Positions 1 through 64,000 of a DNA stretch of 64,000 nucleotides are shown here, one piece after another. The notes under the pieces were generated by a model. The model was not told the DNA's origin and made no database searches. It was given only the letters and a program-made list of their open reading frames with translations. This DNA comes from Arthrobacter sp. YN. GTDB lineage: Bacteria; Actinomycetota; Actinomycetes; Actinomycetales; Micrococcaceae. A program made the position numbers and the translations under genes. Position 1 is the stretch's first letter; every line of letters begins with the position of its first letter. The stretch lies in contig NZ_CP022436.1 of the NCBI RefSeq assembly GCF_002224285.1, positions 2,046,001 through 2,110,000 of the forward strand. The letters run 5' to 3'.

Positions 1-2007
1 CACTGAAATGCTGCGCAAGCACGGTGTTGTAGGCAAGTTCGTTGAGTTCTACGGCGAAGGCGTTGCCGCTGTGCCGTTGGCCAACCGCGCCACCATCGGC
101 AACATGAGCCCGGAATTCGGTTCCACGGCTGCCATGTTCCCCATCGACGACGTCACCTTGGAGTACCTGCGCCTGACCGGTCGTTCCGAAGCGAACGTCG
201 CCCTCGTGGAGGCGTACAGCAAGGAACAGGGCCTCTGGCACGATCCCTCCCGCGAACTGCGCTTCTCCGAGTTCCTCGAGCTGGACCTGTCCACGGTTGT
301 TCCTTCCATCTCCGGCCCCAAGCGTCCCCAGGACCGCATTGAGCTCACCGATGCCAAGGAGCAGTTCCGCAAGGACATCCACAACTACGTCGCCATCGAA
401 GACGGCAGCGTGGACGAGTCACTGGACGAATCGTTCCCGGCTTCGGATGCACCGTCCTTCACCCATGCTGATTCGCACACCACGGAGACGGAGCGCGTTT
501 ACTCCGCCGCCAATGGTGCCCACGGCCGCCCGTCGTCGCCGGTCAAGGTCAAGACTGCCGACGGCCGCGAGTTCGAGCTGGACCACGGTGCAGTGTCGAT
601 CGCGTCGATCACGTCCTGCACCAACACGTCCAATCCGTCCGTCATGCTTGCTGCTGCCCTTCTGGCACGCAACGCCGTGGACAAGGGCCTGACGTCCAAG
701 CCGTGGGTCAAGACCTCTGTTGCCCCGGCTCGAAGGTGGTCACTGACTACTACGAGAAGTCCGGCCTCACCCCGTACCTCGAGAAGCTTGGCTTCTACAT
801 TGTGGGTTACGGCTGCGCCACCTGCATCGGCAACTCCGGCCCGCTGGAGCCGGAAATCTCCGAGGCAATCCAGGCCAACGACCTCTCCGTCACTGCAGTC
901 CTCTCCGGTAACCGCAACTTCGAAGGCCGCATCAACCCGGACGTGAAGATGAACTACCTGGCCTCGCCGCCGTTGGTCATCGCTTACGCACTGGCTGGTT
1001 CCATGGACTTCGACTTCGAGACCGATGCCCTGGGCACCGACTCTGAAGGCAACGAGGTCTTCCTGAAGGACATCTGGCCGAACCCCACCGAGGTGCAGGA
1101 AGTCATTGACTCCTCCATCGACGAGGCAATGTTCGCCAAGGGTTACGAGGGCGTCTTCGACGGCGACGACCGTTGGAAGGCGCTGGATACCCCGGCCGGT
1201 GACACCTTCGCCTGGGCCGAGGATTCCACCTACGTGCGGAAGCCCCCATACTTCGAAGGCATGAAGGCCCAGCCGGATCCCGTCCAGGACATCTCCGGTG
1301 CCCGCGTGCTCCTGAAGCTTGGCGATTCCGTCACCACGGACCACATCTCCCCGGCCGGTTCGTTCAAGTCGGACACCCCGGCAGGCCAGTACCTCCTGGC
1401 CAACGGTGTGGAGCGCAAGGACTTCAACTCCTACGGTTCACGCCGTGGCAACCACGAAGTCATGATCCGTGGCACCTTCGCCAACATCCGCATCAAGAAC
1501 CAGCTCCTGGACGGCGTTGAGGGTGGCTTCACCCGCGACTTCAGCCAGGAAGGTGCACCGCAGGCCTACGTCTACGATGCCGCTCAGAACTACCAGGCTG
1601 CGGGAACACCGCTGGTGGTCCTGGCAGGCAAGGAATACGGCTCCGGTTCATCACGTGACTGGGCAGCAAAGGGCACAGCGCTCCTGGGCGTCAAGGCTGT
1701 CGTGGCTGAAAGCTACGAGCGCATCCACCGCTCCAACCTGATCGGCATGGGCGTTCTTCCGCTGCAGTACCCGGCCGGAGAGTCCGCAGCAACGCTGGGC
1801 CTGACCGGTACGGAAACCTTCGCAGTGGAGGGTGTGACCGAGCTGAACAACGGCACCACGCCGAAGACGCTGAAGGTCACAGCCACGGCTGAGGATGGCA
1901 CCAGCAAGTCCTTCGACGCCGTCCTGCGTATCGATACCCCGGGTGAAGCGGACTACTACCGCAACGGTGGCATCCTGCAGTACGTTCTGCGCCAAATCAC
2001 CGCATAG
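1..2007 (+). CDS. acnA: Aconitate hydratase, 5'-partial, interrupted by one frameshift
   Basis: This is the C-terminal two-thirds or more of aconitase, which converts citrate to isocitrate in the TCA cycle. Translation runs in from before the window in the frame of position 2. Visible motifs are [11 protein letters not shown] (iron-sulfur ligand Cys), [13 protein letters not shown] (the other two ligand Cys), [12 protein letters not shown], and the swivel-domain signature [16 protein letters not shown]. The reading frame changes near 727-730: the text reads ccccggctcgaag where one more G would give the conserved SVAPGSKVV and join the frames ending at 946 and beginning before 730. Both halves are otherwise fully conserved, so I infer a missing base in the sequence rather than a dead gene. 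A strong hairpin terminator follows at 2043. Confidence 0.93.
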
Positions 2008-2042
2008 TGGACCAGCTGGTTTCCAGCTGAATCCGACGCCAG

Positions 2043-2078
2043 ACAGCCCCGGCCGGTCGCCTGACCAGCCGGGGCTGT
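2043..2078 (+). terminator. Hairpin terminator after aconitase
   Basis: An 11-bp perfect stem (ACAGCCCCGGC with GCCGGGGCTGT) closes a 14-nt loop 36 bases after the aconitase stop. There is only a short T stretch behind it, as is common in high-GC actinobacteria. Confidence 0.7.
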
Positions 2079-2184
2079 TGCCGTCCCGGTATCAATGCCA
2101 CACAGTGCGCAAGCGTGGGGAAACACGCGGGCCTCGGGCACGCGCTAAAGTTAACAAGCACGTCATTCACCCTAAGGAGGGCCG

Positions 2185-4434
2185 TTGGGACTTTTGGAAG
2201 CCGTCAAGGATCCACAGGACCTGGCCAAACTGTCCGGCACCGAGCTGGAACAACTGGCCGGCGAAATCAGGGAATTCCTGATCACCAACGTAGCCGCGAC
2301 AGGTGGACACCTGGGCCCCAACCTTGGCGTTGTTGAACTCACCCTGGCCGTCCACCGGATTTTTGAGTCCCCGCGGGACAGTATTGTCTTCGATACCGGG
2401 CATCAGTCCTATGTGCACAAGCTGCTCACCGGCCGCCAGGATTTCAGCACCCTCCGCCAGCAGGGTGGGCTCTCCGGATATCCGGAGCGCGCTGAATCAG
2501 AGCATGACATTGTGGAGAGCTCCCATGCCTCGTCCTCCCTGTCATGGGCCGACGGCATTTCACGGGCCCGCCAGCTGACCGGCGAAGGTGACCGGTTCGT
2601 CGTCGCGGTGGTGGGCGATGGCGCACTCACCGGTGGCATGACGTGGGAAGCCATCAACAACATCGCCGCTGACAAGCGTCGCCGCGTGGTCATTGTGGTC
2701 AATGACAATGGCCGTTCATACGCACCCACCGTTGGCGGCTTTGCCGACTACCTCGCTTCGCTGCGCCCCACCATCGACTCCCTGCGTACCACCCCGGCGT
2801 ATGAGCGGATGTTGGATTGGTGGAAGAAGAAGCTCCAGAACGGCGGACCCGCCGGGCAGTTCACCTACAAGAGCCTGCACGCCATGAAGAAGGGCATCAA
2901 GGATTGGTGGGCTCCCCAGGGCATGTTCGAGGACCTGGGCATGAAGTACATCGGTCCGGTGGACGGACACAGTCTTCAGGCCATGGAGAATGCGCTGAAC
3001 ACCGCCAAGGCCTACGGAGGTCCGGTGATCGTGCACGCGATGACCGAGAAGGGCCACGGCTACGCTCCGGCCCTGGCCAACGAGGCAGACCAATTCCACG
3101 CCGTGGGAATCATCGATCCCGAAACGGGCGAGTCCACGGAAATGCCTGGCGCCAGGTCATGGACCTCGGTGTTCGCTGAGGAGATCGCGGACATTGCCGA
3201 TGAGCGCGAGGACATCGTGGGCATTACCGGCGCCATGCTGATTCCCGTAGGCCTGCACAAATTTGCCGAACGGCATCCGGAACGCGTCATTGACGTCGGC
3301 ATCGCTGAGCAGCATGCCCTCACGTCGGCTGCAGGCATGGCCTTCGGCGGCCTTCATCCCGTGGTGGCGGTGTATGCCACCTTCCTCAACCGGGCTTTTG
3401 ACCAGCTCCTCATGGATGTGGCCCTGCATAAGGCCGGCGTCACGATTGTCCTGGACCGGGCCGGCGTCACCGGCCCGGACGGCCCCAGCCACCACGGCAT
3501 GTGGGACATGGCCATGGTCCAGATCGTGCCGGGACTCCATTTGGCCGCACCCCGCGATGCCACCAGGCTCCGCGAAGAACTGCGGGAGGCTGTCGCAATT
3601 TCCGACGCCCCCACGGTGGTGCGGTTCTCCAAGGGCAGCGTCGGTTCCGAGGTTGAAGCGATTGAACGGCTTCACGACGGCGTTGACATCCTTGCCCGCC
3701 GACCCGAGGGTTCCACCGAAAACGATGTCCTCATTGTCAGCGTGGGTGCCATGTCTGAGCTCGCGCTGGATGTAGCCGGCCGACTGGGCGCCCAAGGCAT
3801 CAGTTCCACGGTGGTTGACCCGCGTTGGGTCCTTCCCGTCCGTAAATCGATCATTGCCCTCGCTGCCCGCCATCGCCTGGTCATCTGCATTGAAGACGGC
3901 GTGCGTGCCGGTGGCGTTGGCTCCCGCATCCGGCAGGAAATGCGCGCTGCGGGAGTGGATACGGCCCTCAACGAAGTCGGTTTGCCGGTGGAGTTCCTGG
4001 TCCACGGCTCCCGGAGCCAGGTCCTGGAGCGCGTTGGACTCACCGCCCAGAAGATAACGCACGACGTCGTAGCCCAGGTTTTGGGGACCAAGGTCCCCTT
4101 CGCGAGGCCCTCCCGGGCCAGGAACACCCCACCACCGGCAGTCTGCCCACGTTGTGATGGACAACCGCGGGCCGGGTGCACTGCAGCCCGGCGACCTCGT
4201 GGTGTCGAGGAACAGGAAATGGAACGGCAAAGCCCATTGGGTGGTGCCTGGCCGGTATCTTGGCGAGGACATTCACGGCTGGTGGATTTTCCAGGGCGCG
4301 GGGGAGTTCTGTTCCCGTCCCGGGGCAGCCTTCTACACAGCGTCGGACGCTGTCTTGCTGGTCCCGAGGACCGGCGAGTTCGTGGCGACGTTTTACGACG
4401 ATACGTACCCGGGCGACTTCCGGATCTACGTTGA
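2185..4434 (+). CDS. dxs: 1-deoxy-D-xylulose-5-phosphate synthase (3' end probably misread)
   Basis: DXS condenses pyruvate and glyceraldehyde 3-phosphate with thiamine diphosphate, the first step of the MEP isoprenoid pathway. The start is TTG at 2185, set by AAGGAGG at 2174-2180 with 4 nt spacing; the protein begins [10 protein letters not shown]. Visible are the substrate His in TGHQSYVHK, the ThDP/Mg motif GDGALTGG (Gly144) with VNDNGRSY, and the transketolase pyrimidine and C-terminal domains ([21 protein letters not shown]). At 749 aa it is about 100 residues longer than usual, and the tail after VPFARP is Arg/Gly/Pro-rich and overlaps the next gene. One extra C near 4104-4115 would end the protein at a TGA at 4155-4157, overlapping the next ATG as TGATG. 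I think that is the true end, giving about 657 aa. Confidence 0.95.
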
Positions 4435-4720
4435 TCTCGCCACGTCCCACGGCTGGAACATCATCAGGCCCGGTGTCACGGAGTTCCATATGATCGACAT
4501 GGACCTGGACGTGATCCGCTCCACCCTGCATGGTGTGTTTGTTGACGATGAAGACGAGTTTGAGCAGCACCGGGTGGCCATGGGCTATCCGGACGAAACA
4601 GTGGCCGCTATGCGCACGGAATGCGCAGCCCTCTTGGAGGCTGTAGCGGCCATGAAAGCACCGTTCGATGTCACTGGTGCCAGCACCAGCGCCGAATGGT
4701 TCAGGAAAGGACGGGCATGA
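4157..4720 (+). CDS. DUF402 family protein
   Basis: A 187-188 aa protein with the DUF402 core ([18 protein letters not shown], then a beta-rich stretch with [10 protein letters not shown]). Family members include nucleotide phosphohydrolase-like proteins, but the role here is unknown. Two starts compete: GTG at 4154 and ATG at 4157. The ATG overlaps a TGA that would be the dxs stop if the dxs frameshift is corrected. The gene ends in a 4-base ATGA overlap with the next gene, so the two are translationally coupled. Confidence 0.8.
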
Positions 4721-5277
4721 GCGGCATTATTCGCACGTACAAGCGGGACGATGAGGGAGTACTTCACTTCCGGGAAGCCTGGTACGACGACGAGGACCAG
4801 CAGTTCGTGATTAATCACGGCGTGGTGGGTCATCAGAGCAAAACCGACGAAACCAGCGTGGAGGACGAATCCTCGGTGGAGGGCCTGATGTCGGCCTTCG
4901 CTGTGCAGTGCGAGGAAGACGGGTACGCGGAGATTCCCGAGTCCGAGCAGTTCTGGGTTGTTGCCCAGATTGCCCTCAAGACCACGGAGGGCACCGAGCG
5001 GGACCGTCATCTTGAACGGAAAGCCAAGGCCGCCCTGACAGGAGAACTGGCGTGGCGTGGGTTGGGCATCGTGGACCGGTCCGAAATAGGGAACGGCCAC
5101 CTGAACATCTTCTGCCTCTGCCCGGACGTCAACAAGGCCGTTAACGCCATCAAGATCTGTGTTCGTGGTGAGGACCTGGACTTTACCAAACTCACCATTG
5201 CCGCGGCGCCCCACAGCGAGCCCGACGCCTTCCGGGTGAAGCACTCGCCCAAGCAGGGCGTGGGCTTTACTCTCTAA
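4717..5277 (+). CDS. Conserved hypothetical protein coupled to the DUF402 gene
   Basis: A 186 aa soluble, acidic protein starting at the ATG that overlaps the upstream stop (ATGA, 4717-4720), with AGGAAAGGA about 6 nt before it. No signal peptide or membrane segment is visible. The N-terminus contains REAWYDDEDQQFVINHG, the middle an acidic EDESSVEGL stretch, and the C-terminus beta-strand-like sequence. I do not recognise the family. Coupling to the DUF402 gene suggests the two act together. Confidence 0.75.
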   Translation: MSGIIRTYKRDDEGVLHFREAWYDDEDQQFVINHGVVGHQSKTDETSVEDESSVEGLMSAFAVQCEEDGYAEIPESEQFWVVAQIALKTTEGTERDRHLERKAKAALTGELAWRGLGIVDRSEIGNGHLNIFCLCPDVNKAVNAIKICVRGEDLDFTKLTIAAAPHSEPDAFRVKHSPKQGVGFTL

Positions 5278-5308
5278 GTAGCACCCCAACGCACCAGGAG
5301 GGACTTCC

Positions 5309-5527
5309 ATGGCGTCCAAGAGTAACTGGCCCGGACATACACCACTGCCCAAGGGGCTCGCTGCACCGGCGAGACGGGCTTTGGCGCACGAGGGGATTGA
5401 GACCCTGGAGCAGTTGGCGGAATTCGGAGAGGTGAAAATCTCCAAGCTCCACGGCATGGGGCCGGTGGCCATCGCCCAGCTTGAGGACGCCATGGAGGAA
5501 TCGGGAATCTCCTTCAGCGGCGGCTAG
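5309..5527 (+). CDS. Small helix-hairpin-helix protein
   Basis: A 72 aa protein with CAGGAGGG in front of its ATG. It contains LARRALAHEGIETLEQLAEF-like and SKLHGMGPVAIAQLEDAM sequence, the arrangement of the helix-hairpin-helix fold in RNA polymerase alpha C-terminal domains and small DNA-binding proteins. I infer nucleic acid binding. It lies 31 bases after the preceding gene and just before the aldo-keto reductase, probably in the same transcript. Confidence 0.7.
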   Translation: MASKSNWPGHTPLPKGLAAPARRALAHEGIETLEQLAEFGEVKISKLHGMGPVAIAQLEDAMEESGISFSGG

Positions 5528-5536
5528 GCTGATTTC

Positions 5537-6513
5537 ATGACTGAATACCGACGCCTTGGCCATTCCGGATTGACCGTCTCAGCCGTCGGGCTGGGCTGCA
5601 ACAATCTGGGGCGCGCCAATACACCCACCGAGTCCCAGGAGGGCACGGACGGCGTTGTCCATGCCGCGCTTGATGCGGGAGTGACCTTCTTTGACGTTGC
5701 CGATGTCTACGGACGCGAGCCGGGCCTGAGCGAGGCCATGCTGGGCAAGGCGCTCAAGGGCCGGCGTGACGACGTTGTCATTGGCACCAAGTTCGGCATG
5801 GACATGAAGGGCGTCAACGGGAACGATTTCGGCGCCCGTGGTTCGCGCCGCTACATCGTGAAGGCCGTCGAAGCATCGCTCCGCCGGCTGGATACCGAGT
5901 GGATCGATCTCTACCAGTTCCACACTCCTGATCCCCTGACACCCATCGAAGAGACGCTCGCAGCCTTGGATGATGTGGTGGCAAGTGGCAAGGTCCGCTA
6001 CATCGGACACTCGAATTTCGCGGGCTGGCAGATCGCCGAAGCGGAGTACGTAGGGCGCCAATTGGGGGTGCACGCTTCATCTCGACGCAGAATCATTACA
6101 ACCTGCTGGATCGCCGTGCTGAACTCGAAGTCCTGCCTGCCGCCGGGGCTTTGTCTTTGGGCGTGCTCCCGTATTTTCCGCTTGCCAACGGGCTGCTCAC
6201 CGGAAAGTACTCCGCCGGCAAAGCGCCGGAGGGTACCCGCCTGAGCCACACGCGCACCAACCTGGTGCATGACGCCGACTGGGATCAGCTGGGTCGCTTC
6301 GGCCAGTTCGCCAAGGAACGGGACATCAGTGAATTGCAGCTGGCCTTCTCCTGGCTTGCCGCGCAGCCCTGCGTCGGCAGCGTCATCGCGGGCGCCACCC
6401 GTCCGGAGCAGATCCGCCAGAACGCAGAGGCCGTTTGCTGGGTTCCCACACCGGAAGACCTGGCCGAACTGGATGAGATCTTCCCGCGGACGCCGAAGGT
6501 TGCACTCTTCTAG
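5537..6513 (+). CDS. Aldo/keto reductase, interrupted by one frameshift
   Basis: An NADPH-dependent oxidoreductase of the aldo-keto reductase barrel family. The first part (MTEYRRLGHSGLTVSAVGLG, FFDVADVYG with the catalytic Asp/Tyr, WIDLYQFHTPDPLTP) runs in one frame to about 6070. The rest (RFISTQNHYNLLDRRAEL, GVLPYFPLANGLLTGKYS, GSVIAGATRPEQI) continues from 6073 in the frame one base back and ends at 6513. One base is missing in or beside the G run at 6064-6070. With it restored the protein is about 325 aa, normal for the family, so I read this as a sequence error. It is convergent with the fad operon, with a hairpin between. Confidence 0.88.
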
Positions 6514-6540
6514 CCCGCTGTCATATCCCGCCCACCTTCA

Positions 6541-6668
6541 GGCGTCCCTCTCTCACAAAACAGACCTTAAACGGAACGCTCTCTCACCTCGGTGAGAGAG
6601 CGTTCGGGTTTGGGCCGCGGGATGTGGGAGAGGGATCGGTTTAAGGACGCGGGATGTGAGAGAGGGAC
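6541..6668. repeat. Nested inverted and direct repeats around the terminator
   Basis: Outside the terminator hairpin, 6542-6556 and 6654-6668 form a perfect 15-bp inverted repeat (CGTCCCTCTCTCACA), and CCTTAAAC at 6564 pairs with GTTTAAGG at 6638. A 19-bp unit beginning GCGGGATGTG occurs twice (6616-6634 and 6648-6666, one mismatch). The outer part overlaps the last codons of fadJ. The arrangement resembles a dispersed intergenic palindromic element. Confidence 0.6.
6573..6604. terminator. Bidirectional hairpin between aldo-keto reductase and fadJ
   Basis: A perfect 15-bp inverted repeat (GAACGCTCTCTCACC with GGTGAGAGAGCGTTC) with a 2-nt gap lies between two convergent genes. The symmetrical stem could terminate transcription from either side. 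Confidence 0.75.
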
Positions 6669-8815
6669 GGATCAGGCGGGTGCTGATGCGACGCCGGGGC
6701 CAGGAACCTCTTGCCGTTGACCCGCTCCGAAGCGCCCACGCGATCCAGATACGGTGTGATGCCTCCGAGGAACATTGGCCAGCCGGCGCCCATGATGACG
6801 CAAAGGTCGATGTCTTCCGGTCCGGCGACGACGCCTTCGGCGAGCATGAGCCCGATTTCCTCCGCCAGGGCATCCTGCGTGCGTCGAAGGACTTCGGCGC
6901 CAGTGGATGGGGTGTTGCCGAAGGACATGATGGCCAGGGTCTCAGCCGGGATGACAGGTGTTCCGTCGGGGCTTGGCGCCCACAGGGACTTTACTCCGTT
7001 GTCGATGAGCTTCTGCAGGTTCTGCGAGACAGGGAACCGGTCGCCGAACGCTGTGTGCAGGGATTCCTGCACATGCTGGGCGACCGGCAGGCCCACCATG
7101 GCAGCCAGGGTGAACGGTGACATCGGCAGCCCCATGGGACGCAGGGCATTGTCAGCGACGTCGGCAGGTGTTCCTTCGTCGAACGCTGCGATGACTTCAC
7201 CCATGAGGCGGAGCAGGATGCGGTTGACCACAAAGGCCGCGGCATCCTTGACCAGCACGGCGGTCTTCTTGAGGCCCTTGGCGAGTTCGAACGCGGTGGC
7301 CAGCACGGCGTCGTCCGTCTTGGGTGCCCGCACAATCTCCAGGAGCGGCATGACAGCCACCGGGTTGAAGAAGTGGAAGCCCACCAGTCGTTCCGGGTGC
7401 TTCAGGTCCTCGGCCATGGCCGTGACAGACAGTGAAGACGTGTTGGTGGCCAGGATGCATTCGGGAGAAACAATCGCTTCCACCTCCGCGAAGACTTGCT
7501 TCTTGATGTGCAGTTCTTCGAAAACGGCCTCGATGACGAAGTCGGCGTCGGCGAAGGCTTCTTTGGAGACGGAACCCGTAATGAGCGCTTTGGTCCTGTT
7601 GGCGGCGTCGGGCTTGATCCGCTTCTTCGCCAGCATCTTGTCCACTTCGGCATGGACGTAGGCGACGCCCTTGTCTACCCGTGCCTGATCGATGTCGGTC
7701 ATGACGACGGGGACTTTCAGTTGCCGGGCGAACAGCAGGGCCAGTTGGCTTGCCATGAGCCCTGCGCCCACCACGCCGATCTTGGTGACCGGGCGGGCAA
7801 GCTTGCGGTCAGGGGCACCCGCGGGACGCTTTGAACGCTTCTGGACGAGGTCCAGGAAAGCGTACACAGTGGAGCGGAACTCGTCGGTTTGCATGAGCCC
7901 TGCGAGGGTCTCACACTCGAGCTCTGCCGATTCCGCCTGTGTCATGGTGCGGTTGGCTTCCATGACGTCCAGGACCTTTGCCGGGGCAGGGGAGGCATTG
8001 GAGGTCTTGGACTCCACAAAAGCCCGTCCAGCGGTAACTGCCGCTGCCCAACGCCCAGCGACTGCGTCGTCGGCGGAATCAACGGAGTTCTTCCGCTCAG
8101 GCGTGACGTCGCCGGAAATGACCCGTGCCGCCCATGCGAGCGACTGTTCCACGAAGTCGGCGGGCTCGAAGATGGCATCGGCCACTCCGAGCTCGAATGC
8201 CTGCGGTCCGGTGAGTGTCCGGTTGTTGCTCAGGGGATTCTCGATCATCACCTTAACGGCGTTCTCGGGACCGATGAGGCGCGGCAGGATGTAGACGCCG
8301 CCCCACCCCGGCACGAGGCCGATGAACGCTTCGGGCAGGGCCAAAGCGCCGGCGCCGGTGGAGACGGTCCGGTACGTGGACTGCAGGGCGATTTCGAGTC
8401 CGCCGCCCAAGGCAAGGCCGTTGATGAAGGCGAAGCTTGGCACGCCAAGGTTTGCCAGGGTGCTGTAGACGGCGTGGCCAAGCTGAGCCATCCAGAGGCC
8501 GTGCTCGCGCTCCTTGAGCGTCTTGACGGCCGACAGGTCTGCGCCGGCCACCAGGAAGTACGGCTTGCCTGTGACACCGACGCCCACGATTTCACCCCGT
8601 GAAGCGCGTTCCTTGAGTTGGTCCAGGACGCCGCCCAGTTCAACCAGCGTGTTGGGGCCAAGCGTGGTGGGCTTGGAGTGGTCCAAGCCATTGTCCAGGG
8701 TGATCAGCGCAAAGGTGCCTGCGCCACCCGGCAGCTGAATGTCCTGCACGTAGGAGTGGGTGACCACTTCGTCAGGGAAAAGGGCGGCGAGCTTCTGGAA
8801 TTCGGCGGCGCTCAT
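6641..8815 (-). CDS. fadJ: 3-hydroxyacyl-CoA dehydrogenase / enoyl-CoA hydratase (fatty acid oxidation multifunctional protein)
   Basis: A 724 aa fusion carrying two beta-oxidation steps: hydration of enoyl-CoA and NAD-dependent oxidation of 3-hydroxyacyl-CoA. The crotonase domain spans roughly residues 15-220 (oxyanion-hole segments around FLVAGADLSAVK and INGLALGGGLEIAL). The dehydrogenase starts with the Rossmann motif GVVGAGLMASQLA near residue 345, followed by HFFNPVAVMPLLEIV and the C-terminal helical domain. The ATG overlaps the fadA stop (ATGA at 8815-8812), so the thiolase and this protein are coupled, as in a FadAB/FadIJ-type complex. Confidence 0.93.
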   Translation of the reverse strand: MSAAEFQKLAALFPDEVVTHSYVQDIQLPGGAGTFALITLDNGLDHSKPTTLGPNTLVELGGVLDQLKERASRGEIVGVGVTGKPYFLVAGADLSAVKTLKEREHGLWMAQLGHAVYSTLANLGVPSFAFINGLALGGGLEIALQSTYRTVSTGAGALALPEAFIGLVPGWGGVYILPRLIGPENAVKVMIENPLSNNRTLTGPQAFELGVADAIFEPADFVEQSLAWAARVISGDVTPERKNSVDSADDAVAGRWAAAVTAGRAFVESKTSNASPAPAKVLDVMEANRTMTQAESAELECETLAGLMQTDEFRSTVYAFLDLVQKRSKRPAGAPDRKLARPVTKIGVVGAGLMASQLALLFARQLKVPVVMTDIDQARVDKGVAYVHAEVDKMLAKKRIKPDAANRTKALITGSVSKEAFADADFVIEAVFEELHIKKQVFAEVEAIVSPECILATNTSSLSVTAMAEDLKHPERLVGFHFFNPVAVMPLLEIVRAPKTDDAVLATAFELAKGLKKTAVLVKDAAAFVVNRILLRLMGEVIAAFDEGTPADVADNALRPMGLPMSPFTLAAMVGLPVAQHVQESLHTAFGDRFPVSQNLQKLIDNGVKSLWAPSPDGTPVIPAETLAIMSFGNTPSTGAEVLRRTQDALAEEIGLMLAEGVVAGPEDIDLCVIMGAGWPMFLGGITPYLDRVGASERVNGKRFLAPASHQHPPDPSLSHIPRP

Positions 8816-10074
8816 GCAGCGGCTCCTTCGGTGGTGGCGGTGTCAGCGGTGGAGGAAGCGTAGTCGGCGTGGTGCGGGTTTTCCCAGATCACAGTGGCAC
8901 CCATGCCCAGGCCGATGCACATAGTGGTGATGCCGTAGCGCACTGTGGGATCTTCCTCGAATTGTCGGGCCAGCTGGTTCATCAGGCGGACGCCGGAGGA
9001 AGCAAGCGGATGTCCGACGGCGATCGCCCCGCCGTAGCGGTTGACGCGGGAGTCGTCGTCGGCGATGCCGAAGTGGTCCAGGAAGCTCAGTACCTGGACG
9101 GCAAAGGCCTCGTTGATCTCGAAGAGCCCGATGTCCTCGATCCCCAGTCCGGCGTTCTTGAGCGCCTTTTCCGTCGCTGGAACGGGGCCGATGCCCATAA
9201 CCTCCGGTTCGACGCCGGCGAAGGCGTAGGAGACAAGGCGCATTTTGACTGACAGACCCAACTCTTCAGCGGCTTCGGCCGAAGCGAGAACAGCGGCGGT
9301 GGCACCGTCATTCAGGCCAGCGGCGTTTCCGGCAGTGACGCGGCCGTGGGCACGGAAAGGGGTGCGAAGTTCGGCAAGGTCGGCCACCGTGGTTCCGGGG
9401 CGCGGGGGTTCGTCCATCGTGTGGAGCGCCCAGCCCTGGCCCGGCTTCATGGTGGCCACGGGGACGAGGTCGTGCTGGATTTGCTCGTTGGAGTATGCTG
9501 CGGCGAGCTTGGCTTGTGAGGCCGCGGCATAGGCGTCCGTGCGGTCCTTGGTGATGGCCGGGAAACGGTCGTGCAGGTTTTCTGCCGTGTTGCCCATGTT
9601 CAGGGCAGCCGGGTCCACCAGCCGCTCGGACATGAACCGCGGATTGGGGTCGGCTCCAGCGCCCATGGGGTGGTTGCCCATGTGTTCCACTCCGCCTGCA
9701 ATGACGACGTCGTAGGCGCCAAAGCCGATGCCGCTCGCCGTCGTCGTTACTGCCGTCATGGCGCCTGCGCACATGCGGTCGATGGCGAAGCCGGGAACGG
9801 TGCGCGGGAGACCGGCCAGCAATGCGGCCGTGCGCCCGATGGTGAGGCCTTGGTCGCCGGTCTGCGTGGTGGCGGCAATGGCTACCTCGTCCACGCGGTC
9901 CGCGGGCAAGGACGGGTTGCGCCGCATCAGTTCGCGGATGCACTTCACCACGAGGTCATCGGCCCTGGTACCCGCGTAGATTCCCTTGTCGCCTGCTTTG
10001 CCGAAGGGGGTGCGGACTCCGTCCACGAAAACGACATCGCGGACATTCCTCTGGGCACTGCGTGATGGACTCAT
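8812..10074 (-). CDS. fadA: Acetyl-CoA C-acyltransferase (thiolase)
   Basis: A 420 aa thiolase carrying out the last step of beta-oxidation, cleaving 3-ketoacyl-CoA with CoA. Visible are the nucleophile Cys in AIDRMCAGAMTAV, the His of GHPLASSGVRL and the second Cys in TMCIGLGMGATVIWE. It starts at ATG 10074 (MSPSRSAQRNV). It is the first gene of a two-gene operon with the multifunctional enzyme. A palindrome 70-85 bases upstream (10143-10158) is a likely operator. Confidence 0.93.
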   Translation of the reverse strand: MSPSRSAQRNVRDVVFVDGVRTPFGKAGDKGIYAGTRADDLVVKCIRELMRRNPSLPADRVDEVAIAATTQTGDQGLTIGRTAALLAGLPRTVPGFAIDRMCAGAMTAVTTTASGIGFGAYDVVIAGGVEHMGNHPMGAGADPNPRFMSERLVDPAALNMGNTAENLHDRFPAITKDRTDAYAAASQAKLAAAYSNEQIQHDLVPVATMKPGQGWALHTMDEPPRPGTTVADLAELRTPFRAHGRVTAGNAAGLNDGATAAVLASAEAAEELGLSVKMRLVSYAFAGVEPEVMGIGPVPATEKALKNAGLGIEDIGLFEINEAFAVQVLSFLDHFGIADDDSRVNRYGGAIAVGHPLASSGVRLMNQLARQFEEDPTVRYGITTMCIGLGMGATVIWENPHHADYASSTADTATTEGAAA

Positions 10075-10142
10075 GTATTAACTCCTCGTTGAGACATGGT
10101 GCCGGCCCGCGTCGCGGGTGCTCCGGTTGGCATTAACGCAAT

Positions 10143-10158
10143 GTTACTCGTCGGTAAC
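10143..10158. promoter_or_regulatory. Palindromic operator candidate upstream of fadA
   Basis: GTTACTCGTCGGTAAC has 5-bp perfect arms around a 6-bp centre and lies about 70 bases before the fadA start. TetR-family fatty-acid regulators of actinobacteria bind palindromes of this kind. That this is the site of such a repressor is inference. Confidence 0.5.
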
Positions 10159-10210
10159 TTACGGTGCAAGGTGTGTCGACCTCCTACCGCATGAGCTTGG
10201 AGACGCGAAA

Positions 10211-10250
10211 GGCCCGTCGCCGCGAACCATAGTTCGGGTGACGGGCCCTG
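10211..10250 (-). terminator. Hairpin terminator after rnd
   Basis: An imperfect long stem (AGGCCCGTC with GACGGGCCT, plus inner GAAC/GTTC pairing) lies 15-54 bases beyond the rnd stop in its direction of transcription and upstream of the fadA control region. Confidence 0.6.
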
Positions 10251-10264
10251 CAGCCTGGACAGAC

Positions 10265-11626
10265 TCAGGCGGAGTCCGTTGACTGTTGGTTTTCCTGTGG
10301 CTGCCGGCTGTCCTTCGCTTTGGATTCTTTGGCTGGAAGGGGTTTGGGGTTCAAGCAGGCGTCGGTGAGGATCGGCGCGGCGAAGGAGACCTGCCATTCA
10401 CGGGCACCGAGGGTGCGCAGTTCAGCAGCTACCGTTTCCAGCGAGATGTCAGCCGGCGGCCGCCAGGTAATGCGCCTCAGGAAGTCCGGTGTCAGCAGGT
10501 TCTCCACCGGCAGGTTGAGTTCGTCAGCCTTTGCCTGCAGTGCGGGCCGCGCGGTCGCCAAGCGTGCCGCGGCCTCCGGATCGCGGTCCACCCACACCCG
10601 CGGCGGCGGTGGAGCGTTGGTGGGCAGATGCAAGGGCGGAACATCGGTCAGGGTGCGGGCGCTGGTGATGCATCGCAGCCAGCGCGGTGCCTCACGTTGG
10701 GCAGAGCGACCATGGAATCCCTTGGTTGCCAGTAGCTGGGGGACAGTGGTGGGCATGGCTTTCGCGGCGGCCACCAAGGCCGAATCAGGAATCAAGCGCC
10801 CCGGCGCCACATCGCGTTTACGTGCCAGCTGATCGCGCTCCTGCCAGAGTTCGCGGACTGCTGCCAACTGACGGCGGTCCCGGATCTGGTGCAGACCGGA
10901 CGTCTTCCGCCAGGGATCCACGCGGGGCGGGGAAATACCGGCGGCAAGGATGCCGGCGAATTCCTGTTCGGCGTACTCCAGCTTGCCATCGGCCTCCAGC
11001 AGCTCGATGAGCTCTTCGCGCAATTCCGCAAGAACTTCGACGTCGAGCGCTGCGTACCGGAGCCAAGGCTCGGGGAGTGGGCGGGTGGACCAGTCGGCTG
11101 CAGAGTGTTCCTTTGCCAGGCCGAATCCGAGGAGTTGCTCGATGACGGCCGCCAGGCCCACCCGGGGAAGGCCGGCAAGGCGGGCGGCAAGTTCGGTGTC
11201 GAACAGTTTGTCCGGCCACATGCCGAGTTCTGACAGGCAGGGAAGGTCCTGGGTGGCTGCATGCAGGATCCATTCGACGCCTCGGAGCGCCTCGTTGATG
11301 ATGTCCAGGTTGTCGAAAGGTTCGGGATCGATCAGCCAGGTTCCCGCTCCGTCGCGGCGGATCTGCACCAGGAAGGCGCGTTGGCCGTAACGGAAGCCGG
11401 AGGCGCGCTCTGCGTCCACCCCGGCCGGTCCTGTTCCGGCGGCGATGGCGGCGGCGCACCGTTCAAGTCCGGCGGGAGTATCGATGACCAGGGGGACGCC
11501 CTCACGTGGCGTATCGAGATCGATGACTTCGGGGACGTGGCTGTCAAAGCCGTCTACCTTGATGTGGGTGGTGGGATCAGCAACCGGATCGCCGGCTGTG
11601 GTTTTATCCAGATTTTCAGGGGTCAT
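10265..11626 (-). CDS. rnd: Ribonuclease D (DEDD 3'-5' exonuclease with HRDC domain)
   Basis: A 453 aa protein with the RNase D layout. The exonuclease domain spans about residues 55-225, with GVDAERASGFRYGQRAFLVQ (first acidic pair), WILHAATQDLPCLSELG and RYAALDVEVLAEL (the YxxxD motif). An HRDC helical domain follows around residues 265-345, then a tail. In family members it trims tRNA and structured RNA 3' ends in the cytoplasm. It starts with ATG at 11626 (MTPENLDKTT). It follows the DUF3000 gene by 91 bases on the same strand, the usual actinobacterial neighbour. Confidence 0.9.
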   Translation of the reverse strand: MTPENLDKTTAGDPVADPTTHIKVDGFDSHVPEVIDLDTPREGVPLVIDTPAGLERCAAAIAAGTGPAGVDAERASGFRYGQRAFLVQIRRDGAGTWLIDPEPFDNLDIINEALRGVEWILHAATQDLPCLSELGMWPDKLFDTELAARLAGLPRVGLAAVIEQLLGFGLAKEHSAADWSTRPLPEPWLRYAALDVEVLAELREELIELLEADGKLEYAEQEFAGILAAGISPPRVDPWRKTSGLHQIRDRRQLAAVRELWQERDQLARKRDVAPGRLIPDSALVAAAKAMPTTVPQLLATKGFHGRSAQREAPRWLRCITSARTLTDVPPLHLPTNAPPPPRVWVDRDPEAAARLATARPALQAKADELNLPVENLLTPDFLRRITWRPPADISLETVAAELRTLGAREWQVSFAAPILTDACLNPKPLPAKESKAKDSRQPQENQQSTDSA

Positions 11627-11717
11627 GGTGGCTTAAGCTTACCGATTCACGCCGGGTTCTCGCCGGGACGCCGTACTGACCGTGTAGTGGCCGCCTTGGG
11701 CGACGTGTCATCAGTGG

Positions 11718-12374
11718 TCAATTCAGCCTCCTGTTGGGAAGTCCAGTAACGCCCGGGGGAAGGGGAGGAAGCCCGGCGAAAGTACAGACCATGTCGGACC
11801 AGGCCTCCAAGTGCGCCTGGACGTCAGCGCCGGCAGGGGTCCATGAAGCGCGAAGTTCAATGTCTATGGTGTCCGGGCGTTCGGCCAGTGTGCCGAAGCT
11901 CTCGGAGAGGATCCTTGTTGCCGTGCCGCCCGCCGCGCGATACGGGGCCGCGTGGTTCTCCAAGGCGTCCACCAGCCACGTCCAAGCGACGGAGCCCAGC
12001 ATGGAATCGTTGCCCATCTCCGCGTCCATTTGGGCCCGGATGTAGGTGACAATCCGGAACTCACCTTCCCACACCGGTGAACCATCGGGATCGTAGAGGA
12101 GGATGAACCGGCCCGTGGCCAGTTCGTCGTCGTCCTCGCTCGCCGGCGTGTTCGCCTGGCTCGCTGCGAAGGCCTTGGCCGCCGGCCCGTGGACGGGTAC
12201 GCGGCGCGTCGCCGCAGTAGGGCTGAAAACTTCCGCTCCCAAAGCCACGGCGTACGGGGCCAGCCGGGCGGGCGCAGGGATCTCGTCAAGCCGCAATTCA
12301 CTGCGGCATTGGGCTTTTCGTAGTGTTCCCAAGGCGACGAGAAAGTCCGAGGGAACCTGTGCGAGGGCGTTCAC
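11718..12374 (-). CDS. DUF3000 family protein
   Basis: A 218 aa protein of the actinobacterial DUF3000 family, usually encoded beside RNase D. Typical segments are AYAVALGAEVFSP-like sequence near residue 40, GRFILLYDPDGSPVWEGEFR and the end segment WSDMVCTFAGLPPLPPGV. The start is GTG at 12374. A 7-bp hairpin (GCGAGGG/CCCTCGC, 12361-12380) spans the start codon and could limit initiation. No enzymatic motif is visible and the function is unknown. Confidence 0.85.
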   Translation of the reverse strand: MNALAQVPSDFLVALGTLRKAQCRSELRLDEIPAPARLAPYAVALGAEVFSPTAATRRVPVHGPAAKAFAASQANTPASEDDDELATGRFILLYDPDGSPVWEGEFRIVTYIRAQMDAEMGNDSMLGSVAWTWLVDALENHAAPYRAAGGTATRILSESFGTLAERPDTIDIELRASWTPAGADVQAHLEAWSDMVCTFAGLPPLPPGVTGLPNRRLN

Positions 12375-12391
12375 CCTCGCAGGTTATGCTT

Positions 12392-12427
12392 CCGGGGCGG
12401 CGATTCCCAGCAGGCTCGCCGCCCCGG
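12392..12427 (-). terminator. Hairpin terminator after the threonine aldolase gene
   Basis: A perfect 12-bp stem (CCGGGGCGGCGA with TCGCCGCCCCGG) with a 12-nt loop begins 11 bases past the aldolase stop. Confidence 0.75.
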
Positions 12428-12437
12428 ATGCGCGGGG

Positions 12438-13559
12438 TTACAGGGAGGCCAGCTCCCGCTTGATACCCGCAACGAAGGCGTCGATGTCTTCCTCTGTGGT
12501 GTCAAAGGAGCACATCCACCGGACCTCACCCCGGGCGGCGTCCCAATCGTAGAAGGCGAAGTTCTTCCTCAGGCGGTCGGCAACGCCGGCCGGGAGGATG
12601 GCGAAGACGCCGTTGGATTGCGTCGCCTGGGTGGGCTCCACGCCGTCGATCGCTTCAATGGCGGTCCGCAGGCGGGCGGCCATGGCGTTGGCGTGGGCGG
12701 CAGAACGCAACCACAGCCCATCCTCCAGCAGGGCAATGAACTGGGCAGAGATGAAGCGCATCTTCGAGGCGAGCTGCATGTTCATCTTGCGAAGGAATTT
12801 CAGGCCATCAGCCGCCTCCGGGTTGAGTGCCACGACGACTTCGCCAAAAAGAAGCCCGTTCTTGGTGCCGCCGAAGGACAGGATGTCCACCCCGGCGTCG
12901 CGCGTGAAGGCCCGGAGGGGGACGTCCAGGTGGGCGGCAGCGTTCGCGAGCCTGGCGCCATCCATGTGAAGCTTCATGCCCTTGGAATGGGCGTGGTCAG
13001 CGATGGCCCGCACTTCTTCCGGGGTGTAGCAGGTACCCAGTTCAGTGGTCTGGGTAATGGAGACCACCAAGGGCTGGGCCCGGTGCTCGTCACCCCAGCC
13101 CCACGCTTCGCGATCAATCAGCTCAGGGGTGAGTTTGCCGTCCTCAGTGGGAACCTGGAGGAGCTTGATCCCGCCCACCCGTTCGGGTGCACCGTTCTCA
13201 TCCATGTTGATGTGCGCGGTGGAGGCACAGATCACCGCTCCCCAACGGGGAAGAAGGGATTGCAGGGCAAGGACGTTGGCTCCGGTGCCGTTGAAGACCG
13301 GGAAAGTCTCGATGCCCGGGCCGAACTGCTGCTCCAGTACCTCCTGCAGCCGTGCGGTGTACACATCCTCGCCGTAAGAGACCTGGTGCCCGCCATTGGC
13401 GGTTGCCAGTGCTGCAAGGATCTCCGGGTGCACGCCGGAGTAGTTGTCGGAGGCAAATCCACGAACCGATGGGTCATGGAGTTGGCTGTTCCCAGCCATC
13501 CCGTGGGCGCTGTTGGCGCGGTGGATGGCCTCTGTTGTGCTCGTCACTTGTTCATTCAC
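12438..13559 (-). CDS. ltaE: Low-specificity L-threonine aldolase
   Basis: A PLP-dependent enzyme splitting threonine to glycine and acetaldehyde. Conserved parts are SDNYSGVHPEILAAL, VFNGTGANVLAL, HMDGARLANAA and SFGGTKNGLL, where the Lys is the PLP attachment site. The open frame extends upstream, but the extension lacks family similarity and lies over the SDR gene. I chose GTG at 13559 (VNEQVTSTTEAIHR), 10 bases after the SDR stop, giving 373 aa, close to the family norm. It is the third gene of the DUF6421-SDR-aldolase operon. Confidence 0.88.
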   Translation of the reverse strand: MNEQVTSTTEAIHRANSAHGMAGNSQLHDPSVRGFASDNYSGVHPEILAALATANGGHQVSYGEDVYTARLQEVLEQQFGPGIETFPVFNGTGANVLALQSLLPRWGAVICASTAHINMDENGAPERVGGIKLLQVPTEDGKLTPELIDREAWGWGDEHRAQPLVVSITQTTELGTCYTPEEVRAIADHAHSKGMKLHMDGARLANAAAHLDVPLRAFTRDAGVDILSFGGTKNGLLFGEVVVALNPEAADGLKFLRKMNMQLASKMRFISAQFIALLEDGLWLRSAAHANAMAARLRTAIEAIDGVEPTQATQSNGVFAILPAGVADRLRKNFAFYDWDAARGEVRWMCSFDTTEEDIDAFVAGIKRELASL

Positions 13560-13569
13560 GCTTTCAAGT

Positions 13570-14310
13570 CTATTTGGCCAGCAGGATGCGCTGGCCGTTG
13601 AGGTTTGCAGCCGGTTCTTCGAACAGTCCGACGACGGCGGCCGCCAGGTCCTCGACGTCCGTGTAGCCGGGGAACCGCCTGTCCGGATGCGCAGCACGCA
13701 TGGTTGAATCCACCAGGGCTTTGACCACGAAGACGACGGCTGCGCTGTGTAGGTCTTCTGGCTGCCTCTGACTGTCCGGCCGACCGTCCGCCTGCGCACG
13801 GCGGAACCCATCAGCCACTGCAATGGTCCAGGCTTCAGCGGCGGCCTTTGCCGCGGCGTAACTCGCGGCAGCGGCAGTGGGGGCTGACGCGGTGGTGGAG
13901 GAGATCATCGCGAACCGGCCCTGCGGGGATGCCTCGAGCTGGCTGTAGAACACGCGGGAGACGTTGCGCAGGGTAGTGATCGCGCCCCGTTCCATGGCAT
14001 TCCAATCCTCATCGGTTTGGTCTTCGATGCCTTTTGCGCCGCGCCAACCGCCCACCAAGTGGATGACTCCATCCACTGTTTCAACGCCGCGGCCGGAGAG
14101 CCCGTCCGCGAGGTCGCGGACAGCATCATACGAAGCGAGATCACACACAAGGGGGATCACTCCGTTGCCGGCTTCATTCGCCGCTGCCTGGATCCGGATG
14201 TCGTCCGAGCCCACAGTGAAAACCCGGTGTCCGGCGGCCCCCAATGCCCGCGCCGCAGCAATGCCGGACGCGCTGCTACCGCCGGTCACCAGGATGGTCA
14301 GGGTGGGCAT
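13570..14310 (-). CDS. SDR family NAD(P)-dependent oxidoreductase
   Basis: A 246 aa short-chain dehydrogenase. It has a Gly-rich nucleotide-binding motif near the N-terminus (VTGGSSASGIAAA), a conserved region equivalent to NNAG changed to HLVGGWRG, and an active-site region SSTTASAPTAAAASYAAAKAA where Ser-Tyr-x3-Lys is present as SYAAAK. The substrate is unknown. The ATG at 14310 overlaps the upstream DUF6421 stop as TGATG, so it is coupled to that gene. Confidence 0.85.
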   Translation of the reverse strand: MPTLTILVTGGSSASGIAAARALGAAGHRVFTVGSDDIRIQAAANEAGNGVIPLVCDLASYDAVRDLADGLSGRGVETVDGVIHLVGGWRGAKGIEDQTDEDWNAMERGAITTLRNVSRVFYSQLEASPQGRFAMISSTTASAPTAAAASYAAAKAAAEAWTIAVADGFRRAQADGRPDSQRQPEDLHSAAVVFVVKALVDSTMRAAHPDRRFPGYTDVEDLAAAVVGLFEEPAANLNGQRILLAK

Positions 14311-15677
14311 CAGGCCGCCGTCGCGCCGGTGATGCCTGTGGTCGATTCGATGACGGGGCGCATTTTCTTCTCCAGTGCTTCGTAGAACATGGACAGCGGG
14401 AATTCATCGTCAAGGACCTGGTCGGTGAGCCCGCGGGGAGGACCGTCCAGTGGCAAGGCATCCGGACCCTTGGCCCACACAGATGCCGGGTGGGCAGTCA
14501 CCGTACCGGAAATGAGCTCGTACGCGGCCAACCAGTGGGCGGCCTTCGGGCGGTCAATGGAACGCCAGTAGAGTTCTTCGATCCTGGCACCGAGTTCAAC
14601 CACTACTGCAGCGGCATCGTCCCAGTCGATGGAGAGCTTGCTGTCCGTCCAGTGAAGGACGTGGTGCTGGTGCATCCACGCGAACAGCAGTTGACCGCCA
14701 AGTCCGTCATAGTTGCGGACGCGGCTGCCGGTGATCGCGAACCGGAAGATCCGGTCAAAAATCACGGCGTACTGAACGAGTTTTGCGTGCTTCCTGGCGT
14801 CAGGATCGGCGTTCTCGTCCTTCTCGATGAGGACGGACTCGCGGAAGGCGGTCAAATCGCAGCGCAACTCTTCCAGCGAGTAGAGGAAGAATGGCATGCG
14901 CTGCTTGATCATGAACGGATCAAAAGGCAGATCGCCCCGCATGTGGGTGCGGTCATGGATGAGGTCCCACATGACGAACGTGCGCTGTGTGAGTTCCTGG
15001 TCCTCGATCAACTGGGCCGCATCTGCGGGAAGTTCCAAAGACGTGGTTGCTGCTGCTGCTTTGAGGACGCGCCGGAAGCGTGCGGCTTCACGGTCGGCGA
15101 AGATGGCGCCCCACGTGAAGGTGGGAGTCTCACGCACGGCAACGGTTTCGGGGAAGAGCACTGCGGAGTTGGTGTCGTACCCGGGAGTGAAATCGATGAA
15201 GCGGATGGGGACGAAGAGCTTGTTGGAGTACTCGCCTGCTTCCAGGCCGCCGATGAACTCCGGCCAGATGACCTCGATCAACACGGCTTCGACCAGCCTG
15301 TTGGTGCTGCCGTTCTGCGTGTACATGGGGAAGACCACCAGGTGTTGGAGGCCGTCGACGCGCAGTTCCTGTGGCTGGAACGCCTGCAGGGAATCCAGGA
15401 AATCCGGTACGCCAAAGCCGCCCTGCACCCACCGGCCAAAGTCCTCCACCAGCAACTCCAGGTAGCGGGCGTCGTGGGGGAACAGGGGAGCCAATGCTGT
15501 GATGGCGTCGCAGATCGTTGCTACGAGCGTTGTTGCCTCGCCGTGGACAGAGGGATCGGCGATGGAGCCGTCCTGTTCCTGGTGTGCTTGGAGTGCTGTG
15601 GCCGCGGCCTTCAGCGATGTCCACTCGGCGTTGTCAGCGGTGACACGCGGGAGGGTGGAGGTGGCGATGGTTGTCAT
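14310..15677 (-). CDS. DUF6421 family protein
   Basis: A 455 aa protein without signal peptide or clear membrane segment, starting at the ATG at 15677 (MTTIATSTLPRV) with GGAAAGG upstream. A longer frame to 15821 exists but its extra part is low-quality sequence over the promoter. Features include FVMWDLIHDRTHMRGDLPFDPFM and LFAWMHQHHVLHWTDSKL, rich in His/Asp/Glu and suggestive of a metal site. I assign DUF6421 from the general look and the neighbourhood (SDR plus aldolase). The function is unknown. Confidence 0.7.
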   Translation of the reverse strand: MTTIATSTLPRVTADNAEWTSLKAAATALQAHQEQDGSIADPSVHGEATTLVATICDAITALAPLFPHDARYLELLVEDFGRWVQGGFGVPDFLDSLQAFQPQELRVDGLQHLVVFPMYTQNGSTNRLVEAVLIEVIWPEFIGGLEAGEYSNKLFVPIRFIDFTPGYDTNSAVLFPETVAVRETPTFTWGAIFADREAARFRRVLKAAAATTSLELPADAAQLIEDQELTQRTFVMWDLIHDRTHMRGDLPFDPFMIKQRMPFFLYSLEELRCDLTAFRESVLIEKDENADPDARKHAKLVQYAVIFDRIFRFAITGSRVRNYDGLGGQLLFAWMHQHHVLHWTDSKLSIDWDDAAAVVVELGARIEELYWRSIDRPKAAHWLAAYELISGTVTAHPASVWAKGPDALPLDGPPRGLTDQVLDDEFPLSMFYEALEKKMRPVIESTTGITGATAA

Positions 15678-15734
15678 GGAGCTCGGCCCTTTCCGAAGTA
15701 GTGATTGCTTCTGGGCCGAGCGTAGCAAGCGAAA

Positions 15735-15779
15735 AGCATTGCTAATTGAAAAAAGCATCGAGCATAAGCAATTCTTGCT
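15735..15779 (-). promoter_or_regulatory. AT-rich control region with AGCA/TGCT repeats before the DUF6421 gene
   Basis: The upstream region is clearly AT-richer than its surroundings and holds AGCATTGCT at 15735-15743 and AGCAA-TTC-TTGCT at 15767-15779, two related palindromes. They could bind a regulator of the DUF6421-SDR-ltaE operon; this is inference. Confidence 0.3.
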
Positions 15780-15878
15780 CTTCGGGGGTTCCTGCACAGT
15801 TCGAGATCCAGCGCCCCACACTTCTTCCGGAGAACAGCTCCGGACGGACCGAACCCATGGCCGGCCCGTCCGGACCCG

Positions 15879-16349
15879 TCAGCTCTCTTCCGGGTTGACC
15901 AGGCGGAGCGAAATGGAGTTGATGCAGAACCGTTGGTCCGTGGGCGTGCCGTAGCCCTCGCCCTCGAAGAGGTGCCCCAAATGCGAATCACAGGTGGCGC
16001 AACGGACCTCCACCCGGTCCATCCCCATGGTGCGGTCATGAAGATAACGGACCGTGCCTTCAGCCAAGGGAGCCCAGAACGACGGCCAGCCGCAATGGGA
16101 ATCGAACTTCTCCTTGCTGGTGAACAGCTGGCTGCCACAAGCACGGCACTGATAGACGCCCTCTGTGTGGGTGTCCCAGTACTCGCCGGTGTACGGCCGC
16201 TCAGTTCCCGCCTGCCGCAGAACGCGGTATTCCTCGGGGGTCAACTCCTCGCGCCACTGGGCATCGTTCTTCTCCAGGGGAGCATCCACGGGCTCAGAAG
16301 TTGTCTTGCTGGTGTTCTCAGGAGTGTTCATGTCTTGTGCAACGCTCAC
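15879..16349 (-). CDS. msrB: Peptide-methionine (R)-S-oxide reductase
   Basis: A 156 aa MsrB that repairs methionine-R-sulfoxide in proteins. It shows the two structural zinc CxxC pairs (YQCRACGSQLF and VRCATCDSHLGHLF), the SHCGWPSFW segment and the catalytic Cys in RFCINSISLRL. The start is GTG at 16349, overlapping the upstream stop as GTGA; an internal ATG (MNTPENTS) is an alternative. Coupled to the preceding gene. Confidence 0.93.
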   Translation of the reverse strand: MSVAQDMNTPENTSKTTSEPVDAPLEKNDAQWREELTPEEYRVLRQAGTERPYTGEYWDTHTEGVYQCRACGSQLFTSKEKFDSHCGWPSFWAPLAEGTVRYLHDRTMGMDRVEVRCATCDSHLGHLFEGEGYGTPTDQRFCINSISLRLVNPEES

Positions 16350-16837
16350 GAGTCGCCGATAAATCCCGAACCCGCGTACAGGTGGAGTACCGGAAGTCCC
16401 AATTGATCCTGCGCCTTGTTGGCCCAGTCGGTGTGGAACGTATCGGCAATGGCATGGGGGCGCGTGACCACTACGGCCTGCGCGGCATCGAGTGCGCGCA
16501 CCTTGGATACCAAGCCGGCCACGGCACCGCCGTCGACGACTTCACCCGTGACGCCGCCACCCAAGCCGGCCAGTGCCGCCAAGGAGGCAGACAACGTCTC
16601 AGACGCTTCAGCACGCTCCGCCGCCGGATCCGGTGACTGCGCTGTAAGTTCGCGGAACGCCTTGGCAATATCCAGCAACGAAAGATTCTCCAGGAAGTCC
16701 ACCAGGAGATGTCGCTCGGTATTGGCGGGAACCAGGACAACAAGGGGCGCGTCACCGCCATCCACCAGTTTGGCGATGTTAACGCGGTCGTCGGGGCCAA
16801 GGGGCTCTTCAGTCAGGATGACTATGGGATCACTCAT
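16346..16837 (-). CDS. Conserved hypothetical protein upstream of msrB
   Basis: A 163 aa soluble protein starting at ATG 16837 (MSDPIVILTEEPLGPDD). It has alternating hydrophobic strands (APLVVLVPANT; AQAVVVTRPHAIADTF; LGLPVLHLYAGSGF), which suggests an alpha/beta fold. No catalytic motif is recognised. The open frame extends further up but without coding character. It overlaps msrB by four bases, so the two are co-translated. Confidence 0.72.
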   Translation of the reverse strand: MSDPIVILTEEPLGPDDRVNIAKLVDGGDAPLVVLVPANTERHLLVDFLENLSLLDIAKAFRELTAQSPDPAAERAEASETLSASLAALAGLGGGVTGEVVDGGAVAGLVSKVRALDAAQAVVVTRPHAIADTFHTDWANKAQDQLGLPVLHLYAGSGFIGDS

Positions 16838-16958
16838 GGCTACAGCGTAGTCCCGCACAAGCTGAGTCCGCAGGCTTTTGGCACCGAATCCGGGCACAGG
16901 GGCGCCGCGCGGTCCGCACCTGCACCAGGCAATGCCAGGGAGCGGCAACAATGGAAGC

Positions 16959-18278
16959 ATGGCATCGACACACCGGTCAGCGAGCGACGCTGCAGAGAAC
17001 AAAATGTCCCTCCGCACCAAATGGGCCATTGGTGGCTTCCTCGCGGGCGGCACCCTCGCCGGCCTGCTGGGCGCCGGGTCCTCCGCGCTCGCCGTCTATT
17101 TTGCCCGGCGCGTCATCACTCCGGCGGCCCGCCACGAGGACCAGGAGGTCCTCGCCGTCATCAGGGATGACAAGGGGCTCCAGGTCATCCTCGCGGCTAC
17201 CCCGGACACCACCATCGACGGCGTGTTCAGCCTGTTCTTCGCCGGCGGGCAAGGACACGCACGGATTGGCCGGATCGTGTCCTATTCCCCGGCTGAGCAG
17301 ACGGTCCTCCGCGAGGTTGAAGAGGTCTACAGTGGCAATCTGTCAGAGGCCCGCCGTGCCTGGTGGAGCGGCGCTACCTATCCGGACCCGGCATCGATCG
17401 GCCTTGCGGCCGAGGATGTGGAGATAGAGGTCGACGGCGGGCTGGCGCCGGCGTGGTTGGTCCGCGCCGATGCTTCCGCTCCGGCTCCGGTCTGGGCAAT
17501 CATGGTCCACGGGCGGGGCGCCACCCGGCTCGAGGGCCTCCGGGCCGTGCGTACGGCGCGGAACCTGGGGCTGGACAGCCTGCTCATCTCCTACCGCAAC
17601 GACGGCCTTGCCCCTTCAGCCCTCGATGGGCGCTACGGCCTGGGATCCACTGAATGGCGGGACGTGGAGGCTGCCATTGATTACGCCTTGGAGCATGGGG
17701 CCGAGGAGATCGTGCTTTTTGGGTGGTCCATGGGCGGGGCGATCAGCCTTCAGACAGCCGATCTCTCCAGGCACCGCCACCTCATCCGGGCTTTGGTGCT
17801 GGATGCCCCCGTCATCAACTGGGTCAATGTCATGGCCCATCATGCCCAAATGAACAGGATTCCCTACACTGTGGGGCGTTACGGGCAGTTGATGTTGGGT
17901 CATCCGCTGGGGCGCAGGCTGACCGGCCTTGCGGCTCCCGTTGACCTCAAGGCCATGGATTGGGAAGCCCGCGCCATTGAGCTGCGGACTCCCACGCTGT
18001 TGATCCACAGCGTCGACGACGACTACGTTCCGTTCGGGCCGTCCGCCAGCCTCGCCGAGAAGAACCCGGAAATGGTGACCTTTGAGCCCTTCAACGGGGC
18101 GCGGCACACCAAGGAATGGAACGTGGACCCGGAACGGTGGGAACGCGTGGTCCACTCATGGCTGCAGCGACAGTTGGCTCCCCGGAACAACCCGGGACAG
18201 GCAGTGGCTGGGCCGGTGGATGGTGCAGGCTCAGCGGGTGATGCGGGCCCGGCTGAAGCGTCTGGCCAGACTGGCTAG
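16959..18278 (+). CDS. Alpha/beta hydrolase with N-terminal membrane anchor
   Basis: A 439 aa protein starting at ATG 16959 (MASTHRSASDAAENK). A hydrophobic helix at about residues 22-48 (AIGGFLAGGTLAGLLG) should anchor it in the membrane. The hydrolase domain follows: VWAIMVHGRGATR as the oxyanion region, GWSMGGAISL with the nucleophile Ser, SVDDDYVPFG with the acid and ARHTKEWN with the His. The tail is Gly/Ala-rich. Substrate unknown; the family includes esterases and peptidases. Divergent from the msrB operon and convergent with ybaK. Confidence 0.85.
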   Translation: MASTHRSASDAAENKMSLRTKWAIGGFLAGGTLAGLLGAGSSALAVYFARRVITPAARHEDQEVLAVIRDDKGLQVILAATPDTTIDGVFSLFFAGGQGHARIGRIVSYSPAEQTVLREVEEVYSGNLSEARRAWWSGATYPDPASIGLAAEDVEIEVDGGLAPAWLVRADASAPAPVWAIMVHGRGATRLEGLRAVRTARNLGLDSLLISYRNDGLAPSALDGRYGLGSTEWRDVEAAIDYALEHGAEEIVLFGWSMGGAISLQTADLSRHRHLIRALVLDAPVINWVNVMAHHAQMNRIPYTVGRYGQLMLGHPLGRRLTGLAAPVDLKAMDWEARAIELRTPTLLIHSVDDDYVPFGPSASLAEKNPEMVTFEPFNGARHTKEWNVDPERWERVVHSWLQRQLAPRNNPGQAVAGPVDGAGSAGDAGPAEASGQTG

Positions 18279-18292
18279 GTCAGTGCCTGGTG

Positions 18293-18799
18293 TCAGCCTC
18301 TGGCCGCTGGGGAGGTCCCGATGGCCGCAACGGTAGCCTGTGTCAACCGGATCAGGTCCGCCGGAGCAAGTTCGATGTCCAGTCCGCGGCGGCCACCGGA
18401 GACCAGGATGGCGTCAAAGCCCAAGGCTGATTCGTCCAGGACTGTGGGGGAGGGCTGGCGCTGCCCAAGAGGGGATATACCGCCCAGCACATAACCGGTG
18501 CGGCGCTCAGCGGCCTTGGGATCGGCCATGGACGCTTTCTTGGCCCCCAATGCCGCAGCAACGGATTTCAGGTCCAGGTTTCCCGACACAGGGACAACGG
18601 CCACCGCCAGGCGGCCTTCGACCTCCACCATGAGTGTCTTGAAGACCCTCTCTGGCTCGATGCCCAGGAGCTCTGCGGCCTCCATGCCGTAGCTGGCCGC
18701 GGCCGGATCATGGGAGTACGGGTGAAGCACAAAAGGAACGCCGGCCGCAGCAAGAGCTGCAGTTGCCGGCGTTCCCTGTGAAGCCATTTTCCTGGCCAT
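18293..18799 (-). CDS. ybaK: Cys-tRNA(Pro)/Cys-tRNA(Cys) deacylase YbaK/EbsC
   Basis: A 168 aa member of the YbaK/ProX editing family that hydrolyses misacylated Cys-tRNA(Pro). Family features are ERVFKTLMVEVEG with the conserved Lys, VVPVSGNLDLKSVAAALGAKK and TGYVLGGISPLGQR. The length is normal. It starts MARKMASQGTPA at ATG 18799. Convergent with the hydrolase. Confidence 0.9.
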   Translation of the reverse strand: MARKMASQGTPATAALAAAGVPFVLHPYSHDPAAASYGMEAAELLGIEPERVFKTLMVEVEGRLAVAVVPVSGNLDLKSVAAALGAKKASMADPKAAERRTGYVLGGISPLGQRQPSPTVLDESALGFDAILVSGGRRGLDIELAPADLIRLTQATVAAIGTSPAARG

Positions 18800-18834
18800 A
18801 CCGTCTGGTGGCGCCTTTCGGTTTCCTGGCGGGC

Positions 18835-19293
18835 TCAGTGCTCCAGCCGGCTGGCGGCTGCAACTTTGCGCTTGATGCGGCCGAGCATGGCAGTCATTCC
18901 CCGCATACGCAGGGGAGTGATGGCACGGGTCAGGCCCAACAATTCGGGCATGTCGTCCGGAACAGCAAGGATCTCCTCGGCGGTCAGTCCGTCGAGGCCC
19001 TCGTGCAGTACACCGGCGAAGCCGCGGGTGGTCGGCGCCTCCTGGGGAGCCTTGAAGAAGAGCCGGTACTTGCGGGCACCGTCAGGATTCTTCTCCGACT
19101 CGATGGTGAGGAACAGCGGGGACTGGCATTCCACAACCTGCTCCAGCAACTCAGGGTGGTCCTTCAGGCGCTCTGGAAGCTCCGGAAGGCCCCTGGAGAA
19201 CTCAAGCAGGAGCTGCAGACGGTCAGGCTCCGTCAGTGCCTGGAAGTCATCGACGATTTCCGCCAGTGCGGTGGGCAAAGTGTACGTACTCAT
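18835..19293 (-). CDS. sufE: SufE family protein
   Basis: A 152 aa sulfur acceptor of the SufE type, which takes sulfur from cysteine desulfurase for iron-sulfur assembly. The conserved Cys lies in [10 protein letters not shown] (about residue 57 from the ATG). [24 protein letters not shown] is the typical N-terminus. I use ATG 19293 ([10 protein letters not shown]); GTG at 19311 adds six residues and is possible. It sits 90 bases after the sulfurtransferase gene on the same strand, a recurrent actinobacterial pair. Confidence 0.9.
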
Positions 19294-19383
19294 CTCTTCC
19301 AGCTTACGCACAACCGCAGCGATTGTGCTCTGTATGCCGCAACACTACGGGGCCCTCCGGACGGTGGCGGATTCACGCAAAGA

Positions 19384-20309
19384 CTAGTTGCGTGCGAAGG
19401 CGGCCGGTACGGAACCGCGCTCTGCGCCCTTGACGATGGGAACGCGTACGGCGTTGCCCCACTCTGTCCAGGAGCCGTCGTAGTTGCGCACGGTGTCGAA
19501 GCCCAGCAGGTACTTGAGCGCAAACCAGGTGTGGCTTGAGCGTTCGCCGATCCGGCAGTAGGCCACGACGTCATCGCCGGCTGCGAGCCCGGCCTCACCC
19601 AGGTACAGGGCTTCGAGTTCTTCGCGGCTGCGGTAGGTCCCGTCTTCTGCAGCGGCGCGTGCCCACGGAATGGATGCGGCCGTGGGGATGTGGCCGCCAC
19701 GGAGTGCGCCTTCTTCGGGGTAGGCCGGCATGTGGGTGCGCTGTCCCGTGTATTCCTCGGGGAGCGGACGTCGATCAGGGGGTTTCCCAGGTGCGCCAGG
19801 ACATCTTCCTTGAAAGCGCGGATGGGAGCGTCGTTGCGCTCTACTTCCGGGTATTCGCCGACGACGGGTTGTGACGTTTCGGTGGTCAGTTCGCGGCCTT
19901 CGGCAATCCACTTGTCGCGGCCGCCATCCAGGAGGCGGACATCTTCATGGCCGAAGAGAGTGAAAACCCAGAGGGCGTAGGCAGCCCACCAGTTGGACTT
20001 GTCGCCGTAGATGACAACGGTGCTGTCCCGGGAGATTCCCTTTGATGATGCGAGGGCAGCGAACGCGGCGCCGTCGACGTAGTCGCGGGTGACCTCATCG
20101 TTCAAATCGGTGTGCCAGTCGATCTTCACGGCTCCCGGGATGTGGCCGGTTTCGTACAGGAGGACGTCCTCATCGGACTCAACCACTACCAACTTGCCGT
20201 CGGCGATAGCGCCGTCGGCAAGCGCGGATGCGAGCCATTCGGTGGAGACAAGGCGTTCGGGGTTCGCGTACGACGCGAACTTTTCGTTCTGCTCAACGGG
20301 GTAGGACAT
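19384..20309 (-). CDS. Rhodanese-type sulfurtransferase (thiosulfate/3-mercaptopyruvate), one frameshift
   Basis: A two-domain rhodanese. The N-terminal domain (residues 20-135: [43 protein letters not shown]) and interdomain stretch read in one frame to LIDVRSP. The C-terminal domain with the catalytic Cys loop ([18 protein letters not shown]) reads in the next frame to the stop at 19384. The break is at 19757-19763, where one more base would give DVRSPEEYTG. Both parts are intact otherwise, so I infer a missing base. The whole would be about 309 aa. With SufE it forms a sulfur-transfer pair. Confidence 0.9.
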
Positions 20310-20518
20310 GGTGATGGCCTTTCACTGACAACGGACGGGAGCCAGGCCGTCGGAGGTGGTGCAGGTGCCAGCCCGGCTGCTCCCAACACTAACCACGGGG
20401 CGCCAGGATTGCTTCCCTGCGGTCACACGGTGAAACATGGGCTTGGTCACGTGTCCCGCCGTGGCCGCCCGATGCCGGTATTCTTGCTGGGGACCTAATA
20501 CCGAAGGAACGGACCACC

Positions 20519-21559
20519 GTGGTACAGATCGAACAACTGGCTGCCCGCACGCCGGCAGTCTCCGTGGAGGAACTCCTCAAGGGTTTCTACCCCTCTCCGC
20601 GATTCGGAGAGGTATCGTTCGACAGCTACCGTCCCGACCCATCGCAGCCGAGCCAGGCCAATGCCGTGAAGCTCCTCTCGGCCTTCGCCGACGGGGTGGG
20701 ATCCGAAGACAACGGCGGCTTGTTCAAGAAGCTCTTTGCCAAGAAGGCACCGGCCACCAGGGCAGGAATCTACCTTGACGGCGGCTTTGGCGTCGGCAAG
20801 ACCCACCTCCTGGCCTCGTTGTGGCACAGGTCGCCCGGACCCAAGGCCTTCGGTACGTTCGTGGAATACACCAACCTGGTGGGTGCGCTCTCCTTCCGCA
20901 AGACCGTGGAGGCACTGAGCAGCTACAAACTGGTCTGCATCGACGAATTTGAACTTGATGATCCCGGCGATACCGTGTTGATGTCCCGCCTGATGCGTGA
21001 ACTGGCCGACGCCGGCGTCAAGCTCGCTGCTACGTCCAACACACTGCCCGGCTCGCTGGGCGAGGGCCGCTTTGCCGCAGTCGATTTCCAACGCGAGATC
21101 CAGGTTCTCGCGGACCAGTTCGATGTTGTCAGGATCGACGGCGAGGACTTCCGGCACCGCGGATTGCCCGCTGCTCCGGCGCCGCTGAAGACCGAAGAAC
21201 TCAAGCACCGGATGAAGGCCGAATTCGCCGGCAAGACCGTGGCGGTGGATGACTTCCGCACGCTGGTCAATCACCTGGCTGCGGTTCACCCCAGCCGCTA
21301 CCGTCAACTTATCTCCGGCGTCGAGGCTGTGGTGTGGAGCGACGTCGAAACCATCACGGAGCAGGCAGTAGCCCTCCGCTTCGTAGTGCTGGCGGACAGG
21401 CTGTACGACAAGGATGTGCCCATCCTGGCCAGCGGTGTTCCCTTCGACAAACTTTTTACCGAAGAAATGATGACCGGCGGTTACACCAAGAAGTACTTCC
21501 GTGCCGTTTCAAGGCTGACCGCCCTTGCCCGTGAGGCGCAAAACCACGAGCCCGCCTGA
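20519..21559 (+). CDS. zapE: Cell division protein ZapE (AFG1-like ATPase)
   Basis: A 346 aa P-loop ATPase of the AFG1/ZapE family, which acts on the Z-ring in proteobacteria; the actinobacterial role is less clear. Walker A is GGFGVGKTHLLAS (about residue 85) and Walker B is LVCIDEFELDD, followed by TSNTLPGSLGEGRF. The start is GTG at 20519 with GAAGGAA upstream. The only partner in view is the divergent sulfurtransferase gene; downstream it is convergent with the transporter with one base between the stops. Confidence 0.88.
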   Translation: MVQIEQLAARTPAVSVEELLKGFYPSPRFGEVSFDSYRPDPSQPSQANAVKLLSAFADGVGSEDNGGLFKKLFAKKAPATRAGIYLDGGFGVGKTHLLASLWHRSPGPKAFGTFVEYTNLVGALSFRKTVEALSSYKLVCIDEFELDDPGDTVLMSRLMRELADAGVKLAATSNTLPGSLGEGRFAAVDFQREIQVLADQFDVVRIDGEDFRHRGLPAAPAPLKTEELKHRMKAEFAGKTVAVDDFRTLVNHLAAVHPSRYRQLISGVEAVVWSDVETITEQAVALRFVVLADRLYDKDVPILASGVPFDKLFTEEMMTGGYTKKYFRAVSRLTALAREAQNHEPA

Positions 21560-21560
21560 C

Positions 21561-22787
21561 TCACGCTTTCTGAACAGGCTCGCGGCTCTTGAGCATCCAG
21601 CGCACCAGGATGCCTCCGGCCAGCGCCCAGAACGCAGCGCCAACCCCGGCGAAGCTGAGACCTGACGCTGCCAGCAGGAAAGTGATGCAGGCCGGAATGC
21701 GTTCCTCCGCTACAGCCAGCGCTGAGGAGATGGAGGCGGCCAGGGTTCCGAGGAGCGCGAGGCCGGCGACGGCTTCCAGGAGTCCTGACGGAGCTGCGGC
21801 CACCAATGTCACCAGCGCCGCGGAAGCCGCGGCCAGGACAAGGTAGGCCAGCCCGGAGACGAACGCTGCGATCCAACGCCTGCCGTGGTCCTTGCCTGCT
21901 TCCTCTCCCGCGGCAAGTGCTGCGCTGAGCGCGGCGAGGTTGATCGCGTGGCCGCCGAAGGGTGCACCGGCAATGGTGCCCGCGCCGGTGACCAGCATCG
22001 ATGGGCGCCATGGAGTGGTGTACCCGAACGACTTCAGGACTGCGACGCCGGGAATGTTCTGTGACGCCATGGTGACGATGAACAAAGGCAATGCCAGCCC
22101 AACGGCAGCCTCCAGGGAGAAAGCAGGAGTTGTCCACTCAAGCCTTGGCACGAGGCTGTGAAGGGGTACCTGTACGCCGTTGGAGGCTATGTGGATCCCG
22201 ATGACGGCGAGGGCAACCAGCAACGATGCCGGGACCGACCACCGCGGTGCGAACTTCATCAGCACAACCCAGCACAGGATCACCGGAGCAATGAGGAGCG
22301 GGGCCGAACCCAACGACTTGAAGGGCGCCAGGCACAGGGGGAGCAGGACCCCGGCCAGCATGGCTTGTGCCAGCGCCGTAGGGATCCTGGCCATGAGGCG
22401 CCCCAACACCGGCAACAATCCCGTGAGGACGATCAGTACCCCGACCATCAGGAACGCACCCACGGCAGCCGGCCATCCGCCGTCGACCATTCCAGCGGAG
22501 GCGAGCAGCGCCGCCCCGGGCGTGGACCACGCGAGCGTGACTGGCATCCTGGAGCGCCAGGACAGCCACAGGATCCCGAGGCCGAAGGTCAGCGTGAGCG
22601 CCAGGAGCCCGCTGGATGCCTGGGCCTGATTGGCCCCCACAGCTTGAAGGCCGGCCAGGACTACGGCGAACGATGAAGTGAAACCCACCAACGCTGTCAC
22701 AATGCCGGCGGTGATCGGCGGGCCCAGTGTCTCCCGGCTGGAACGGTGGTGAGTGGCGGGTGGGGAGACAGAACGCATGAAGTCCAA
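21561..22787 (-). CDS. benE: BenE-type benzoate/H+ symporter family protein
   Basis: A 408 aa integral membrane protein with about 11-12 hydrophobic helices. BenE-family traits are AGIVTALVGFTSSFAVVLAG in the first helix, MPVTLAWSTPGAALL and the central FIVTMASQNIPGVAVL plus APFGGHAINLAALSAAL. It probably imports an aromatic acid, but no degradation genes lie nearby, so the substrate is open. The start is TTG 22787 or, equally likely, ATG 22778 (MRSVSPPATHH). Confidence 0.88.
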   Translation of the reverse strand: MDFMRSVSPPATHHRSSRETLGPPITAGIVTALVGFTSSFAVVLAGLQAVGANQAQASSGLLALTLTFGLGILWLSWRSRMPVTLAWSTPGAALLASAGMVDGGWPAAVGAFLMVGVLIVLTGLLPVLGRLMARIPTALAQAMLAGVLLPLCLAPFKSLGSAPLLIAPVILCWVVLMKFAPRWSVPASLLVALAVIGIHIASNGVQVPLHSLVPRLEWTTPAFSLEAAVGLALPLFIVTMASQNIPGVAVLKSFGYTTPWRPSMLVTGAGTIAGAPFGGHAINLAALSAALAAGEEAGKDHGRRWIAAFVSGLAYLVLAAASAALVTLVAAAPSGLLEAVAGLALLGTLAASISSALAVAEERIPACITFLLAASGLSFAGVGAAFWALAGGILVRWMLKSREPVQKA

Positions 22788-22855
22788 CGTACCCGAACAG
22801 CAGGGGGTGATTTGCTACTCATCAGCTGGCGGACGCTCTGGCCGTTAAACGCCAA

Positions 22856-22891
22856 GGGCACCGGTGGCGCCTCTCGGCGGGACCGGTGCCC
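22856..22891 (-). terminator. Hairpin terminator after the antitoxin-like gene
   Basis: A perfect 10-bp stem (GGGCACCGGT with ACCGGTGCCC) and 16-nt loop start 33 bases past the stop at 22924. Confidence 0.65.
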
Positions 22892-22923
22892 CCTTGACGT
22901 ATCTGGTACGGCGGCTCAGGCAG

Positions 22924-23151
22924 CTATGGCTGCTTCGGCTCATCCGTGACGGGAGCCTGTCCAGGCTGACCGTCGTTCTTGGCCACGAAGTCGGAAGCGG
23001 CATTCTGGACCTTGTCGACGTGACCGGCATACTTGCCGCCCGTCTTATTGTCCACAAAATCCCCGGCCTTTTCGATGCCATTCTTGATGGCTTCTTCGTT
23101 GCCTTGAATGAGACCCTGAGCCTTGCCCTTCAGGTCGTCAATTAAACCCAC
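22924..23151 (-). CDS. Rv0909-like antitoxin family protein
   Basis: A 75 aa hydrophilic protein starting GTG at 23151 (MGLIDDLKGKAQGLIQG) behind GGGAGGTG. The rest (IEKAGDFVDNKTGGKYAGHVDKVQNAASDFV) matches the small actinobacterial antitoxin family of Rv0909/MT0933. No adjacent toxin gene is present, so an antitoxin job is not proven here. Such solitary members are common and may be general stress proteins. Confidence 0.8.
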   Translation of the reverse strand: MGLIDDLKGKAQGLIQGNEEAIKNGIEKAGDFVDNKTGGKYAGHVDKVQNAASDFVAKNDGQPGQAPVTDEPKQP

Positions 23152-23252
23152 GGGCACCTCCCTTCCATCGCGGAGCCAGTTCGCTCCTCCGCGTCCGACC
23201 CTAACACCACTTGACATGGGTGCCAAGGGTTGCGGACGGGGCTGTGGACAAA

Positions 23253-24707
23253 CTACGCCAATGGCTTACTTTCCACCTTGTGGCGCGGGCTGTCCGGGTT
23301 CATGAGTGAGTGCCTGCGACCGTACGCGAAGTAGATCACCAGGCCGATGACCAGCCACACTCCAAACCGGGCCCAGGTTTCCCAATGCAGCTGGAACATC
23401 AGGAACGCGGAGGCCAGGACACCGAAGGCAGGGACGATCGGCATGAGCGGCAACCGGAACGTCCTCGGAGCGTCGGGCTTGGTGTAGCGGAAAACAATCA
23501 CTGAAACGCAGACCACCACGAAGGCGGCCAGGATACCGATGTTGGTGAGGTCGGCTACTTCCTTGATGGGGAAAACGCCGGCAAGGAAGGCCGAAGCAAC
23601 GCCGGCGATCCACGTCACGCGCTGTGGCGTGCCGTGCCGGTCCGTCTTGGCGAACCAGCCGGGCAGCAGGCCGTCGCGGCTCATGGAGAACCACACGCGC
23701 GTGACGCCCAACAGGAAGGTCAGCATGACGGTCAGGATGGAAAGTACCGCGAACACCGAGATGATGGTGGCTATGACGGGCAATCCAACGCCCTGGAACG
23801 CCGACGCGAAGCCAGCCGTGGGGTTGATGTCCTTGTAGTTCTGCATACCCGTCAGGACCAGCGTGGCAGCTACGTACAGGAGCATGGCGATGATCAAGGA
23901 CAAGATGATGGCCTTGGGCATGTGCTTCTTGCCGTCCTTGGCTTCTTCGGCCGCTGTGCTCATGGCGTCATAGCCGAAGACTGCGAAGAAGACGGTTGCG
24001 GCGCCGGCGATAACCGGACCGAAGCCGCTGGGCATGAACGGGTTGTAGTTCTCGGCGTTGACGTAGAAAATGCCGAGTCCGATGATGAACAGGATCAGAA
24101 TGACCTTGATGGCCACCGCTACAAGTTCGAACCGGCCAAAGGCCTTGGTTCCACGGCTCAGGATCCACGTGACCAAAAGGCAGACCAGGATCGCCGGGAG
24201 GTTGATGATGCCGCCCTTGCCTTCGTCAGCAGTGGACGTCATCCAGGTTGGCATGTGGATTCCGATGCCGGAGAGGAACGCATCGAAGTAGCCGGAGATG
24301 CCGATGGCCACCACAGCCACGATCGCGATGTATTCCAGCAGCAGATCCCAGCCGATGAACCAGCCAATGATCTCGCCGAGGGCCACGTAGCCGTAGGTGT
24401 AAGCCGAGCCGGCGCGGGGGATCATTCCAGCGAATTCGGCGTAGGAAAGCGCTGCGGCGCCGGAAGCCAGGCCGGCGATCAGGAAGGAAATCAGTACTGC
24501 AGGGCCTACGCCGGGAGTTCCCTCGCTCCCGGCGGCCACAAGGCCGGCGAGGGAGAAGATCCCGACGCCGATAATTCCGCCGACGCCAATGGCCGTCAGC
24601 TGCCAGAGGCCAAGACTTTTGAAAAGTCCGCTGTGCTTGTTTTCTTCCTCAATGTCGTCGATCGGCTTGCGCCTCAGGACGGACTTGGAAGCCGTCTGTT
24701 GATTCAT
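23253..24707 (-). CDS. APC family amino acid permease (cationic amino acid transporter type)
   Basis: A 484 aa membrane protein with about 12-14 helices. The APC signature near the N-terminus is GVGGIIGVGIFSLAGLVAA, followed by SYAEFAGMIPRAGSAYTYGYVALGE and the helix with FFAVFGYDAMSTAAEEAKDGKKHMPKA typical of CAT-type transporters. The C-terminus is short and cytoplasmic. It starts MNQQTASKSVLRRK at 24707. Substrates are probably basic amino acids; the specific one cannot be read. A stand-alone gene. Confidence 0.9.
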   Translation of the reverse strand: MNQQTASKSVLRRKPIDDIEEENKHSGLFKSLGLWQLTAIGVGGIIGVGIFSLAGLVAAGSEGTPGVGPAVLISFLIAGLASGAAALSYAEFAGMIPRAGSAYTYGYVALGEIIGWFIGWDLLLEYIAIVAVVAIGISGYFDAFLSGIGIHMPTWMTSTADEGKGGIINLPAILVCLLVTWILSRGTKAFGRFELVAVAIKVILILFIIGLGIFYVNAENYNPFMPSGFGPVIAGAATVFFAVFGYDAMSTAAEEAKDGKKHMPKAIILSLIIAMLLYVAATLVLTGMQNYKDINPTAGFASAFQGVGLPVIATIISVFAVLSILTVMLTFLLGVTRVWFSMSRDGLLPGWFAKTDRHGTPQRVTWIAGVASAFLAGVFPIKEVADLTNIGILAAFVVVCVSVIVFRYTKPDAPRTFRLPLMPIVPAFGVLASAFLMFQLHWETWARFGVWLVIGLVIYFAYGRRHSLMNPDSPRHKVESKPLA

Positions 24708-24852
24708 GGGGGTACTCCTGCCAGTTGGCGTGGAACGGTGATGAGCTCGCAGTACATTATGCGAGCCGAATCACATTAGATAAAGCGACTTCTTCTGAGG
24801 GGTATCGGTTACTTCAATTGATGAATCAGATATCCGCCTTATGTGGGCATAA

Positions 24853-24880
24853 AAAAAGCAGCTCCGAAGAGCTGCTTTTC
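24853..24880 (-). terminator. Terminator of the minus-strand tRNA cluster
   Basis: An 11-bp stem (AAAAGCAGCTC with GAGCTGCTTTT) with a CGAA loop is followed on the minus strand by a run of T, just after the last tRNA-Gly. The short T stretch on the other side may also let it work from the plus strand. Confidence 0.85.
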
Positions 24881-24887
24881 TTTCTGG

Positions 24888-24960
<73 letters not shown>

Positions 24961-25020
24961 ACATGTTGTCTGCCGGGCTGATGCCTGGCCGTCAACAACA
25001 AACAAGTTGCCTTGTTCTGG

Positions 25021-25092
25021 TGGGCGATACTGGGATCGAACCAGTGACCTCTTCCGTGTCAGGGAAGCGCGCTACCGCTGCGCCAATCGCCC
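25021..25092 (-). tRNA. tRNA-Val(GAC), copy 1
   Basis: A 72-nt cloverleaf with acceptor GGGCGAT/ATCGCCC and anticodon stem-loop CTTCCCTGACACGGAAG (GAC). Identical to the copy 230 bases away. Confidence 0.95.
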
Positions 25093-25117
25093 GTTTCCGG
25101 GTCCTATCGAGTAGGAG

Positions 25118-25190
<73 letters not shown>

Positions 25191-25250
25191 ACATGTTGTC
25201 TGCCGGGCTGATGCCTGGCCGTCAACAACAAACAAGTTGCCTTGTTCTGG

Positions 25251-25322
25251 TGGGCGATACTGGGATCGAACCAGTGACCTCTTCCGTGTCAGGGAAGCGC
25301 GCTACCGCTGCGCCAATCGCCC
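25251..25322 (-). tRNA. tRNA-Val(GAC), copy 2
   Basis: Same 72-nt sequence as copy 1, in the second unit of the duplication. Confidence 0.95.
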
Positions 25323-25360
25323 ATGCTCCAGCCAACTGCTGGAAGACATGGTTTTCACCG

Positions 25361-25431
25361 AGGTGGGTACGGGATTCGAACCCGTGTATACGGCTTTGCA
25401 GGCCGCTGCCTCGCCTCTCGGCCAACCCACC
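25361..25431 (-). tRNA. tRNA-Cys(GCA)
   Basis: A 71-nt cloverleaf with acceptor GGTGGGT/ACCCACC and the anticodon GCA in GCCTGCAAAGC. A long D arm with GGCCGAGAGGCGAGGCA is typical of actinobacterial tRNA-Cys. Confidence 0.93.
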
Positions 25432-25477
25432 GTGTAAGCCGAATTCCGGGGAATTCCTGCTTTGACAGTGCCTTGCG

Positions 25478-25550
<73 letters not shown>

Positions 25551-25759
25551 AGTGTCGTTTTGACGGACAACCCTTCAGGCTTTCCGTCGCTTTCCGACGA
25601 GTAAAAACTCTATAGGAGGTTGTAGCAAACTCCAAATCGAGAGCGTTGATTTCGCTGCCAAGGCTGCTGCATCCTTGAGTTTGCGGGGAATCTGAAGAGT
25701 TTCACGGCTGTAATTCCACAGTTGTAGTTCACCGCTGGACCGGATGTCCTGTTCCGTTT

Positions 25760-25787
25760 TTGCATTCAGGCAATGGTCGGTTAGTGT
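25760..25787 (+). promoter_or_regulatory. Candidate promoter of tRNA-Val(CAC)
   Basis: TTGCAT and TAGTGT are spaced 16 bases, and the second ends 13 bases before the tRNA. A weak but reasonable -35/-10 match. Confidence 0.35.
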
Positions 25788-25800
25788 TTTCTATGCACCC

Positions 25801-25875
25801 GGGCGATTGGCGCAGTGGTAGCGCGCTTCGTTCACACCGAAGAGGTCACTGGTTCGAACCCAGTATCGCCCACCA
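25801..25875 (+). tRNA. tRNA-Val(CAC) with encoded CCA
   Basis: Acceptor GGGCGAT/ATCGCCC, anticodon CAC in CTTCGTTCACACCGAAG, and T arm GGTTCGAACCC. Unlike the cluster tRNAs it encodes CCA and lies alone on the plus strand. It marks the left border of the accessory region and is a plausible integration site. Confidence 0.95.
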
Positions 25876-25883
25876 ACAGAAAC

Positions 25884-25905
25884 CCCCGGAATTCCGGGGT
25901 TTTTT
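25884..25905 (+). terminator. Terminator after tRNA-Val(CAC)
   Basis: A perfect palindrome CCCCGGAATTCCGGGG followed by TTTTTT, 8 bases behind the CCA end. Confidence 0.9.
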
Positions 25906-25931
25906 GGGTTTCTGAGGCTTTTGCGCTGGAT

Positions 25932-26045
25932 CCGTGGTACCTGCGTGGGACTCGCGAACAGGGTTCCTGGAGTCCATAGGCGCCAGGGGGATGATTCCCA
26001 ACGATGTCCCAGGGTCCCCAAGTTAGTGCCACGCAGGTACCACGG
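25932..26045. repeat. 17-bp inverted repeat behind tRNA-Val(CAC)
   Basis: CCGTGGTACCTGCGTGG at 25932-25948 recurs as its exact reverse complement at 26029-26045, 80 bases apart. The stretch between is GC-rich without an open frame. Its place between a tRNA gene and an excisionase-like gene suggests recombinase or excisionase arm sites, or the base of a structured RNA; neither is shown. Confidence 0.6.
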
Positions 26046-26214
26046 GGAATCTGTTTGCGTCAGAAGATGACACTGGGGTAAGTTGGGGGCCTACAAGATA
26101 GCCCTCGGGGTCCACTGAGCATCGAATCTCAGAGTCGTAAGGTCCCGATAGGAAGCCGTAAAGCGCAAGATAAGTCGCAGGGTACGGGTAGCTTCCGCTG
26201 CCTAGGAATTCCTC

Positions 26215-26433
26215 TTGTCGACTACAACAACCGCTCGCACGTCCCGCGCCGATGATGTTCTCCGTGCCTATTCACTTCCCGATGTTGCTGAACGCTTGGG
26301 CGTCAGCCTGAAGACCATCCGCCGGATGGTTGATTCCGGTGACCTGAAAACCTTCAACCCCTACCGCAAGGGTCGGACTGTTCGCGTCAGCGAGCAGACG
26401 CTCCGCGATCTCTTTGCCGCTGGTGATGCCTGA
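26215..26433 (+). CDS. Excisionase/MerR-like helix-turn-helix protein
   Basis: A 72 aa protein with one winged helix-turn-helix of the excisionase family: YSLPDVAERLGVSLKTIRRMVDSG followed by the wing LKTFNPYRKGRTVRVSEQTLRDL. The start is TTG 26215 with AGGAA upstream. Such proteins set the direction of phage-like integrases in mobile elements. No integrase gene is present nearby, so this may be what remains of an element inserted at the tRNA, or a small regulator. Confidence 0.8.
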   Translation: MSTTTTARTSRADDVLRAYSLPDVAERLGVSLKTIRRMVDSGDLKTFNPYRKGRTVRVSEQTLRDLFAAGDA

Positions 26434-26786
26434 GCGGGGCTTGTTCGAAGAGCTTTTACGCAAATAGGATTACGGGCTGTCGTTTGCGACGGTCGTTGAT
26501 ATCAACCCGCGGACTGTTCCGGCCCACTGCTCAAGGACCTGGGCCTACGGCTCGATTTTGATGAACAGAACAGGCATATCGGGTGTTGTGGTTCAGCGCG
26601 GCCCGCACCAATGGACCCTTGATGCGATCCGCGTCACCAATCACAAATTCCTAAATGCTGGCTGGATTTTCCTTGGCAAAACACTTAGTTGCCAGATAGT
26701 CTCCTCTCGCTAGTCGAATTTGGGGGCTCGTACGGCGCTACTTGCTGCATCCCTCTGTCGAGTGTCTCGCTCCAGAAAGTGATGCT
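26434..26786. other. Intergenic region before the RHS locus
   Basis: No frame with coding character. It holds the leader of the DNRLRE/LamG gene. Scattered in-frame-looking fragments might be integrase remnants but none is recognisable. Confidence 0.4.
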
Positions 26787-29723
26787 GTGGGTCCTTCACC
26801 TGCGTTTCTTCGCCGTGCCTGCGTTCCGGCTCTAGCTCTGTCATTGTTGGTTTCGGGGCTGACAATTCCATCCGCGCTGGCCCTCCCTGGCCTGCAACCT
26901 GCTGAGACAGCCCCAGCTGTTACCCCTGGAGACACGGCCCCTGAACCGGGATCCGAGCAGGCGGCCCAGATGGAAGCCAAAGTATCGGGGGAGAAGATCG
27001 TGGTCGATTCAGCGACCACTCCTACTGATCTCACAGTTGCTAATCCCAACGGGACGTTCACACGGACGATGAACACCGCCCCGGTTCGTATGGAGACCAG
27101 CGCTGGCTGGGCGGACATATCCACTGACTTCGTGAAAACCGTTGAGGACGGCAAGACAATCATCAGGCCTGAGCAAGTGCCTGTTGACGTGACTATTGGC
27201 GCCGGCGGCTCCAACGAGATGGCGAAGATTGATGACAAAGAAGGCCACTCGATTGAACAATCCTGGCCGTTCGGGATGCTGCCGGTGCCGATCCTTGTGG
27301 AGAACACCGCAACGTATCAGCAGGTGCTACCCGGCGTGGACCTGGTGCAGATAGCTCATCAGGGTGGTGTGTCCCAAGTCTTGAAGATCGAGTCAGCTGC
27401 GGCTGCAAGGGATCCGCGTGTAGTCCAGATGCGGTTGTTCCTAGACGCCGACAACGCGACACTTTCGGCAACCCCAGAGGGAACAATTACTGCCACTGGT
27501 ACCGAGAGCGGGGAAGCTGAGCTGCACATGAGCGGGGGCCAATGGTGGGATTCTTCCCAGCCGGGCGCTTCTGCACTGGATCCGGGAACCCCGGGTGTGA
27601 CCAGACCCTTCAAGTTCACGCTCGGGGAGGAAGCTGGGAAACAAACTCAGGTCTTCGGGATGGACGAGATCCTGAACGCCACAGACGTGACCTACCCGAT
27701 CTATGTCGACCCTCCCTGGAATGTGCCACGCACCTCATATGTCATGGTGGACACTGCATACCCGAACACCTCGTACTGGAACGGTGCCTTCAGCACCGAG
27801 ACACTCAACGTTGGATACCTGCCTCCGAACTGGCCCACGGACGGAAACGCGCACTTGGCCCGTTCGTACTACCAGTTCGAAGGCAAAACCTTCGACGCCT
27901 CGGCGGATCTGATCAATGCCCGGTTCAGCGTCCTGGAGACGTGGTCGGCGTCCTGCACCCCCACAGGAGTGGCGTCGTGGCTGACCGGTGAAGTGGGAAC
28001 GGGCACGACATGGAACAACCAACCGGCATTGGGAGTGCGCACTGACCGCGGCAACGTCGCCAAGGGATGGAGTTCGGCATGCCCCCAAGGGATGGTCGGC
28101 TTCGACTTGTTGGCAGGCGAGAGCACCTTGCTAAATTCAGCGAAGTGGACGATCATGCTCGCTGCCGACAATGAACTCGACACCAGCGGTTTGGCTTGGA
28201 AACGCTTCTCCAACGCCGGACAGGTAACAGTCGACTACAACCGGAAGCCCTATGGACCTGCCATCCACTCGGTAGGAGAGGGGCGATGGGCAGGTGCGGC
28301 GTGGACGTCGAAGTACGTCACCCGCGACCGTACGCCGACGATGGCCGTCTTTGCCGGCGATATTGACCTGAGGCCGGTAAACGGTACGACGGGCGGACCC
28401 ATCACTGTCTTCTTCAGCGTCCGCCCAAAGGCTGGAGGTGGCAACGTCTTCTGGGGGAGTGTCCCGAACTTCAGTCAGGAATGGGGCATTGCGACCATCC
28501 AGTGGGGCTCAAGCTTCGGCGTCTTGGGCGACGGAGATTACATTCTCGATGCCAAAGGTGTGGACATGTTCAAGGCAGAGTCACCTCTTATGAGTTTTCC
28601 CTTCACCGTCGACACTGTCGGACCCGCGGTTCCAACGGTTAGTCCGCTGAGTGCCGAGTTGACCTCAACAACAACACCTGGCGAGTTCAAAGACCTCAGC
28701 CGGGCCCCGGGCGACTTCACCTACAAGTTCAGAATCAGCAACACCTACACATCATCACGTGTACCTAAGGCCAGCGGCTTCATCTATTCGGTGAGCGAAA
28801 CCGGGTCCGAGGCTCCTCCGGAAACCGTGACATGTCAGACACCGCCAGTGAAGGAATTCATCGTGCTCTGCCCGAGTTCTGACAGTGTCGACATCAATAT
28901 CGGAGCAGTCGCACCTACTTCATATCTCAATGTCTGGGCGTTCGATGAAGCAGGGAACATCGCGACCCTGGAACCCTACGTGGCAGGCGCTCCCAAGAAA
29001 ATCACCCTGAAGGTGGCTTCACCGACAACCGCAACGGGAACACCGATGCCGTTGACCCCCAGTGGCGGTGCCACGTGGGTCAAAATCAACGCTTGCGGCA
29101 AGGCTGTCGAGTCACACCGCATTCCCGAAGGACTTTGCGACTCGAATAACGCACCTGCCGTAGGGTACGAGGCCTACGCACTGGCCTTCAATGGCGGTAA
29201 GGCGGAGACGTCAGGTGCCGCCATCAACCCCAATGAGAGTTTCAGCATGGCAGCCTGGATCCGTCCCGACACTGCTTCGGGCAATATCCAGTCAGTGATC
29301 ACCCAGCTTGCCGGCACTGGCCCCGGTGCGGCGCTGGAGATTGGAGCAGATGGCTACGGCCGTCTCCAGACCTGGTATTCAGCGACGACCAGCGAGCATG
29401 TGAACAGCGACGATTACATTTCTGCCGGCGAGTGGAGCTACGTCACCGCCGTCTACGACAAGATCAACCGGCAACTTCGTCTGACGGCGAATAAAGACGG
29501 ACTGTTCGGCACATGGGTCGTCGCAGCTTCACAGCCGAATGTGGTGAGTGCAACGACCCAAAAGGTGATTCTGGGCCAGAACGCTGCCGGAGCACAGAAA
29601 TTCGCTGGGCAGATCTATCGCCCGATACTCACCAATGACGTGCTCACCAAAGCTCAGTTCTTCGCCATGGAAGCGGCTTTCAAGAGTGCCAGCGGAACGG
29701 AAGCAGGGGTTTTGGTCAAGTGA
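26787..29723 (+). CDS. Secreted DNRLRE/LamG-domain protein, partner of the RHS protein
   Basis: About 978 aa. I choose GTG 26787 (MGPSPAFLRRACVPALAL), which gives a normal signal peptide: positive start, hydrophobic core LALSLLVSGLTI and cleavage near ALALPG. The longer TTG start at 26742 puts 15 odd residues before it. A beta-rich region precedes a DNRLRE-like domain (TSYVMVDTAYPNTSYWNGAF, ARSYYQFEG, WNNQPALG) around residues 330-470. The last 170 residues form a LamG/concanavalin-like domain (FSMAAWIRPDTASGNIQSVI, GEWSYVTAVYDK, LGQNAAGAQKFAGQIY). Proteins of this type are commonly encoded directly before secreted RHS proteins in actinobacteria. The stop overlaps the RHS GTG as GTGA, so the pair is co-translated. 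Confidence 0.85.
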   Translation: MGPSPAFLRRACVPALALSLLVSGLTIPSALALPGLQPAETAPAVTPGDTAPEPGSEQAAQMEAKVSGEKIVVDSATTPTDLTVANPNGTFTRTMNTAPVRMETSAGWADISTDFVKTVEDGKTIIRPEQVPVDVTIGAGGSNEMAKIDDKEGHSIEQSWPFGMLPVPILVENTATYQQVLPGVDLVQIAHQGGVSQVLKIESAAAARDPRVVQMRLFLDADNATLSATPEGTITATGTESGEAELHMSGGQWWDSSQPGASALDPGTPGVTRPFKFTLGEEAGKQTQVFGMDEILNATDVTYPIYVDPPWNVPRTSYVMVDTAYPNTSYWNGAFSTETLNVGYLPPNWPTDGNAHLARSYYQFEGKTFDASADLINARFSVLETWSASCTPTGVASWLTGEVGTGTTWNNQPALGVRTDRGNVAKGWSSACPQGMVGFDLLAGESTLLNSAKWTIMLAADNELDTSGLAWKRFSNAGQVTVDYNRKPYGPAIHSVGEGRWAGAAWTSKYVTRDRTPTMAVFAGDIDLRPVNGTTGGPITVFFSVRPKAGGGNVFWGSVPNFSQEWGIATIQWGSSFGVLGDGDYILDAKGVDMFKAESPLMSFPFTVDTVGPAVPTVSPLSAELTSTTTPGEFKDLSRAPGDFTYKFRISNTYTSSRVPKASGFIYSVSETGSEAPPETVTCQTPPVKEFIVLCPSSDSVDINIGAVAPTSYLNVWAFDEAGNIATLEPYVAGAPKKITLKVASPTTATGTPMPLTPSGGATWVKINACGKAVESHRIPEGLCDSNNAPAVGYEAYALAFNGGKAETSGAAINPNESFSMAAWIRPDTASGNIQSVITQLAGTGPGAALEIGADGYGRLQTWYSATTSEHVNSDDYISAGEWSYVTAVYDKINRQLRLTANKDGLFGTWVVAASQPNVVSATTQKVILGQNAAGAQKFAGQIYRPILTNDVLTKAQFFAMEAAFKSASGTEAGVLVK

Positions 29724-32700
29724 AAATTTACAGGTCAGGAATCCAGTCCATGCGTTCGCTTCTTACTGCGGCACTCGCTGTAACGCTCGTAGCAACCGGT
29801 GCCGCCTTTACCGTTCTCCCGGAACCGGGTGCAGTCTCGCAAGTGGCGGGCGATTCCAACATCACTCCGCTCGACCCGGTGCCTGTTGAGCAATGGCAAG
29901 AGCCAGCAGCAGACCCCATCGCCCCTCAGGGAATCGACGTCGCGGTGGGCGCGGCCTCAGACACTGTTCTGGGAGATCAGGCGCCATTGGCGAAGACGGC
30001 GGGCGTCCGCACGATCGTGCCTATGTCCGGCACCAACTCCGGTCCTGTTCCCTCCAATCCCGGTGGCGCGGGCAACTTTATGGCTCTGCCTGGCCTGGGA
30101 TCCGGTTCTTGGGGAACTACCGGCCAGACCGGTGGGTTCACCTGGAACTATCCCTTCCCGATCAGGGAAGCCCCTGCTGGAAGCACGCCGGCGCTGAGCC
30201 TGTCTTACGACTCCACCCGCCTCGATGGCCTAACCAGCGCCACAAACAACCAGGCTTCCGTGGTTGGTGACGGCTGGGCTCTGGGCGGTGCCGGAACCAT
30301 CCGCCAGAAATTTGGATCCTGTAAGGACCAGCTCCCGGCTGGTACACAGACCTGGGATCTCTGCGGAAATCCTGGAGGCCAGGAATTCACTATCTCTTTC
30401 GGCAACCGCTCCGGTCTGATCATCAAAGATGCCAACGGCAAATTCCACCTGCAGGCAGACGACAACACCCGTCTGGAGTTCTTGCAGGACACGAACACCG
30501 CAAACGGGACCAGGTACGGCGACTATTGGAAAGTCACTGATCCTGAGGGAACCGAGTACTTCTTCGGCCTGAATAAACTCCCGGGCTGGACCAGCGGTAA
30601 GGCAACCACCAACTCAACCGACTATGTTCCTGTCCGTGCTGCTACATCGACTCAGCCTTGCAACGACATCGGAACAGCGCTCTGTCAGCAGGCCTACGCC
30701 TGGAACCTGGATTACGTCGTGGACGTTCACGGCAACTCCCAGGCGTTCTACTACACCCAGGACCTGAACTACTACGCTTCAGCAGCTGGCACAGGCCCTC
30801 GTCACATCTACGTCCGGGCCAGCCGACTCGCACGGGTTGACTATGGCATGCGGGAGGGGACCGAACTCACAGCCAAGGCCCCAATGCAGGTTCATCTTGG
30901 CTACACGGGCCGTTGTGAAGGCGGAACGGTTTGCACGAACGGCACCGAACACGACGTTCCGACCAACTTCACCTGCAACACCACGACCTGTGCCATCCAG
31001 GCACCGACCTTCTACACGTACTACCGCCTGCAGACGGTGATCTCGCAGACACTCGTTGGGGCCAGCTACGGCAACGCCGACATCTGGACTCTCGGCCACT
31101 GGATGCCCGATCCAGAGGACGGAACCAAACCTTCTCTCTGGCTGCGATCTGTCACGCACCAAGGTGCCGACACAACCTCCACCGGTTTCGGCGGCTGGAT
31201 CACTGATCCAGCTACTATCTTTGACGGTCAGGGACGGTACAACCGTGTCTGGGACGTCCGGACCGGACAGGCGCCCATGAACCGGATCCGGCTCATGACG
31301 ATTATCAACAGCACGGGCGCGCGGACAACGGTAAATTACATGCCCGCGGACCCCGGCTGTACCTATGAGTACATCGCCACGGTCGTTCCTGAGACCAACA
31401 CCAAACGTTGCTTCCCGCAATGGTGGCAGCCTGTTGATCCGGTTCCGCAAACTGAACGACGGGACCTGTTCAACATCTATCCCGTCCAGAGCGTCAGCAC
31501 GACTCCCAGCCCGGGCTATGACGGCAGTGCTGCGGTTTATCAGGAATACAAGTACGAAGACGCCCCGGTGTGGAAATACGTCGACGCCAAGTACGACTCC
31601 AGCACCAGCGGTTCCAAGAAAACTTGGTCTGTGTTCGGCGGTTGGTCCCAGGTTAGGAAAACAACAGGCAACGATCCGGGCGGTAGTAACCCGTACACCA
31701 TCACCACCTACCTGCGCGGCATCAACGGCACACCATCCAATGCCTCCGGAGGTGTGCGGGCAGCAACGCTGACGGCCTCAGATGGCATCACCCAAATAGC
31801 AGATCAGCCGTGGTTGGCCGGTCGTGTGTTGGAACAGCGTAGCTTTGCCGGCACCGGAACGAACTACTTGAGTAGCACGATCACCTTGCCCTGGTCCTCA
31901 TTGAACCCCACAGCAAAAGCTCCAGTGTCCCTGGATTCCGTGGAAGCTCACTACACCGGAACCTCTGCAACCAAGACCAGAACCGCGTCCAGTGTCTCCG
32001 GTGGTTGGCGCACGACGTACATTGCCAACACGTTCGATGCGTTGGGCCGCATTACTGCAGTCGCTGACCATGGCGACTACACAGCCACGACAGCCGACGA
32101 TATTTGCACCACCACCAGCTACGCCGACAACGCCACAGCAAACATACTGTCCCTTCCGGCTGTCAGCGCCACATTCTCTGCAGCTTGCAATGCCGGAGCC
32201 CCTAACGGACCCCTGCTGCGCTACACAAGGACCCTGTACGACACCTCCACTTCGGCGGTCCCCGGATCCCCAGGTTACGTTGCCCCGACGAAGGGCGACA
32301 AAACCCGCACTGACGCTGCTACGGCAACATCGGGCGTCGTAGTCACAGGGTGGCAGACCGGGCCCACCATGACATATGACTCCTTAGGTCGCGCAGCCAC
32401 AGCCACTGACAACACCACCGGTGCGCCGCGAACTACGACGACCACGTACTCGCCTGGCACAGGCGCGCCGACGACAGTGACTGTCTCCAATGCGCTTCAG
32501 TGGAAGACGGTGACGACCCTGGATGTCATACGCGGAAACACCCTGAAGACCCAGGACCAGAACCTGCATGAAACCAGTGCCGCTTACGATCAGTCGGGCC
32601 GCGAGATCAAGTCATGGGATGCACGGCGGCCACAGGCGGCTGGCACCCCAACCACGGTCACCAGCTACGGGATCTCCAACACCAGTCCTTCGTGGGTGAA

Positions 32701-35431
32701 GAAGACGACCGCGACCGGCATAGATAGCTTCGCCATCTACGACGGCATGGGACGAGTCCGTCAAACCCAGGCGAAGTCCCCGGGTGGGGGCTCTATAGTT
32801 ACCGACACGATGTACAACTCGGCCGGGGCAAAGAACCTCGAACGCCACGACTACTACGTCCCTTCCAACCCCACCGGGGACTTGATTACTCCCACCATTG
32901 CCGTACCGGCCTCCACTGAGTACACCTACGACACGGCCGGCCGTGTCGCGACCGCCAAGCGGCTCGGCAACGACAACATCGAACAGTGGACGACTGGCTA
33001 CAGTTACGTCGGCATAGACACCACCACAACGAAACTCACGGCTCCCGGGTGGAGCGGCTCCCCTGAGACGACCGTGTTGAATGCCCGAGGAAAGGTCGAT
33101 AGCAAAACGTCCTATCACGGCACTACCGCTACTGGCAGCGCCGACAAGACCACTTTTGTCTATGACGCCTTCGGCCAACGCACAGGCATGGGTGACGGTC
33201 AGAACCTTTGGACATGGAAATACGACGCTGCAGGACGGGAAACATCCAGCACGGACCCGGACACAGGCACAGGTGCAACTACGTATGATGCTTCAGGCCG
33301 GGTCGCGACTCGTAGCGATGCTCTGCAGACAGTGACCGGCTACGTGTACGACGTCTTGGACCGCGTCACGAAGCAAACCGTCACCGCGCAAGGGGGGACC
33401 GCCAAGACCCTGATCACGTCGACATATGACAGCGATACTGCCAACCTGGGCCAGCTCACTTCCACGACGCGCAACAATGGCGTGAACTTCGACCAGCCCG
33501 TCACCACTACGTATAGCGGCTTCGATCTCGCATATACGCCCGGTACAGTCACGACCACACTTCCGGCGACGCTGACGGGTTTCGGCGGGTCCCACTCGTT
33601 TACTACGACTACTACCTACACTGGTCAGATCAAAGCAGCGGGCACACCCACTATCGCCGGTCTCCCGGCAGAGACCGTCGCCTACGGATATACGGCGTTT
33701 GATACTCCCTCCAGTATCCAAGCTAACTTGAACATCTACGCCGGAAACTCCCAGTATGACCATCTCGGCAAGCTTGTTTCCTACGAGCAAATGGACAACG
33801 CTGAATCCACAGGGACAAACACCACCGGCAAGAATGTCGTTAGCTTCAACTGGAGCCCCAGCACAGGGCGACTGATCGACAGCCAAGCATCCAACACCCT
33901 CCCTGACAAGGATTCATCGGATCTCGGTACCACTCGCTATAAGTACGACCCGGCAGGACGGATCACCTCACGGGAGCAGGCCTACACCTCACGGACCTCC
34001 TCACCGTCGGACTACCAGTGCTACAGCTACGATCACGCCGACCGTGTCAAAGCTGCATGGACACCGTCCGTTATTGCAGGTTGTTCCACCGCGCCTGCTT
34101 CTACGGCGGGGAGCGTGACAGGGCTGACCGGCCCGGCACCGTATGCGCAGACGTACACGTATACAGCTGCAGGTGACAGGGCCCAGGTCAAGCGGTTCAG
34201 CGCCACTGGGGCCCTCGCGGTCACTGAGACCTACGCTTACCCAGCACCTGGAACAACGGGACCTCACCGGCTGCAGTCAGTAACCTCAGTTGCAGGTTCG
34301 ACCACATCTACACAGTCCTTTACCTGGGATGCAGCCGGCAAAATGACAGGTCGGGCGGGACAAACGCTGACGTACAGTTTGGACGGGAGCTTGAGCACGA
34401 CCACGGGTGCCAGCGACGTTCCGGCCAACCCCAACCCCGGAGCAACAGCCGGAACGCCGCCAGCCCCTTCTACAGCGGTGGCTGACGATGCGGCAACCCG
34501 CTTCTACGACGCCTCAGGGAACCTTGTCGGCATCAAGGACGGCACCGGCACAACCGTGACGTTGGGCAGCATTACTGCCCACAACAGTATTGGTGGCACG
34601 AAAACAGCAACCAAGACCTACAGCTTCGCCGGGAAGATCGTCGCGCAGCGCACCAGCAACAGCACGGTCACCGGCACGAAGCTGGCGTTCATCATCGGGG
34701 ACAGAGTTAATACCGCCCAGACCATGACGCTGCCGAACACCGGCACTGGGCCCACAACGGTCATCACGCGTCGTACCGACCCCTTGGGTCTTGCCCGGGG
34801 TGCTAATGGAACTGCTACAGCCAATGGCAGCTTCGCGACAGCCCCCAGCACTACCGCCGGAACCGGATCAAACGCGGCAAGTTCAACTGGGTTCAGCGCA
34901 GTCAACGGCTACATCGCAGGGCTTGACGACACTGTTAGTTCGCTCACCCACCTTGGTGCCCGAGAGCTTGACCCAGTCCTTGGTGTCTTCACAGCACCGG
35001 ACCCAATCCTGGACATCAGCAAACAAGAAGGCTTCACTCCGTATACATACGCCTTTGGCAACACCATAAATACTTCGGATCCCACAGGCCTGAAGCCCAC
35101 TTGTGACTGCGACGAGGACCGTGGGGGGACATATTTGAAGGCTGAATACGTTTCGGGCCCTAAGTTCTACGGTGTCGAGCAGGAGCAGCGCGCTGCCGCC
35201 CCCGCGACGCCCGGCACGTATGTACCTACATTTGCGGACAGGCTCCGATGGGCCTATAAGAAAAGTTACTCGGCCCACGCTGGTGAGATTCGTCCTTATA
35301 AAGCGACCGAAGATATGAGTCTTAAGCAAAAAGTGTGGTTCCTGAACCACTTGAGCCACTATGGTGTTCCCGACGACGAAGACATGTCCTGGGACGAGGC
35401 ATTCGCGGGACCACTCGGGATAGTCTTATGA
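29720..35431 (+). CDS. Secreted RHS/YD-repeat polymorphic toxin protein
   Basis: 1903 aa, starting GTG 29720 by coupling to the upstream stop; ATG 29750 (MRSLLTAALAVTLVA) is an alternative and either start gives a signal peptide. Residues about 90-560 resemble the SpvB/TcdB-like N-terminal part of RHS shells (GFTWNYPFPIREAPAG, SLSYDSTRLDG). From about 880 onward many YD repeats follow (YDSLGRAATA, YDTAGRVAT, YDAAGRETSS, YDPAGRITSR). The RHS-associated core is ARELDPVLGVFTAPDPI then NTSDPTGL (end near residue 1791). The last 112 residues have a different, AT-richer composition and no known fold. Ending in FAGPLGIVL, the frame closes on TGA overlapping an ATG. A missing G in 35417-35419 would fuse it to the toxin domain downstream. 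Confidence 0.9.
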   Translation: MKIYRSGIQSMRSLLTAALAVTLVATGAAFTVLPEPGAVSQVAGDSNITPLDPVPVEQWQEPAADPIAPQGIDVAVGAASDTVLGDQAPLAKTAGVRTIVPMSGTNSGPVPSNPGGAGNFMALPGLGSGSWGTTGQTGGFTWNYPFPIREAPAGSTPALSLSYDSTRLDGLTSATNNQASVVGDGWALGGAGTIRQKFGSCKDQLPAGTQTWDLCGNPGGQEFTISFGNRSGLIIKDANGKFHLQADDNTRLEFLQDTNTANGTRYGDYWKVTDPEGTEYFFGLNKLPGWTSGKATTNSTDYVPVRAATSTQPCNDIGTALCQQAYAWNLDYVVDVHGNSQAFYYTQDLNYYASAAGTGPRHIYVRASRLARVDYGMREGTELTAKAPMQVHLGYTGRCEGGTVCTNGTEHDVPTNFTCNTTTCAIQAPTFYTYYRLQTVISQTLVGASYGNADIWTLGHWMPDPEDGTKPSLWLRSVTHQGADTTSTGFGGWITDPATIFDGQGRYNRVWDVRTGQAPMNRIRLMTIINSTGARTTVNYMPADPGCTYEYIATVVPETNTKRCFPQWWQPVDPVPQTERRDLFNIYPVQSVSTTPSPGYDGSAAVYQEYKYEDAPVWKYVDAKYDSSTSGSKKTWSVFGGWSQVRKTTGNDPGGSNPYTITTYLRGINGTPSNASGGVRAATLTASDGITQIADQPWLAGRVLEQRSFAGTGTNYLSSTITLPWSSLNPTAKAPVSLDSVEAHYTGTSATKTRTASSVSGGWRTTYIANTFDALGRITAVADHGDYTATTADDICTTTSYADNATANILSLPAVSATFSAACNAGAPNGPLLRYTRTLYDTSTSAVPGSPGYVAPTKGDKTRTDAATATSGVVVTGWQTGPTMTYDSLGRAATATDNTTGAPRTTTTTYSPGTGAPTTVTVSNALQWKTVTTLDVIRGNTLKTQDQNLHETSAAYDQSGREIKSWDARRPQAAGTPTTVTSYGISNTSPSWVKKTTATGIDSFAIYDGMGRVRQTQAKSPGGGSIVTDTMYNSAGAKNLERHDYYVPSNPTGDLITPTIAVPASTEYTYDTAGRVATAKRLGNDNIEQWTTGYSYVGIDTTTTKLTAPGWSGSPETTVLNARGKVDSKTSYHGTTATGSADKTTFVYDAFGQRTGMGDGQNLWTWKYDAAGRETSSTDPDTGTGATTYDASGRVATRSDALQTVTGYVYDVLDRVTKQTVTAQGGTAKTLITSTYDSDTANLGQLTSTTRNNGVNFDQPVTTTYSGFDLAYTPGTVTTTLPATLTGFGGSHSFTTTTTYTGQIKAAGTPTIAGLPAETVAYGYTAFDTPSSIQANLNIYAGNSQYDHLGKLVSYEQMDNAESTGTNTTGKNVVSFNWSPSTGRLIDSQASNTLPDKDSSDLGTTRYKYDPAGRITSREQAYTSRTSSPSDYQCYSYDHADRVKAAWTPSVIAGCSTAPASTAGSVTGLTGPAPYAQTYTYTAAGDRAQVKRFSATGALAVTETYAYPAPGTTGPHRLQSVTSVAGSTTSTQSFTWDAAGKMTGRAGQTLTYSLDGSLSTTTGASDVPANPNPGATAGTPPAPSTAVADDAATRFYDASGNLVGIKDGTGTTVTLGSITAHNSIGGTKTATKTYSFAGKIVAQRTSNSTVTGTKLAFIIGDRVNTAQTMTLPNTGTGPTTVITRRTDPLGLARGANGTATANGSFATAPSTTAGTGSNAASSTGFSAVNGYIAGLDDTVSSLTHLGARELDPVLGVFTAPDPILDISKQEGFTPYTYAFGNTINTSDPTGLKPTCDCDEDRGGTYLKAEYVSGPKFYGVEQEQRAAAPATPGTYVPTFADRLRWAYKKSYSAHAGEIRPYKATEDMSLKQKVWFLNHLSHYGVPDDEDMSWDEAFAGPLGIVL

Positions 35432-35757
35432 TGGCGTTCGGGCGAGGCGGAGCCGGAAAGGGAGGAAAGGTTGGCATAGGTAAGCCTGGAAATACAGGAG
35501 TCTTTATGCCGACGGGTAACCTGTCGAGAGGTTCTACTGGACGTACTGCCCCTAATGACTTAAAAGAACAACTTGCTATGGGATCTGCGATGTCAAACCC
35601 TAGTGCTGGGATTGCTCTGCCGAACGTGAAAATGGCAGACACTCGATGGTCCATGACAGAAGGCTGGGTGAAAATGCGGCAGAATGTCAATAATGTGGAG
35701 ATACACTATGTGCAGAATACAAAGACCGGCATGGTCGATGACTTTAAGTTTAAGTAA
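35428..35757 (+). CDS. Toxin-tip domain of the RHS protein in a separate frame
   Basis: 109 aa starting at the ATG overlapping the RHS stop. A Gly-rich linker (FGRGGAGKGGKVGIGKPG) leads to a C-terminal module: APNDLKEQLAM, DTRW, GWVKMRQNVNNVEIHYVQN, TKTGMVDDFKFK. The module resembles the end domain of many RHS and filamentous-haemagglutinin toxins, which I believe is annotated as a type-17 polymorphic toxin (predicted nuclease); that name is from memory. Composition is AT-richer than the RHS body, as expected for an exchanged tip. Either it is the true C-terminus of the RHS protein cut off by a missing base, or a separately translated, displaced tip. Confidence 0.75.
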   Translation: MMAFGRGGAGKGGKVGIGKPGNTGVFMPTGNLSRGSTGRTAPNDLKEQLAMGSAMSNPSAGIALPNVKMADTRWSMTEGWVKMRQNVNNVEIHYVQNTKTGMVDDFKFK

Positions 35758-35765
35758 ACAAGCGA

Positions 35766-36299
35766 TTGGTGTACCAATTGAAAATTCCCGGCAGTATGAC
35801 TTCTCCATCCGAGCAACGTCTGTACCTAGCCTTACTGTTATCCGAAAATGAACTGGACCAGTGGGACAATGTCGACATGCTGGCGGCAGAAGCAATTACG
35901 GAGGGAATTGACACACCCGCCGTGTTAGCGCTGGCGTCTCAGTCGTCTCCCATAGATGCTTTCATGCTCAAGGACCTGCTCAATGATCTGGCGGAAGAAC
36001 GGGAGTGGCCTTCACGAGAGGTGAGTGAATCAATTCTGTTGATTGCGATGTTCCGCGCACGAGATGTACTCGATAAGGGCATGGATCCAATTGCCGCTTG
36101 TGACTTTATTTATCAGCAGTGCTATCTAAAACTCGAAAACCAAGGCGATATGACGGGAATGTCGAAGCTGCAGTCATTCGTGGAGGTCTCAATCTCGTGG
36201 GATGAGAACATTGTTAGTACTAAACGGAGTGATTCGCTTGCATTGAGCGAAGAACTTCGGGGTGAAGCCCTTGCGGCCTTTCGCGCTTTGCTAGCCTAG
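35766..36299 (+). CDS. Candidate immunity protein for the RHS toxin
   Basis: Up to 177 aa from TTG 35766 (GTG 35769 and ATG 35796, MTSPSEQRLYLALLL, are alternatives). A soluble, acidic, helical protein (LDQWDNVDMLAAEAITEG, KDLLNDLAEEREWPSREV) without membrane segments. It starts 8 bases after the toxin stop and shares its AT-rich composition. In polymorphic-toxin loci the gene directly behind the toxin tip is the cognate immunity gene, and that is the basis of this call. I do not recognise the family. Confidence 0.65.
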   Translation: MVYQLKIPGSMTSPSEQRLYLALLLSENELDQWDNVDMLAAEAITEGIDTPAVLALASQSSPIDAFMLKDLLNDLAEEREWPSREVSESILLIAMFRARDVLDKGMDPIAACDFIYQQCYLKLENQGDMTGMSKLQSFVEVSISWDENIVSTKRSDSLALSEELRGEALAAFRALLA

Positions 36300-36450
36300 G
36301 CAGCGGAGCCCGGGGAGGCGGGTGCGCTTTCTGATTCTCCGTGCTCCGAAACTGGGACGATGTGAAGTTACGGCTACCATCAACAGCCTCCCAGAGAATT
36401 AATGCAGTCGATGCCATAAAAAGTGAAGCTCAAGCAGGCGGTGCAGAAGT

Positions 36451-36936
36451 ATGTCGGCTAGCGGAAGCCTGTGGAACTGGTGGCGCTCCAGGAGCGCGAA
36501 TTGGAGGCTGGTCCTCCTGGGTGGACTTCTGGGCACGATTGGCGCTGTCGGGCTCAGCGCGTTGAACAACATCGGCAGATTCAGTGTCGGTTACGTTCCT
36601 TGGATCCTGATGAACCTTTTCCTGTTCGAGATTCCCGCCATGGTGATTCTGGGCCTGGTGGTTTCAAGTGGCGTCATTGTCGCCCTTCTGCCACTTCCTA
36701 GGTCCACGCACGCAATAGCCCGAGCACTGGTCGCTGGCATAGTGGCAACAGTGGGCTCTGGCGCGCTGATATTCCTGTACTTCACACTATTTCCGCTGAC
36801 ATACAATCCGGTGTTGGCGGCTGCCTACACTGGCCCTGTTGTTGGGATTGCGTTCGCGATCGTTGTGTATCGATGGGGCAGAGGTGCCTCCAAGGCAGCG
36901 AAGACTGGGTCACGAAGGCGAGAAGAGGGAGGTTGA
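36451..36936 (+). CDS. Membrane protein, unknown
   Basis: 161 aa with four hydrophobic helices (LVLLGGLLGTIGAVGLSAL, ILMNLFLFEIPAMVILGLVV, ALVAGIVATVGSGALIFLYF, AAYTGPVVGIAFAIVVYRW) and a basic C-terminal tail. Start ATG 36451 without a strong ribosome site. Family not recognised. It sits 13 bases ahead of a lipoprotein gene on the same strand. Confidence 0.6.
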   Translation: MSASGSLWNWWRSRSANWRLVLLGGLLGTIGAVGLSALNNIGRFSVGYVPWILMNLFLFEIPAMVILGLVVSSGVIVALLPLPRSTHAIARALVAGIVATVGSGALIFLYFTLFPLTYNPVLAAAYTGPVVGIAFAIVVYRWGRGASKAAKTGSRRREEGG

Positions 36937-36949
36937 GGGAGATGTATAG

Positions 36950-37513
36950 ATGACCCAGCTGCTACAGAAGCATTGGCAGCCAGCAGCCATGGCGAGCATC
37001 GCAATCCTGGCTCTGGCGGGATGCTACTCCCCTCGAATGCCTGAGGTTGAACGGGGTGAAGTGGTTGGGACTTGGATCTACTCAGCTGCCGCAAGCACCG
37101 TGAATGGGGATGTTCCCCAGGCCGAGATCCAGCTCAACGAGGACAACACCGCGACCGTCTCGGACTTTCCCTTAAGTCAACTCAGCGACGAGACCCTTGC
37201 GGAATCCCCGTTCACATCTGTTGGCACTTGGGAATTTCAACCACTACTACGTGATCCGACCAAATTTGAGAATCAACCCGGCGTAGAACTGGTTTTAAAG
37301 CAGCCGGATTCTCCTAGTGGGTTCGATGTGGCTCGACGTCTGGCTATTGAGAAGAAGGACGGAGAGGTGAAACTCGCCATCTACATTGGGTACCCGGATT
37401 TGCCGAATAAGAGCTATGTCCTAACGAAGAAGCAGCGCCTGGACCGTCGGCATTCTGCGGCTGAAGAAGGTGATTGCGTCACCTGCTGTTGTCGCCTGAG
37501 TCGCAGCGAATAG
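36950..37513 (+). CDS. Putative lipoprotein
   Basis: 187 aa with a signal sequence ending in the lipobox LALAGC (Cys near residue 25). The mature part is acidic with beta-like strands: GEVVGTWIYSAAAS, EIQLNEDNTATVSDFPL and GTWEFQPLL, the look of a lipocalin-like extracytoplasmic protein. The last 25 residues (Arg/Cys-rich) differ in style and may be out of frame. Follows the membrane protein gene closely. Confidence 0.65.
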   Translation: MTQLLQKHWQPAAMASIAILALAGCYSPRMPEVERGEVVGTWIYSAAASTVNGDVPQAEIQLNEDNTATVSDFPLSQLSDETLAESPFTSVGTWEFQPLLRDPTKFENQPGVELVLKQPDSPSGFDVARRLAIEKKDGEVKLAIYIGYPDLPNKSYVLTKKQRLDRRHSAAEEGDCVTCCCRLSRSE

Positions 37514-37529
37514 CCGACAGCATCACCGG

Positions 37530-37826
37530 CTATTCGACGAAAAGACGCAAAAGCACGGCGACGCCGATGAGCGCAGTCACCACCATCAGTACCGCAATGA
37601 GGATCCGAGGTCCCAGGATCGTGTTCCGTTCCCGTCGCCGGCGCACCTCACCTGTCGGATCGGTGTGATGGGGGAGCGGAGGGTACGACGGTTTGATCAG
37701 GCCTCGTGATCTGGAGGTGCGGATGGATTTCTTTGTCTTGTGGTCCAGTGCTTCGAAAGGCAGCTCGGGTGGTATCCGACGGATTGCCTCGTGAAAAGTG
37801 TCGGGTCGCATTCGAGTCAGGTCCAC
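37530..37826 (-). CDS. Small C-terminally anchored protein
   Basis: 98 aa, hydrophilic N-terminus (MDLTRMRPDTFHEAIRRI), basic stretch EVRRRRERN, then one strong transmembrane helix at the C-terminus (ILIAVLMVVTALIGVAVLLRL). Start GTG 37826, 12 bases behind the stop of the 54-aa gene. Unknown family. Confidence 0.5.
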   Translation of the reverse strand: MDLTRMRPDTFHEAIRRIPPELPFEALDHKTKKSIRTSRSRGLIKPSYPPLPHHTDPTGEVRRRRERNTILGPRILIAVLMVVTALIGVAVLLRLFVE

Positions 37827-37838
37827 GAAGTCGTTCCA

Positions 37839-38003
37839 CTATCCTTGCTCAGGAATCCAGCGCTTGATCACGGAACTTCCGTGCTCAAGGTAAAACGCCG
37901 TCGGCATGGAAGTGTTGATGGGATACCCGTATTCGTCGCGAAGGGGGTTCCAGTCGCCGAACCAGGTTTCATTGACGCTGAAAGCAATATCGTTGTGGTT
38001 CAT
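37839..38003 (-). CDS. 54-aa unknown protein
   Basis: A short frame from ATG 38003 to TAG 37839 (MNHNDIAFSVNETWFGDW... ending KRWIPEQG) with AGAGGAG 7 bases before the start, one of the best ribosome sites in this region. It lies 16 bases after one minus-strand gene and 12 bases before another, fitting an operon of three. Aromatic-rich and soluble. No family recognised. Confidence 0.6.
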   Translation of the reverse strand: MNHNDIAFSVNETWFGDWNPLRDEYGYPINTSMPTAFYLEHGSSVIKRWIPEQG

Positions 38004-38019
38004 CTGTACTCCTCTGGGC

Positions 38020-38859
38020 CTAGCTGGTGGGGGACTGTGCAGCCCGTGTCCGCACTGGCTTTTGTTTGATCCAGCAGGCCGTTTGTCGAGCGACCGCCTC
38101 GTCAGGGTCAGAGCACGCAGTCGACGCAGTGAATGCAGTTACGGGAACGCTGTTGGCGGTGGGCTCACCCACTTCCTTCAACAACCATCCAGGGTGTCCG
38201 TTGAGAAGACGCTCAGTGAACGGGACTCGCTCCATGTGGGTGTGCCTGGGGATGGCCCGTAACCATTTCTTTTTTTGGTTGGCTGTGGTGTCGTACCCGC
38301 CGCCGTCGATGATCCGCTTGGCCCACGCAGCCGTTTCGACCAGATCGTGGTGTCCCCAAAAGGCCATGGCCAGTTCTTCAGAGTCGTAATAGGCCGGAAG
38401 TCCCTCGGAGATTGCCGGCGCGACATGAGAAGTGCGAGCAACGAAGTCCAGCGGTGTAGGACGCGGCCCTTCGTCGGAGGTTGGCTGCGCTGCCGCTGTG
38501 TTGACAGTTGCTGCCAAGCGCTCCAGACCGGCGACGGTGCGTGCTGGGTCATCCCATTCGATCGGTCGCTCTTCCCAGTAGTCCTCGAAAGCCCATGCCC
38601 AGCGCTGTACCCGCCGCTTGGACTCCGGCGGCACATCCGGCGAGTCAGCTGACCAGACGGCGACGCGGCTCCCGACTTTCATAGTGGCCACAAGTCCCGC
38701 TGCCTCCAACTGGTCGATCATCCTGGTCACGGCTTTAGCGTCCCGATCCGGGACGGCCGATTTTAGGTCTACTTGAAGAACGCCGGGCTGGCGACGCACA
38801 GCGTTCAGAAGCGCCGTGAAGCGTGCATGGTCTGCCTTATGCTCCAGTGCCTGTTCCAA
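38020..38859 (-). CDS. Winged-helix domain protein, unknown
   Basis: 279 aa starting TTG 38859. The N-terminal 70 residues look like a winged helix (HARFTALLNAVRRQPGVLQV, then KAVTRMIDQLEAAGLVATMK as recognition region and wing). The remaining 200 residues contain RRVQRWAWAFEDYWEERPIEW and MAFWGHHDLVETAAWAKRI, which I do not recognise. The N-terminal end is not certain because the frame stays open upstream without an ATG. First gene of a probable three-gene minus-strand operon. Confidence 0.6.
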   Translation of the reverse strand: MEQALEHKADHARFTALLNAVRRQPGVLQVDLKSAVPDRDAKAVTRMIDQLEAAGLVATMKVGSRVAVWSADSPDVPPESKRRVQRWAWAFEDYWEERPIEWDDPARTVAGLERLAATVNTAAAQPTSDEGPRPTPLDFVARTSHVAPAISEGLPAYYDSEELAMAFWGHHDLVETAAWAKRIIDGGGYDTTANQKKKWLRAIPRHTHMERVPFTERLLNGHPGWLLKEVGEPTANSVPVTAFTASTACSDPDEAVARQTACWIKQKPVRTRAAQSPTS

Positions 38860-38945
38860 GCGTTCGTTATGTATTTCTGCTGCAGGGACAGCATTGCCCT
38901 CATGCTTGATGCGCCTCTGGTCGTCGGTCTGATGCGCGCAGTGTC

Positions 38946-39143
38946 GTGCTGGAGCTCGATCAGGCTGATGGTCTCGACCAGGAAGGCCCCGGCGGCGAGA
39001 TCATTGCTGAAGAGCTGGTGGTCCAGGTGATTCCGCCGGCGGCTGATGAATTTACCTGCTTCTCGTGTTTCCTGGTCCGGCACCGTTCGCAGATCGCACG
39101 CGAGAAGGACGGCCACGCGTACTGCGTGGAGTGCGAAGGCTAA
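38946..39143 (+). CDS. DUF4193-type zinc protein, N-terminally short
   Basis: 65 aa from GTG 38946. The C-terminal half has the DUF4193 signature: EELVVQVIPPAADEFTCFSC, FLVRHRSQIAREKDG and YCVECEG, with two CxxC pairs for zinc. Typical members are 95-105 aa. Upstream codons in this frame (SDARSV) still look like the family but hit a TGA at 38907, and there is no ribosome site, so the 5' end appears lost or frameshifted. Confidence 0.65.
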   Translation: MLELDQADGLDQEGPGGEIIAEELVVQVIPPAADEFTCFSCFLVRHRSQIAREKDGHAYCVECEG

Positions 39144-39261
39144 GAAAGTCCTGAGCGTGACTCCCGTGCAAAACAGTTTCCGGCAGTTAGTATGACGGTG
39201 TTCAAGCACTTCGCCGGTACGTTCGCTCTATGGGAGCGACATTGTTGCAGGAGGATCACGC

Positions 39262-39444
39262 ATGGCAGGAAAGTACGAAATCTATACTGACAAATCCCAG
39301 GGCTTTCGTTTTCGACTGAAGGCTGGAAACGGCGAAGTCATCGCCACCAGCGAGTCGTACACAACGAAAGCGGCTGCCCAGAAGGGCATTGATTCCGTCA
39401 AGACCAACGCACAGTCAGTCGTAGTGGATCTGACTGACAAATAG
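39262..39444 (+). CDS. YegP/DUF1508 family protein
   Basis: 60 aa, one DUF1508 repeat (KYEIYTDKSQGFRFRLKAGN then GEVIATSESYTTKAAAQKGI). Start ATG 39262 with a perfect AGGAGG 7 bases before. A small beta-alpha protein; the function of the family is unclear. A terminator follows at once, so it is a single-gene unit. Confidence 0.88.
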   Translation: MAGKYEIYTDKSQGFRFRLKAGNGEVIATSESYTTKAAAQKGIDSVKTNAQSVVVDLTDK

Positions 39445-39470
39445 AGCTCGAAACTGAGCCATCATTTCTG

Positions 39471-39508
39471 ATTACCCCGGGGCCTCCGATGCTCCGGGGT
39501 AATTTTTT
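39471..39508 (+). terminator. Terminator after the DUF1508 gene
   Basis: A perfect 10-bp stem (ATTACCCCGG with CCGGGGTAAT) and 13-nt loop followed by a T run. Confidence 0.9.
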
Positions 39509-39560
39509 CGTTGGCTCAGGCGCAGTGTGACCGAGAGCGTTAGCCGTGCCTCTCCGACGC

Positions 39561-39905
39561 TCATGGGGCAGTGAAAAAGAATGAACTTGCTTCCTTGGTC
39601 GCTGAGAACCTCACTGACACTGCCCCAGGGGCGGGTACCGTCCAGACGTCATCAGTGCCAAGCAGTTCGAATGCCATGTCGTCGGGTATTTTGCTCATCT
39701 CTCCGTAGGGCTCCTGGCAGTAATAAAGCCCGACAAGTTCCATGGACAGCAGATCAGCGACGATCTTTGCTGCTTCGATCTTCAGGTCCTCGTCGCTGGC
39801 TGAAGGTCTGATCGCTCTCAGTTCCCACGGGCACTCCCAGAGTCCGGAGTAGTCTTCAACTGCTTGCCAAAGAAGGATGCGCTGGGCTGGGGACAGGTCA
39901 TTCAT
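39561..39905 (-). CDS. Small unknown protein, immunity-like
   Basis: 114 aa from ATG 39905 (MNDLSPAQRILLWQAVED), preceded by AAGGAAG. The motif YSGLWECPWELRAI and the helical layout recall small actinobacterial proteins often found beside toxin loci. Soluble. It is followed across by convergent DUF1508. Function inferred only from context. Confidence 0.55.
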   Translation of the reverse strand: MNDLSPAQRILLWQAVEDYSGLWECPWELRAIRPSASDEDLKIEAAKIVADLLSMELVGLYYCQEPYGEMSKIPDDMAFELLGTDDVWTVPAPGAVSVRFSATKEASSFFFTAP

Positions 39906-39984
39906 TGATCTCTGGCTTCCTTCCATGAACTGCGATCTGACCGAGGGAGAGATGGTCACTCTGATGCCAGGGCTACGCCGGATA

Positions 39985-40338
39985 TCAGAGCGGGGTTGCC
40001 GGGTCCTCGTCCACACGTGCCAGATACACCCACCAAATACCCCCACGCGCACCTGGCAGGACTTTGCGTTGCTGCCGAATTTCATAGGCACACTCCACCT
40101 CGACGTTCTGACCAACATTGGCCTCCAGTTCGCTGAGTATGTCATCCATGTCCGTCTCGTCTTCAGCGGATACCTCAGTGAGCTGGAACAGCAGCTTGAT
40201 CTTGGCACCGCGGATCTCCACACCGACCGCGAGTGCATGTTCGGGGATGAGGCCGAGAGTTGCACGCACAGTCTGGGTGACAATGTAGGTCTCCCACTGG
40301 GGTGCTCGTTGCAGATTCTCCGGTGACGGCATGCTCAC
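39985..40338 (-). CDS. Small unknown protein, immunity-like
   Basis: 117 aa starting GTG 40338 (MSMPSPENLQRAPQ), overlapping the preceding stop as GTGA. Contains VTQTVRATLGLIPEHALAVGVEIRGAKIKLLFQL and an acidic stretch with DDILSELEANVGQNV. I have the impression of a conserved actinobacterial family of small orphan proteins but cannot name it. Confidence 0.6.
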   Translation of the reverse strand: MSMPSPENLQRAPQWETYIVTQTVRATLGLIPEHALAVGVEIRGAKIKLLFQLTEVSAEDETDMDDILSELEANVGQNVEVECAYEIRQQRKVLPGARGGIWWVYLARVDEDPATPL

Positions 40339-40520
40339 GGTGTGGAACCTCGGCTCTCTATAGCTGTGCGCAATCCATTCAACAGCCAGATTGCTGCAGG
40401 ACGGTGTTCTTCCTGCAGCACCGTGAATTGGACCAGCTCTGCAGACGCGGCTGCGCTGGTGGCGAGCACCATGAAAGAAGTGTCCGTGGGCAATTCAAGG
40501 AACGTTTGGGGGTCCATCAT
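40335..40520 (-). CDS. 61-aa unknown protein coupled to its neighbour
   Basis: From ATG 40520 (MMDPQTFLELP) to a TGA overlapping the next GTG. Sequence SAELVQFTVLQEEHRPAAIW is amphipathic. Short, but the four-base overlap supports that it is translated. Confidence 0.5.
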   Translation of the reverse strand: MMDPQTFLELPTDTSFMVLATSAAASAELVQFTVLQEEHRPAAIWLLNGLRTAIESRGSTP

Positions 40521-40599
40521 TTGATTCTCACAGACTCCTCGGAAGGCGCATGCCGGCTCATGTTTCCAAAGCCTGTGAACCGGCACGCAGCGTCGATGT

Positions 40600-41613
40600 C
40601 TAGCCGATCTTGGTCCACGTGCCGCAGCGCGATGACTCGAATCCTTCACCCGCGTAGACGGTGACAGTAACTCCGTCGGGAGCAAAGCCTACGAAGTTGT
40701 TATCGATGATGTCGCCGCCGCCCGTGGTCCGTGACCAATAGCAGTCTTTGGCACCGGGTTTGGTCTTCCAGATTCCAGGCTCCATGGTCTGACCTACGAT
40801 CTTGGCCCCGTCGCTGACTTTTACGGCCATTATCTCAGCTTGGAGAATTGCGGCGTGCGGAGCGTCGGGGCAGACTGTCAGGGCTGCTGCTGCTTCTGCT
40901 TTTCGCCGCTCGGGGACGGCGCTCACCTGGTCCGCATAGTCAGGGTGCACTTTTGCGCAGAGCAACATCACGTTTCCAACGGTTGACGAGGGGACACTGA
41001 CATCGCCGCCCTTGGAAGCCACTAGATCAACGAGTTTCTGTTCGGACGGCAGTAGCGGAGGCTTGTCATAAGAACTCCTACCGTCCATCTGGACGTGGCA
41101 GTCTGCTCCATTTTTGTAGTCGCCGCTTGCCCAGATTTCCTTGTACGACTTGTAAGTGGGCTGATTGCTGCTGGACCAGCCGCAGGTGTAGGTGTAGCGG
41201 GTAGCAAGTCTGGCTTGTTCAGCAGCGACCTTGGCCGTTTCCGCTTTTGCCGCAGAGGCAGCTTTGAACTCTGCTTCTGTCATATTCACGGTGATGTATA
41301 TGGTGTCGGTATCCGGTGTTTCACCGGCGGCAGGCTTCATGGAGACTGCCAGAACTGAATCGTCCGGAACGATATTTGTCGTCCATTCCTTGCCGTCCTT
41401 GCCAACGACACGTGAGAAGTAGTCATCGTTATTGAGAGCAGTTCGAGCCGCCAGATACGTCTTGCCGACGACGTCCTGAACAGGCTTGGCTGTAGGGGAG
41501 GAGCTCGCGGAAGGCGTTGGTGTCGGCGCTGACTCCACGGGTGCAGGGCCGGCGCAGGCAGAAAGGCTCAGAGCCAGAGCTGCGGCTAAAAATATGGAAT
41601 GACGGAATTTCAT
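40600..41613 (-). CDS. Lipoprotein with PASTA-like segment
   Basis: 337 aa. Signal peptide with lipobox LSLSAC (Cys at about residue 21), then a Pro/Ser/Thr linker, a PASTA-like segment (VQDVVGKTYLAARTALN, VSMKPAAGETPDTDTIYITV) and an Ala/Glu helix. A C-terminal domain has conserved-looking Cys and Trp (GIWKTKPGAKDCYWSR, SSRCGTWTKIG). Probably surface-attached. A stand-alone gene. The two PASTA-like and C-terminal parts are seen in other actinobacterial lipoproteins; the role is unknown. Confidence 0.7.
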   Translation of the reverse strand: MKFRHSIFLAAALALSLSACAGPAPVESAPTPTPSASSSPTAKPVQDVVGKTYLAARTALNNDDYFSRVVGKDGKEWTTNIVPDDSVLAVSMKPAAGETPDTDTIYITVNMTEAEFKAASAAKAETAKVAAEQARLATRYTYTCGWSSSNQPTYKSYKEIWASGDYKNGADCHVQMDGRSSYDKPPLLPSEQKLVDLVASKGGDVSVPSSTVGNVMLLCAKVHPDYADQVSAVPERRKAEAAAALTVCPDAPHAAILQAEIMAVKVSDGAKIVGQTMEPGIWKTKPGAKDCYWSRTTGGGDIIDNNFVGFAPDGVTVTVYAGEGFESSRCGTWTKIG

Positions 41614-41862
41614 TGACTCCCCAGAGTGCAGTGAGTGAACGGTGTTGCACCTGCTTGGGTAGAGCAGGTTCTGGGTTGAGAATAGTGTGCGAAGAGCTAT
41701 TGCTTTATGTATTACGGGAAGTCAGGTTTCAACACGTGAGAACACCCACGCAGACGTGGCTCCGCTAACAGCCTGATTTCAACGCCATGATCAATTTTTG
41801 TGGGTCGAAGGTGTGCGGCATCAGTGCGTTTTTGTAGTGTGGGCACGGCCGGGGCTGCAGGG

Positions 41863-41884
41863 GGGGAGGACCGCGGTCTTCCCC
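41863..41884 (-). terminator. Hairpin terminator after the lipoprotein operon
   Basis: A 10-bp stem (GGGGAGGACC with GGTCTTCCCC, one G-U) with a tiny GC loop starts 10 bases past the stop at 41895. Confidence 0.6.
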
Positions 41885-41894
41885 TTAGGCCAGG

Positions 41895-42454
41895 CTATTT
41901 GCTACCCCGCGGATACGGGACGCAGCGGCTGAAGCCATCCACGGACGTGTTGAGGTCACCGGTGTAGAGCTGGATGACCAAACCGTCCGGACCGAAGCCG
42001 TTGGTCATGATGAGCTTGTTTGAAGTTGTTGATTGATCGAAGGTCTTCACGCTGTACCCATGAGATAAATAGAACTGCTCGACTTTTTGCCTGAGTGTCT
42101 CGCGCTCGGTGGTGCTTAGGGGTCCCATGGTCCGCACTCCAGCGAACTTTTGCCGTTTCCGGTTCTCTGGTAGTTGCAGTAGCCACCGGCCGGTAAGTCC
42201 TCGTTCACCCAGTCACCTGGTGACAAGGCCTGAATCTCATCGAGGAGTCCGAAGAACTCCGTTCTGGCTGCTTCCGGGGTCGTGGTGACGCCCTTCCCGT
42301 CATCGGGAAGCATGTTGCTCGCTGCGGTTTGAGAGGGTGATGGGGCTGTATCAGCACTCCTACCCGAAGACCCAGCGGCGCATCCGGACACGAGCAGCAG
42401 CAGGACGGCACTGGTGGATAGGACGGGCCAGTACCTACGGACTTCGCTGGTCAC
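41895..42454 (-). CDS. Lipoprotein, one frameshift, paralogous to the next gene
   Basis: The first frame (42454-42116) gives a lipoprotein start with lipobox LLVSGC and the segment ARTEFFGLLDEIQALSPGDW. It stops at once after ECGPWDP. The other frame (to 41895) continues LSTTERETLRQKVEQFY and GFGPDGLVIQLYTGDLNTS. Joined, the two align along their length with the protein encoded at 42461-42976. The join needs one more base in the C4 run at 42119-42122, so I infer a sequence error. The restored length is about 186 aa. Confidence 0.7.
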
Positions 42455-42460
42455 TGCTTC

Positions 42461-42976
42461 CTACCGGAATTTGCCCTCGGGATCCGGCGTGCATCGGGTG
42501 TTGCCGCCGAGCGTGGTGCCGATGCTGCTCGTTCCAAGCTGCATGGAGAACTTGCCATCGCCAAAGCCTGTGGTCGTCTGGTCTCGGTTAGCCCCCGAAG
42601 GCTGGGTTTGTACGACTCTTAGCCCTTTGCTTTCAAAGACTTCCTTTACCGTCTTATGTATCGCTTCAGCCTGATCTTCTGAGATCGCGCTGCGGGTAAT
42701 GTCAAAGCTGAATTGAGTCCCTTCAATGCCCTGAGGCAGATCGCAGACGTCCCCCGGTGCATCTGGTGCAACTTTCGTCCAGTCACCAGGGGCGAGGGCT
42801 TGGACTTCCGTGAAGATGTCGAGGTATTCCTTGCGGGCTTGTTCCGGATCCATGGTCTGCTCCGCGGTGCTCGTAGGTGGGTTGGTGCTCGGTGTTGTTA
42901 CACAGCCAGTGAGGGCAGTGAGGATGGCAACGACAAGGCCTTGGAGGAGAAATCTTCGCGAAGACATGGTGCTCAT
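42461..42976 (-). CDS. Lipoprotein, paralogue of its neighbour
   Basis: 171 aa with lipobox LTALTGC (Cys near 25). The mature part carries ARKEYLDIFTEVQALAPGDW and a second half (EAIHKTVKEVFESKGLRVVQ, GFGDGKFSMQLGTSS, NTRCTPDPEG) that match the downstream frameshifted lipoprotein. The ATG overlaps the previous stop (ATGA). Unknown role; extracytoplasmic. Confidence 0.72.
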   Translation of the reverse strand: MSTMSSRRFLLQGLVVAILTALTGCVTTPSTNPPTSTAEQTMDPEQARKEYLDIFTEVQALAPGDWTKVAPDAPGDVCDLPQGIEGTQFSFDITRSAISEDQAEAIHKTVKEVFESKGLRVVQTQPSGANRDQTTTGFGDGKFSMQLGTSSIGTTLGGNTRCTPDPEGKFR

Positions 42977-43299
42977 CGTTTCACATTCGTAAGTTGGTCA
43001 CTCAAGCCCAAGGCGATCTTGGCTTGATTGCTGCTTGACTCGGTGTTGCGATCAAAGTATCCATAGATGCCGTCCGTGCCGCCGGTTTGTCCGTCGTGGG
43101 TTTTGGTGGGGTGCTCAATGGTGCCATCGGGCGCGGTGGTGCCGTCCGTGCCGAAGGTGACGGCACCGAATCCGGGGTCTTCGGTACTTTTACGCTGCCA
43201 GCCGAGCCCATGCCCGACCTCGGCTATGTGGTCCCAGTCGTAGGTTCCCCGGTAAACGGTTCCGCCGGGGTTTAGGTGGAGATCGTTCACGGAGGTCAC
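42973..43299 (-). CDS. Unknown 108-aa protein, possibly the C-terminal fragment of a secreted effector
   Basis: Begins MTSVNDLHLNPGGTVYRG and contains YDWDHIAEVGHGLGWQR, EHPTKTHDGQTGGTDGIYGYF and ends SDQLTNVKR. No signal peptide. The abrupt beginning and Gly/Asp/His-rich motifs suggest the tail of a longer protein, such as a secreted effector, left as a displaced tip. The stop overlaps the first lipoprotein start, which would then occupy the position of immunity genes. This is inference. Confidence 0.5.
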   Translation of the reverse strand: MTSVNDLHLNPGGTVYRGTYDWDHIAEVGHGLGWQRKSTEDPGFGAVTFGTDGTTAPDGTIEHPTKTHDGQTGGTDGIYGYFDRNTESSSNQAKIALGLSDQLTNVKR

Positions 43300-43673
43300 G
43301 TTGTCAGGGGCTGGAGGTCACCGTATATTCGGCGTCGAGTTTGAGCCAGCCGGTACCTTCGAAAGGCCGATCTGCATCCGGCCGGGAAATCTGTGTGCAG
43401 ATGACTTTCATGAGTTTGACCGAGCCGCGGCTAGTTTCTTATGTGTGAGCGGGCTGGTCGGTTGGCACCCTATCCGCCACTGCGGTTGCGGTGCTGCTTC
43501 TTCCGGATCGCACTGATCTCCTCTGAACGTCCCCCTGGGTAACGATTGCCTCGACATGCCGACAGTCTATGGCCGGCCAACCATGCGTCCGGTGAGGATC
43601 CTTTACCGGGCGCATTATGTGCAGCGGGGATTCACGAGGGTGCGGGCAGGTGCCATCAGTGCATGGGCCATTG
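43300..43673. other. Region without a convincing gene
   Basis: Only short frames occur; a 46-codon frame from 43556 has no ribosome site. A 13-base motif, GGATCCTTTACCG, at 43597 recurs at 44561 and (one change) 45663. Confidence 0.4.
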
Positions 43674-43985
43674 CTAGGTTTCTGCGTCGCGAATGATCTG
43701 TTCAAGGTATGCAACATGGGAGAGGAAGGCTTTTCGGCCCGTCTCCGTCAGTGAGGCCCAGCCGTGTGGGCGGGTGTCGACCGTGCGTGAGGAGAGTTGT
43801 ATGTAGCCCGCTTCCTCTAGTCGTTTGAGGTGTTTGCTGAGAACTGAGGGGCTTATGTCCAGGCTGTCACGCAGGAGTTGGTATTCGGTGTCGCCGAGCC
43901 GGTGCAGGAGGCTGCAGATTCGCAGGCGGTATGGGCTGTGAATTAAGTCGTCCGAGGCTGGCAGCGGATGTTCTGGGAAAGGCAT
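43674..43985 (-). CDS. Winged-helix transcriptional regulator
   Basis: 103 aa from ATG 43985 (MPFPEHPLPASDDLIHS), overlapping the upstream TAA as TAATG. A single winged helix: PYRLRICSLLHRLGDTEYQL, recognition helix SPSVLSKHLKRLEEAGYIQL and wing HGWASLTETGRKAF. It belongs to the MarR/ArsR-like small regulators often paired with a membrane protein. The two palindromes at 44442-44480 next to the start of the operon are the likely autoregulatory operator. Confidence 0.82.
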   Translation of the reverse strand: MPFPEHPLPASDDLIHSPYRLRICSLLHRLGDTEYQLLRDSLDISPSVLSKHLKRLEEAGYIQLSSRTVDTRPHGWASLTETGRKAFLSHVAYLEQIIRDAET

Positions 43986-44449
43986 TATCGATTCTCGCGG
44001 ATCGAAGTGGCGAGTGCATTCTCCATTCGGGCGCTTGACCATAGGCATGCGGCGCCTGCGAGAACGGATGTGAGCCAGAGTACCCATTCTTCTTTTGTGA
44101 TGGTGAAGAGGAGGATGCCGGCTGCCCCGAATACGAGTACGGCTGCCGTTTGGAGCAGCCCCCATCGAAGGGCCGGGCTGTCGGCCCAGGGATCGGCTTG
44201 GGTCTTGGTGACCCAGGGGCGGATAAGGCCTAGTCCTACCGCAGCTGCGGCGCTGATGGAAATGACCAGGATGAACGCGCCGCCTTCCAATCCGAAAGCC
44301 CGGATAAATGCAACCACCGCCAGTGCGAACCCGAAGCGGTACCAGAAGGGAGCGCGGGCTCTGTGGGCGATCCTCGATGTGTCCTGCCGGAGCGTTTCAA
44401 GGGCTTTGCGAGCTGCGGTTGCCTCAGTTTCCCCGCTATGATTTTCCAT
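43985..44449 (-). CDS. Four-helix membrane protein of a regulator pair
   Basis: 154 aa, cytoplasmic N-terminal helix (AARKALETLRQDTSRIAHRA), then four hydrophobic helices in two pairs (FGFALAVVAFIRAFG, FILVISISAAAAVGLGLI, LLQTAAVLVFGAAGILLF, WVLWLTSVLAGAACLW). First gene of a two-gene operon with the winged-helix regulator. Such pairs are widespread in actinobacteria and of unknown purpose. The start codon lies inside the first operator palindrome. Confidence 0.75.
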   Translation of the reverse strand: MENHSGETEATAARKALETLRQDTSRIAHRARAPFWYRFGFALAVVAFIRAFGLEGGAFILVISISAAAAVGLGLIRPWVTKTQADPWADSPALRWGLLQTAAVLVFGAAGILLFTITKEEWVLWLTSVLAGAACLWSSARMENALATSIRENR

Positions 44450-44480
44450 ATTGGAAAACTATCGATTTCCAACCGGGAAA
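44442..44480. promoter_or_regulatory. Two palindromic operator sites before the regulator operon
   Basis: TTTTCC-N5-GGAAAA (44442-44458) and TTTCC-N5-GGAAA (44466-44480) share one consensus and their centres are 23 bases apart, about two helix turns. They cover the start of the membrane protein gene and its leader. The natural ligand is the winged-helix protein of the operon (inferred). Confidence 0.6.
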
Positions 44481-44775
44481 GTCAAGGTCCGATGAGCGGG
44501 TTGAGCTGATTTCAGCGTCCCGCAGCCGGTCGTCCACCAGGCGTGCTAGCGCCCGCTTGGGGATCCTTTACCGTGCAGCCTTTCCCTATAGGAAGGAGTG
44601 CTCGCTCGGGAACACCCGTACCTGCCATCGATCTGCAGGGTCTTCCTCATTGGAGTGGCCACATACCGGTCACAATTGGCTAGGGTCATGAGATACTTCG
44701 AGCCTCAGCCAGCAGTAATGCGTAGACCTCTGAGCATGGCTGAATCAGTACCCGATTCGAGCCCTCCGCGCTGCG
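44481..44775. other. Region without a convincing gene
   Basis: Promoter side of the regulator operon, then about 250 bases with only antisense-type frames. I see no recognisable feature besides the repeated motif at 44561. Confidence 0.4.
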
Positions 44776-44991
44776 TCACTGGACCTCTTCGATTTCGTCC
44801 TCTACTTCCGATAGACCACGTACTGCCAGGAAAGTGTCGAAGGTTCCAAGGGATGTCATATTGGGTTCGATTCCGATTGACCAAACCGCATCGCACTCAT
44901 CACAGAGTTGAAAGGGTTCGCCTGTTTTTACGAGTCTGTACAATTTGACCCAGTCCTGCCCGCAATTTGGGCAAACGATCTCGTCCCTCAT
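44776..44991 (-). CDS. Small zinc-ribbon protein
   Basis: 71 aa, MRDEIVCPNCGQDWVKLYRL with a second pair LCDECDAVWSI, a CxxC-x(n)-CxxC zinc ribbon. The rest is acidic (GLSEVEDEIEEVQ). Common as a solitary actinobacterial gene of unknown function. Start ATG 44991. Confidence 0.7.
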   Translation of the reverse strand: MRDEIVCPNCGQDWVKLYRLVKTGEPFQLCDECDAVWSIGIEPNMTSLGTFDTFLAVRGLSEVEDEIEEVQ

Positions 44992-45207
44992 GAGGACGAG
45001 AACGCTGTCATTGCACCGATCGTCCAGCGTTTGATGAGGACCCCGTCCTCTATTCCGCGGCCATCGCCGCTTCGCATTAGCATTGCAACAACATACCTGC
45101 AGCAGGCGCTGCCCCAGTTGGCGCCATCCTCGTTGACCAGATTCTGTCCCACTGCTTAGAGAGTGTGCGAGTGATTCCCGGGCAGAGCACGGAGGGTTGG
45201 TGATGAG

Positions 45208-45624
45208 ATGGCAACTATGAGACTTACCTACGCGAACTTAGACTCTGACAACATCGGAGGAACGAGCCAAGCTGACTACTTGGTCGGTCTTGATGCCGAT
45301 CTCACTGTCTCGGTAGGGCCTGCGCTACTCTATCGGGAGCCAGCTTTTCCCATAGTCGAACTCGCTCGCAGCTTGTTTCTCTGGCTCAACGACGCGAACC
45401 GAGGCGACTTCATGTTTGACTCGATGTCCTTTGAAGAAGTTGGCGCGGTTGCACTGACGCGTGGGTCGTCAGGATGGCTGGTCGGGTCAGTATTCAGCCC
45501 CGATGTGATCAGCAATCCACTCGATTGGGCGGAAGTTGAGAGCGGCTGCAGAGAGTTCCTCAGTCAAATCGAACTCGACCTCCTATCGCTGGGGCTCGAC
45601 CCTGGTGAGGTAATTCATCGTTGA
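45208..45624 (+). CDS. Small unknown protein, immunity-like (possibly DUF7878)
   Basis: 138 aa from ATG 45208 with GGAGG 12 bases upstream. Conserved-looking core: LYREPAFPIVELARSLFLWL, FDSMSFEEVGAVAL, GWLVGSVFSPDV and a helical end LDLLSLGLDPGEVIHR. I associate this layout with a family of small actinobacterial proteins labelled DUF7878, but the label is from memory. Context suggests an immunity protein. Confidence 0.6.
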   Translation: MATMRLTYANLDSDNIGGTSQADYLVGLDADLTVSVGPALLYREPAFPIVELARSLFLWLNDANRGDFMFDSMSFEEVGAVALTRGSSGWLVGSVFSPDVISNPLDWAEVESGCREFLSQIELDLLSLGLDPGEVIHR

Positions 45625-45670
45625 GTCAGCTTCTTCACCGGACTCGAGAGCATGCCCATTGCAGGATCCT

Positions 45671-46075
45671 CTACCGCCCGACCAGCAGGGCCCTGAGCGC
45701 CTCCACCGTAGCCGTCAGCTCTTCGCCGGGATCCAGGTCGAACTCACCCTTCGCAGACCAAGGATCCAGCCGCTGGAATTCGTTCAGCTCGATGGAGAAA
45801 TGAATGTGCCCGACGTGCTTCGCGACGAGTCGGAAATCTCCCTCCGGAGAAGTGAACAGTTTGTCGCCATCCCAACCCCGCCAACTGGCTTCGATCTCCT
45901 CGAATAAGGAAAGAAGACGCGACCACCCATCGAGGTCGTAGACCCGTTTGCGGGCGCAGAGCCCGTCGAAGTTCGCTGTGATCAAGAGGTAATCGGAAGT
46001 CTCCCGAGAACTAGGTTCCCCTGGCTCTGTACGGAGGTGGAGCGTTCCCTTGTGACCGATGAGTACCTCGTTCAT
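45671..46075 (-). CDS. DUF6228 family protein
   Basis: 134 aa. Family pattern: VYDLDGWSRLLSLFEEIEAS followed by WRGWDGDKLFTSPEGDFRLV and HVGHIHFSIELNEFQ. DUF6228 proteins are small and frequent near RHS/CDI-type loci, which suggests an immunity role; that role is unproven. The ATG at 46075 overlaps the upstream stop (ATGA). Confidence 0.72.
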   Translation of the reverse strand: MNEVLIGHKGTLHLRTEPGEPSSRETSDYLLITANFDGLCARKRVYDLDGWSRLLSLFEEIEASWRGWDGDKLFTSPEGDFRLVAKHVGHIHFSIELNEFQRLDPWSAKGEFDLDPGEELTATVEALRALLVGR

Positions 46076-46731
46076 CGAAAGGTTGCCGGTTGAGAAGTCA
46101 TGCGCAGGACGGGCTGTTCGAAGCCCGCCAAGTCGCCGGCCCAGAGGTCGTCTGCCCTGTAGGTCACGAAGCGGAAGGCAGCGGAGGGGTACTCTTCGTC
46201 GGGACCGTAATCGACGGACATCCAGGTGTCGATCCGGACGTCCCCCAGGTCAGCGGCAGCTGAGGCGACGCCTCGCCCCAGCATGATGCCCTGGGCGAGG
46301 CAGCGGGCCGCCCATTCGCTCGTGCCCACGAAGGCCAGCCAAGCAGCAGACCTATCCGCGCCGGCGATCAGCCAATCCAGCGGAAGCTTGTTAATGTAGC
46401 CCTCGAATCCAGTGGGACCACCGAGACTTGCCACGCTCGACTGCCGAATATTGTGCAGTTGCGATACGAAAAGCAGACACCCATCCCGAATCGTCAGTCC
46501 CTCGTCTAGTTCAGCCTGTATCCGGGGATCCAGGCTGCCTGCCTCTACGAAAGGATGCGCTAAAAGACGAAGGGGTCGCATGGCCTCATTCATCGACTCG
46601 ATTATCACATAGCCATAGTGCCATTGCCCGAAGCGGAACCGGCCAACTAAGACCGTTGCTGCATGTCCGTGAGCCGGTCCTCCACCGGCCGCCGCGCTAC
46701 CCGACATATCGCTCATGAGATTCTGCGTCAT
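46072..46731 (-). CDS. Unknown protein coupled to the DUF6228 gene
   Basis: 219 aa (MTQNLMSDMSGSAAAGGG...). A disordered, Gly/Ala-rich N-terminus precedes a mixed domain with WHYGYVIIESMNEAMRPL, SQLHNIRQSSVASLGG and DVRIDTWMSVDYGPDEEYPS. No signal peptide. Starts at ATG 46731; an inner ATG (MSDMSG) is possible. Coupled by ATGA to the DUF6228 gene. Confidence 0.6.
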   Translation of the reverse strand: MTQNLMSDMSGSAAAGGGPAHGHAATVLVGRFRFGQWHYGYVIIESMNEAMRPLRLLAHPFVEAGSLDPRIQAELDEGLTIRDGCLLFVSQLHNIRQSSVASLGGPTGFEGYINKLPLDWLIAGADRSAAWLAFVGTSEWAARCLAQGIMLGRGVASAAADLGDVRIDTWMSVDYGPDEEYPSAAFRFVTYRADDLWAGDLAGFEQPVLRMTSQPATFR

Positions 46732-46809
46732 TCCGGGGAACCGGAATTCCCGTAAGACCCGCCCGCAAAACTGCCCGGTGAAGGGGCCCTAAACGCTACA
46801 CTCGGCATC

Positions 46810-47384
46810 ATGCTTATCGGCTACGCCCGTGTTTCCACCAACACACAAGATCTGACTGCCCAGCGGGATGCTCTCGCGGCTGCCGGCGTGAACCCTGACG
46901 CGATCTATGTCGATCACGGATTAACAGGCACCCAACGCGAACGGCCCGGCCTTGGCAAGGCCCTCGCCGCCTGTCGCAACGGCGACACCCTCGTGATGAC
47001 CAAACTAGATCGACTCGCCCGGTCATTGCCTGACGCCAGGGACATCGCTGATGAGCTCACCCGTAAAGGCGTCGCTTTGAACTTGAGGGGGCAGCGTCTA
47101 CGACCCGCACGATCCCGTGGGGAAGCTACTGTTCAACGTCCTGGGCATGGTGGCCGAATTCGAAGCCGACCTCATCCGCGCCAGAACCCCGCGAAGGAAT
47201 GGCAGTAGCCAAGGCCAGAGGCCGGCTGAGGGGAAAGCAACCGAAACTCTCCAAGGCCCAGGAAACCCACCTCGTCAGTCTGCATCGGGATGGGGCACAC
47301 ACCACTACCGAAATCGCTGAGCTCTTCGGCGTCGCCCGTTCCACCGTCTACCGTGCGATTCAGCGCGCCGCGTCATCCTCGTGA
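46810..47384 (+). pseudogene. Serine recombinase (resolvase/invertase) broken by two +1 frameshifts
   Basis: The N-terminal catalytic domain reads MLIGYARVSTNTQDLTAQRD with the nucleophile Ser, then DTLVMTKLDRLARSLPDA. After LTRKGVALNL the frame is shifted by one extra base near 47086, continues as FNVLGMVAEFEADLIRAR, and shifts again by one extra base in the C run at 47190-47194. It then finishes with MAVAKARGRLRGKQPKL and the helix-turn-helix TTTEIAELFGVARSTVYRAI. Joined it would be 190 aa, normal for the family. Two insertions in one accessory gene look like real decay. A trace of mobile DNA in the island. Confidence 0.88.
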
Positions 47385-47519
47385 ATTTGCTGGCCAGCGA
47401 GCCGGGGCATCGTGATCCTTCGTCGCCAACGGGGATCTCTTCGTGCGCGGCGCGTGTCGTGTGAGGGCGCTGCGCTTCTAGGATGGTGACACGACGAGAG
47501 CATTGTGGGGGAGGGAAGC

Positions 47520-47804
47520 ATGGCGTTGGGTCTGGTCTTCATCGCCATTGGTGTGGTGTGGCTGATGTTTAGGCGACCAATCGCGCGCCGGCAGTACTGG
47601 ATTTCATCGCAAATGCTTGGTCGGAAGGTTGGCTACGAGCTCACCGACTCTGAATCCGACGTCGACGCAGGGTCGGAAAAAGAGGTGCAACGAATCCGGG
47701 GCTTCGAGATGCTCGGAGTGTTCTTCTGTGCAGTGCTGGTCTTGGGTGGTCTGCTGATTGTGGTGCTGACGCTGATCTTCAGGCCACCGTGGGCTGGGGC
47801 TTAG
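47520..47804 (+). CDS. Small membrane protein
   Basis: 94 aa from ATG 47520 behind GGAGGGAAG. One helix at each end (LGLVFIAIGVVWLMFRR and LGVFFCAVLVLGGLLIVVLTLIF) with a charged middle. First of a three-gene plus-strand group with no gaps. Unknown. Confidence 0.6.
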   Translation: MALGLVFIAIGVVWLMFRRPIARRQYWISSQMLGRKVGYELTDSESDVDAGSEKEVQRIRGFEMLGVFFCAVLVLGGLLIVVLTLIFRPPWAGA

Positions 47805-48035
47805 ATGGGCGATCTATTCCTGGGCATAGTCGGCGCCTTCCTCATACTCAGCGGCCTGGCGCTCTATCTGATGCGCAACTTGATGGCACGATCCGGCGTT
47901 GATGGTTGGGCGTGGCTGCCCGAGGGCACGCAATTCAAGACGTATGAGTACCAACTCGTTCTGTCGAAGGTAGCGGCTGCTATTCCGGCAATGGCAGGGT
48001 TGGTCTTCTTGGGCGTTTTCCTGTGGCCCAGGTAG
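47805..48035 (+). CDS. Small membrane protein
   Basis: 76 aa; the ATG follows the preceding TAG directly. Two helices (FLGIVGAFLILSGLALYLM and AAIPAMAGLVFLGVFLW) flank a cytoplasm-like loop. Probably works with the gene in front. Unknown. Confidence 0.6.
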   Translation: MGDLFLGIVGAFLILSGLALYLMRNLMARSGVDGWAWLPEGTQFKTYEYQLVLSKVAAAIPAMAGLVFLGVFLWPR

Positions 48036-48059
48036 TGCGTCAGTTGGCGGGAGGACACC

Positions 48060-48533
48060 ATGACTGAGCCGGACGGGTTCAGGCTCCGCGCCGAAGACGT
48101 GGACCTGCGCGACGAGATCGATGAAGGCGTCAAGCGCTGGCATGACCGCGCTGTTGCCGCGGGCCAGGAGCGGGTCTTTGCACGGACCAAGGACGGCGAC
48201 CTCTATAGCTACCACTGGGACGAAATCACGTTCGGCGGTATGTACGTGCCAGTAAGGTTTCGTCTCTTCGTTTGGCTTCTCGTCTTTGGGCACGTCAGGA
48301 CTGGGCTGCCCGGGCGCGGCGGGAAGAACGTGGTGTTCCTGAGCCAAAGATGGGCAAGAGGCCGGTGCAGGTTGACTTCGGCTGGCCGCCACCACGAATG
48401 CGGGGACGGGGAGACGCTTCTCGTCTGTGAGCGTCAGCGAGTGATGCGGTTGCCGATCAAGGATTATCGGCACAAGCGCACAGGTGGAACACTGCCAGAG
48501 GGGTCAAGACGGGCGTTCATCGTGCTGTTGTAA
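48060..48533 (+). CDS. Unknown protein, possibly frameshifted
   Basis: GGGAGGA precedes ATG 48060. The first 65 residues look coding (FRLRAEDVDLRDEIDEGVKR, FARTKDGDLYSYHWDEITFG). Afterwards the frame becomes Arg/Gly/Cys-rich and overlaps the next gene, whereas the frame one base back reads like a natural C-terminus (RLWARQDWAARARREERGVP, PVQVDFGWPPPRMRG) and stops at 48430. A missing base near 48240-48254 would join them into about 124 aa. Unknown family. Confidence 0.5.
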   Translation: MTEPDGFRLRAEDVDLRDEIDEGVKRWHDRAVAAGQERVFARTKDGDLYSYHWDEITFGGMYVPVRFRLFVWLLVFGHVRTGLPGRGGKNVVFLSQRWARGRCRLTSAGRHHECGDGETLLVCERQRVMRLPIKDYRHKRTGGTLPEGSRRAFIVLL

Positions 48534-48897
48534 AGACGGTCCAGAGCGAGCTGGCAACGAACATGGCTCCCATCAGCATGTACATGAATCCCATGCCTTT
48601 GATGGTCGGTACGTCAGCAATTGTGAAACCGTCCGGGGCGATGTTCTTGCTTTCCCTATAGAGACGGGACCATGTTGTGGCGGTGTTCTTGATGTCCCTG
48701 AAGATGCAGAATCCCAGAGAAAACGCTGACACTCCGGCCAAGGTGATGGGGATCAAAACGGCCCAGAACGGCAACTTCAAGGCCGCCAGGAGGAACGACA
48801 GAATGAAGAACGCAGGAAAACAGAGCATCAGGGCTTTGGACGGCTGGGGCCACTCGACGTAGATCCGCCGCATGAGTCGAAGGTTTCTGATGATCAC
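48517..48897 (-). CDS. Membrane protein, unknown
   Basis: 126 aa with three hydrophobic helices (ALMLCFPAFFILSFLLAAL, FWAVLIPITLAGVSAFSLGF, GMGFMYMLMGAMFVASSLW). Start ATG 48897 (MIIRNLRLMRR). Family not recognised. Confidence 0.65.
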   Translation of the reverse strand: MIIRNLRLMRRIYVEWPQPSKALMLCFPAFFILSFLLAALKLPFWAVLIPITLAGVSAFSLGFCIFRDIKNTATTWSRLYRESKNIAPDGFTIADVPTIKGMGFMYMLMGAMFVASSLWTVFTTAR

Positions 48898-48979
48898 TCC
48901 TTAGTTCGTTGCATGGACCTTGGGCAAGCTTTCCGGAGCCAGTACCAGCGCCGGAGAAAAAAGCCCAGCATCCCGGAAG

Positions 48980-49507
48980 CTACGCCTGTTTGGGCTCCGG
49001 AAGTTTCGTTCTGCCCGTCTCATAGTGAAGTTCGTCGTTGTTCTGCAGAGTAAACAGCTTGTCGGCGACGACCTGCGACAAAGCTTCGTTGCAGGACACA
49101 GCGAAGAACCGCGGAGACATGACATCAAGGATGCATCCGAGCTGGGCGAGTTCAGTGGCCAGCGGTTGCCAAGCATCTGGGTCGTCTGTTTTCAGCATGA
49201 TACGGAAGGTGAAGTTCGATGCGTCGTGGTCGAGTCCTGTGGCAACGACGGCGTCCTCTGCGGAGCGCATGACGTTCACCCTGTCGCCAAAGTTTATGTC
49301 ATAGAGAAAAGCCGGCACTGCCAGAACAGTGGCTGTGCCGTCTGCTTCAACTCGGCCGCGAAGTCCTTCCCACATTTGCTCGGTGTCCGGTTCCGGAGGC
49401 AGCGCAAACCAGATGGTGTCAGGCGCGTCCAGGGCTTCGGGTAGCGGCTGGAATGCGCCGTCGTGCCAATGCGCCACGACGCTGGGGTGTTGCCGATAGT
49501 CAGTCAC
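48980..49507 (-). CDS. DUF4265-like protein
   Basis: 175 aa soluble protein: YRQHPSVVAHWHDGAFQPLP, a beta segment VLAVPAFLYDINFGDRVNVM typical of DUF4265 (xxVPFxxYxINxGDxV), and a second half FTFRIMLKTDDPDAWQPLAT plus CILDVMSPRFFAVSC. Members occur around toxin loci and have no known activity. Solitary gene. Confidence 0.7.
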   Translation of the reverse strand: MTDYRQHPSVVAHWHDGAFQPLPEALDAPDTIWFALPPEPDTEQMWEGLRGRVEADGTATVLAVPAFLYDINFGDRVNVMRSAEDAVVATGLDHDASNFTFRIMLKTDDPDAWQPLATELAQLGCILDVMSPRFFAVSCNEALSQVVADKLFTLQNNDELHYETGRTKLPEPKQA

Positions 49508-49721
49508 CCGCTGAGACTACCGAACAAAGGCAAGCGATCAGCAAGCGACGCGGGCGCCCTGTCGAGGAACGAATACACTGGGGCGAACTGGGCAGGGACC
49601 TCCTCGCTGAAATCCAGCGCCAGCAGGTAGTTGTATCCCGCATCTAGAACAGGCAACGATCAATGACAATTGTCGACTGCGTTTCCCCACCAACTCAGCT
49701 CCATCAGCGGGGTGCCCGCAA

Positions 49722-50225
49722 ATGAGGCCGCCCGCACGCGAAACCTTGACAGTGTTCTGGGACTCCGACGGCGGACAAGAGGAGATGCCGGGATTCATCG
49801 TTTATGGGCTGGTCGATCCGAAGTGTTGGGTTGAAAGGTCCTTCCCGCTGGGCTTGTGGCCTGCCGGAACGGATGCAGCAGAATCCCGTCTTTACGGTGA
49901 GTCCTGGGAAGTGAAACTGTGGGATGTACGGGTCCAGGAGTTTTTGAGTGGGAAAGCCTGGACAACGGCCGTTCGTGGGACGTTGCAGACGATCATCGAC
50001 GCCGGATGCAGAGTGGCCTGGGTCAGCAGCGAGCGCTTTCCTTTTGTCGATCCGCCCTTCCTGTTTCTGCCGGAGCATATGTCCGGGAGTGTTCTGTCTG
50101 CCCTCACTTCTGATGGCGACTTCTTCTGCCCTCTGGACCCGGACCAGCCGATTCGTGCAATCTCAGATGATCAGTTGGTGAGATTACGTGTTCACGCGGA
50201 TGGTCTGGCTGATGCCATCACCTGA
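49722..50225 (+). CDS. Unknown protein
   Basis: 167 aa from ATG 49722 (MRPPARETLTVFWDSDGG). Mixed alpha/beta with many Trp/Phe; segments RVQEFLSGKAWTTAVRGTLQ and VAWVSSERFPFVDPPFLFLP. No signal or membrane part. I do not recognise it. It stands 75 bases before another unknown gene on the same strand. Confidence 0.55.
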   Translation: MRPPARETLTVFWDSDGGQEEMPGFIVYGLVDPKCWVERSFPLGLWPAGTDAAESRLYGESWEVKLWDVRVQEFLSGKAWTTAVRGTLQTIIDAGCRVAWVSSERFPFVDPPFLFLPEHMSGSVLSALTSDGDFFCPLDPDQPIRAISDDQLVRLRVHADGLADAIT

Positions 50226-50300
50226 TGCTCCACGTAGACCAGTGCTCTTTTGGGTGGCTGTAGGGATGGCCTCCGGGATGCCTGATGGTAGGTTCTGCTC

Positions 50301-51167
50301 ATGAATACCGAGGATGCTGTCCTGCCTCCGGGGTGGCGCATGTCTGAGCAGCCTGGAAGCCCGTTGCCTGCCGGTTGGTCAATCAAAGGGTTTGAGGAAG
50401 AACTGTCGTGGCTGGGAGAAGACGTCGTCAACGCAGCGGAGACGGCCGTCCTTCCACCTGGTTGCGAGGACAGTGTCTGGATTCTCCACAATCAATATGT
50501 GTGTCCCCCGGGTGTTGATCCGGGTCTGCTCGCTGAGGAGGATAAAGGCCCCATCTACCTTGTGGCCCCGCCGTCTGAGTTTGTCAGGATCAGGTGGAGC
50601 GAAGTGGCCGATATCAAAGGCGTTCCGCTACGGGGAGCGTTCTGGGATGGGTTGGAAGTCCCTCCATGTTTTCGCTGGGACGCCATGCTGGGGTGGGATG
50701 AAGCCGGGCTTGTTCTGCCTGGTGCTGAATTTGTGTACCAACCCATGAGCGGGACCATCGGTCAGGTGGAGCTAGAAGCACTTCTACCCCTGCTGCAATG
50801 CGCGACACAAACTCATCGGGCGGAAGGAATGTTCGCCTATGCAGATCGATACGCGGACGACATTTTGGGTCTTGTGGTCGGTGCCGATGGGATCATGCGA
50901 CGCCGAGTTTTCTCGTTCGAACTCGACGCTCTACTGCCGGCGCTGCTGGAACCAGCTCTTCCCAACCACACACCTGAGTTTTGGTGGCCGGAGGACCGGG
51001 CGTGGGTCGTTTGGACGGACTGGGACCTGCTGGGATCCAAGGTCTCCGGCAGTAAAGAACTGATCGAGATCCTCCGCCGCCACCCCGATCTCGAAACACT
51101 GGACTGGTTCCCGGTTCGAGTAGATCGCCAAACACCCTTGGATCCCCCCAAGGAACAGCGAGCCTGA
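50301..51167 (+). CDS. Unknown 288-aa protein
   Basis: Starts ATG 50301 (MNTEDAVLPPGWRMSEQPG). The N-terminus repeats short LPPGW/LPAGW/LPPGC elements near residues 8, 22 and 51. Later parts include RIRWSEVADIKGVPLRGAFW and PEFWWPEDRAWVVWTDWDLL. Soluble and acidic; resembles the loosely conserved orphan proteins of immunity banks. Function unknown. Confidence 0.6.
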   Translation: MNTEDAVLPPGWRMSEQPGSPLPAGWSIKGFEEELSWLGEDVVNAAETAVLPPGCEDSVWILHNQYVCPPGVDPGLLAEEDKGPIYLVAPPSEFVRIRWSEVADIKGVPLRGAFWDGLEVPPCFRWDAMLGWDEAGLVLPGAEFVYQPMSGTIGQVELEALLPLLQCATQTHRAEGMFAYADRYADDILGLVVGADGIMRRRVFSFELDALLPALLEPALPNHTPEFWWPEDRAWVVWTDWDLLGSKVSGSKELIEILRRHPDLETLDWFPVRVDRQTPLDPPKEQRA

Positions 51168-51209
51168 GTCGGGCTCATGGGCCGCTGTCGAACGCCTGGC
51201 CGAGCTCGA

Positions 51210-52606
51210 TCAATTTCCCTGTGACGTGAGAGACCCGCACTGACACCGTCGTCGTCGTGTCACCTCTGCGGGTTTCCTCGTTCCATCACACAGCGGATAG
51301 CCCGTACATCCGAAGAACTGTCCGTATGGCCCCTTGCGTTCTTTCATGGTGCGCTTCTTACACTTCGGGCAGACTGCCGGGGTAACGTCATCGCCCTTGC
51401 GGGACCGGATCATGACCCCCTGGTCCCTGACGAGCTCGATAAGGAACGCTGATTCCATGCCGCTGCGGGTGAAAAGCAGCGCCGAACGCCGGGCGCGTGT
51501 CAGGGCGACGTAGAACAGGCGTCGCTCCTCAGCATGGGGATAGTGATCCGGAGCTGCCATGGCCAGCTGCAGGAGGGGATCGTCCTCGATGGTGTTGGGA
51601 AAACCGCGCCGCTTCAGGCCGAGGACGACCACGTAGTCGGCCTCCTTGCCCTGGGAAGCGTGGACGGTATTGAACTGGACTGACAGGTGTCTGTACCTGG
51701 CTTCCAAGGCTGAGAGAACATCATCCTTGGACCGGGTGTACCGGCCCAGCAGCAGGACGGTGGCTGGTTCTGTGAGTTCTCTGTCAATCTCCATCAGGTG
51801 TTCCCGAACAGCTGATGCGTAGTCGCCGCGGTCCGGGACGCTGACAGCAAGCACGGTGTTCCCAGTATCCGGTGCCGATGACTGAACATTTTTGGAGATC
51901 TGGGCAGGGTTCTTCATGACGAACTCCCCGGCAATGTCGCACAAGGACTGCGGGTAACGGAAAGTACGTTCCAGCCAGATCGTTGAGTTGGCTCCGAACC
52001 AGTCATCGAAGCCGGTCATCACGCTAATATCCGAGCCTGCGAACCGATTGATGGACTGCCAGTCGTCGCCTACAGCGTATAAGTACGTGCCCGGGGTTTT
52101 GGTCAGTGCCCTCACCAGTGCTGCCCGTGCGGCGCTGCTGTCCTGCACTTCGTCGACCATGACTACCTTGTAGGGACTCGTCCAACGGCCCGATTCGACG
52201 TGATCGGTGGCGAGGTTCAGCATGTCTTCGAAATCAATCTCGTGAGCAGCCCGGAGCTGCCGGTCCCATGCGGTGACTACAGCGCTTCTGAGAGCAGAGC
52301 AGCCAGAAGGCGCCGTTCAGCGACCTCGGTGCGGTAGGCAGCCGCTACCTCGCTCAATGTGCGGCGAGAGGCTCCGGTAAGAACAGCTTCCTGTCGATGG
52401 GCAAGAGTGATGACGATCCGCTTCGGGGCTTCCTCTGCACGCAATCCCAGAACATCAAGCAGATCGGCGTCCACCGGTACTGGTACGCTGCTCAGCTGCA
52501 GCCGGCCCTCATGCATCGAGAGTCTCCATGGGCCTGTGCCCAACAGTCGCGCCCACCAGCTTGGCTTCCATTCCGTCATGTTCCCGGCCCCCAATAACCT
52601 CAACAA
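51210..52606 (-). pseudogene. UvrD-like helicase with a large internal deletion
   Basis: The upstream part (52606-52277, MTEWKPSWWARLLGTGPWRL... LLAALLSEA) matches the N-terminal accessory domain of DNA helicase IV-like UvrD proteins. The downstream part (about 52275-51210) begins VVTAWDRQLRAAHEIDFEDM, continues with the motif II region VVMVDEVQDSSAAR, TYLYAVGDDWQSINRFAG and VQFNTVHASQGKEADYVVVL. It then has RRLFYVALTRARR and a topoisomerase-type zinc ribbon (VCPKCKKRTMKERKG). The P-loop and the rest of domain 1A, some 300 or more residues, are absent between the parts, and the joint is out of frame. It cannot hydrolyse ATP as it stands. Confidence 0.82.
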
Positions 52607-52632
52607 CAGCCATATGTCGTCGTCTCACGGTT

Positions 52633-54159
52633 TCAGCGGCGAAATGACCCTATGTTTTCTCGGTCCAGCCCGGGCACTGCAGAGGAACCCGCCTCGGGCA
52701 CTACCTGTTTCCATGGCTGGCGGTCATCGACGTCGGGGTTCCAGATCGCGTCTTCCTGATCCTGCATGATCTTCCGGATCTTCCAGGCGCAGGAGTTGTT
52801 CCTTTCGTCGTGCTCGTTGGTCTTCTCCGTCGGTGATCCAGTGACGGACCGGGTTTCCCAGTCGACAAGTTCGTCGGTGATCCTGAGCTCAGTAACAGAA
52901 CGAACCATTTTGTCGATGGCCAGTGTTCTGTAGACCTGGGCTGGGGTTACGTCGAACGGGTACATCCCCTGTTCTTCGTACATACGGCGGATGATCGTCA
53001 TCTGCTTCCGGTTCGGGTAGAACTCGGAGACGGATCTTCCGTTGGCTTGCCTCCACTGGAGGACCGCGTACGCGGCAGTGTATTCGCGGGCTTCAGGCGG
53101 CGCTTCGAGCAGTGTTGGCGTGACACTGACGCTGATGCTCTCGCTACCTGTCCCACCCGAGGAGAAAGTCGGTGAGGCCAGGATGCCGTATTCCTCAAGG
53201 CCTTCACTTAGCGATGCCGACGCAGGGTAGCTGCTGTAACGTTGAACGCTTTCTTCGAACCCTTTCAGGGCTTCATCCCATGGCGTGCGCTCACGGAACG
53301 GTTTATGGCCCGTAGCCGGATAAACAGCGTCGGGGTGCGTGTTTGCCGAACCCAAGGGATAGAGAGCATTACCGACCGCGGGGTCATCAACCCTGGGGTG
53401 CTCAAGGTCCTCAAATCCGGCTCTGGCCTCAGCCAGCGTGAACCGTGTCGCCCCTGGCTCGTCCCCTGATGGTTCGTGGAGGGATTCGATAATGAACCCC
53501 CGCCCGTTGGGTACGTAGAAGTCCTCCTCGAAAGGGCTCAGACCCAGGTTCCTGCAGATCTCGACCAACGTTTCGTGGGGAAAGCAGTCCAATGGCCGCG
53601 GCAACAGGTACTGTTCCGTGTTCTCGAAAGCATACGGTTCCCCGTTCTGGGTGAATTTCCAGGGCTCGGAGTTGTAGAGACTTAGAAACCTGCGCAGGCC
53701 CGTCTTTTCATAAGTAGTGAGGGTCCGGCCGCCCCAGCGTCCCCTGGCAGGCTCGTCCGGCATGCGCTTGATGTTCTTTGGTTCATCCTCCACTTGAACC
53801 GTGGGAATTCCCCGGACTGACGCGAAGTGACCGCGCAAGGGCCAAAGATGAGCAGTGTCGCGGGTGTTTTCCATGACAGCTGTCCACTCCGGGTTCGTGG
53901 TCTCCAGGAGAAGCCAGCGTTGACCGTAGCCCAGCGGCAGCAGCTTTCCCAGCAGCTCAGCCAGAGTGCCACGGTGCTCGGTGACCCCGAAACCAGCCGG
54001 CGGCTGGTGAAAACTCTCTTGAGCCCACTGCCTCCACTCAACAGTGGCTTCATCCAGAGACCGTTGCATGAAACCGATCGTGTTGGTGACCGGCGCCCAT
54101 TCCCCGCCAAGCAGCAACTTGGCTGCCAGTTTCTGGGCTGGGCTTTGACGTGGCGGCAT
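52633..54159 (-). CDS. Unknown 508-aa protein
   Basis: I start at ATG 54159 (MPPRQSPAQKLAAKLLLGGE); the frame reaches 54237 with low-quality sequence. The first 150 residues (WAPVTNTIGFMQRSLDEATV, LLPLGYGQRWLLLETTNPEW) look like one domain, residues 160-300 another (TTYEKTGLRRFLSLYNSEPW, CFPHETLVEICRNLGLSPFE). A Ser/Thr-rich linker follows and a third domain (LQWRQANGRSVSEFYPNRKQ). No membrane or signal part. No family recognised. Confidence 0.65.
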   Translation of the reverse strand: MPPRQSPAQKLAAKLLLGGEWAPVTNTIGFMQRSLDEATVEWRQWAQESFHQPPAGFGVTEHRGTLAELLGKLLPLGYGQRWLLLETTNPEWTAVMENTRDTAHLWPLRGHFASVRGIPTVQVEDEPKNIKRMPDEPARGRWGGRTLTTYEKTGLRRFLSLYNSEPWKFTQNGEPYAFENTEQYLLPRPLDCFPHETLVEICRNLGLSPFEEDFYVPNGRGFIIESLHEPSGDEPGATRFTLAEARAGFEDLEHPRVDDPAVGNALYPLGSANTHPDAVYPATGHKPFRERTPWDEALKGFEESVQRYSSYPASASLSEGLEEYGILASPTFSSGGTGSESISVSVTPTLLEAPPEAREYTAAYAVLQWRQANGRSVSEFYPNRKQMTIIRRMYEEQGMYPFDVTPAQVYRTLAIDKMVRSVTELRITDELVDWETRSVTGSPTEKTNEHDERNNSCAWKIRKIMQDQEDAIWNPDVDDRQPWKQVVPEAGSSAVPGLDRENIGSFRR

Positions 54160-54313
54160 TCGCAGGCTCCTCGGCTGGATCAAGATGTGGAAGGCTCGCC
54201 GCTGGCGCTGAGAGCCTGATCCCGTAAAGCCTCGCATGAAGTCACCGGATCATCGAACATGGACAGGCTGTGCTTGCATTAGTCATGACTTCGCGGCGTA
54301 TCCCGACCCCAAC

Positions 54314-54538
54314 ATGAATCGCATAGCCTTGGCTGACTTTATTGATCAACTCCGGGATTCGATGCGGCAGGATCCTGAAGGTTGGGAGAACGCCGACCTC
54401 GAAAGCTTTCTGGAGGCAATGTCGGCTTGGACACGCGATATGGATGGCTACTTTATGAACCGGGGGGAACCTGTCCCGGACGTACCTTCGTGGCAGCTAT
54501 TTGCCCAGATGCTACTCGCTGCCAAGATCTATGAATAA
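54314..54538 (+). CDS. DUF7660 family protein
   Basis: 74 aa from ATG 54314 (MNRIALADFIDQLRDSM). The pattern LESFLEAMSAWTRDMDGYFM then PSWQLFAQMLLAAKIYE is that of DUF7660, a family of very small proteins common in immunity-type gene arrays. Soluble, acidic. Confidence 0.75.
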   Translation: MNRIALADFIDQLRDSMRQDPEGWENADLESFLEAMSAWTRDMDGYFMNRGEPVPDVPSWQLFAQMLLAAKIYE

Positions 54539-54698
54539 GCTGGTAATTCAGCTTGGTCCTCAAACCGCAGGGTCACCGGGCGGCCGGATTGATTTTGGTC
54601 GATGCGCAGGAGCGGAGGCCTCAGCGGACATTCCCACTGCTACATTGTTCTCGATGGGGGCGCACTGGGTACTCCCTGCACTCTTAGAGGGAACCCAT

Positions 54699-55247
54699 AT
54701 GAGCCTCCAGCTTCCGCGCCCCGCTGATCTGCCATCCGGGGGAGCAGCATCAAAAGACAACGCCACGATTTCCCGCAAAGGTCGCCAAGGTGTTGGGATC
54801 ATGCTGATGATCGTCGGGGCCCTGAACGCTGTCCCCGCAATTGTGGGGATTGCCGCCTACGGCAGATACCTGGCTCTGGTTACTGAGAACGTGAGAAATG
54901 AAGCTCTCATAACCATCGCCTTTGGTGTCCTGCTCATCCTGGCGATGCTAGGGATCGGAATCTGGAACCTCGCAACGAAGAACACCATCATCAAGGCGCC
55001 TCTGGTTGCCGCCCTGGTCGTGACCGGCATAAGTGTCGTCTTGGACGTTGTATCCATCGTCAGCACCCTCATGGCAACGGGTAACTTTCAGGGTTACATC
55101 GTGGTTGCTCTTGAGATCTTCGTTGTCGTCCAGGCTGTCCGCGTGCTGCGGTTGAAGCCAGCCGCGGTGACGGCGTCGGCCGCGTTGTACGCGACACCAC
55201 CGGCAGATGCCCCGGACATTCAGACGTCAAACACTCAGCACCTGTAG
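54699..55247 (+). CDS. Four-helix membrane protein
   Basis: 182 aa from ATG 54699 (MSLQLPRPADLPSGGAA) behind AGAGGGAA. Four helices (GIMLMIVGALNAVPAIVGIA, LITIAFGVLLILAMLGIGIW, LVAALVVTGISVVLDVVSI, GYIVVALEIFVVVQAVRVL) and a soluble C-terminal tail. Unknown. A hairpin terminator follows. Confidence 0.68.
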   Translation: MSLQLPRPADLPSGGAASKDNATISRKGRQGVGIMLMIVGALNAVPAIVGIAAYGRYLALVTENVRNEALITIAFGVLLILAMLGIGIWNLATKNTIIKAPLVAALVVTGISVVLDVVSIVSTLMATGNFQGYIVVALEIFVVVQAVRVLRLKPAAVTASAALYATPPADAPDIQTSNTQHL

Positions 55248-55254
55248 CGCAGGA

Positions 55255-55283
55255 AAGCCCGCCGATGGGGGACCGGCGGGCTT
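55255..55283 (+). terminator. Hairpin terminator
   Basis: A perfect 10-bp stem (AAGCCCGCCG with CGGCGGGCTT) with a 9-nt loop, 7 bases past the stop. No T run. Confidence 0.7.
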
Positions 55284-55287
55284 CCAA

Positions 55288-55689
55288 ATCAAACTATGCC
55301 TGTCTGATTCCAGTATCAATTGCATTCGTTGAGAGCGTTGTACGGGCGTTGCGGAACCCGTGTTGTCGGGCTGACTCGCATTAGACCGTTCGAGCGTAAG
55401 ACCCGGCTTGCCCAGCAGGCAGGTCTACTTGGCACCATAGGGCTCTACCAGGGAAACGAAATCGGGGGCTTTGCAGGGCAACGCTGGCTTATGGGCATTC
55501 CAGTGGCGCAAATTTTCCGGTTGAGGGCAGGCCGCACTGCCATCGGGCAAGTTGCTGAAGGGTTTCTTTGGCACGGTGTCGGATTGACGTATGGATGCCA
55601 AGGCCAGTCCCAAATGGTGCCGTAAAATCGCGACGTGAACGACAAAGAGGCCATGGTTCTGCCGGAAGCTTCGCGAGCGGAAGGCTCAC
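55288..55689. other. Region without a convincing gene
   Basis: Both strands carry frames of 60-100 codons here, but none has a ribosome site, family look or normal composition. Promoter for the gene at 55690 is presumably near the right end. Confidence 0.4.
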
Positions 55690-57432
55690 ATGAATGATTC
55701 AGTGAATAGTGAACTGGGCCGCCACCGGGAAACTGTCGACCTGGCAATCCGCTCGAGTGAGCTGGAATGGACGGATTGGCCGGCACTGGCTGCCGATGCT
55801 CCGTTCTCCGAAGACACCAGGTTGTCGTGCCTGCTGCTTCTTTTGTCCTCACCTGTCGGCATGTCCATCGATACCACCGTCGACAGACTGCGGCGAAGAA
55901 CCCTCCCTTGGGATGCTTCCACGGCCACCCTTGCATTGCGAATCGTTGCCCGGCTTGAGAAGTTTGACGGCCAACGCGCCGGAGTTGCCTTGCGGGCGGC
56001 AGAACAAATCTGCCTCAAAGGGGCAGCTACACAGCAGCTGCTGCAGTCCGTCAAGGACCTTCGATCCGTCCTGGAATTGATTCCGGGGCCCGTGGCGGGC
56101 CTTGGCCGGATGGACTACTGGCAGATGCCGGAAACACTGGCACTCATCGAACGTGTACTTGCCGCGGCAACGCCTCCGGACATTCTGGATTTGTCCATCA
56201 TCCGGGACGGAGACGGCTGGGGTGTCCCCGCCCGCGAAGCCGCGCTCCGTTTTCCGTCCGGTGAAATTGCTCCCCTGGTTCGACTTCTGACGAGTCTGGG
56301 ACCGGCGAAGCCTGGAAAGTCATGGCGGAAAAAAGTCGCTGAAGAATTGACGCACACCAGTCCATCCCTGCTTCTGACTGAATGGCTGAAGCTCGCCTCG
56401 GACACGGACATAGTTGCACCGGACGAGCATGCTGTCTTGGGATTCGCAGGTGCCATGCTCTTTGCGCACGGAAATGATGACCTCGTCCGCGCCAGCGTCT
56501 TCGCCGCGCAAGAGCTCTCTAATGACCAGTTGGGTTCTGGTGTACTGGGCGTCCTGGCTCGACGTGGCGCCGCCAGCAGCGGGGTCCCGGGGATGACTGG
56601 TGCGCTTGCGCTCAGCGTGGCCAGTGCAGCTCTTGAGTCGCTTGCCGGACGTTTAACGGAAAATGACCGGGCCGAATTGAACGAGCTGTTTGAAGACCTG
56701 ACGCGCCGTGACATGGTGCGTCGCATTGCCAAGTACCTGGGTCTCTCGCAGGAGCGCGTGGAGCAACGGGATAAGTTGCTCCGACGCTCCAAGGCAGGCG
56801 CGGTGAGGGCAAAAGCCGACCCAGCGCAACGACGGGCCAGGGCGGCCATGGATGCTATCATCCGCAGCCAATTTGCTCCGATCTTGAAGGCTCGTGGCTT
56901 CAAACCAACCGGGCGGACCTTCCGGCGGGTCTCCTCGGATCGAGTTGATGTTGTCGCCATCGGTTCATTTGGCATGAACCAATTCGCATGGTCGTATGGC
57001 ACGAGATTCGTCACGACCTGGCCGCCCAGGGAACCAGCAGATATCAATGAGGCAGGGCTGGACATACGACTTGTTGAAGAGTCGGGCATAAGCCCAACAG
57101 ACGTTAGGCTTGCTGCCGACAAGCTCGACGGCACCATCCTCCCTTTCCTGGACTCGTTGGGCTCCTACGAGCTCGTGCGAGCCTACGTGGAACACAACAC
57201 AGGCGCCCCAGCAGAATCCAGGTGCATCGCTGGACGAGGAACCCCCATAGCCTTCCTCGGACTCTGGGCCCTGTCTGTTGGAGACCGGGCAACAGCGATG
57301 AAGGTCCTACGGACTGCGATCGACTTCCGAGAGGCGCTTACTCTTTCGAACTCCTTCTATGCCAATGAACTTGAACACTGGAAGGTGAGCTTTGAGGCCG
57401 CTACTGCGCTTCCTGAAGACTCGAACTGGTAG
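55690..57432 (+). CDS. HEAT-like repeat protein with C-terminal DUF4304 domain
   Basis: 580 aa. Residues 1-370 are helical, with repeat-like units (LALRIVARLEKFDGQRAGVA, DEHAVLGFAGAMLFAHGNDD), a scaffold appearance. From about 390 the DUF4304-type domain starts (MDAIIRSQFAPILKARGFKP then TGRTFRRVSSDRVDVVAIGS) and runs to ELVRAYVEH. DUF4304 proteins are frequent in immunity arrays, but this one is unusually long. Cytoplasmic. The next gene starts 4 bases after its stop. Confidence 0.68.
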   Translation: MNDSVNSELGRHRETVDLAIRSSELEWTDWPALAADAPFSEDTRLSCLLLLLSSPVGMSIDTTVDRLRRRTLPWDASTATLALRIVARLEKFDGQRAGVALRAAEQICLKGAATQQLLQSVKDLRSVLELIPGPVAGLGRMDYWQMPETLALIERVLAAATPPDILDLSIIRDGDGWGVPAREAALRFPSGEIAPLVRLLTSLGPAKPGKSWRKKVAEELTHTSPSLLLTEWLKLASDTDIVAPDEHAVLGFAGAMLFAHGNDDLVRASVFAAQELSNDQLGSGVLGVLARRGAASSGVPGMTGALALSVASAALESLAGRLTENDRAELNELFEDLTRRDMVRRIAKYLGLSQERVEQRDKLLRRSKAGAVRAKADPAQRRARAAMDAIIRSQFAPILKARGFKPTGRTFRRVSSDRVDVVAIGSFGMNQFAWSYGTRFVTTWPPREPADINEAGLDIRLVEESGISPTDVRLAADKLDGTILPFLDSLGSYELVRAYVEHNTGAPAESRCIAGRGTPIAFLGLWALSVGDRATAMKVLRTAIDFREALTLSNSFYANELEHWKVSFEAATALPEDSNW

Positions 57433-57436
57433 CCGG

Positions 57437-57904
57437 GTGGAACTCACGGGAGAAGTCCGTGTCGACGAGGCACCCGAGCAGGACATGGCGGCGGTGTCAT
57501 ACGTGCCCAATGAGCTGCTGTCTCGGCTGGTTGGAATCAGGATGTACTCGGTCGAGTTCGTGCTCAACGACTACGTGCAGTTGCGTTTCGACGGTGAACC
57601 CAAGGCCGACGGCCCGATCGTTCTGAACAGTTATGTGTGGCCGGTTGTGGAATCGGCCGGTCGTTCGTGGCGTGAGCCCGAACTTGGCTACGCAGACGCA
57701 CTACGCCGGCTGACCCCTGGGACTGTGGTCTCCACCGGCGAGGCAACAGGTACAGGGATACGCATTGAGCTCGATACGGGGACCGTGGTGATTCACCCCG
57801 CGGTTGATGAGGTCTATGTCGAGATTGCTATGCTCATCGGCTTTGAAGATCGGTCCTGGATGGTCTGGCGCCCTGGCGAGGAGAGCTTCGAGGACCTGCA
57901 CTAG
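57437..57904 (+). CDS. Small unknown protein, immunity-like
   Basis: 155 aa from GTG 57437 (MELTGEVRVDEAPEQ); ATG 57485 is an alternative. Core: LVGIRMYSVEFVLNDYVQLR, LNSYVWPVVESAGRSW and a closing EIAMLIGFEDRSWMVWRPGE. This fits a recurrent actinobacterial family of about 130-150 aa that I cannot name. It follows the DUF4304 gene with a 4-base gap. Confidence 0.62.
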   Translation: MELTGEVRVDEAPEQDMAAVSYVPNELLSRLVGIRMYSVEFVLNDYVQLRFDGEPKADGPIVLNSYVWPVVESAGRSWREPELGYADALRRLTPGTVVSTGEATGTGIRIELDTGTVVIHPAVDEVYVEIAMLIGFEDRSWMVWRPGEESFEDLH

Positions 57905-57955
57905 CTGCAAAAGAACTTGCTCATCCGTGAAAGCGTGACTGGCATTTGCAGAGAG

Positions 57956-58156
57956 CTAGTAGGGGCTGGTCTGTTTCTTGGCTTTCTGGCCTCTGGCCGT
58001 GGCGAGAAAAACAGCCACGCCGAGGATGAACGAAGTAGAGATCGCGGCGGCCGCTGGGATATTCCCGTTAACCCACAGCGCCGCAAAAAGCGAGAATGCC
58101 GCAACAGCCAGTCCTGAGAGTATCGAAAAGGTCATCGTCTTGCCGTTTGTCCCCAT
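57956..58156 (-). CDS. Small two-helix membrane protein
   Basis: 66 aa from ATG 58156 (MGTNGKTMTFSILSG). Two helices (ILSGLAVAAFSLFAALWV and AISTSFILGVAVFLATA) and a basic tail. Unknown. Confidence 0.5.
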   Translation of the reverse strand: MGTNGKTMTFSILSGLAVAAFSLFAALWVNGNIPAAAAISTSFILGVAVFLATARGQKAKKQTSPY

Positions 58157-58360
58157 GCGCCCAGTGTAGGGCACCCCTGAGAGCTGGCAGGCATCTGTTT
58201 TGCCTTTACCTGATGACGTGGTTTCGAGCAGCCGACCATCCAAGCGCGGCTGTACTTAGGACCGTCGTGCAGGAGGGTCCGGAGCGCGTTGCGACTTCGC
58301 GGACGCAGGACGATTGACCCAAAGCGACTGACTATCTGCCGGTCAGAGACGTTGCCCGTT

Positions 58361-58597
58361 CTAACGTGAGCTGGCGCTGACTCGCTTCGAAGAAGACCGC
58401 GACAGACCCCTGACTCCGAAATAAATAAATAGGGCTGCCCAACCGATAGCTACGGCGGCTGTCGCATAAGTCCACCAGCCGTCCGGGTTGGCAATGAGGA
58501 ACACGCCGATTACGGCAGCGGCAAGACTCAATACGAGCATGGCCCAACCGTAGGCGCGAGGTGCCGGTTTGGCTGTGACATCCAAGTTCTCACACAT
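58361..58597 (-). CDS. Small two-helix membrane protein
   Basis: 78 aa from ATG 58597 (MCENLDVTAKPAPRAYG). Helices WAMLVLSLAAAVIGVFLIA and ATAAVAIGWAALFIYFGV, then a Ser/Arg-rich tail. Unknown. Similar in layout to the neighbouring two-helix protein but not obviously related. Confidence 0.5.
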   Translation of the reverse strand: MCENLDVTAKPAPRAYGWAMLVLSLAAAVIGVFLIANPDGWWTYATAAVAIGWAALFIYFGVRGLSRSSSKRVSASSR

Positions 58598-58628
58598 AGC
58601 TACGAGTCTTGTGATGGTGCTTGAAGGC

Positions 58629-58808
58629 ATGGTGCGTTTCACTGCCATGGGCTACAGCGATGCTCCTGGTCCCGTGATCCCACACGTGTGCTGGAGCAAA
58701 TGCGCCGGGTATGAGCAACTGGCCTCGGTGTCTGAGGACGGAAAATTGTCGATCCGCGTCGGCCCGGCGTTTCAGGCCGTGCTGGAAGCAGTGATGTCCG
58801 GCGACTGA
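58629..58808 (+). CDS. Possible small protein
   Basis: 59 aa from ATG 58629 (MVRFTAMGYSDAPGPV) ending LSIRVGPAFQAVLEAVMSGD. The C-terminus looks natural but there is no strong ribosome site, so this is a weak call. Confidence 0.3.
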   Translation: MVRFTAMGYSDAPGPVIPHVCWSKCAGYEQLASVSEDGKLSIRVGPAFQAVLEAVMSGD

Positions 58809-58940
58809 GCCTTTCACCGTCCCGTTCACCTGAGTGTCGGTTACGGATAGGGCGCATGGCGGGGCAGTAATTGCACGGCATTCGCCAACACCGATGGGTA
58901 TTTCGCGTCACGAAACGCTTCATCGGAGCACTTTGTCAAC

Positions 58941-59108
58941 ATGCGTGCTGACGATGAACCTGATGTGCCCTGGACCCCTCCTGACCCTGGGCTGTCCACT
59001 TCGGAACTGGCGGAGACGGCTCCCATCCTTGCGGCGAAGCTGGCCCGGCTGCCGCCGGAGCAACTCGCAATGATCTTCCCGCCGGAGAATTCTGTCGGCC
59101 CTGTATGA
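58941..59108 (+). CDS. 55-aa protein before the PD-(D/E)XK gene
   Basis: A frame from ATG 58941 (MRADDEPDVPWTPPDPG) to TGA 59106-59108, ending IFPPENSVGPV. Codon use is GC3-rich as in real genes here, and the next gene starts 12 bases later. Acidic, Pro-rich start followed by a helix (ELAETAPILAAKLARLPPEQ). Unknown; likely an operon partner of the nuclease-like protein. Confidence 0.55.
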   Translation: MRADDEPDVPWTPPDPGLSTSELAETAPILAAKLARLPPEQLAMIFPPENSVGPV

Positions 59109-59120
59109 CACAGTCTTTAT

Positions 59121-60005
59121 ATGACTGCTCCACTGCTTGCCCACGCTACTGACTACGGCCGGATGTATGCCCGCTCTACCACGGAGCAATTTTCGGTTCC
59201 CTCCATCACCACGGTGATCGGACAACAGGCCCACTCGCTGGACGGTTGGTTCAGCTACATGGGTGCGAGCAGTCTCGCTGCGGATCCGGAGCTTCCGGCG
59301 ATTCTTGGCAGCCCGGCCAAAACCCGCCAAGCGATTAACAAGGCGGCCAAAGCTGCTGAGGTGTATAGGGACGCGGCAGCAGCACGAGGCGACCGTGTGC
59401 ACACGTACTGCGAGCAGGTTGCCTTGCGTGCTCTGGGACGTCCGCACCGCATGCAGGAATGCCGGGACGACCTCGCAGCCCATGGTGAGGAGGCATTTGC
59501 CGCCCGTTTCGATGAGTGGTGGGAGCTGTACCGGGTGGAGCCGTTGGCCCCGGAGATCACCGTGTGGAACAAGACTGTGGGCTACGCCGGGACACTTGAC
59601 CTTGTAGCCCGGATCAATGGGCGTATCTGCCTGATCGACTACAAGACCAAAGGCACTACGCGGGATGGAACGGTCAAGTCCCTGGATGACAAAGTGGTCA
59701 TGCAACTCGCGGCCGGAATGAAGGCGGAGGAAAGCCTGGTCGATCCCGTTGCCGGTGAATGGGAACCGTGGAAATACGGAGAGAATCCCATGCTGCTCGC
59801 CGTAGCCATCGGAGAGACCGAAGTCAGGCCGATGCGGGCCAACCCGGAAATCCTCAAGCACCATTGGTGGAAGTTCTGCGCGCTTCGCCGCGTCTGGGAA
59901 ATGTCGGCAGACGTCTCTGCGGCGGGACAAGCACTGTTGCCCATTGCTCCGCCGGTGTTCGCAGCGGTCGGTGCCGGAGCCGCAAACAGCAGCAGCGGCG
60001 AATGA
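59121..60005 (+). CDS. PD-(D/E)XK nuclease superfamily protein
   Basis: 294 aa from ATG 59121. The core reads TVGYAGTLDLVARINGRI followed by CLIDYKTKGT, that is Asp in GTLD and Asp-x-Lys in DYKTK, the PD-(D/E)XK arrangement of RecB-like and Cas4-like nucleases. Upstream helices (RGDRVHTYCEQVALRALG) fit the family, with His/Glu at the usual places. It stands alone of CRISPR or phage genes, just before def, so a housekeeping repair role is more likely than defence; this is inference. Confidence 0.82.
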   Translation: MTAPLLAHATDYGRMYARSTTEQFSVPSITTVIGQQAHSLDGWFSYMGASSLAADPELPAILGSPAKTRQAINKAAKAAEVYRDAAAARGDRVHTYCEQVALRALGRPHRMQECRDDLAAHGEEAFAARFDEWWELYRVEPLAPEITVWNKTVGYAGTLDLVARINGRICLIDYKTKGTTRDGTVKSLDDKVVMQLAAGMKAEESLVDPVAGEWEPWKYGENPMLLAVAIGETEVRPMRANPEILKHHWWKFCALRRVWEMSADVSAAGQALLPIAPPVFAAVGAGAANSSSGE

Positions 60006-60075
60006 CCTCAACTAAACTGGCTTAGGCTCCGCAACACCCGGAGCCGGGTTTGACGATAGTGAGGACTGACAGCAC

Positions 60076-60648
60076 ATGGCAATTTTGAGTATCCGAATCA
60101 TCGGGGATCCGGTGTTGCGCACCGTAGCGGACCCCGTCACCGATTTCGGTCCGGAGCTCGCCAAGCTGGTAGCTGACATGACGGAAACCATGGAGGACGT
60201 GGAGGGTGCAGGCCTCGCCGCACCTCAGATCGGCGTCAGCCAGCGCGTTTTTACTTACCGCATTGGGGGAGTGGAAGGCCACATCATCAACCCTGTCCTG
60301 GAAAACAGCGATGACTTCCAGCCGGATGAAGTAGAGGGTTGCCTCTCGATCCCCGGCTTGGGCTTCCCGGTCCGCCGTTTCCGGACAACCAGGGCCACCG
60401 GCGTTGATTTGAATGGCAACCCGGTCTCGGTGGAAGCCGAGGGCATGCTTGCCCGGTGTTTCCAGCACGAGACGGACCACCTTGACGGCATTTTGTACAC
60501 GGACAGGTTGGAAGGGGAGGACCGTAAGGCAGCTCTCCGTGCCATCCGGAACGCCAACTACCACGCCATTACGGAGAAGACCACGTCCCAGCGCGCCACC
60601 AGCGTGGGATCGAGTTTTGGTGGCGGCAGTTTCGGGGCACCCGAGTGA
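60076..60648 (+). CDS. def: Peptide deformylase
   Basis: 190 aa metalloenzyme removing the N-formyl group from new proteins. The three signature motifs are complete: GAGLAAPQIG, EGCLSIPG (Cys metal ligand) and QHETDHLDG (HExxH). Start ATG 60076 (MAILSIRIIGDPVLR). The stop overlaps the fmt start as GTGA, the classic def-fmt pair. Confidence 0.97.
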   Translation: MAILSIRIIGDPVLRTVADPVTDFGPELAKLVADMTETMEDVEGAGLAAPQIGVSQRVFTYRIGGVEGHIINPVLENSDDFQPDEVEGCLSIPGLGFPVRRFRTTRATGVDLNGNPVSVEAEGMLARCFQHETDHLDGILYTDRLEGEDRKAALRAIRNANYHAITEKTTSQRATSVGSSFGGGSFGAPE

Positions 60649-61565
60649 GGGTCCTTTTCGCAGGAACCCCCGCCGTGGCCGTCCCATCGTTGGACGCTTT
60701 GGTTAAGGCGGGATTCGACGTCGTCGCAGTCCTGACGCGCCCGGACGCGCCGGTAGGCAGGAAGCGTGTCCTGACACCTTCGCCCGTCGCAGCGCGGGCG
60801 ATGGAACTGGGTATCGACGTCATCCGTGCGGCCAGGGTCGATGCGGATACCACCGCCCGGATCTCGGAGTTTGCCCCGGATGTCGCCGCCATTGTTGCCT
60901 ACGGGGGAATTGTTCCGAAGGCAGCTTTGGGTGTTCCGACGCATGGGTGGGTCAATCTGCATTTCTCCCTCCTTCCTGCTTGGCGGGGCGCTGCCCCGGT
61001 GCAGCGGTCAATCATCGCTGGGGACGAAATCACCGGTGCCGTGACGTTCCAGCTCGAAGAAGGCCTCGATACCGGCCCCTTATTCGGTACCCTCACTGAA
61101 GCTGTTCGGCCAGACGACACCGCCGGGGACCTCCTTGAGCGCCTCTCCATCAGCGGGGCCGTGCTTCTTAGCCAGACGCTCTCCGCGATCGACGCCGGTC
61201 AGGCTGCCCCGCAGCCGCAAGCCGGGGAAGTCTCCCTCGCTCCTAAATTGGGGCTGGAGGATGGCCGCCTTGACTGGCAGCTGCCCGCCCTTGCCGTGAG
61301 TCGTCGGGCCCGTGGTGTGACTCCCGAGCCGGGGGCATGGACAACGCTGGAAGGCCAGAGGATCAAACTTGAACCAGTGACCCTCCGTCCTGAGGTTAAG
61401 GACTTGGCTCCGGGCAGCATCAGGGTGGATGGCAAATCTGTTCTGGTAGGCACCGGATCCCACGCCGTTGAGCTCGGCAGGATCCAGCCGGCAGGTAAGA
61501 AAATGATGTCGTCGGCTGACTGGGCCCGCGGCTTGGCAGCACCCGAGAGAGTGGTATTCGAATGA
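60645..61565 (+). CDS. fmt: Methionyl-tRNA formyltransferase
   Basis: 306 aa enzyme transferring formyl from 10-formyl-THF to Met-tRNA(fMet). Start GTG 60645 (MRVLFAGTPAVAVPSLDAL) overlapping the def stop. Family motifs: NLHFSLLPAWRGAAPVQ with the SLLP formate-site region, and DTGPLF. A C-terminal OB-like domain follows. Its stop overlaps the rsmB ATG. Confidence 0.97.
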   Translation: MRVLFAGTPAVAVPSLDALVKAGFDVVAVLTRPDAPVGRKRVLTPSPVAARAMELGIDVIRAARVDADTTARISEFAPDVAAIVAYGGIVPKAALGVPTHGWVNLHFSLLPAWRGAAPVQRSIIAGDEITGAVTFQLEEGLDTGPLFGTLTEAVRPDDTAGDLLERLSISGAVLLSQTLSAIDAGQAAPQPQAGEVSLAPKLGLEDGRLDWQLPALAVSRRARGVTPEPGAWTTLEGQRIKLEPVTLRPEVKDLAPGSIRVDGKSVLVGTGSHAVELGRIQPAGKKMMSSADWARGLAAPERVVFE

Positions 61566-63112
61566 GTGAGTCCGGCCGGCGAGGCCCCAATAACAGCGGG
61601 AACCGGGACGGCGCCGGACAAGGCAACAGGGGTGCACGTGGCGAAAGCCGGCGTGACGCCCAAGGCCGGGAGCGAAACCGTGGCCCTCAGCGGGGCTTCA
61701 CGAACAATGCCCCCTCGCAGCGTACGCGCCGCGCTGACCCGGCCCGCCTTGTGGCCTTTGAAGTGCTCCGTGCTGTTGCTTCCGAGGATGCCTACGCCAA
61801 CCTGGTGCTTCCAGCCCGCATCCGGGAACACCGCTTGGATCGCCGGGATGCCGGCTTCGCCACGGAGCTGAGTTACGGCGCTTTGCGCGGTCAAGGCACC
61901 TATGACGCTATTCTCGCCCGCTGCGTGGACCGCCCTCTTGAGCAGTTGGATCCTGCCATCTTGGATGCCCTGCGGATTGGCGCCCATCAGTTGCTCTCAA
62001 TGCGTGTTCCTGCGCATGCAGCGTTGGACCAGACCGTTGGCTTGGCGCGTGCCGTCATCGGCGCAGGTCCGTCAGCCCTGATCAACGCCGTCCTGCGCAA
62101 GGTCACTGCCCACAACATGGGCGAGTGGTTGGACATCCTGCTGGCCAACGAAACCGATGAAACCCGGATTGCCTCGCTGCGGCATGCCCACCCTGAATGG
62201 ATTGTCCGCGCATTGCGCCAGTCCCTGGTCAACCACGGCCGTCCGAAGTCGGAAATTGATGACCTGCTGGAGGCGGATAATGCCGCGCCGGTGGTCAATC
62301 TTGTGGCGCTGCCGGGTTTGGGAAGCCTGGACGAGGCTTTCGACAATGGGGCCACGGCAGGCGAACTGGTGGAAGATTCTGCCTTGTCCGCCGGTGGAGA
62401 CCTCGGCCGCCTCGAGACGGTCCGTCGCGGAACCACCCGTGTCCAGGATGTCGGATCCCAGCTGGTTGCCCGGGCTCTTGCTGGCGTGGACCTTGGCGGA
62501 GCGTCCTCGGGAAGTGAACGCTGGCTTGACTTGTGCGCAGGTCCGGGAGGCAAGGCCGCTCTTTTGGCTGCCCTGGCGCACCGGGACGGCGCTACGTTGT
62601 TGGCCAATGAGCCCGCGCCACACAGGGCGAAGCTCGTTCAGCAGGCACTGTCGGCTGTTCCGGAGGACACATGGTCGGTACGGACGGGTGATGGACGCGA
62701 CGTTGGTTCGGAGCAGGCGGAAGCTTTCGACCGCGTGTTGGTTGATGTTCCCTGCAGCGGGCTGGGAGCGTTGCGCAGGCGGCCCGAATCGCGCTGGCGG
62801 CGCTCACCCAAGGACATTGGCGACCTCGGTCCGTTGCAACGTGACCTCTTGAAGTCTGCAATTGATGCAGTAAAGCCCGGCGGGGTGGTTGCTTATGTGA
62901 CATGCTCGCCGCACCCGGCCGAAACCACCGCGGTTGTCAGCGACGTCATGGCCAAGCGTGAGGACCTGGAACTGCTCGACGCCGGGCAGGCGCTTGACGA
63001 TGTCAGCCTCACCGGGCGCTTGGGCGCAGGTCACGAACAAACAGCCCAGTTGTGGCCGCACGTCCACCAGACCGATGCCATGTTCATGGCCATCATCCGT
63101 AAAAAGCCGTAA
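61562..63112 (+). CDS. rsmB: 16S rRNA (cytosine-C5)-methyltransferase RsmB/NOP family
   Basis: 516 aa. A basic disordered N-terminus of about 60 residues is followed by a NusB-like RNA-binding domain ([38 protein letters not shown]). The methyltransferase domain has the SAM loop [17 protein letters not shown], the motif IV Cys in [12 protein letters not shown] and the catalytic Cys in [14 protein letters not shown]. Start ATG 61562, coupled to fmt (ATGA). Confidence 0.95.
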
Positions 63113-63158
63113 CTGCCGGAACCCGGCATTCCATTTCCACCGACCCAGAGGGGCTGCT

Positions 63159-63833
63159 TTGTCTCAGTGCTGTATCAATCCGAGCATCCTGTCTGCCGAT
63201 TTCGTCAACCTTGAGGCGGAACTGCAGCGGATCAGCAATGCCGATGCCGTTCACGTCGACGTCATGGACAACCACTTTGTCCCCAACCTGACGCTGGGCC
63301 TGCCGGTGGTGCAGCGGATTCAGGCAGTCAGCCCGGTACCGTTGGACGCCCACCTGATGATTTCCGACGCCGACCGTTGGGCGCCTGCCTACGCGGACGC
63401 CGGCGTCGCTTCGGTGACGTTCCATGCGGAAGCTGCCATGGCCCCCGTCAAGCTGGCACGCGAACTGCGTGCGAGGGGCTCCAAAGCTGGAATGGCCCTT
63501 CGCCCGGCTACACCGGTTGAGCCCTACCTGGACATGCTCAGCGAGTTGGACATGCTGTTGATCATGACGGTGGAGCCCGGATTTGGTGGGCAGTCCTTCC
63601 TGGACATCACCCTGCCCAAGATCCGACGTGCGCGGGCTGCGGTAGAGGGCTCCGGCATCGGCGTGGCCATCCAAGTGGATGGGGGAATTACTGAGGAAAC
63701 CATCATCAGGGCCGCAGAAGCCGGTGCCAATGTGTTCGTGGCAGGCTCGGCGGTCTATGGGCACCAGGATCCCGCAGCGGCGATCGATCGGCTCCGTGCA
63801 GCGGGCCAGGCTGTGACGGAGACGTTCGCCTGA
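63159..63833 (+). CDS. rpe: Ribulose-phosphate 3-epimerase
   Basis: 224 aa TIM-barrel enzyme of the pentose phosphate pathway interconverting ribulose 5-phosphate and xylulose 5-phosphate. Motifs: [33 protein letters not shown] with metal-binding His/Asp, [11 protein letters not shown] and VDGGITEET. The start is TTG 63159 ([11 protein letters not shown]) with AGAGGGG at 63147-63153; the frame before it belongs to the rsmB overlap. Length matches the family. Confidence 0.96.
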
Positions 63834-63854
63834 CGACCGTCACCACATGTTACG

Positions 63855-63883
63855 AAGATGGCTGGGAATAGCCCGGCCATCTT
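63855..63883 (+). terminator. Terminator after rpe
   Basis: A 12-bp stem (AAGATGGCTGGG with CCCGGCCATCTT, one G-U pair) and AATAG loop, 22 bases past the stop. Confidence 0.7.
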
Positions 63884-63906
63884 GGTAGTTGTGGCAGAAT
63901 AACAAC

Positions 63907-64000
63907 ACACATACGTGCTCCGGGGTCGGTGTAAGTCCGAACCGGCGGTTATAGTCCGCGACCCGCGAGCCATCGGATTCCAAGTGATTGGATCTTCGAT
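63907..64000 (+). promoter_or_regulatory. FMN riboswitch (RFN element), cut by the window end
   Basis: The text from GTGCTCCGGGGTCGGTGTAA through GTCCGAACCGGCGGTTATAG and AGTCCGCGACCCGC is the conserved 5' half of the FMN aptamer. The closing half lies beyond the window. It should control riboflavin synthesis or transport genes (such as ribD) by binding FMN. Confidence 0.92.

What the first reader, a model, noticed from the sequence alone, without database searches (positions are those of the whole stretch)
35090..35760. RHS toxin tip detached from its shell by one frame
The RHS protein ends ...FAGPLGIVL at a TGA that overlaps an ATG opening a 109-aa frame with a nuclease-toxin-like module. 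Inserting a single G in 35417-35419 makes one continuous protein (FAGPLGDSLMMAFGRGG...). So either the shell and toxin are really one about 2010-aa protein and the break is a sequence error, or the tip is separately translated, which would be an unusual split or phase-off version of an RHS toxin.
Basis: partly seen in the sequence, partly recalled or inferred. Interest (0 to 1): 0.75.

Follow-up and report, generated by a model that had tools for sequence, protein, structure and literature searches.

The report
Frame break splits one RHS toxin
A bacterial weapon protein looks cut into a shell and a separate toxin tip, but this genome assembly shows similar one-base breaks in many ordinary genes, so the cut is most likely a sequence error in an otherwise normal toxin gene.

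Summary
The break is in the sequence as described: the RHS shell (29720-35431, 1903 aa) stops at a TGA overlapping an ATG that opens a 109-aa frame. Residues 32-109 of that frame are a real toxin-type module with relatives at 58 genome-contig loci, most of them in longer carrier frames. It has no Pfam, NCBIfam or credible PDB sequence match.

The split is probably not biology. A same-genus relative, G122, has the same shell and linker (91.8% DNA identity) in one open frame across this point, ending in a different tip. The window's tip frame begins with that linker, so its start is shell sequence. Many conserved genes here are broken too: 20 of 150 genes aligned to G122 have a lasting frame change, 16 of 21 events being one base shorter here. 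The only acnA found is split in this window.

Verdict: an RHS polymorphic toxin locus with an exchanged tip, interrupted most likely by an assembly indel. A real mutation is the main rival; a functional split is unlikely. The uncatalogued tip family is the more interesting part.

The parts
26742..29723 (+). Companion secreted-type protein, 993 aa, LamG-like domain; overlaps the start of the shell gene
   Evidence: PF13385 E 3.6e-13; the part from 26978 is conserved with G122
29720..35431 (+). RHS shell ORF, 1903 aa, with the pretoxin linker at its end
   Evidence: PF05593 E 8.1e-10; TIGR03696 Rhs core at residues 1730-1791, E 3.5e-9; 91.8% DNA identity to G122 from 26978 to 35462
35400..35431 (+). 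Place of the frame break; shell stop 35429-35431 overlaps ATG 35428-35430
   Evidence: G122 is open here
35428..35757 (+). Tip ORF, 109 aa; about the first dozen residues are linker shared with G122, residues 32-109 the toxin module
35463..36417 (+). Exchanged toxin plus downstream-gene cassette: no DNA homology to G122 here
   Evidence: homology ends at 35462 and resumes at 36418-36593
35766..36299 (+). 177-aa ORF, candidate immunity gene by position only
   Evidence: no family or PDB match, no relative found
39576..39905 (-). Likely orphan immunity gene: 67% identity over 111 residues to the 115-aa gene that follows G122's different tip
   Evidence: E 9.7e-50

Best explanation
One gene, not two. 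The locus is an RHS polymorphic toxin: a secreted YD-repeat shell, a linker, and an exchangeable C-terminal toxin module followed by a gene placed as immunity. In this assembly the gene is interrupted by a one-base frame difference in the linker, most likely a sequencing or assembly indel, because the same assembly breaks many conserved genes in the same way. How the intact system most likely works (inferred): the tip is carried by the shell, released after the core (DPxGL region) and acts inside competing bacteria, perhaps as a small RNase of the RelE-like (BECR) fold class, while the 177-aa protein protects the producer. Shown: open frame in a relative, homology of the tip module, cassette exchange, frame breaks across the assembly. 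Inferred: error rather than mutation, delivery, enzyme activity, immunity.
For: G122 has the same shell and linker in one open frame (2048 aa from stop to stop) that crosses the break. Over 8,491 aligned columns the break is the only frame-changing difference that is not compensated within about 100 bases. Breaks in conserved genes of the same window: acnA in two frames that continue one profile (273-467, then 464-885 of 888), the only acnA found; aldo/keto reductase in two frames; dxs with an out-of-frame end. Across 400 kb: 20 of 150 aligned genes have a lasting frame change, 21 events in 181,875 bp, 16 one base shorter and 5 one base longer in G000, 13 of 21 in runs of 4 or more identical bases; a protein-level count gives 19 of 163 matched genes. 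At that rate about 0.7 events are expected in this 6.0-kb gene (my arithmetic).
Against: No raw reads could be seen, so this place itself is not proven wrong. The genome is one contig of 5.06 Mb rated 100% complete. Reverse counts, with G000 genes as reference, also show breaks in G122: 9 of 165 genes and 17 of 154; 4 of those 9 are genes also broken in the forward list, but others look like real breaks in G122, so part of the forward count may be real variation. No null for run lengths was computed. Only one close relative was found.
Confidence: 0.85

Rival explanations
1. The break is a real, recent frameshift mutation: this strain's shell has lost its tip, leaving a shell without toxin and a toxin module without delivery.
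For: RHS loci are known to fragment and recombine (PMC3967940, passages). In the same genome one of two near-identical RHS copies is split into two frames. Reverse counts show some breaks in G122 as well.
Against: The break rate is high in conserved metabolic genes of this assembly, including its only acnA. The tip keeps all seven invariant family positions and an open frame (the window is itself one of the 43 sequences), so there is no sign of decay.
Confidence: 0.11
2. A functional split: the tip is translated on its own, by coupling at the ATGA overlap, and joins the shell without a covalent bond.
For: The ATGA overlap is a typical coupling arrangement (general knowledge), the tip ORF is intact, and tips in short frames exist elsewhere (19 of 60 places).
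Against: The tip ORF starts in linker sequence that is inside the shell frame in G122; the ATG at 35428 is CTG there. In the listing (same-strand frames of 120 aa or more ending within 600 bases) I saw none of the 19 short cases with a shell whose stop overlaps the tip start. No promoter-like site was found.
Confidence: 0.03
3. The 109-aa frame is a chance open frame and not a toxin module.
For: No Pfam, NCBIfam or PADLOC family and no credible PDB sequence match. No true homologue in the genus (G000 and one chance hit among 206 genomes) or in 395 family genomes other than G000.
Against: 58 encoded relatives in many phyla, identity up to 69%, most in longer carrier frames.
Confidence: 0.01

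Closest known systems
RHS polymorphic toxins with exchangeable C-terminal tips and linked immunity genes (described for Rhs and WapA in PMC3967940, passages)
   Same: YD repeats and Rhs core, DPxGL after the core, variable tip after a conserved shell, small gene right after the tip
   Different: In the assembly the tip is in another frame; the tip family and the 177-aa gene have no curated family
Orphan rhs-CT/rhsI modules of Salmonella (PMC3967940, passages)
   Same: A tip coding sequence, with a small gene behind it, detached from an RHS reading frame
   Different: Those lie downstream of a main rhs gene that has its own tip; here the tip directly continues the only shell at the locus, with the shared linker
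C-termini of DUF637/haemagglutinin (CdiA-like) proteins of Providencia and Arsenophonus
   Same: The same toxin module, 57.7-65.4% identity over residues 32-109
   Different: Carrier is a haemagglutinin-type protein, not RHS; the gene after the Arsenophonus tip is unrelated to the window's 177-aa protein
RelE/ParE/HigB toxins and BECR-fold RNase toxins

Membership tests
RHS polymorphic toxin | YD/RHS repeats and Rhs-associated core in a large protein | tested here: met
   PF05593 E 8.1e-10; TIGR01643 E 9.9e-10 and TIGR03696 E 3.5e-9
RHS polymorphic toxin | Variable C-terminal tip after a conserved shell | tested here: met
   G122 has the same shell and linker and an unrelated tip
RHS polymorphic toxin | Tip in the same reading frame as the shell | tested here: inconclusive
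   Not so in the assembly; so in G122 with its own tip; assembly rich in frame breaks
RHS polymorphic toxin | Cognate immunity gene after the tip | tested here: inconclusive
   177-aa ORF 9 bases after the tip, by position only; no homologue found
RHS polymorphic toxin | Toxicity to other bacteria | not testable with these tools
   Needs an assay
Orphan rhs-CT module | Lies downstream of a main rhs gene that has its own tip | tested here: not met
   The tip ORF overlaps the end of the only shell here; G122's tip has no match in the window
BECR-fold RNase toxin | BECR fold | tested here: inconclusive
BECR-fold RNase toxin | RNase activity | not testable with these tools
   Needs an assay
Assembly indel artefact | Close relative open in one frame at the same place | tested here: met
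   G122
Assembly indel artefact | Excess of frame breaks in conserved genes of the same assembly | tested here: met
   20 of 150, 19 of 163, acnA and aldo/keto reductase in this window
Assembly indel artefact | Raw reads disagree with the assembled bases | not testable with these tools
   No reads held

The most novel reading that the evidence does not exclude
The break is real in the living strain and the toxin tip is made as its own protein by coupled translation at the ATGA overlap, so that shell and toxin come together without a covalent bond: a two-part RHS toxin.
Probability: 0.03. Interest if true: 0.65.

Novelty: new member of a known kind. Interest (0 to 1): 0.2.

Why it matters
It shows how an apparent split toxin can come from an assembly rich in frame breaks, and gives a simple test: compare the neighbouring housekeeping genes with a relative first. 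The tip module itself is worth naming: a short toxin-type domain found in many phyla on RHS, haemagglutinin-like and other carriers, with no Pfam, NCBIfam or solved-structure entry found here. If real and split, it would be a two-part RHS toxin, which would be surprising.

Tried and rejected
Tip in phage records: no match. Tip in viral contigs: two scans, none confirmed by tblastn. The G150 hit (E 8e-4) was set aside as chance: it lies antisense to a 508-aa frame (that this frame is a glucosidase-like enzyme is recalled from its sequence). The shell region has no close plasmid relative: 2 records with a DNA match, 68.9% over 54% of the query at best, and 1 record by protein. The first synteny attempt failed: 5 and 7 genes matched at 65% or more; the dxs anchor gave the right stretch. 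Base composition by frame around the break was not informative. One search also counted antisense shadow frames (25 of 167 genes forward, 18 of 168 reverse) and was replaced by the filtered counts. Programmed frameshifting: I saw no classical slippery heptamer by eye; it was not modelled. PDB sequence hits of the tip (E 0.019 and 0.29; E 0.9) and Pfam hits of single family members (best E 0.012) were set aside as chance. Two low-identity genus matches span most of the shell end (G100 29%, G056 31%) and were not followed. Foldseek in the viral library was not run.

Papers: 'DDFKFK' 0 papers; polymorphic toxin + Rhs + frameshift + sequencing error, 1 paper, listing only (PMC4316617); Rhs + Arthrobacter + toxin, 6 papers, listing only, none on this by title; MafB/orphan toxins, BECR and orphan Rhs, listings. 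Passages read: PMC12007338, PMC3967940, PMC12700104. These searches do not show that the tip family is undescribed: they cover open-licence papers only and one motif string.

Full report
Observation. The shell has RHS/YD repeats and an Rhs core at residues 1730-1791, and reads DPTGL just after the core. A 177-aa ORF follows at 35766-36299.

The tip is a real module. It has no Pfam or NCBIfam family and no PADLOC family at E<=1, and a Pfam scan of 43 aligned members gave only scattered weak hits (best E 0.012). Yet tblastn finds residues 32-109 at the C-terminus of DUF637 proteins of Providencia (1 record) and Arsenophonus (4 records) and residues 36-109, unannotated, in 2 Neisseria gonorrhoeae records (7 records in all). 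A genome scan gave 239 pattern matches, of which 58 encode a relative. I examined 60 places: those 58 plus L011 and L012, which look like second copies of L029 and L059. Of the 60, 39 lie in open frames of at least 250 aa, 2 are cut by a contig edge and 19 are in short frames; some of the short ones, such as L071, break inside the tip itself. A simple motif test flagged RHS in 4 (L030, L045, L046, L048) and more look RHS-like by eye. Many tips are followed at once by a small ORF, of several kinds that look unrelated by eye. The window's 177-aa protein matched none of the 293 downstream ORFs collected, and among 394 class genomes only G000 itself matched, so its immunity role rests on position alone. 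The seven positions invariant in 43 sequences, the window's among them, are D71, G79, W80, K82, H93, Y94 and D105.

The tip is rare near home: among 206 genus genomes G000 and one chance hit; among 395 family genomes only G000; among 394 class genomes G000 and two others.

What happens at the break. Of 206 genus genomes, 39 match the shell's last 149 residues at E<=0.001, G000 included. Only G122 matches closely over nearly all of it (97%, residues 1-147), in a frame open for 2048 aa; two others span most of it at 29% and 31%. G122 runs on past the window's stop, through a linker that the window's tip frame also encodes, into an unrelated tip followed by a 115-aa gene. Over 8,491 aligned columns, from 26978 in the companion gene to 35462, every other length difference is a multiple of three or has an opposite partner within about 100 bases; the one at the break is not compensated. 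DNA homology stops at 35462 and resumes at 36418, so the toxin cassette has been exchanged. A gene 67% identical over 111 residues to G122's 115-aa protein lies at 39576-39905 on the minus strand, a likely orphan immunity gene. Where the window has the tip's ATG (35428), G122 has CTG.

Error or mutation. In this same window acnA lies in two frames that continue one profile (in G122 it is one 935-aa frame). The only other aconitase-family match in the genome is a full-length match at 3.18 Mb in a 527-aa frame, which I take for LeuC. An aldo/keto reductase is split (one 325-aa frame in G122). The dxs ORF is 749 aa, while G122's match ends at residue 657 in a 660-aa frame and the last part of the window's ORF matches another frame of G122. 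Against the syntenic G122 stretch, 20 of 150 genes aligned at 80% or more over at least 80% of their length have a lasting frame change in G000: 21 events in 181,875 bp, 16 one base shorter and 5 one base longer in G000, 13 of 21 in runs of four or more identical bases. ORFs that failed the filters were dropped, and that call did not print their number; no null for run length was computed. A protein-level count gives 19 of 163 matched genes, out of 291 query ORFs. The reverse counts are 9 of 165 matched genes and 17 of 154. Four of those 9 are genes that also appear in the forward list and a fifth is dxs, but others look like real breaks in G122, so G122 is not free of them. Two RHS loci of G000 align at 99.1% over 5,136 columns with four single-base gaps, all in the copy at 0.88 Mb, whose frame is split in two; two further, less alike pieces of that comparison (83.7% and 90.5%) have gaps in both directions. 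The pattern fits the account that long-read assembly errors are mostly short indels at homopolymers and fragment genes (PMC12007338, passages). I do not know how this genome was sequenced. At 21 events per 181,875 bp about 0.7 are expected in this 6.0-kb gene (my arithmetic), so a break here needs no special explanation.

Conclusion. This is an RHS toxin locus with an exchanged tip. The frame break is most likely an assembly indel (0.85), possibly a real mutation (0.11), and unlikely to be a functional split (0.03).

Noticed in passing
window 1-2007: acnA (aconitate hydratase) is split into two overlapping frames that continue one profile; the only acnA found in the genome.
   Followed up: yes
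window 5537-6513: Aldo/keto reductase split into two frames.
   Followed up: yes
window 2185-4434: dxs ORF is 749 aa where G122's frame is 660 aa; its last part matches another frame of G122, so the frame is lost near the end.
   Followed up: partly
window 39576-39905 (minus): Likely orphan immunity gene related to the one that follows G122's different RHS tip (67%).
   Followed up: partly
L142 and L143 (G000 at 0.87-0.89 and 1.61-1.63 Mb): Two further RHS loci, 99.1% alike over 5,136 columns; four single-base gaps, all in the 0.88-Mb copy, which is split into 1026- and 955-aa frames against one of 1943 aa.
   Followed up: partly
window about 19758 to beyond 64000: Between two genes shared with G122, G000 has about 49 kb against about 17 kb in G122, and G122's copy of the RHS locus lies elsewhere (1.19 Mb): the locus seems to sit in a variable island; a resolvase lies at 46810-47208.
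   Followed up: no
L046 and L051: Nearly the same Streptomyces toxin end lies in one 2270-aa frame in L046 but in a 240-aa frame with other frames overlapping upstream in L051, a metagenome-assembled genome.
   Followed up: no
L079: G026 has a 48% match to residues 94-145 of the 149-residue shell end in a 137-aa open frame: the pretoxin segment in another context.
   Followed up: no
L015-L072, downstream of the tips: The tip family is followed by several kinds of small ORF that look unrelated by eye, one kind (about 130-150 aa) in many loci: possibly several immunity families for one toxin family.
   Followed up: partly
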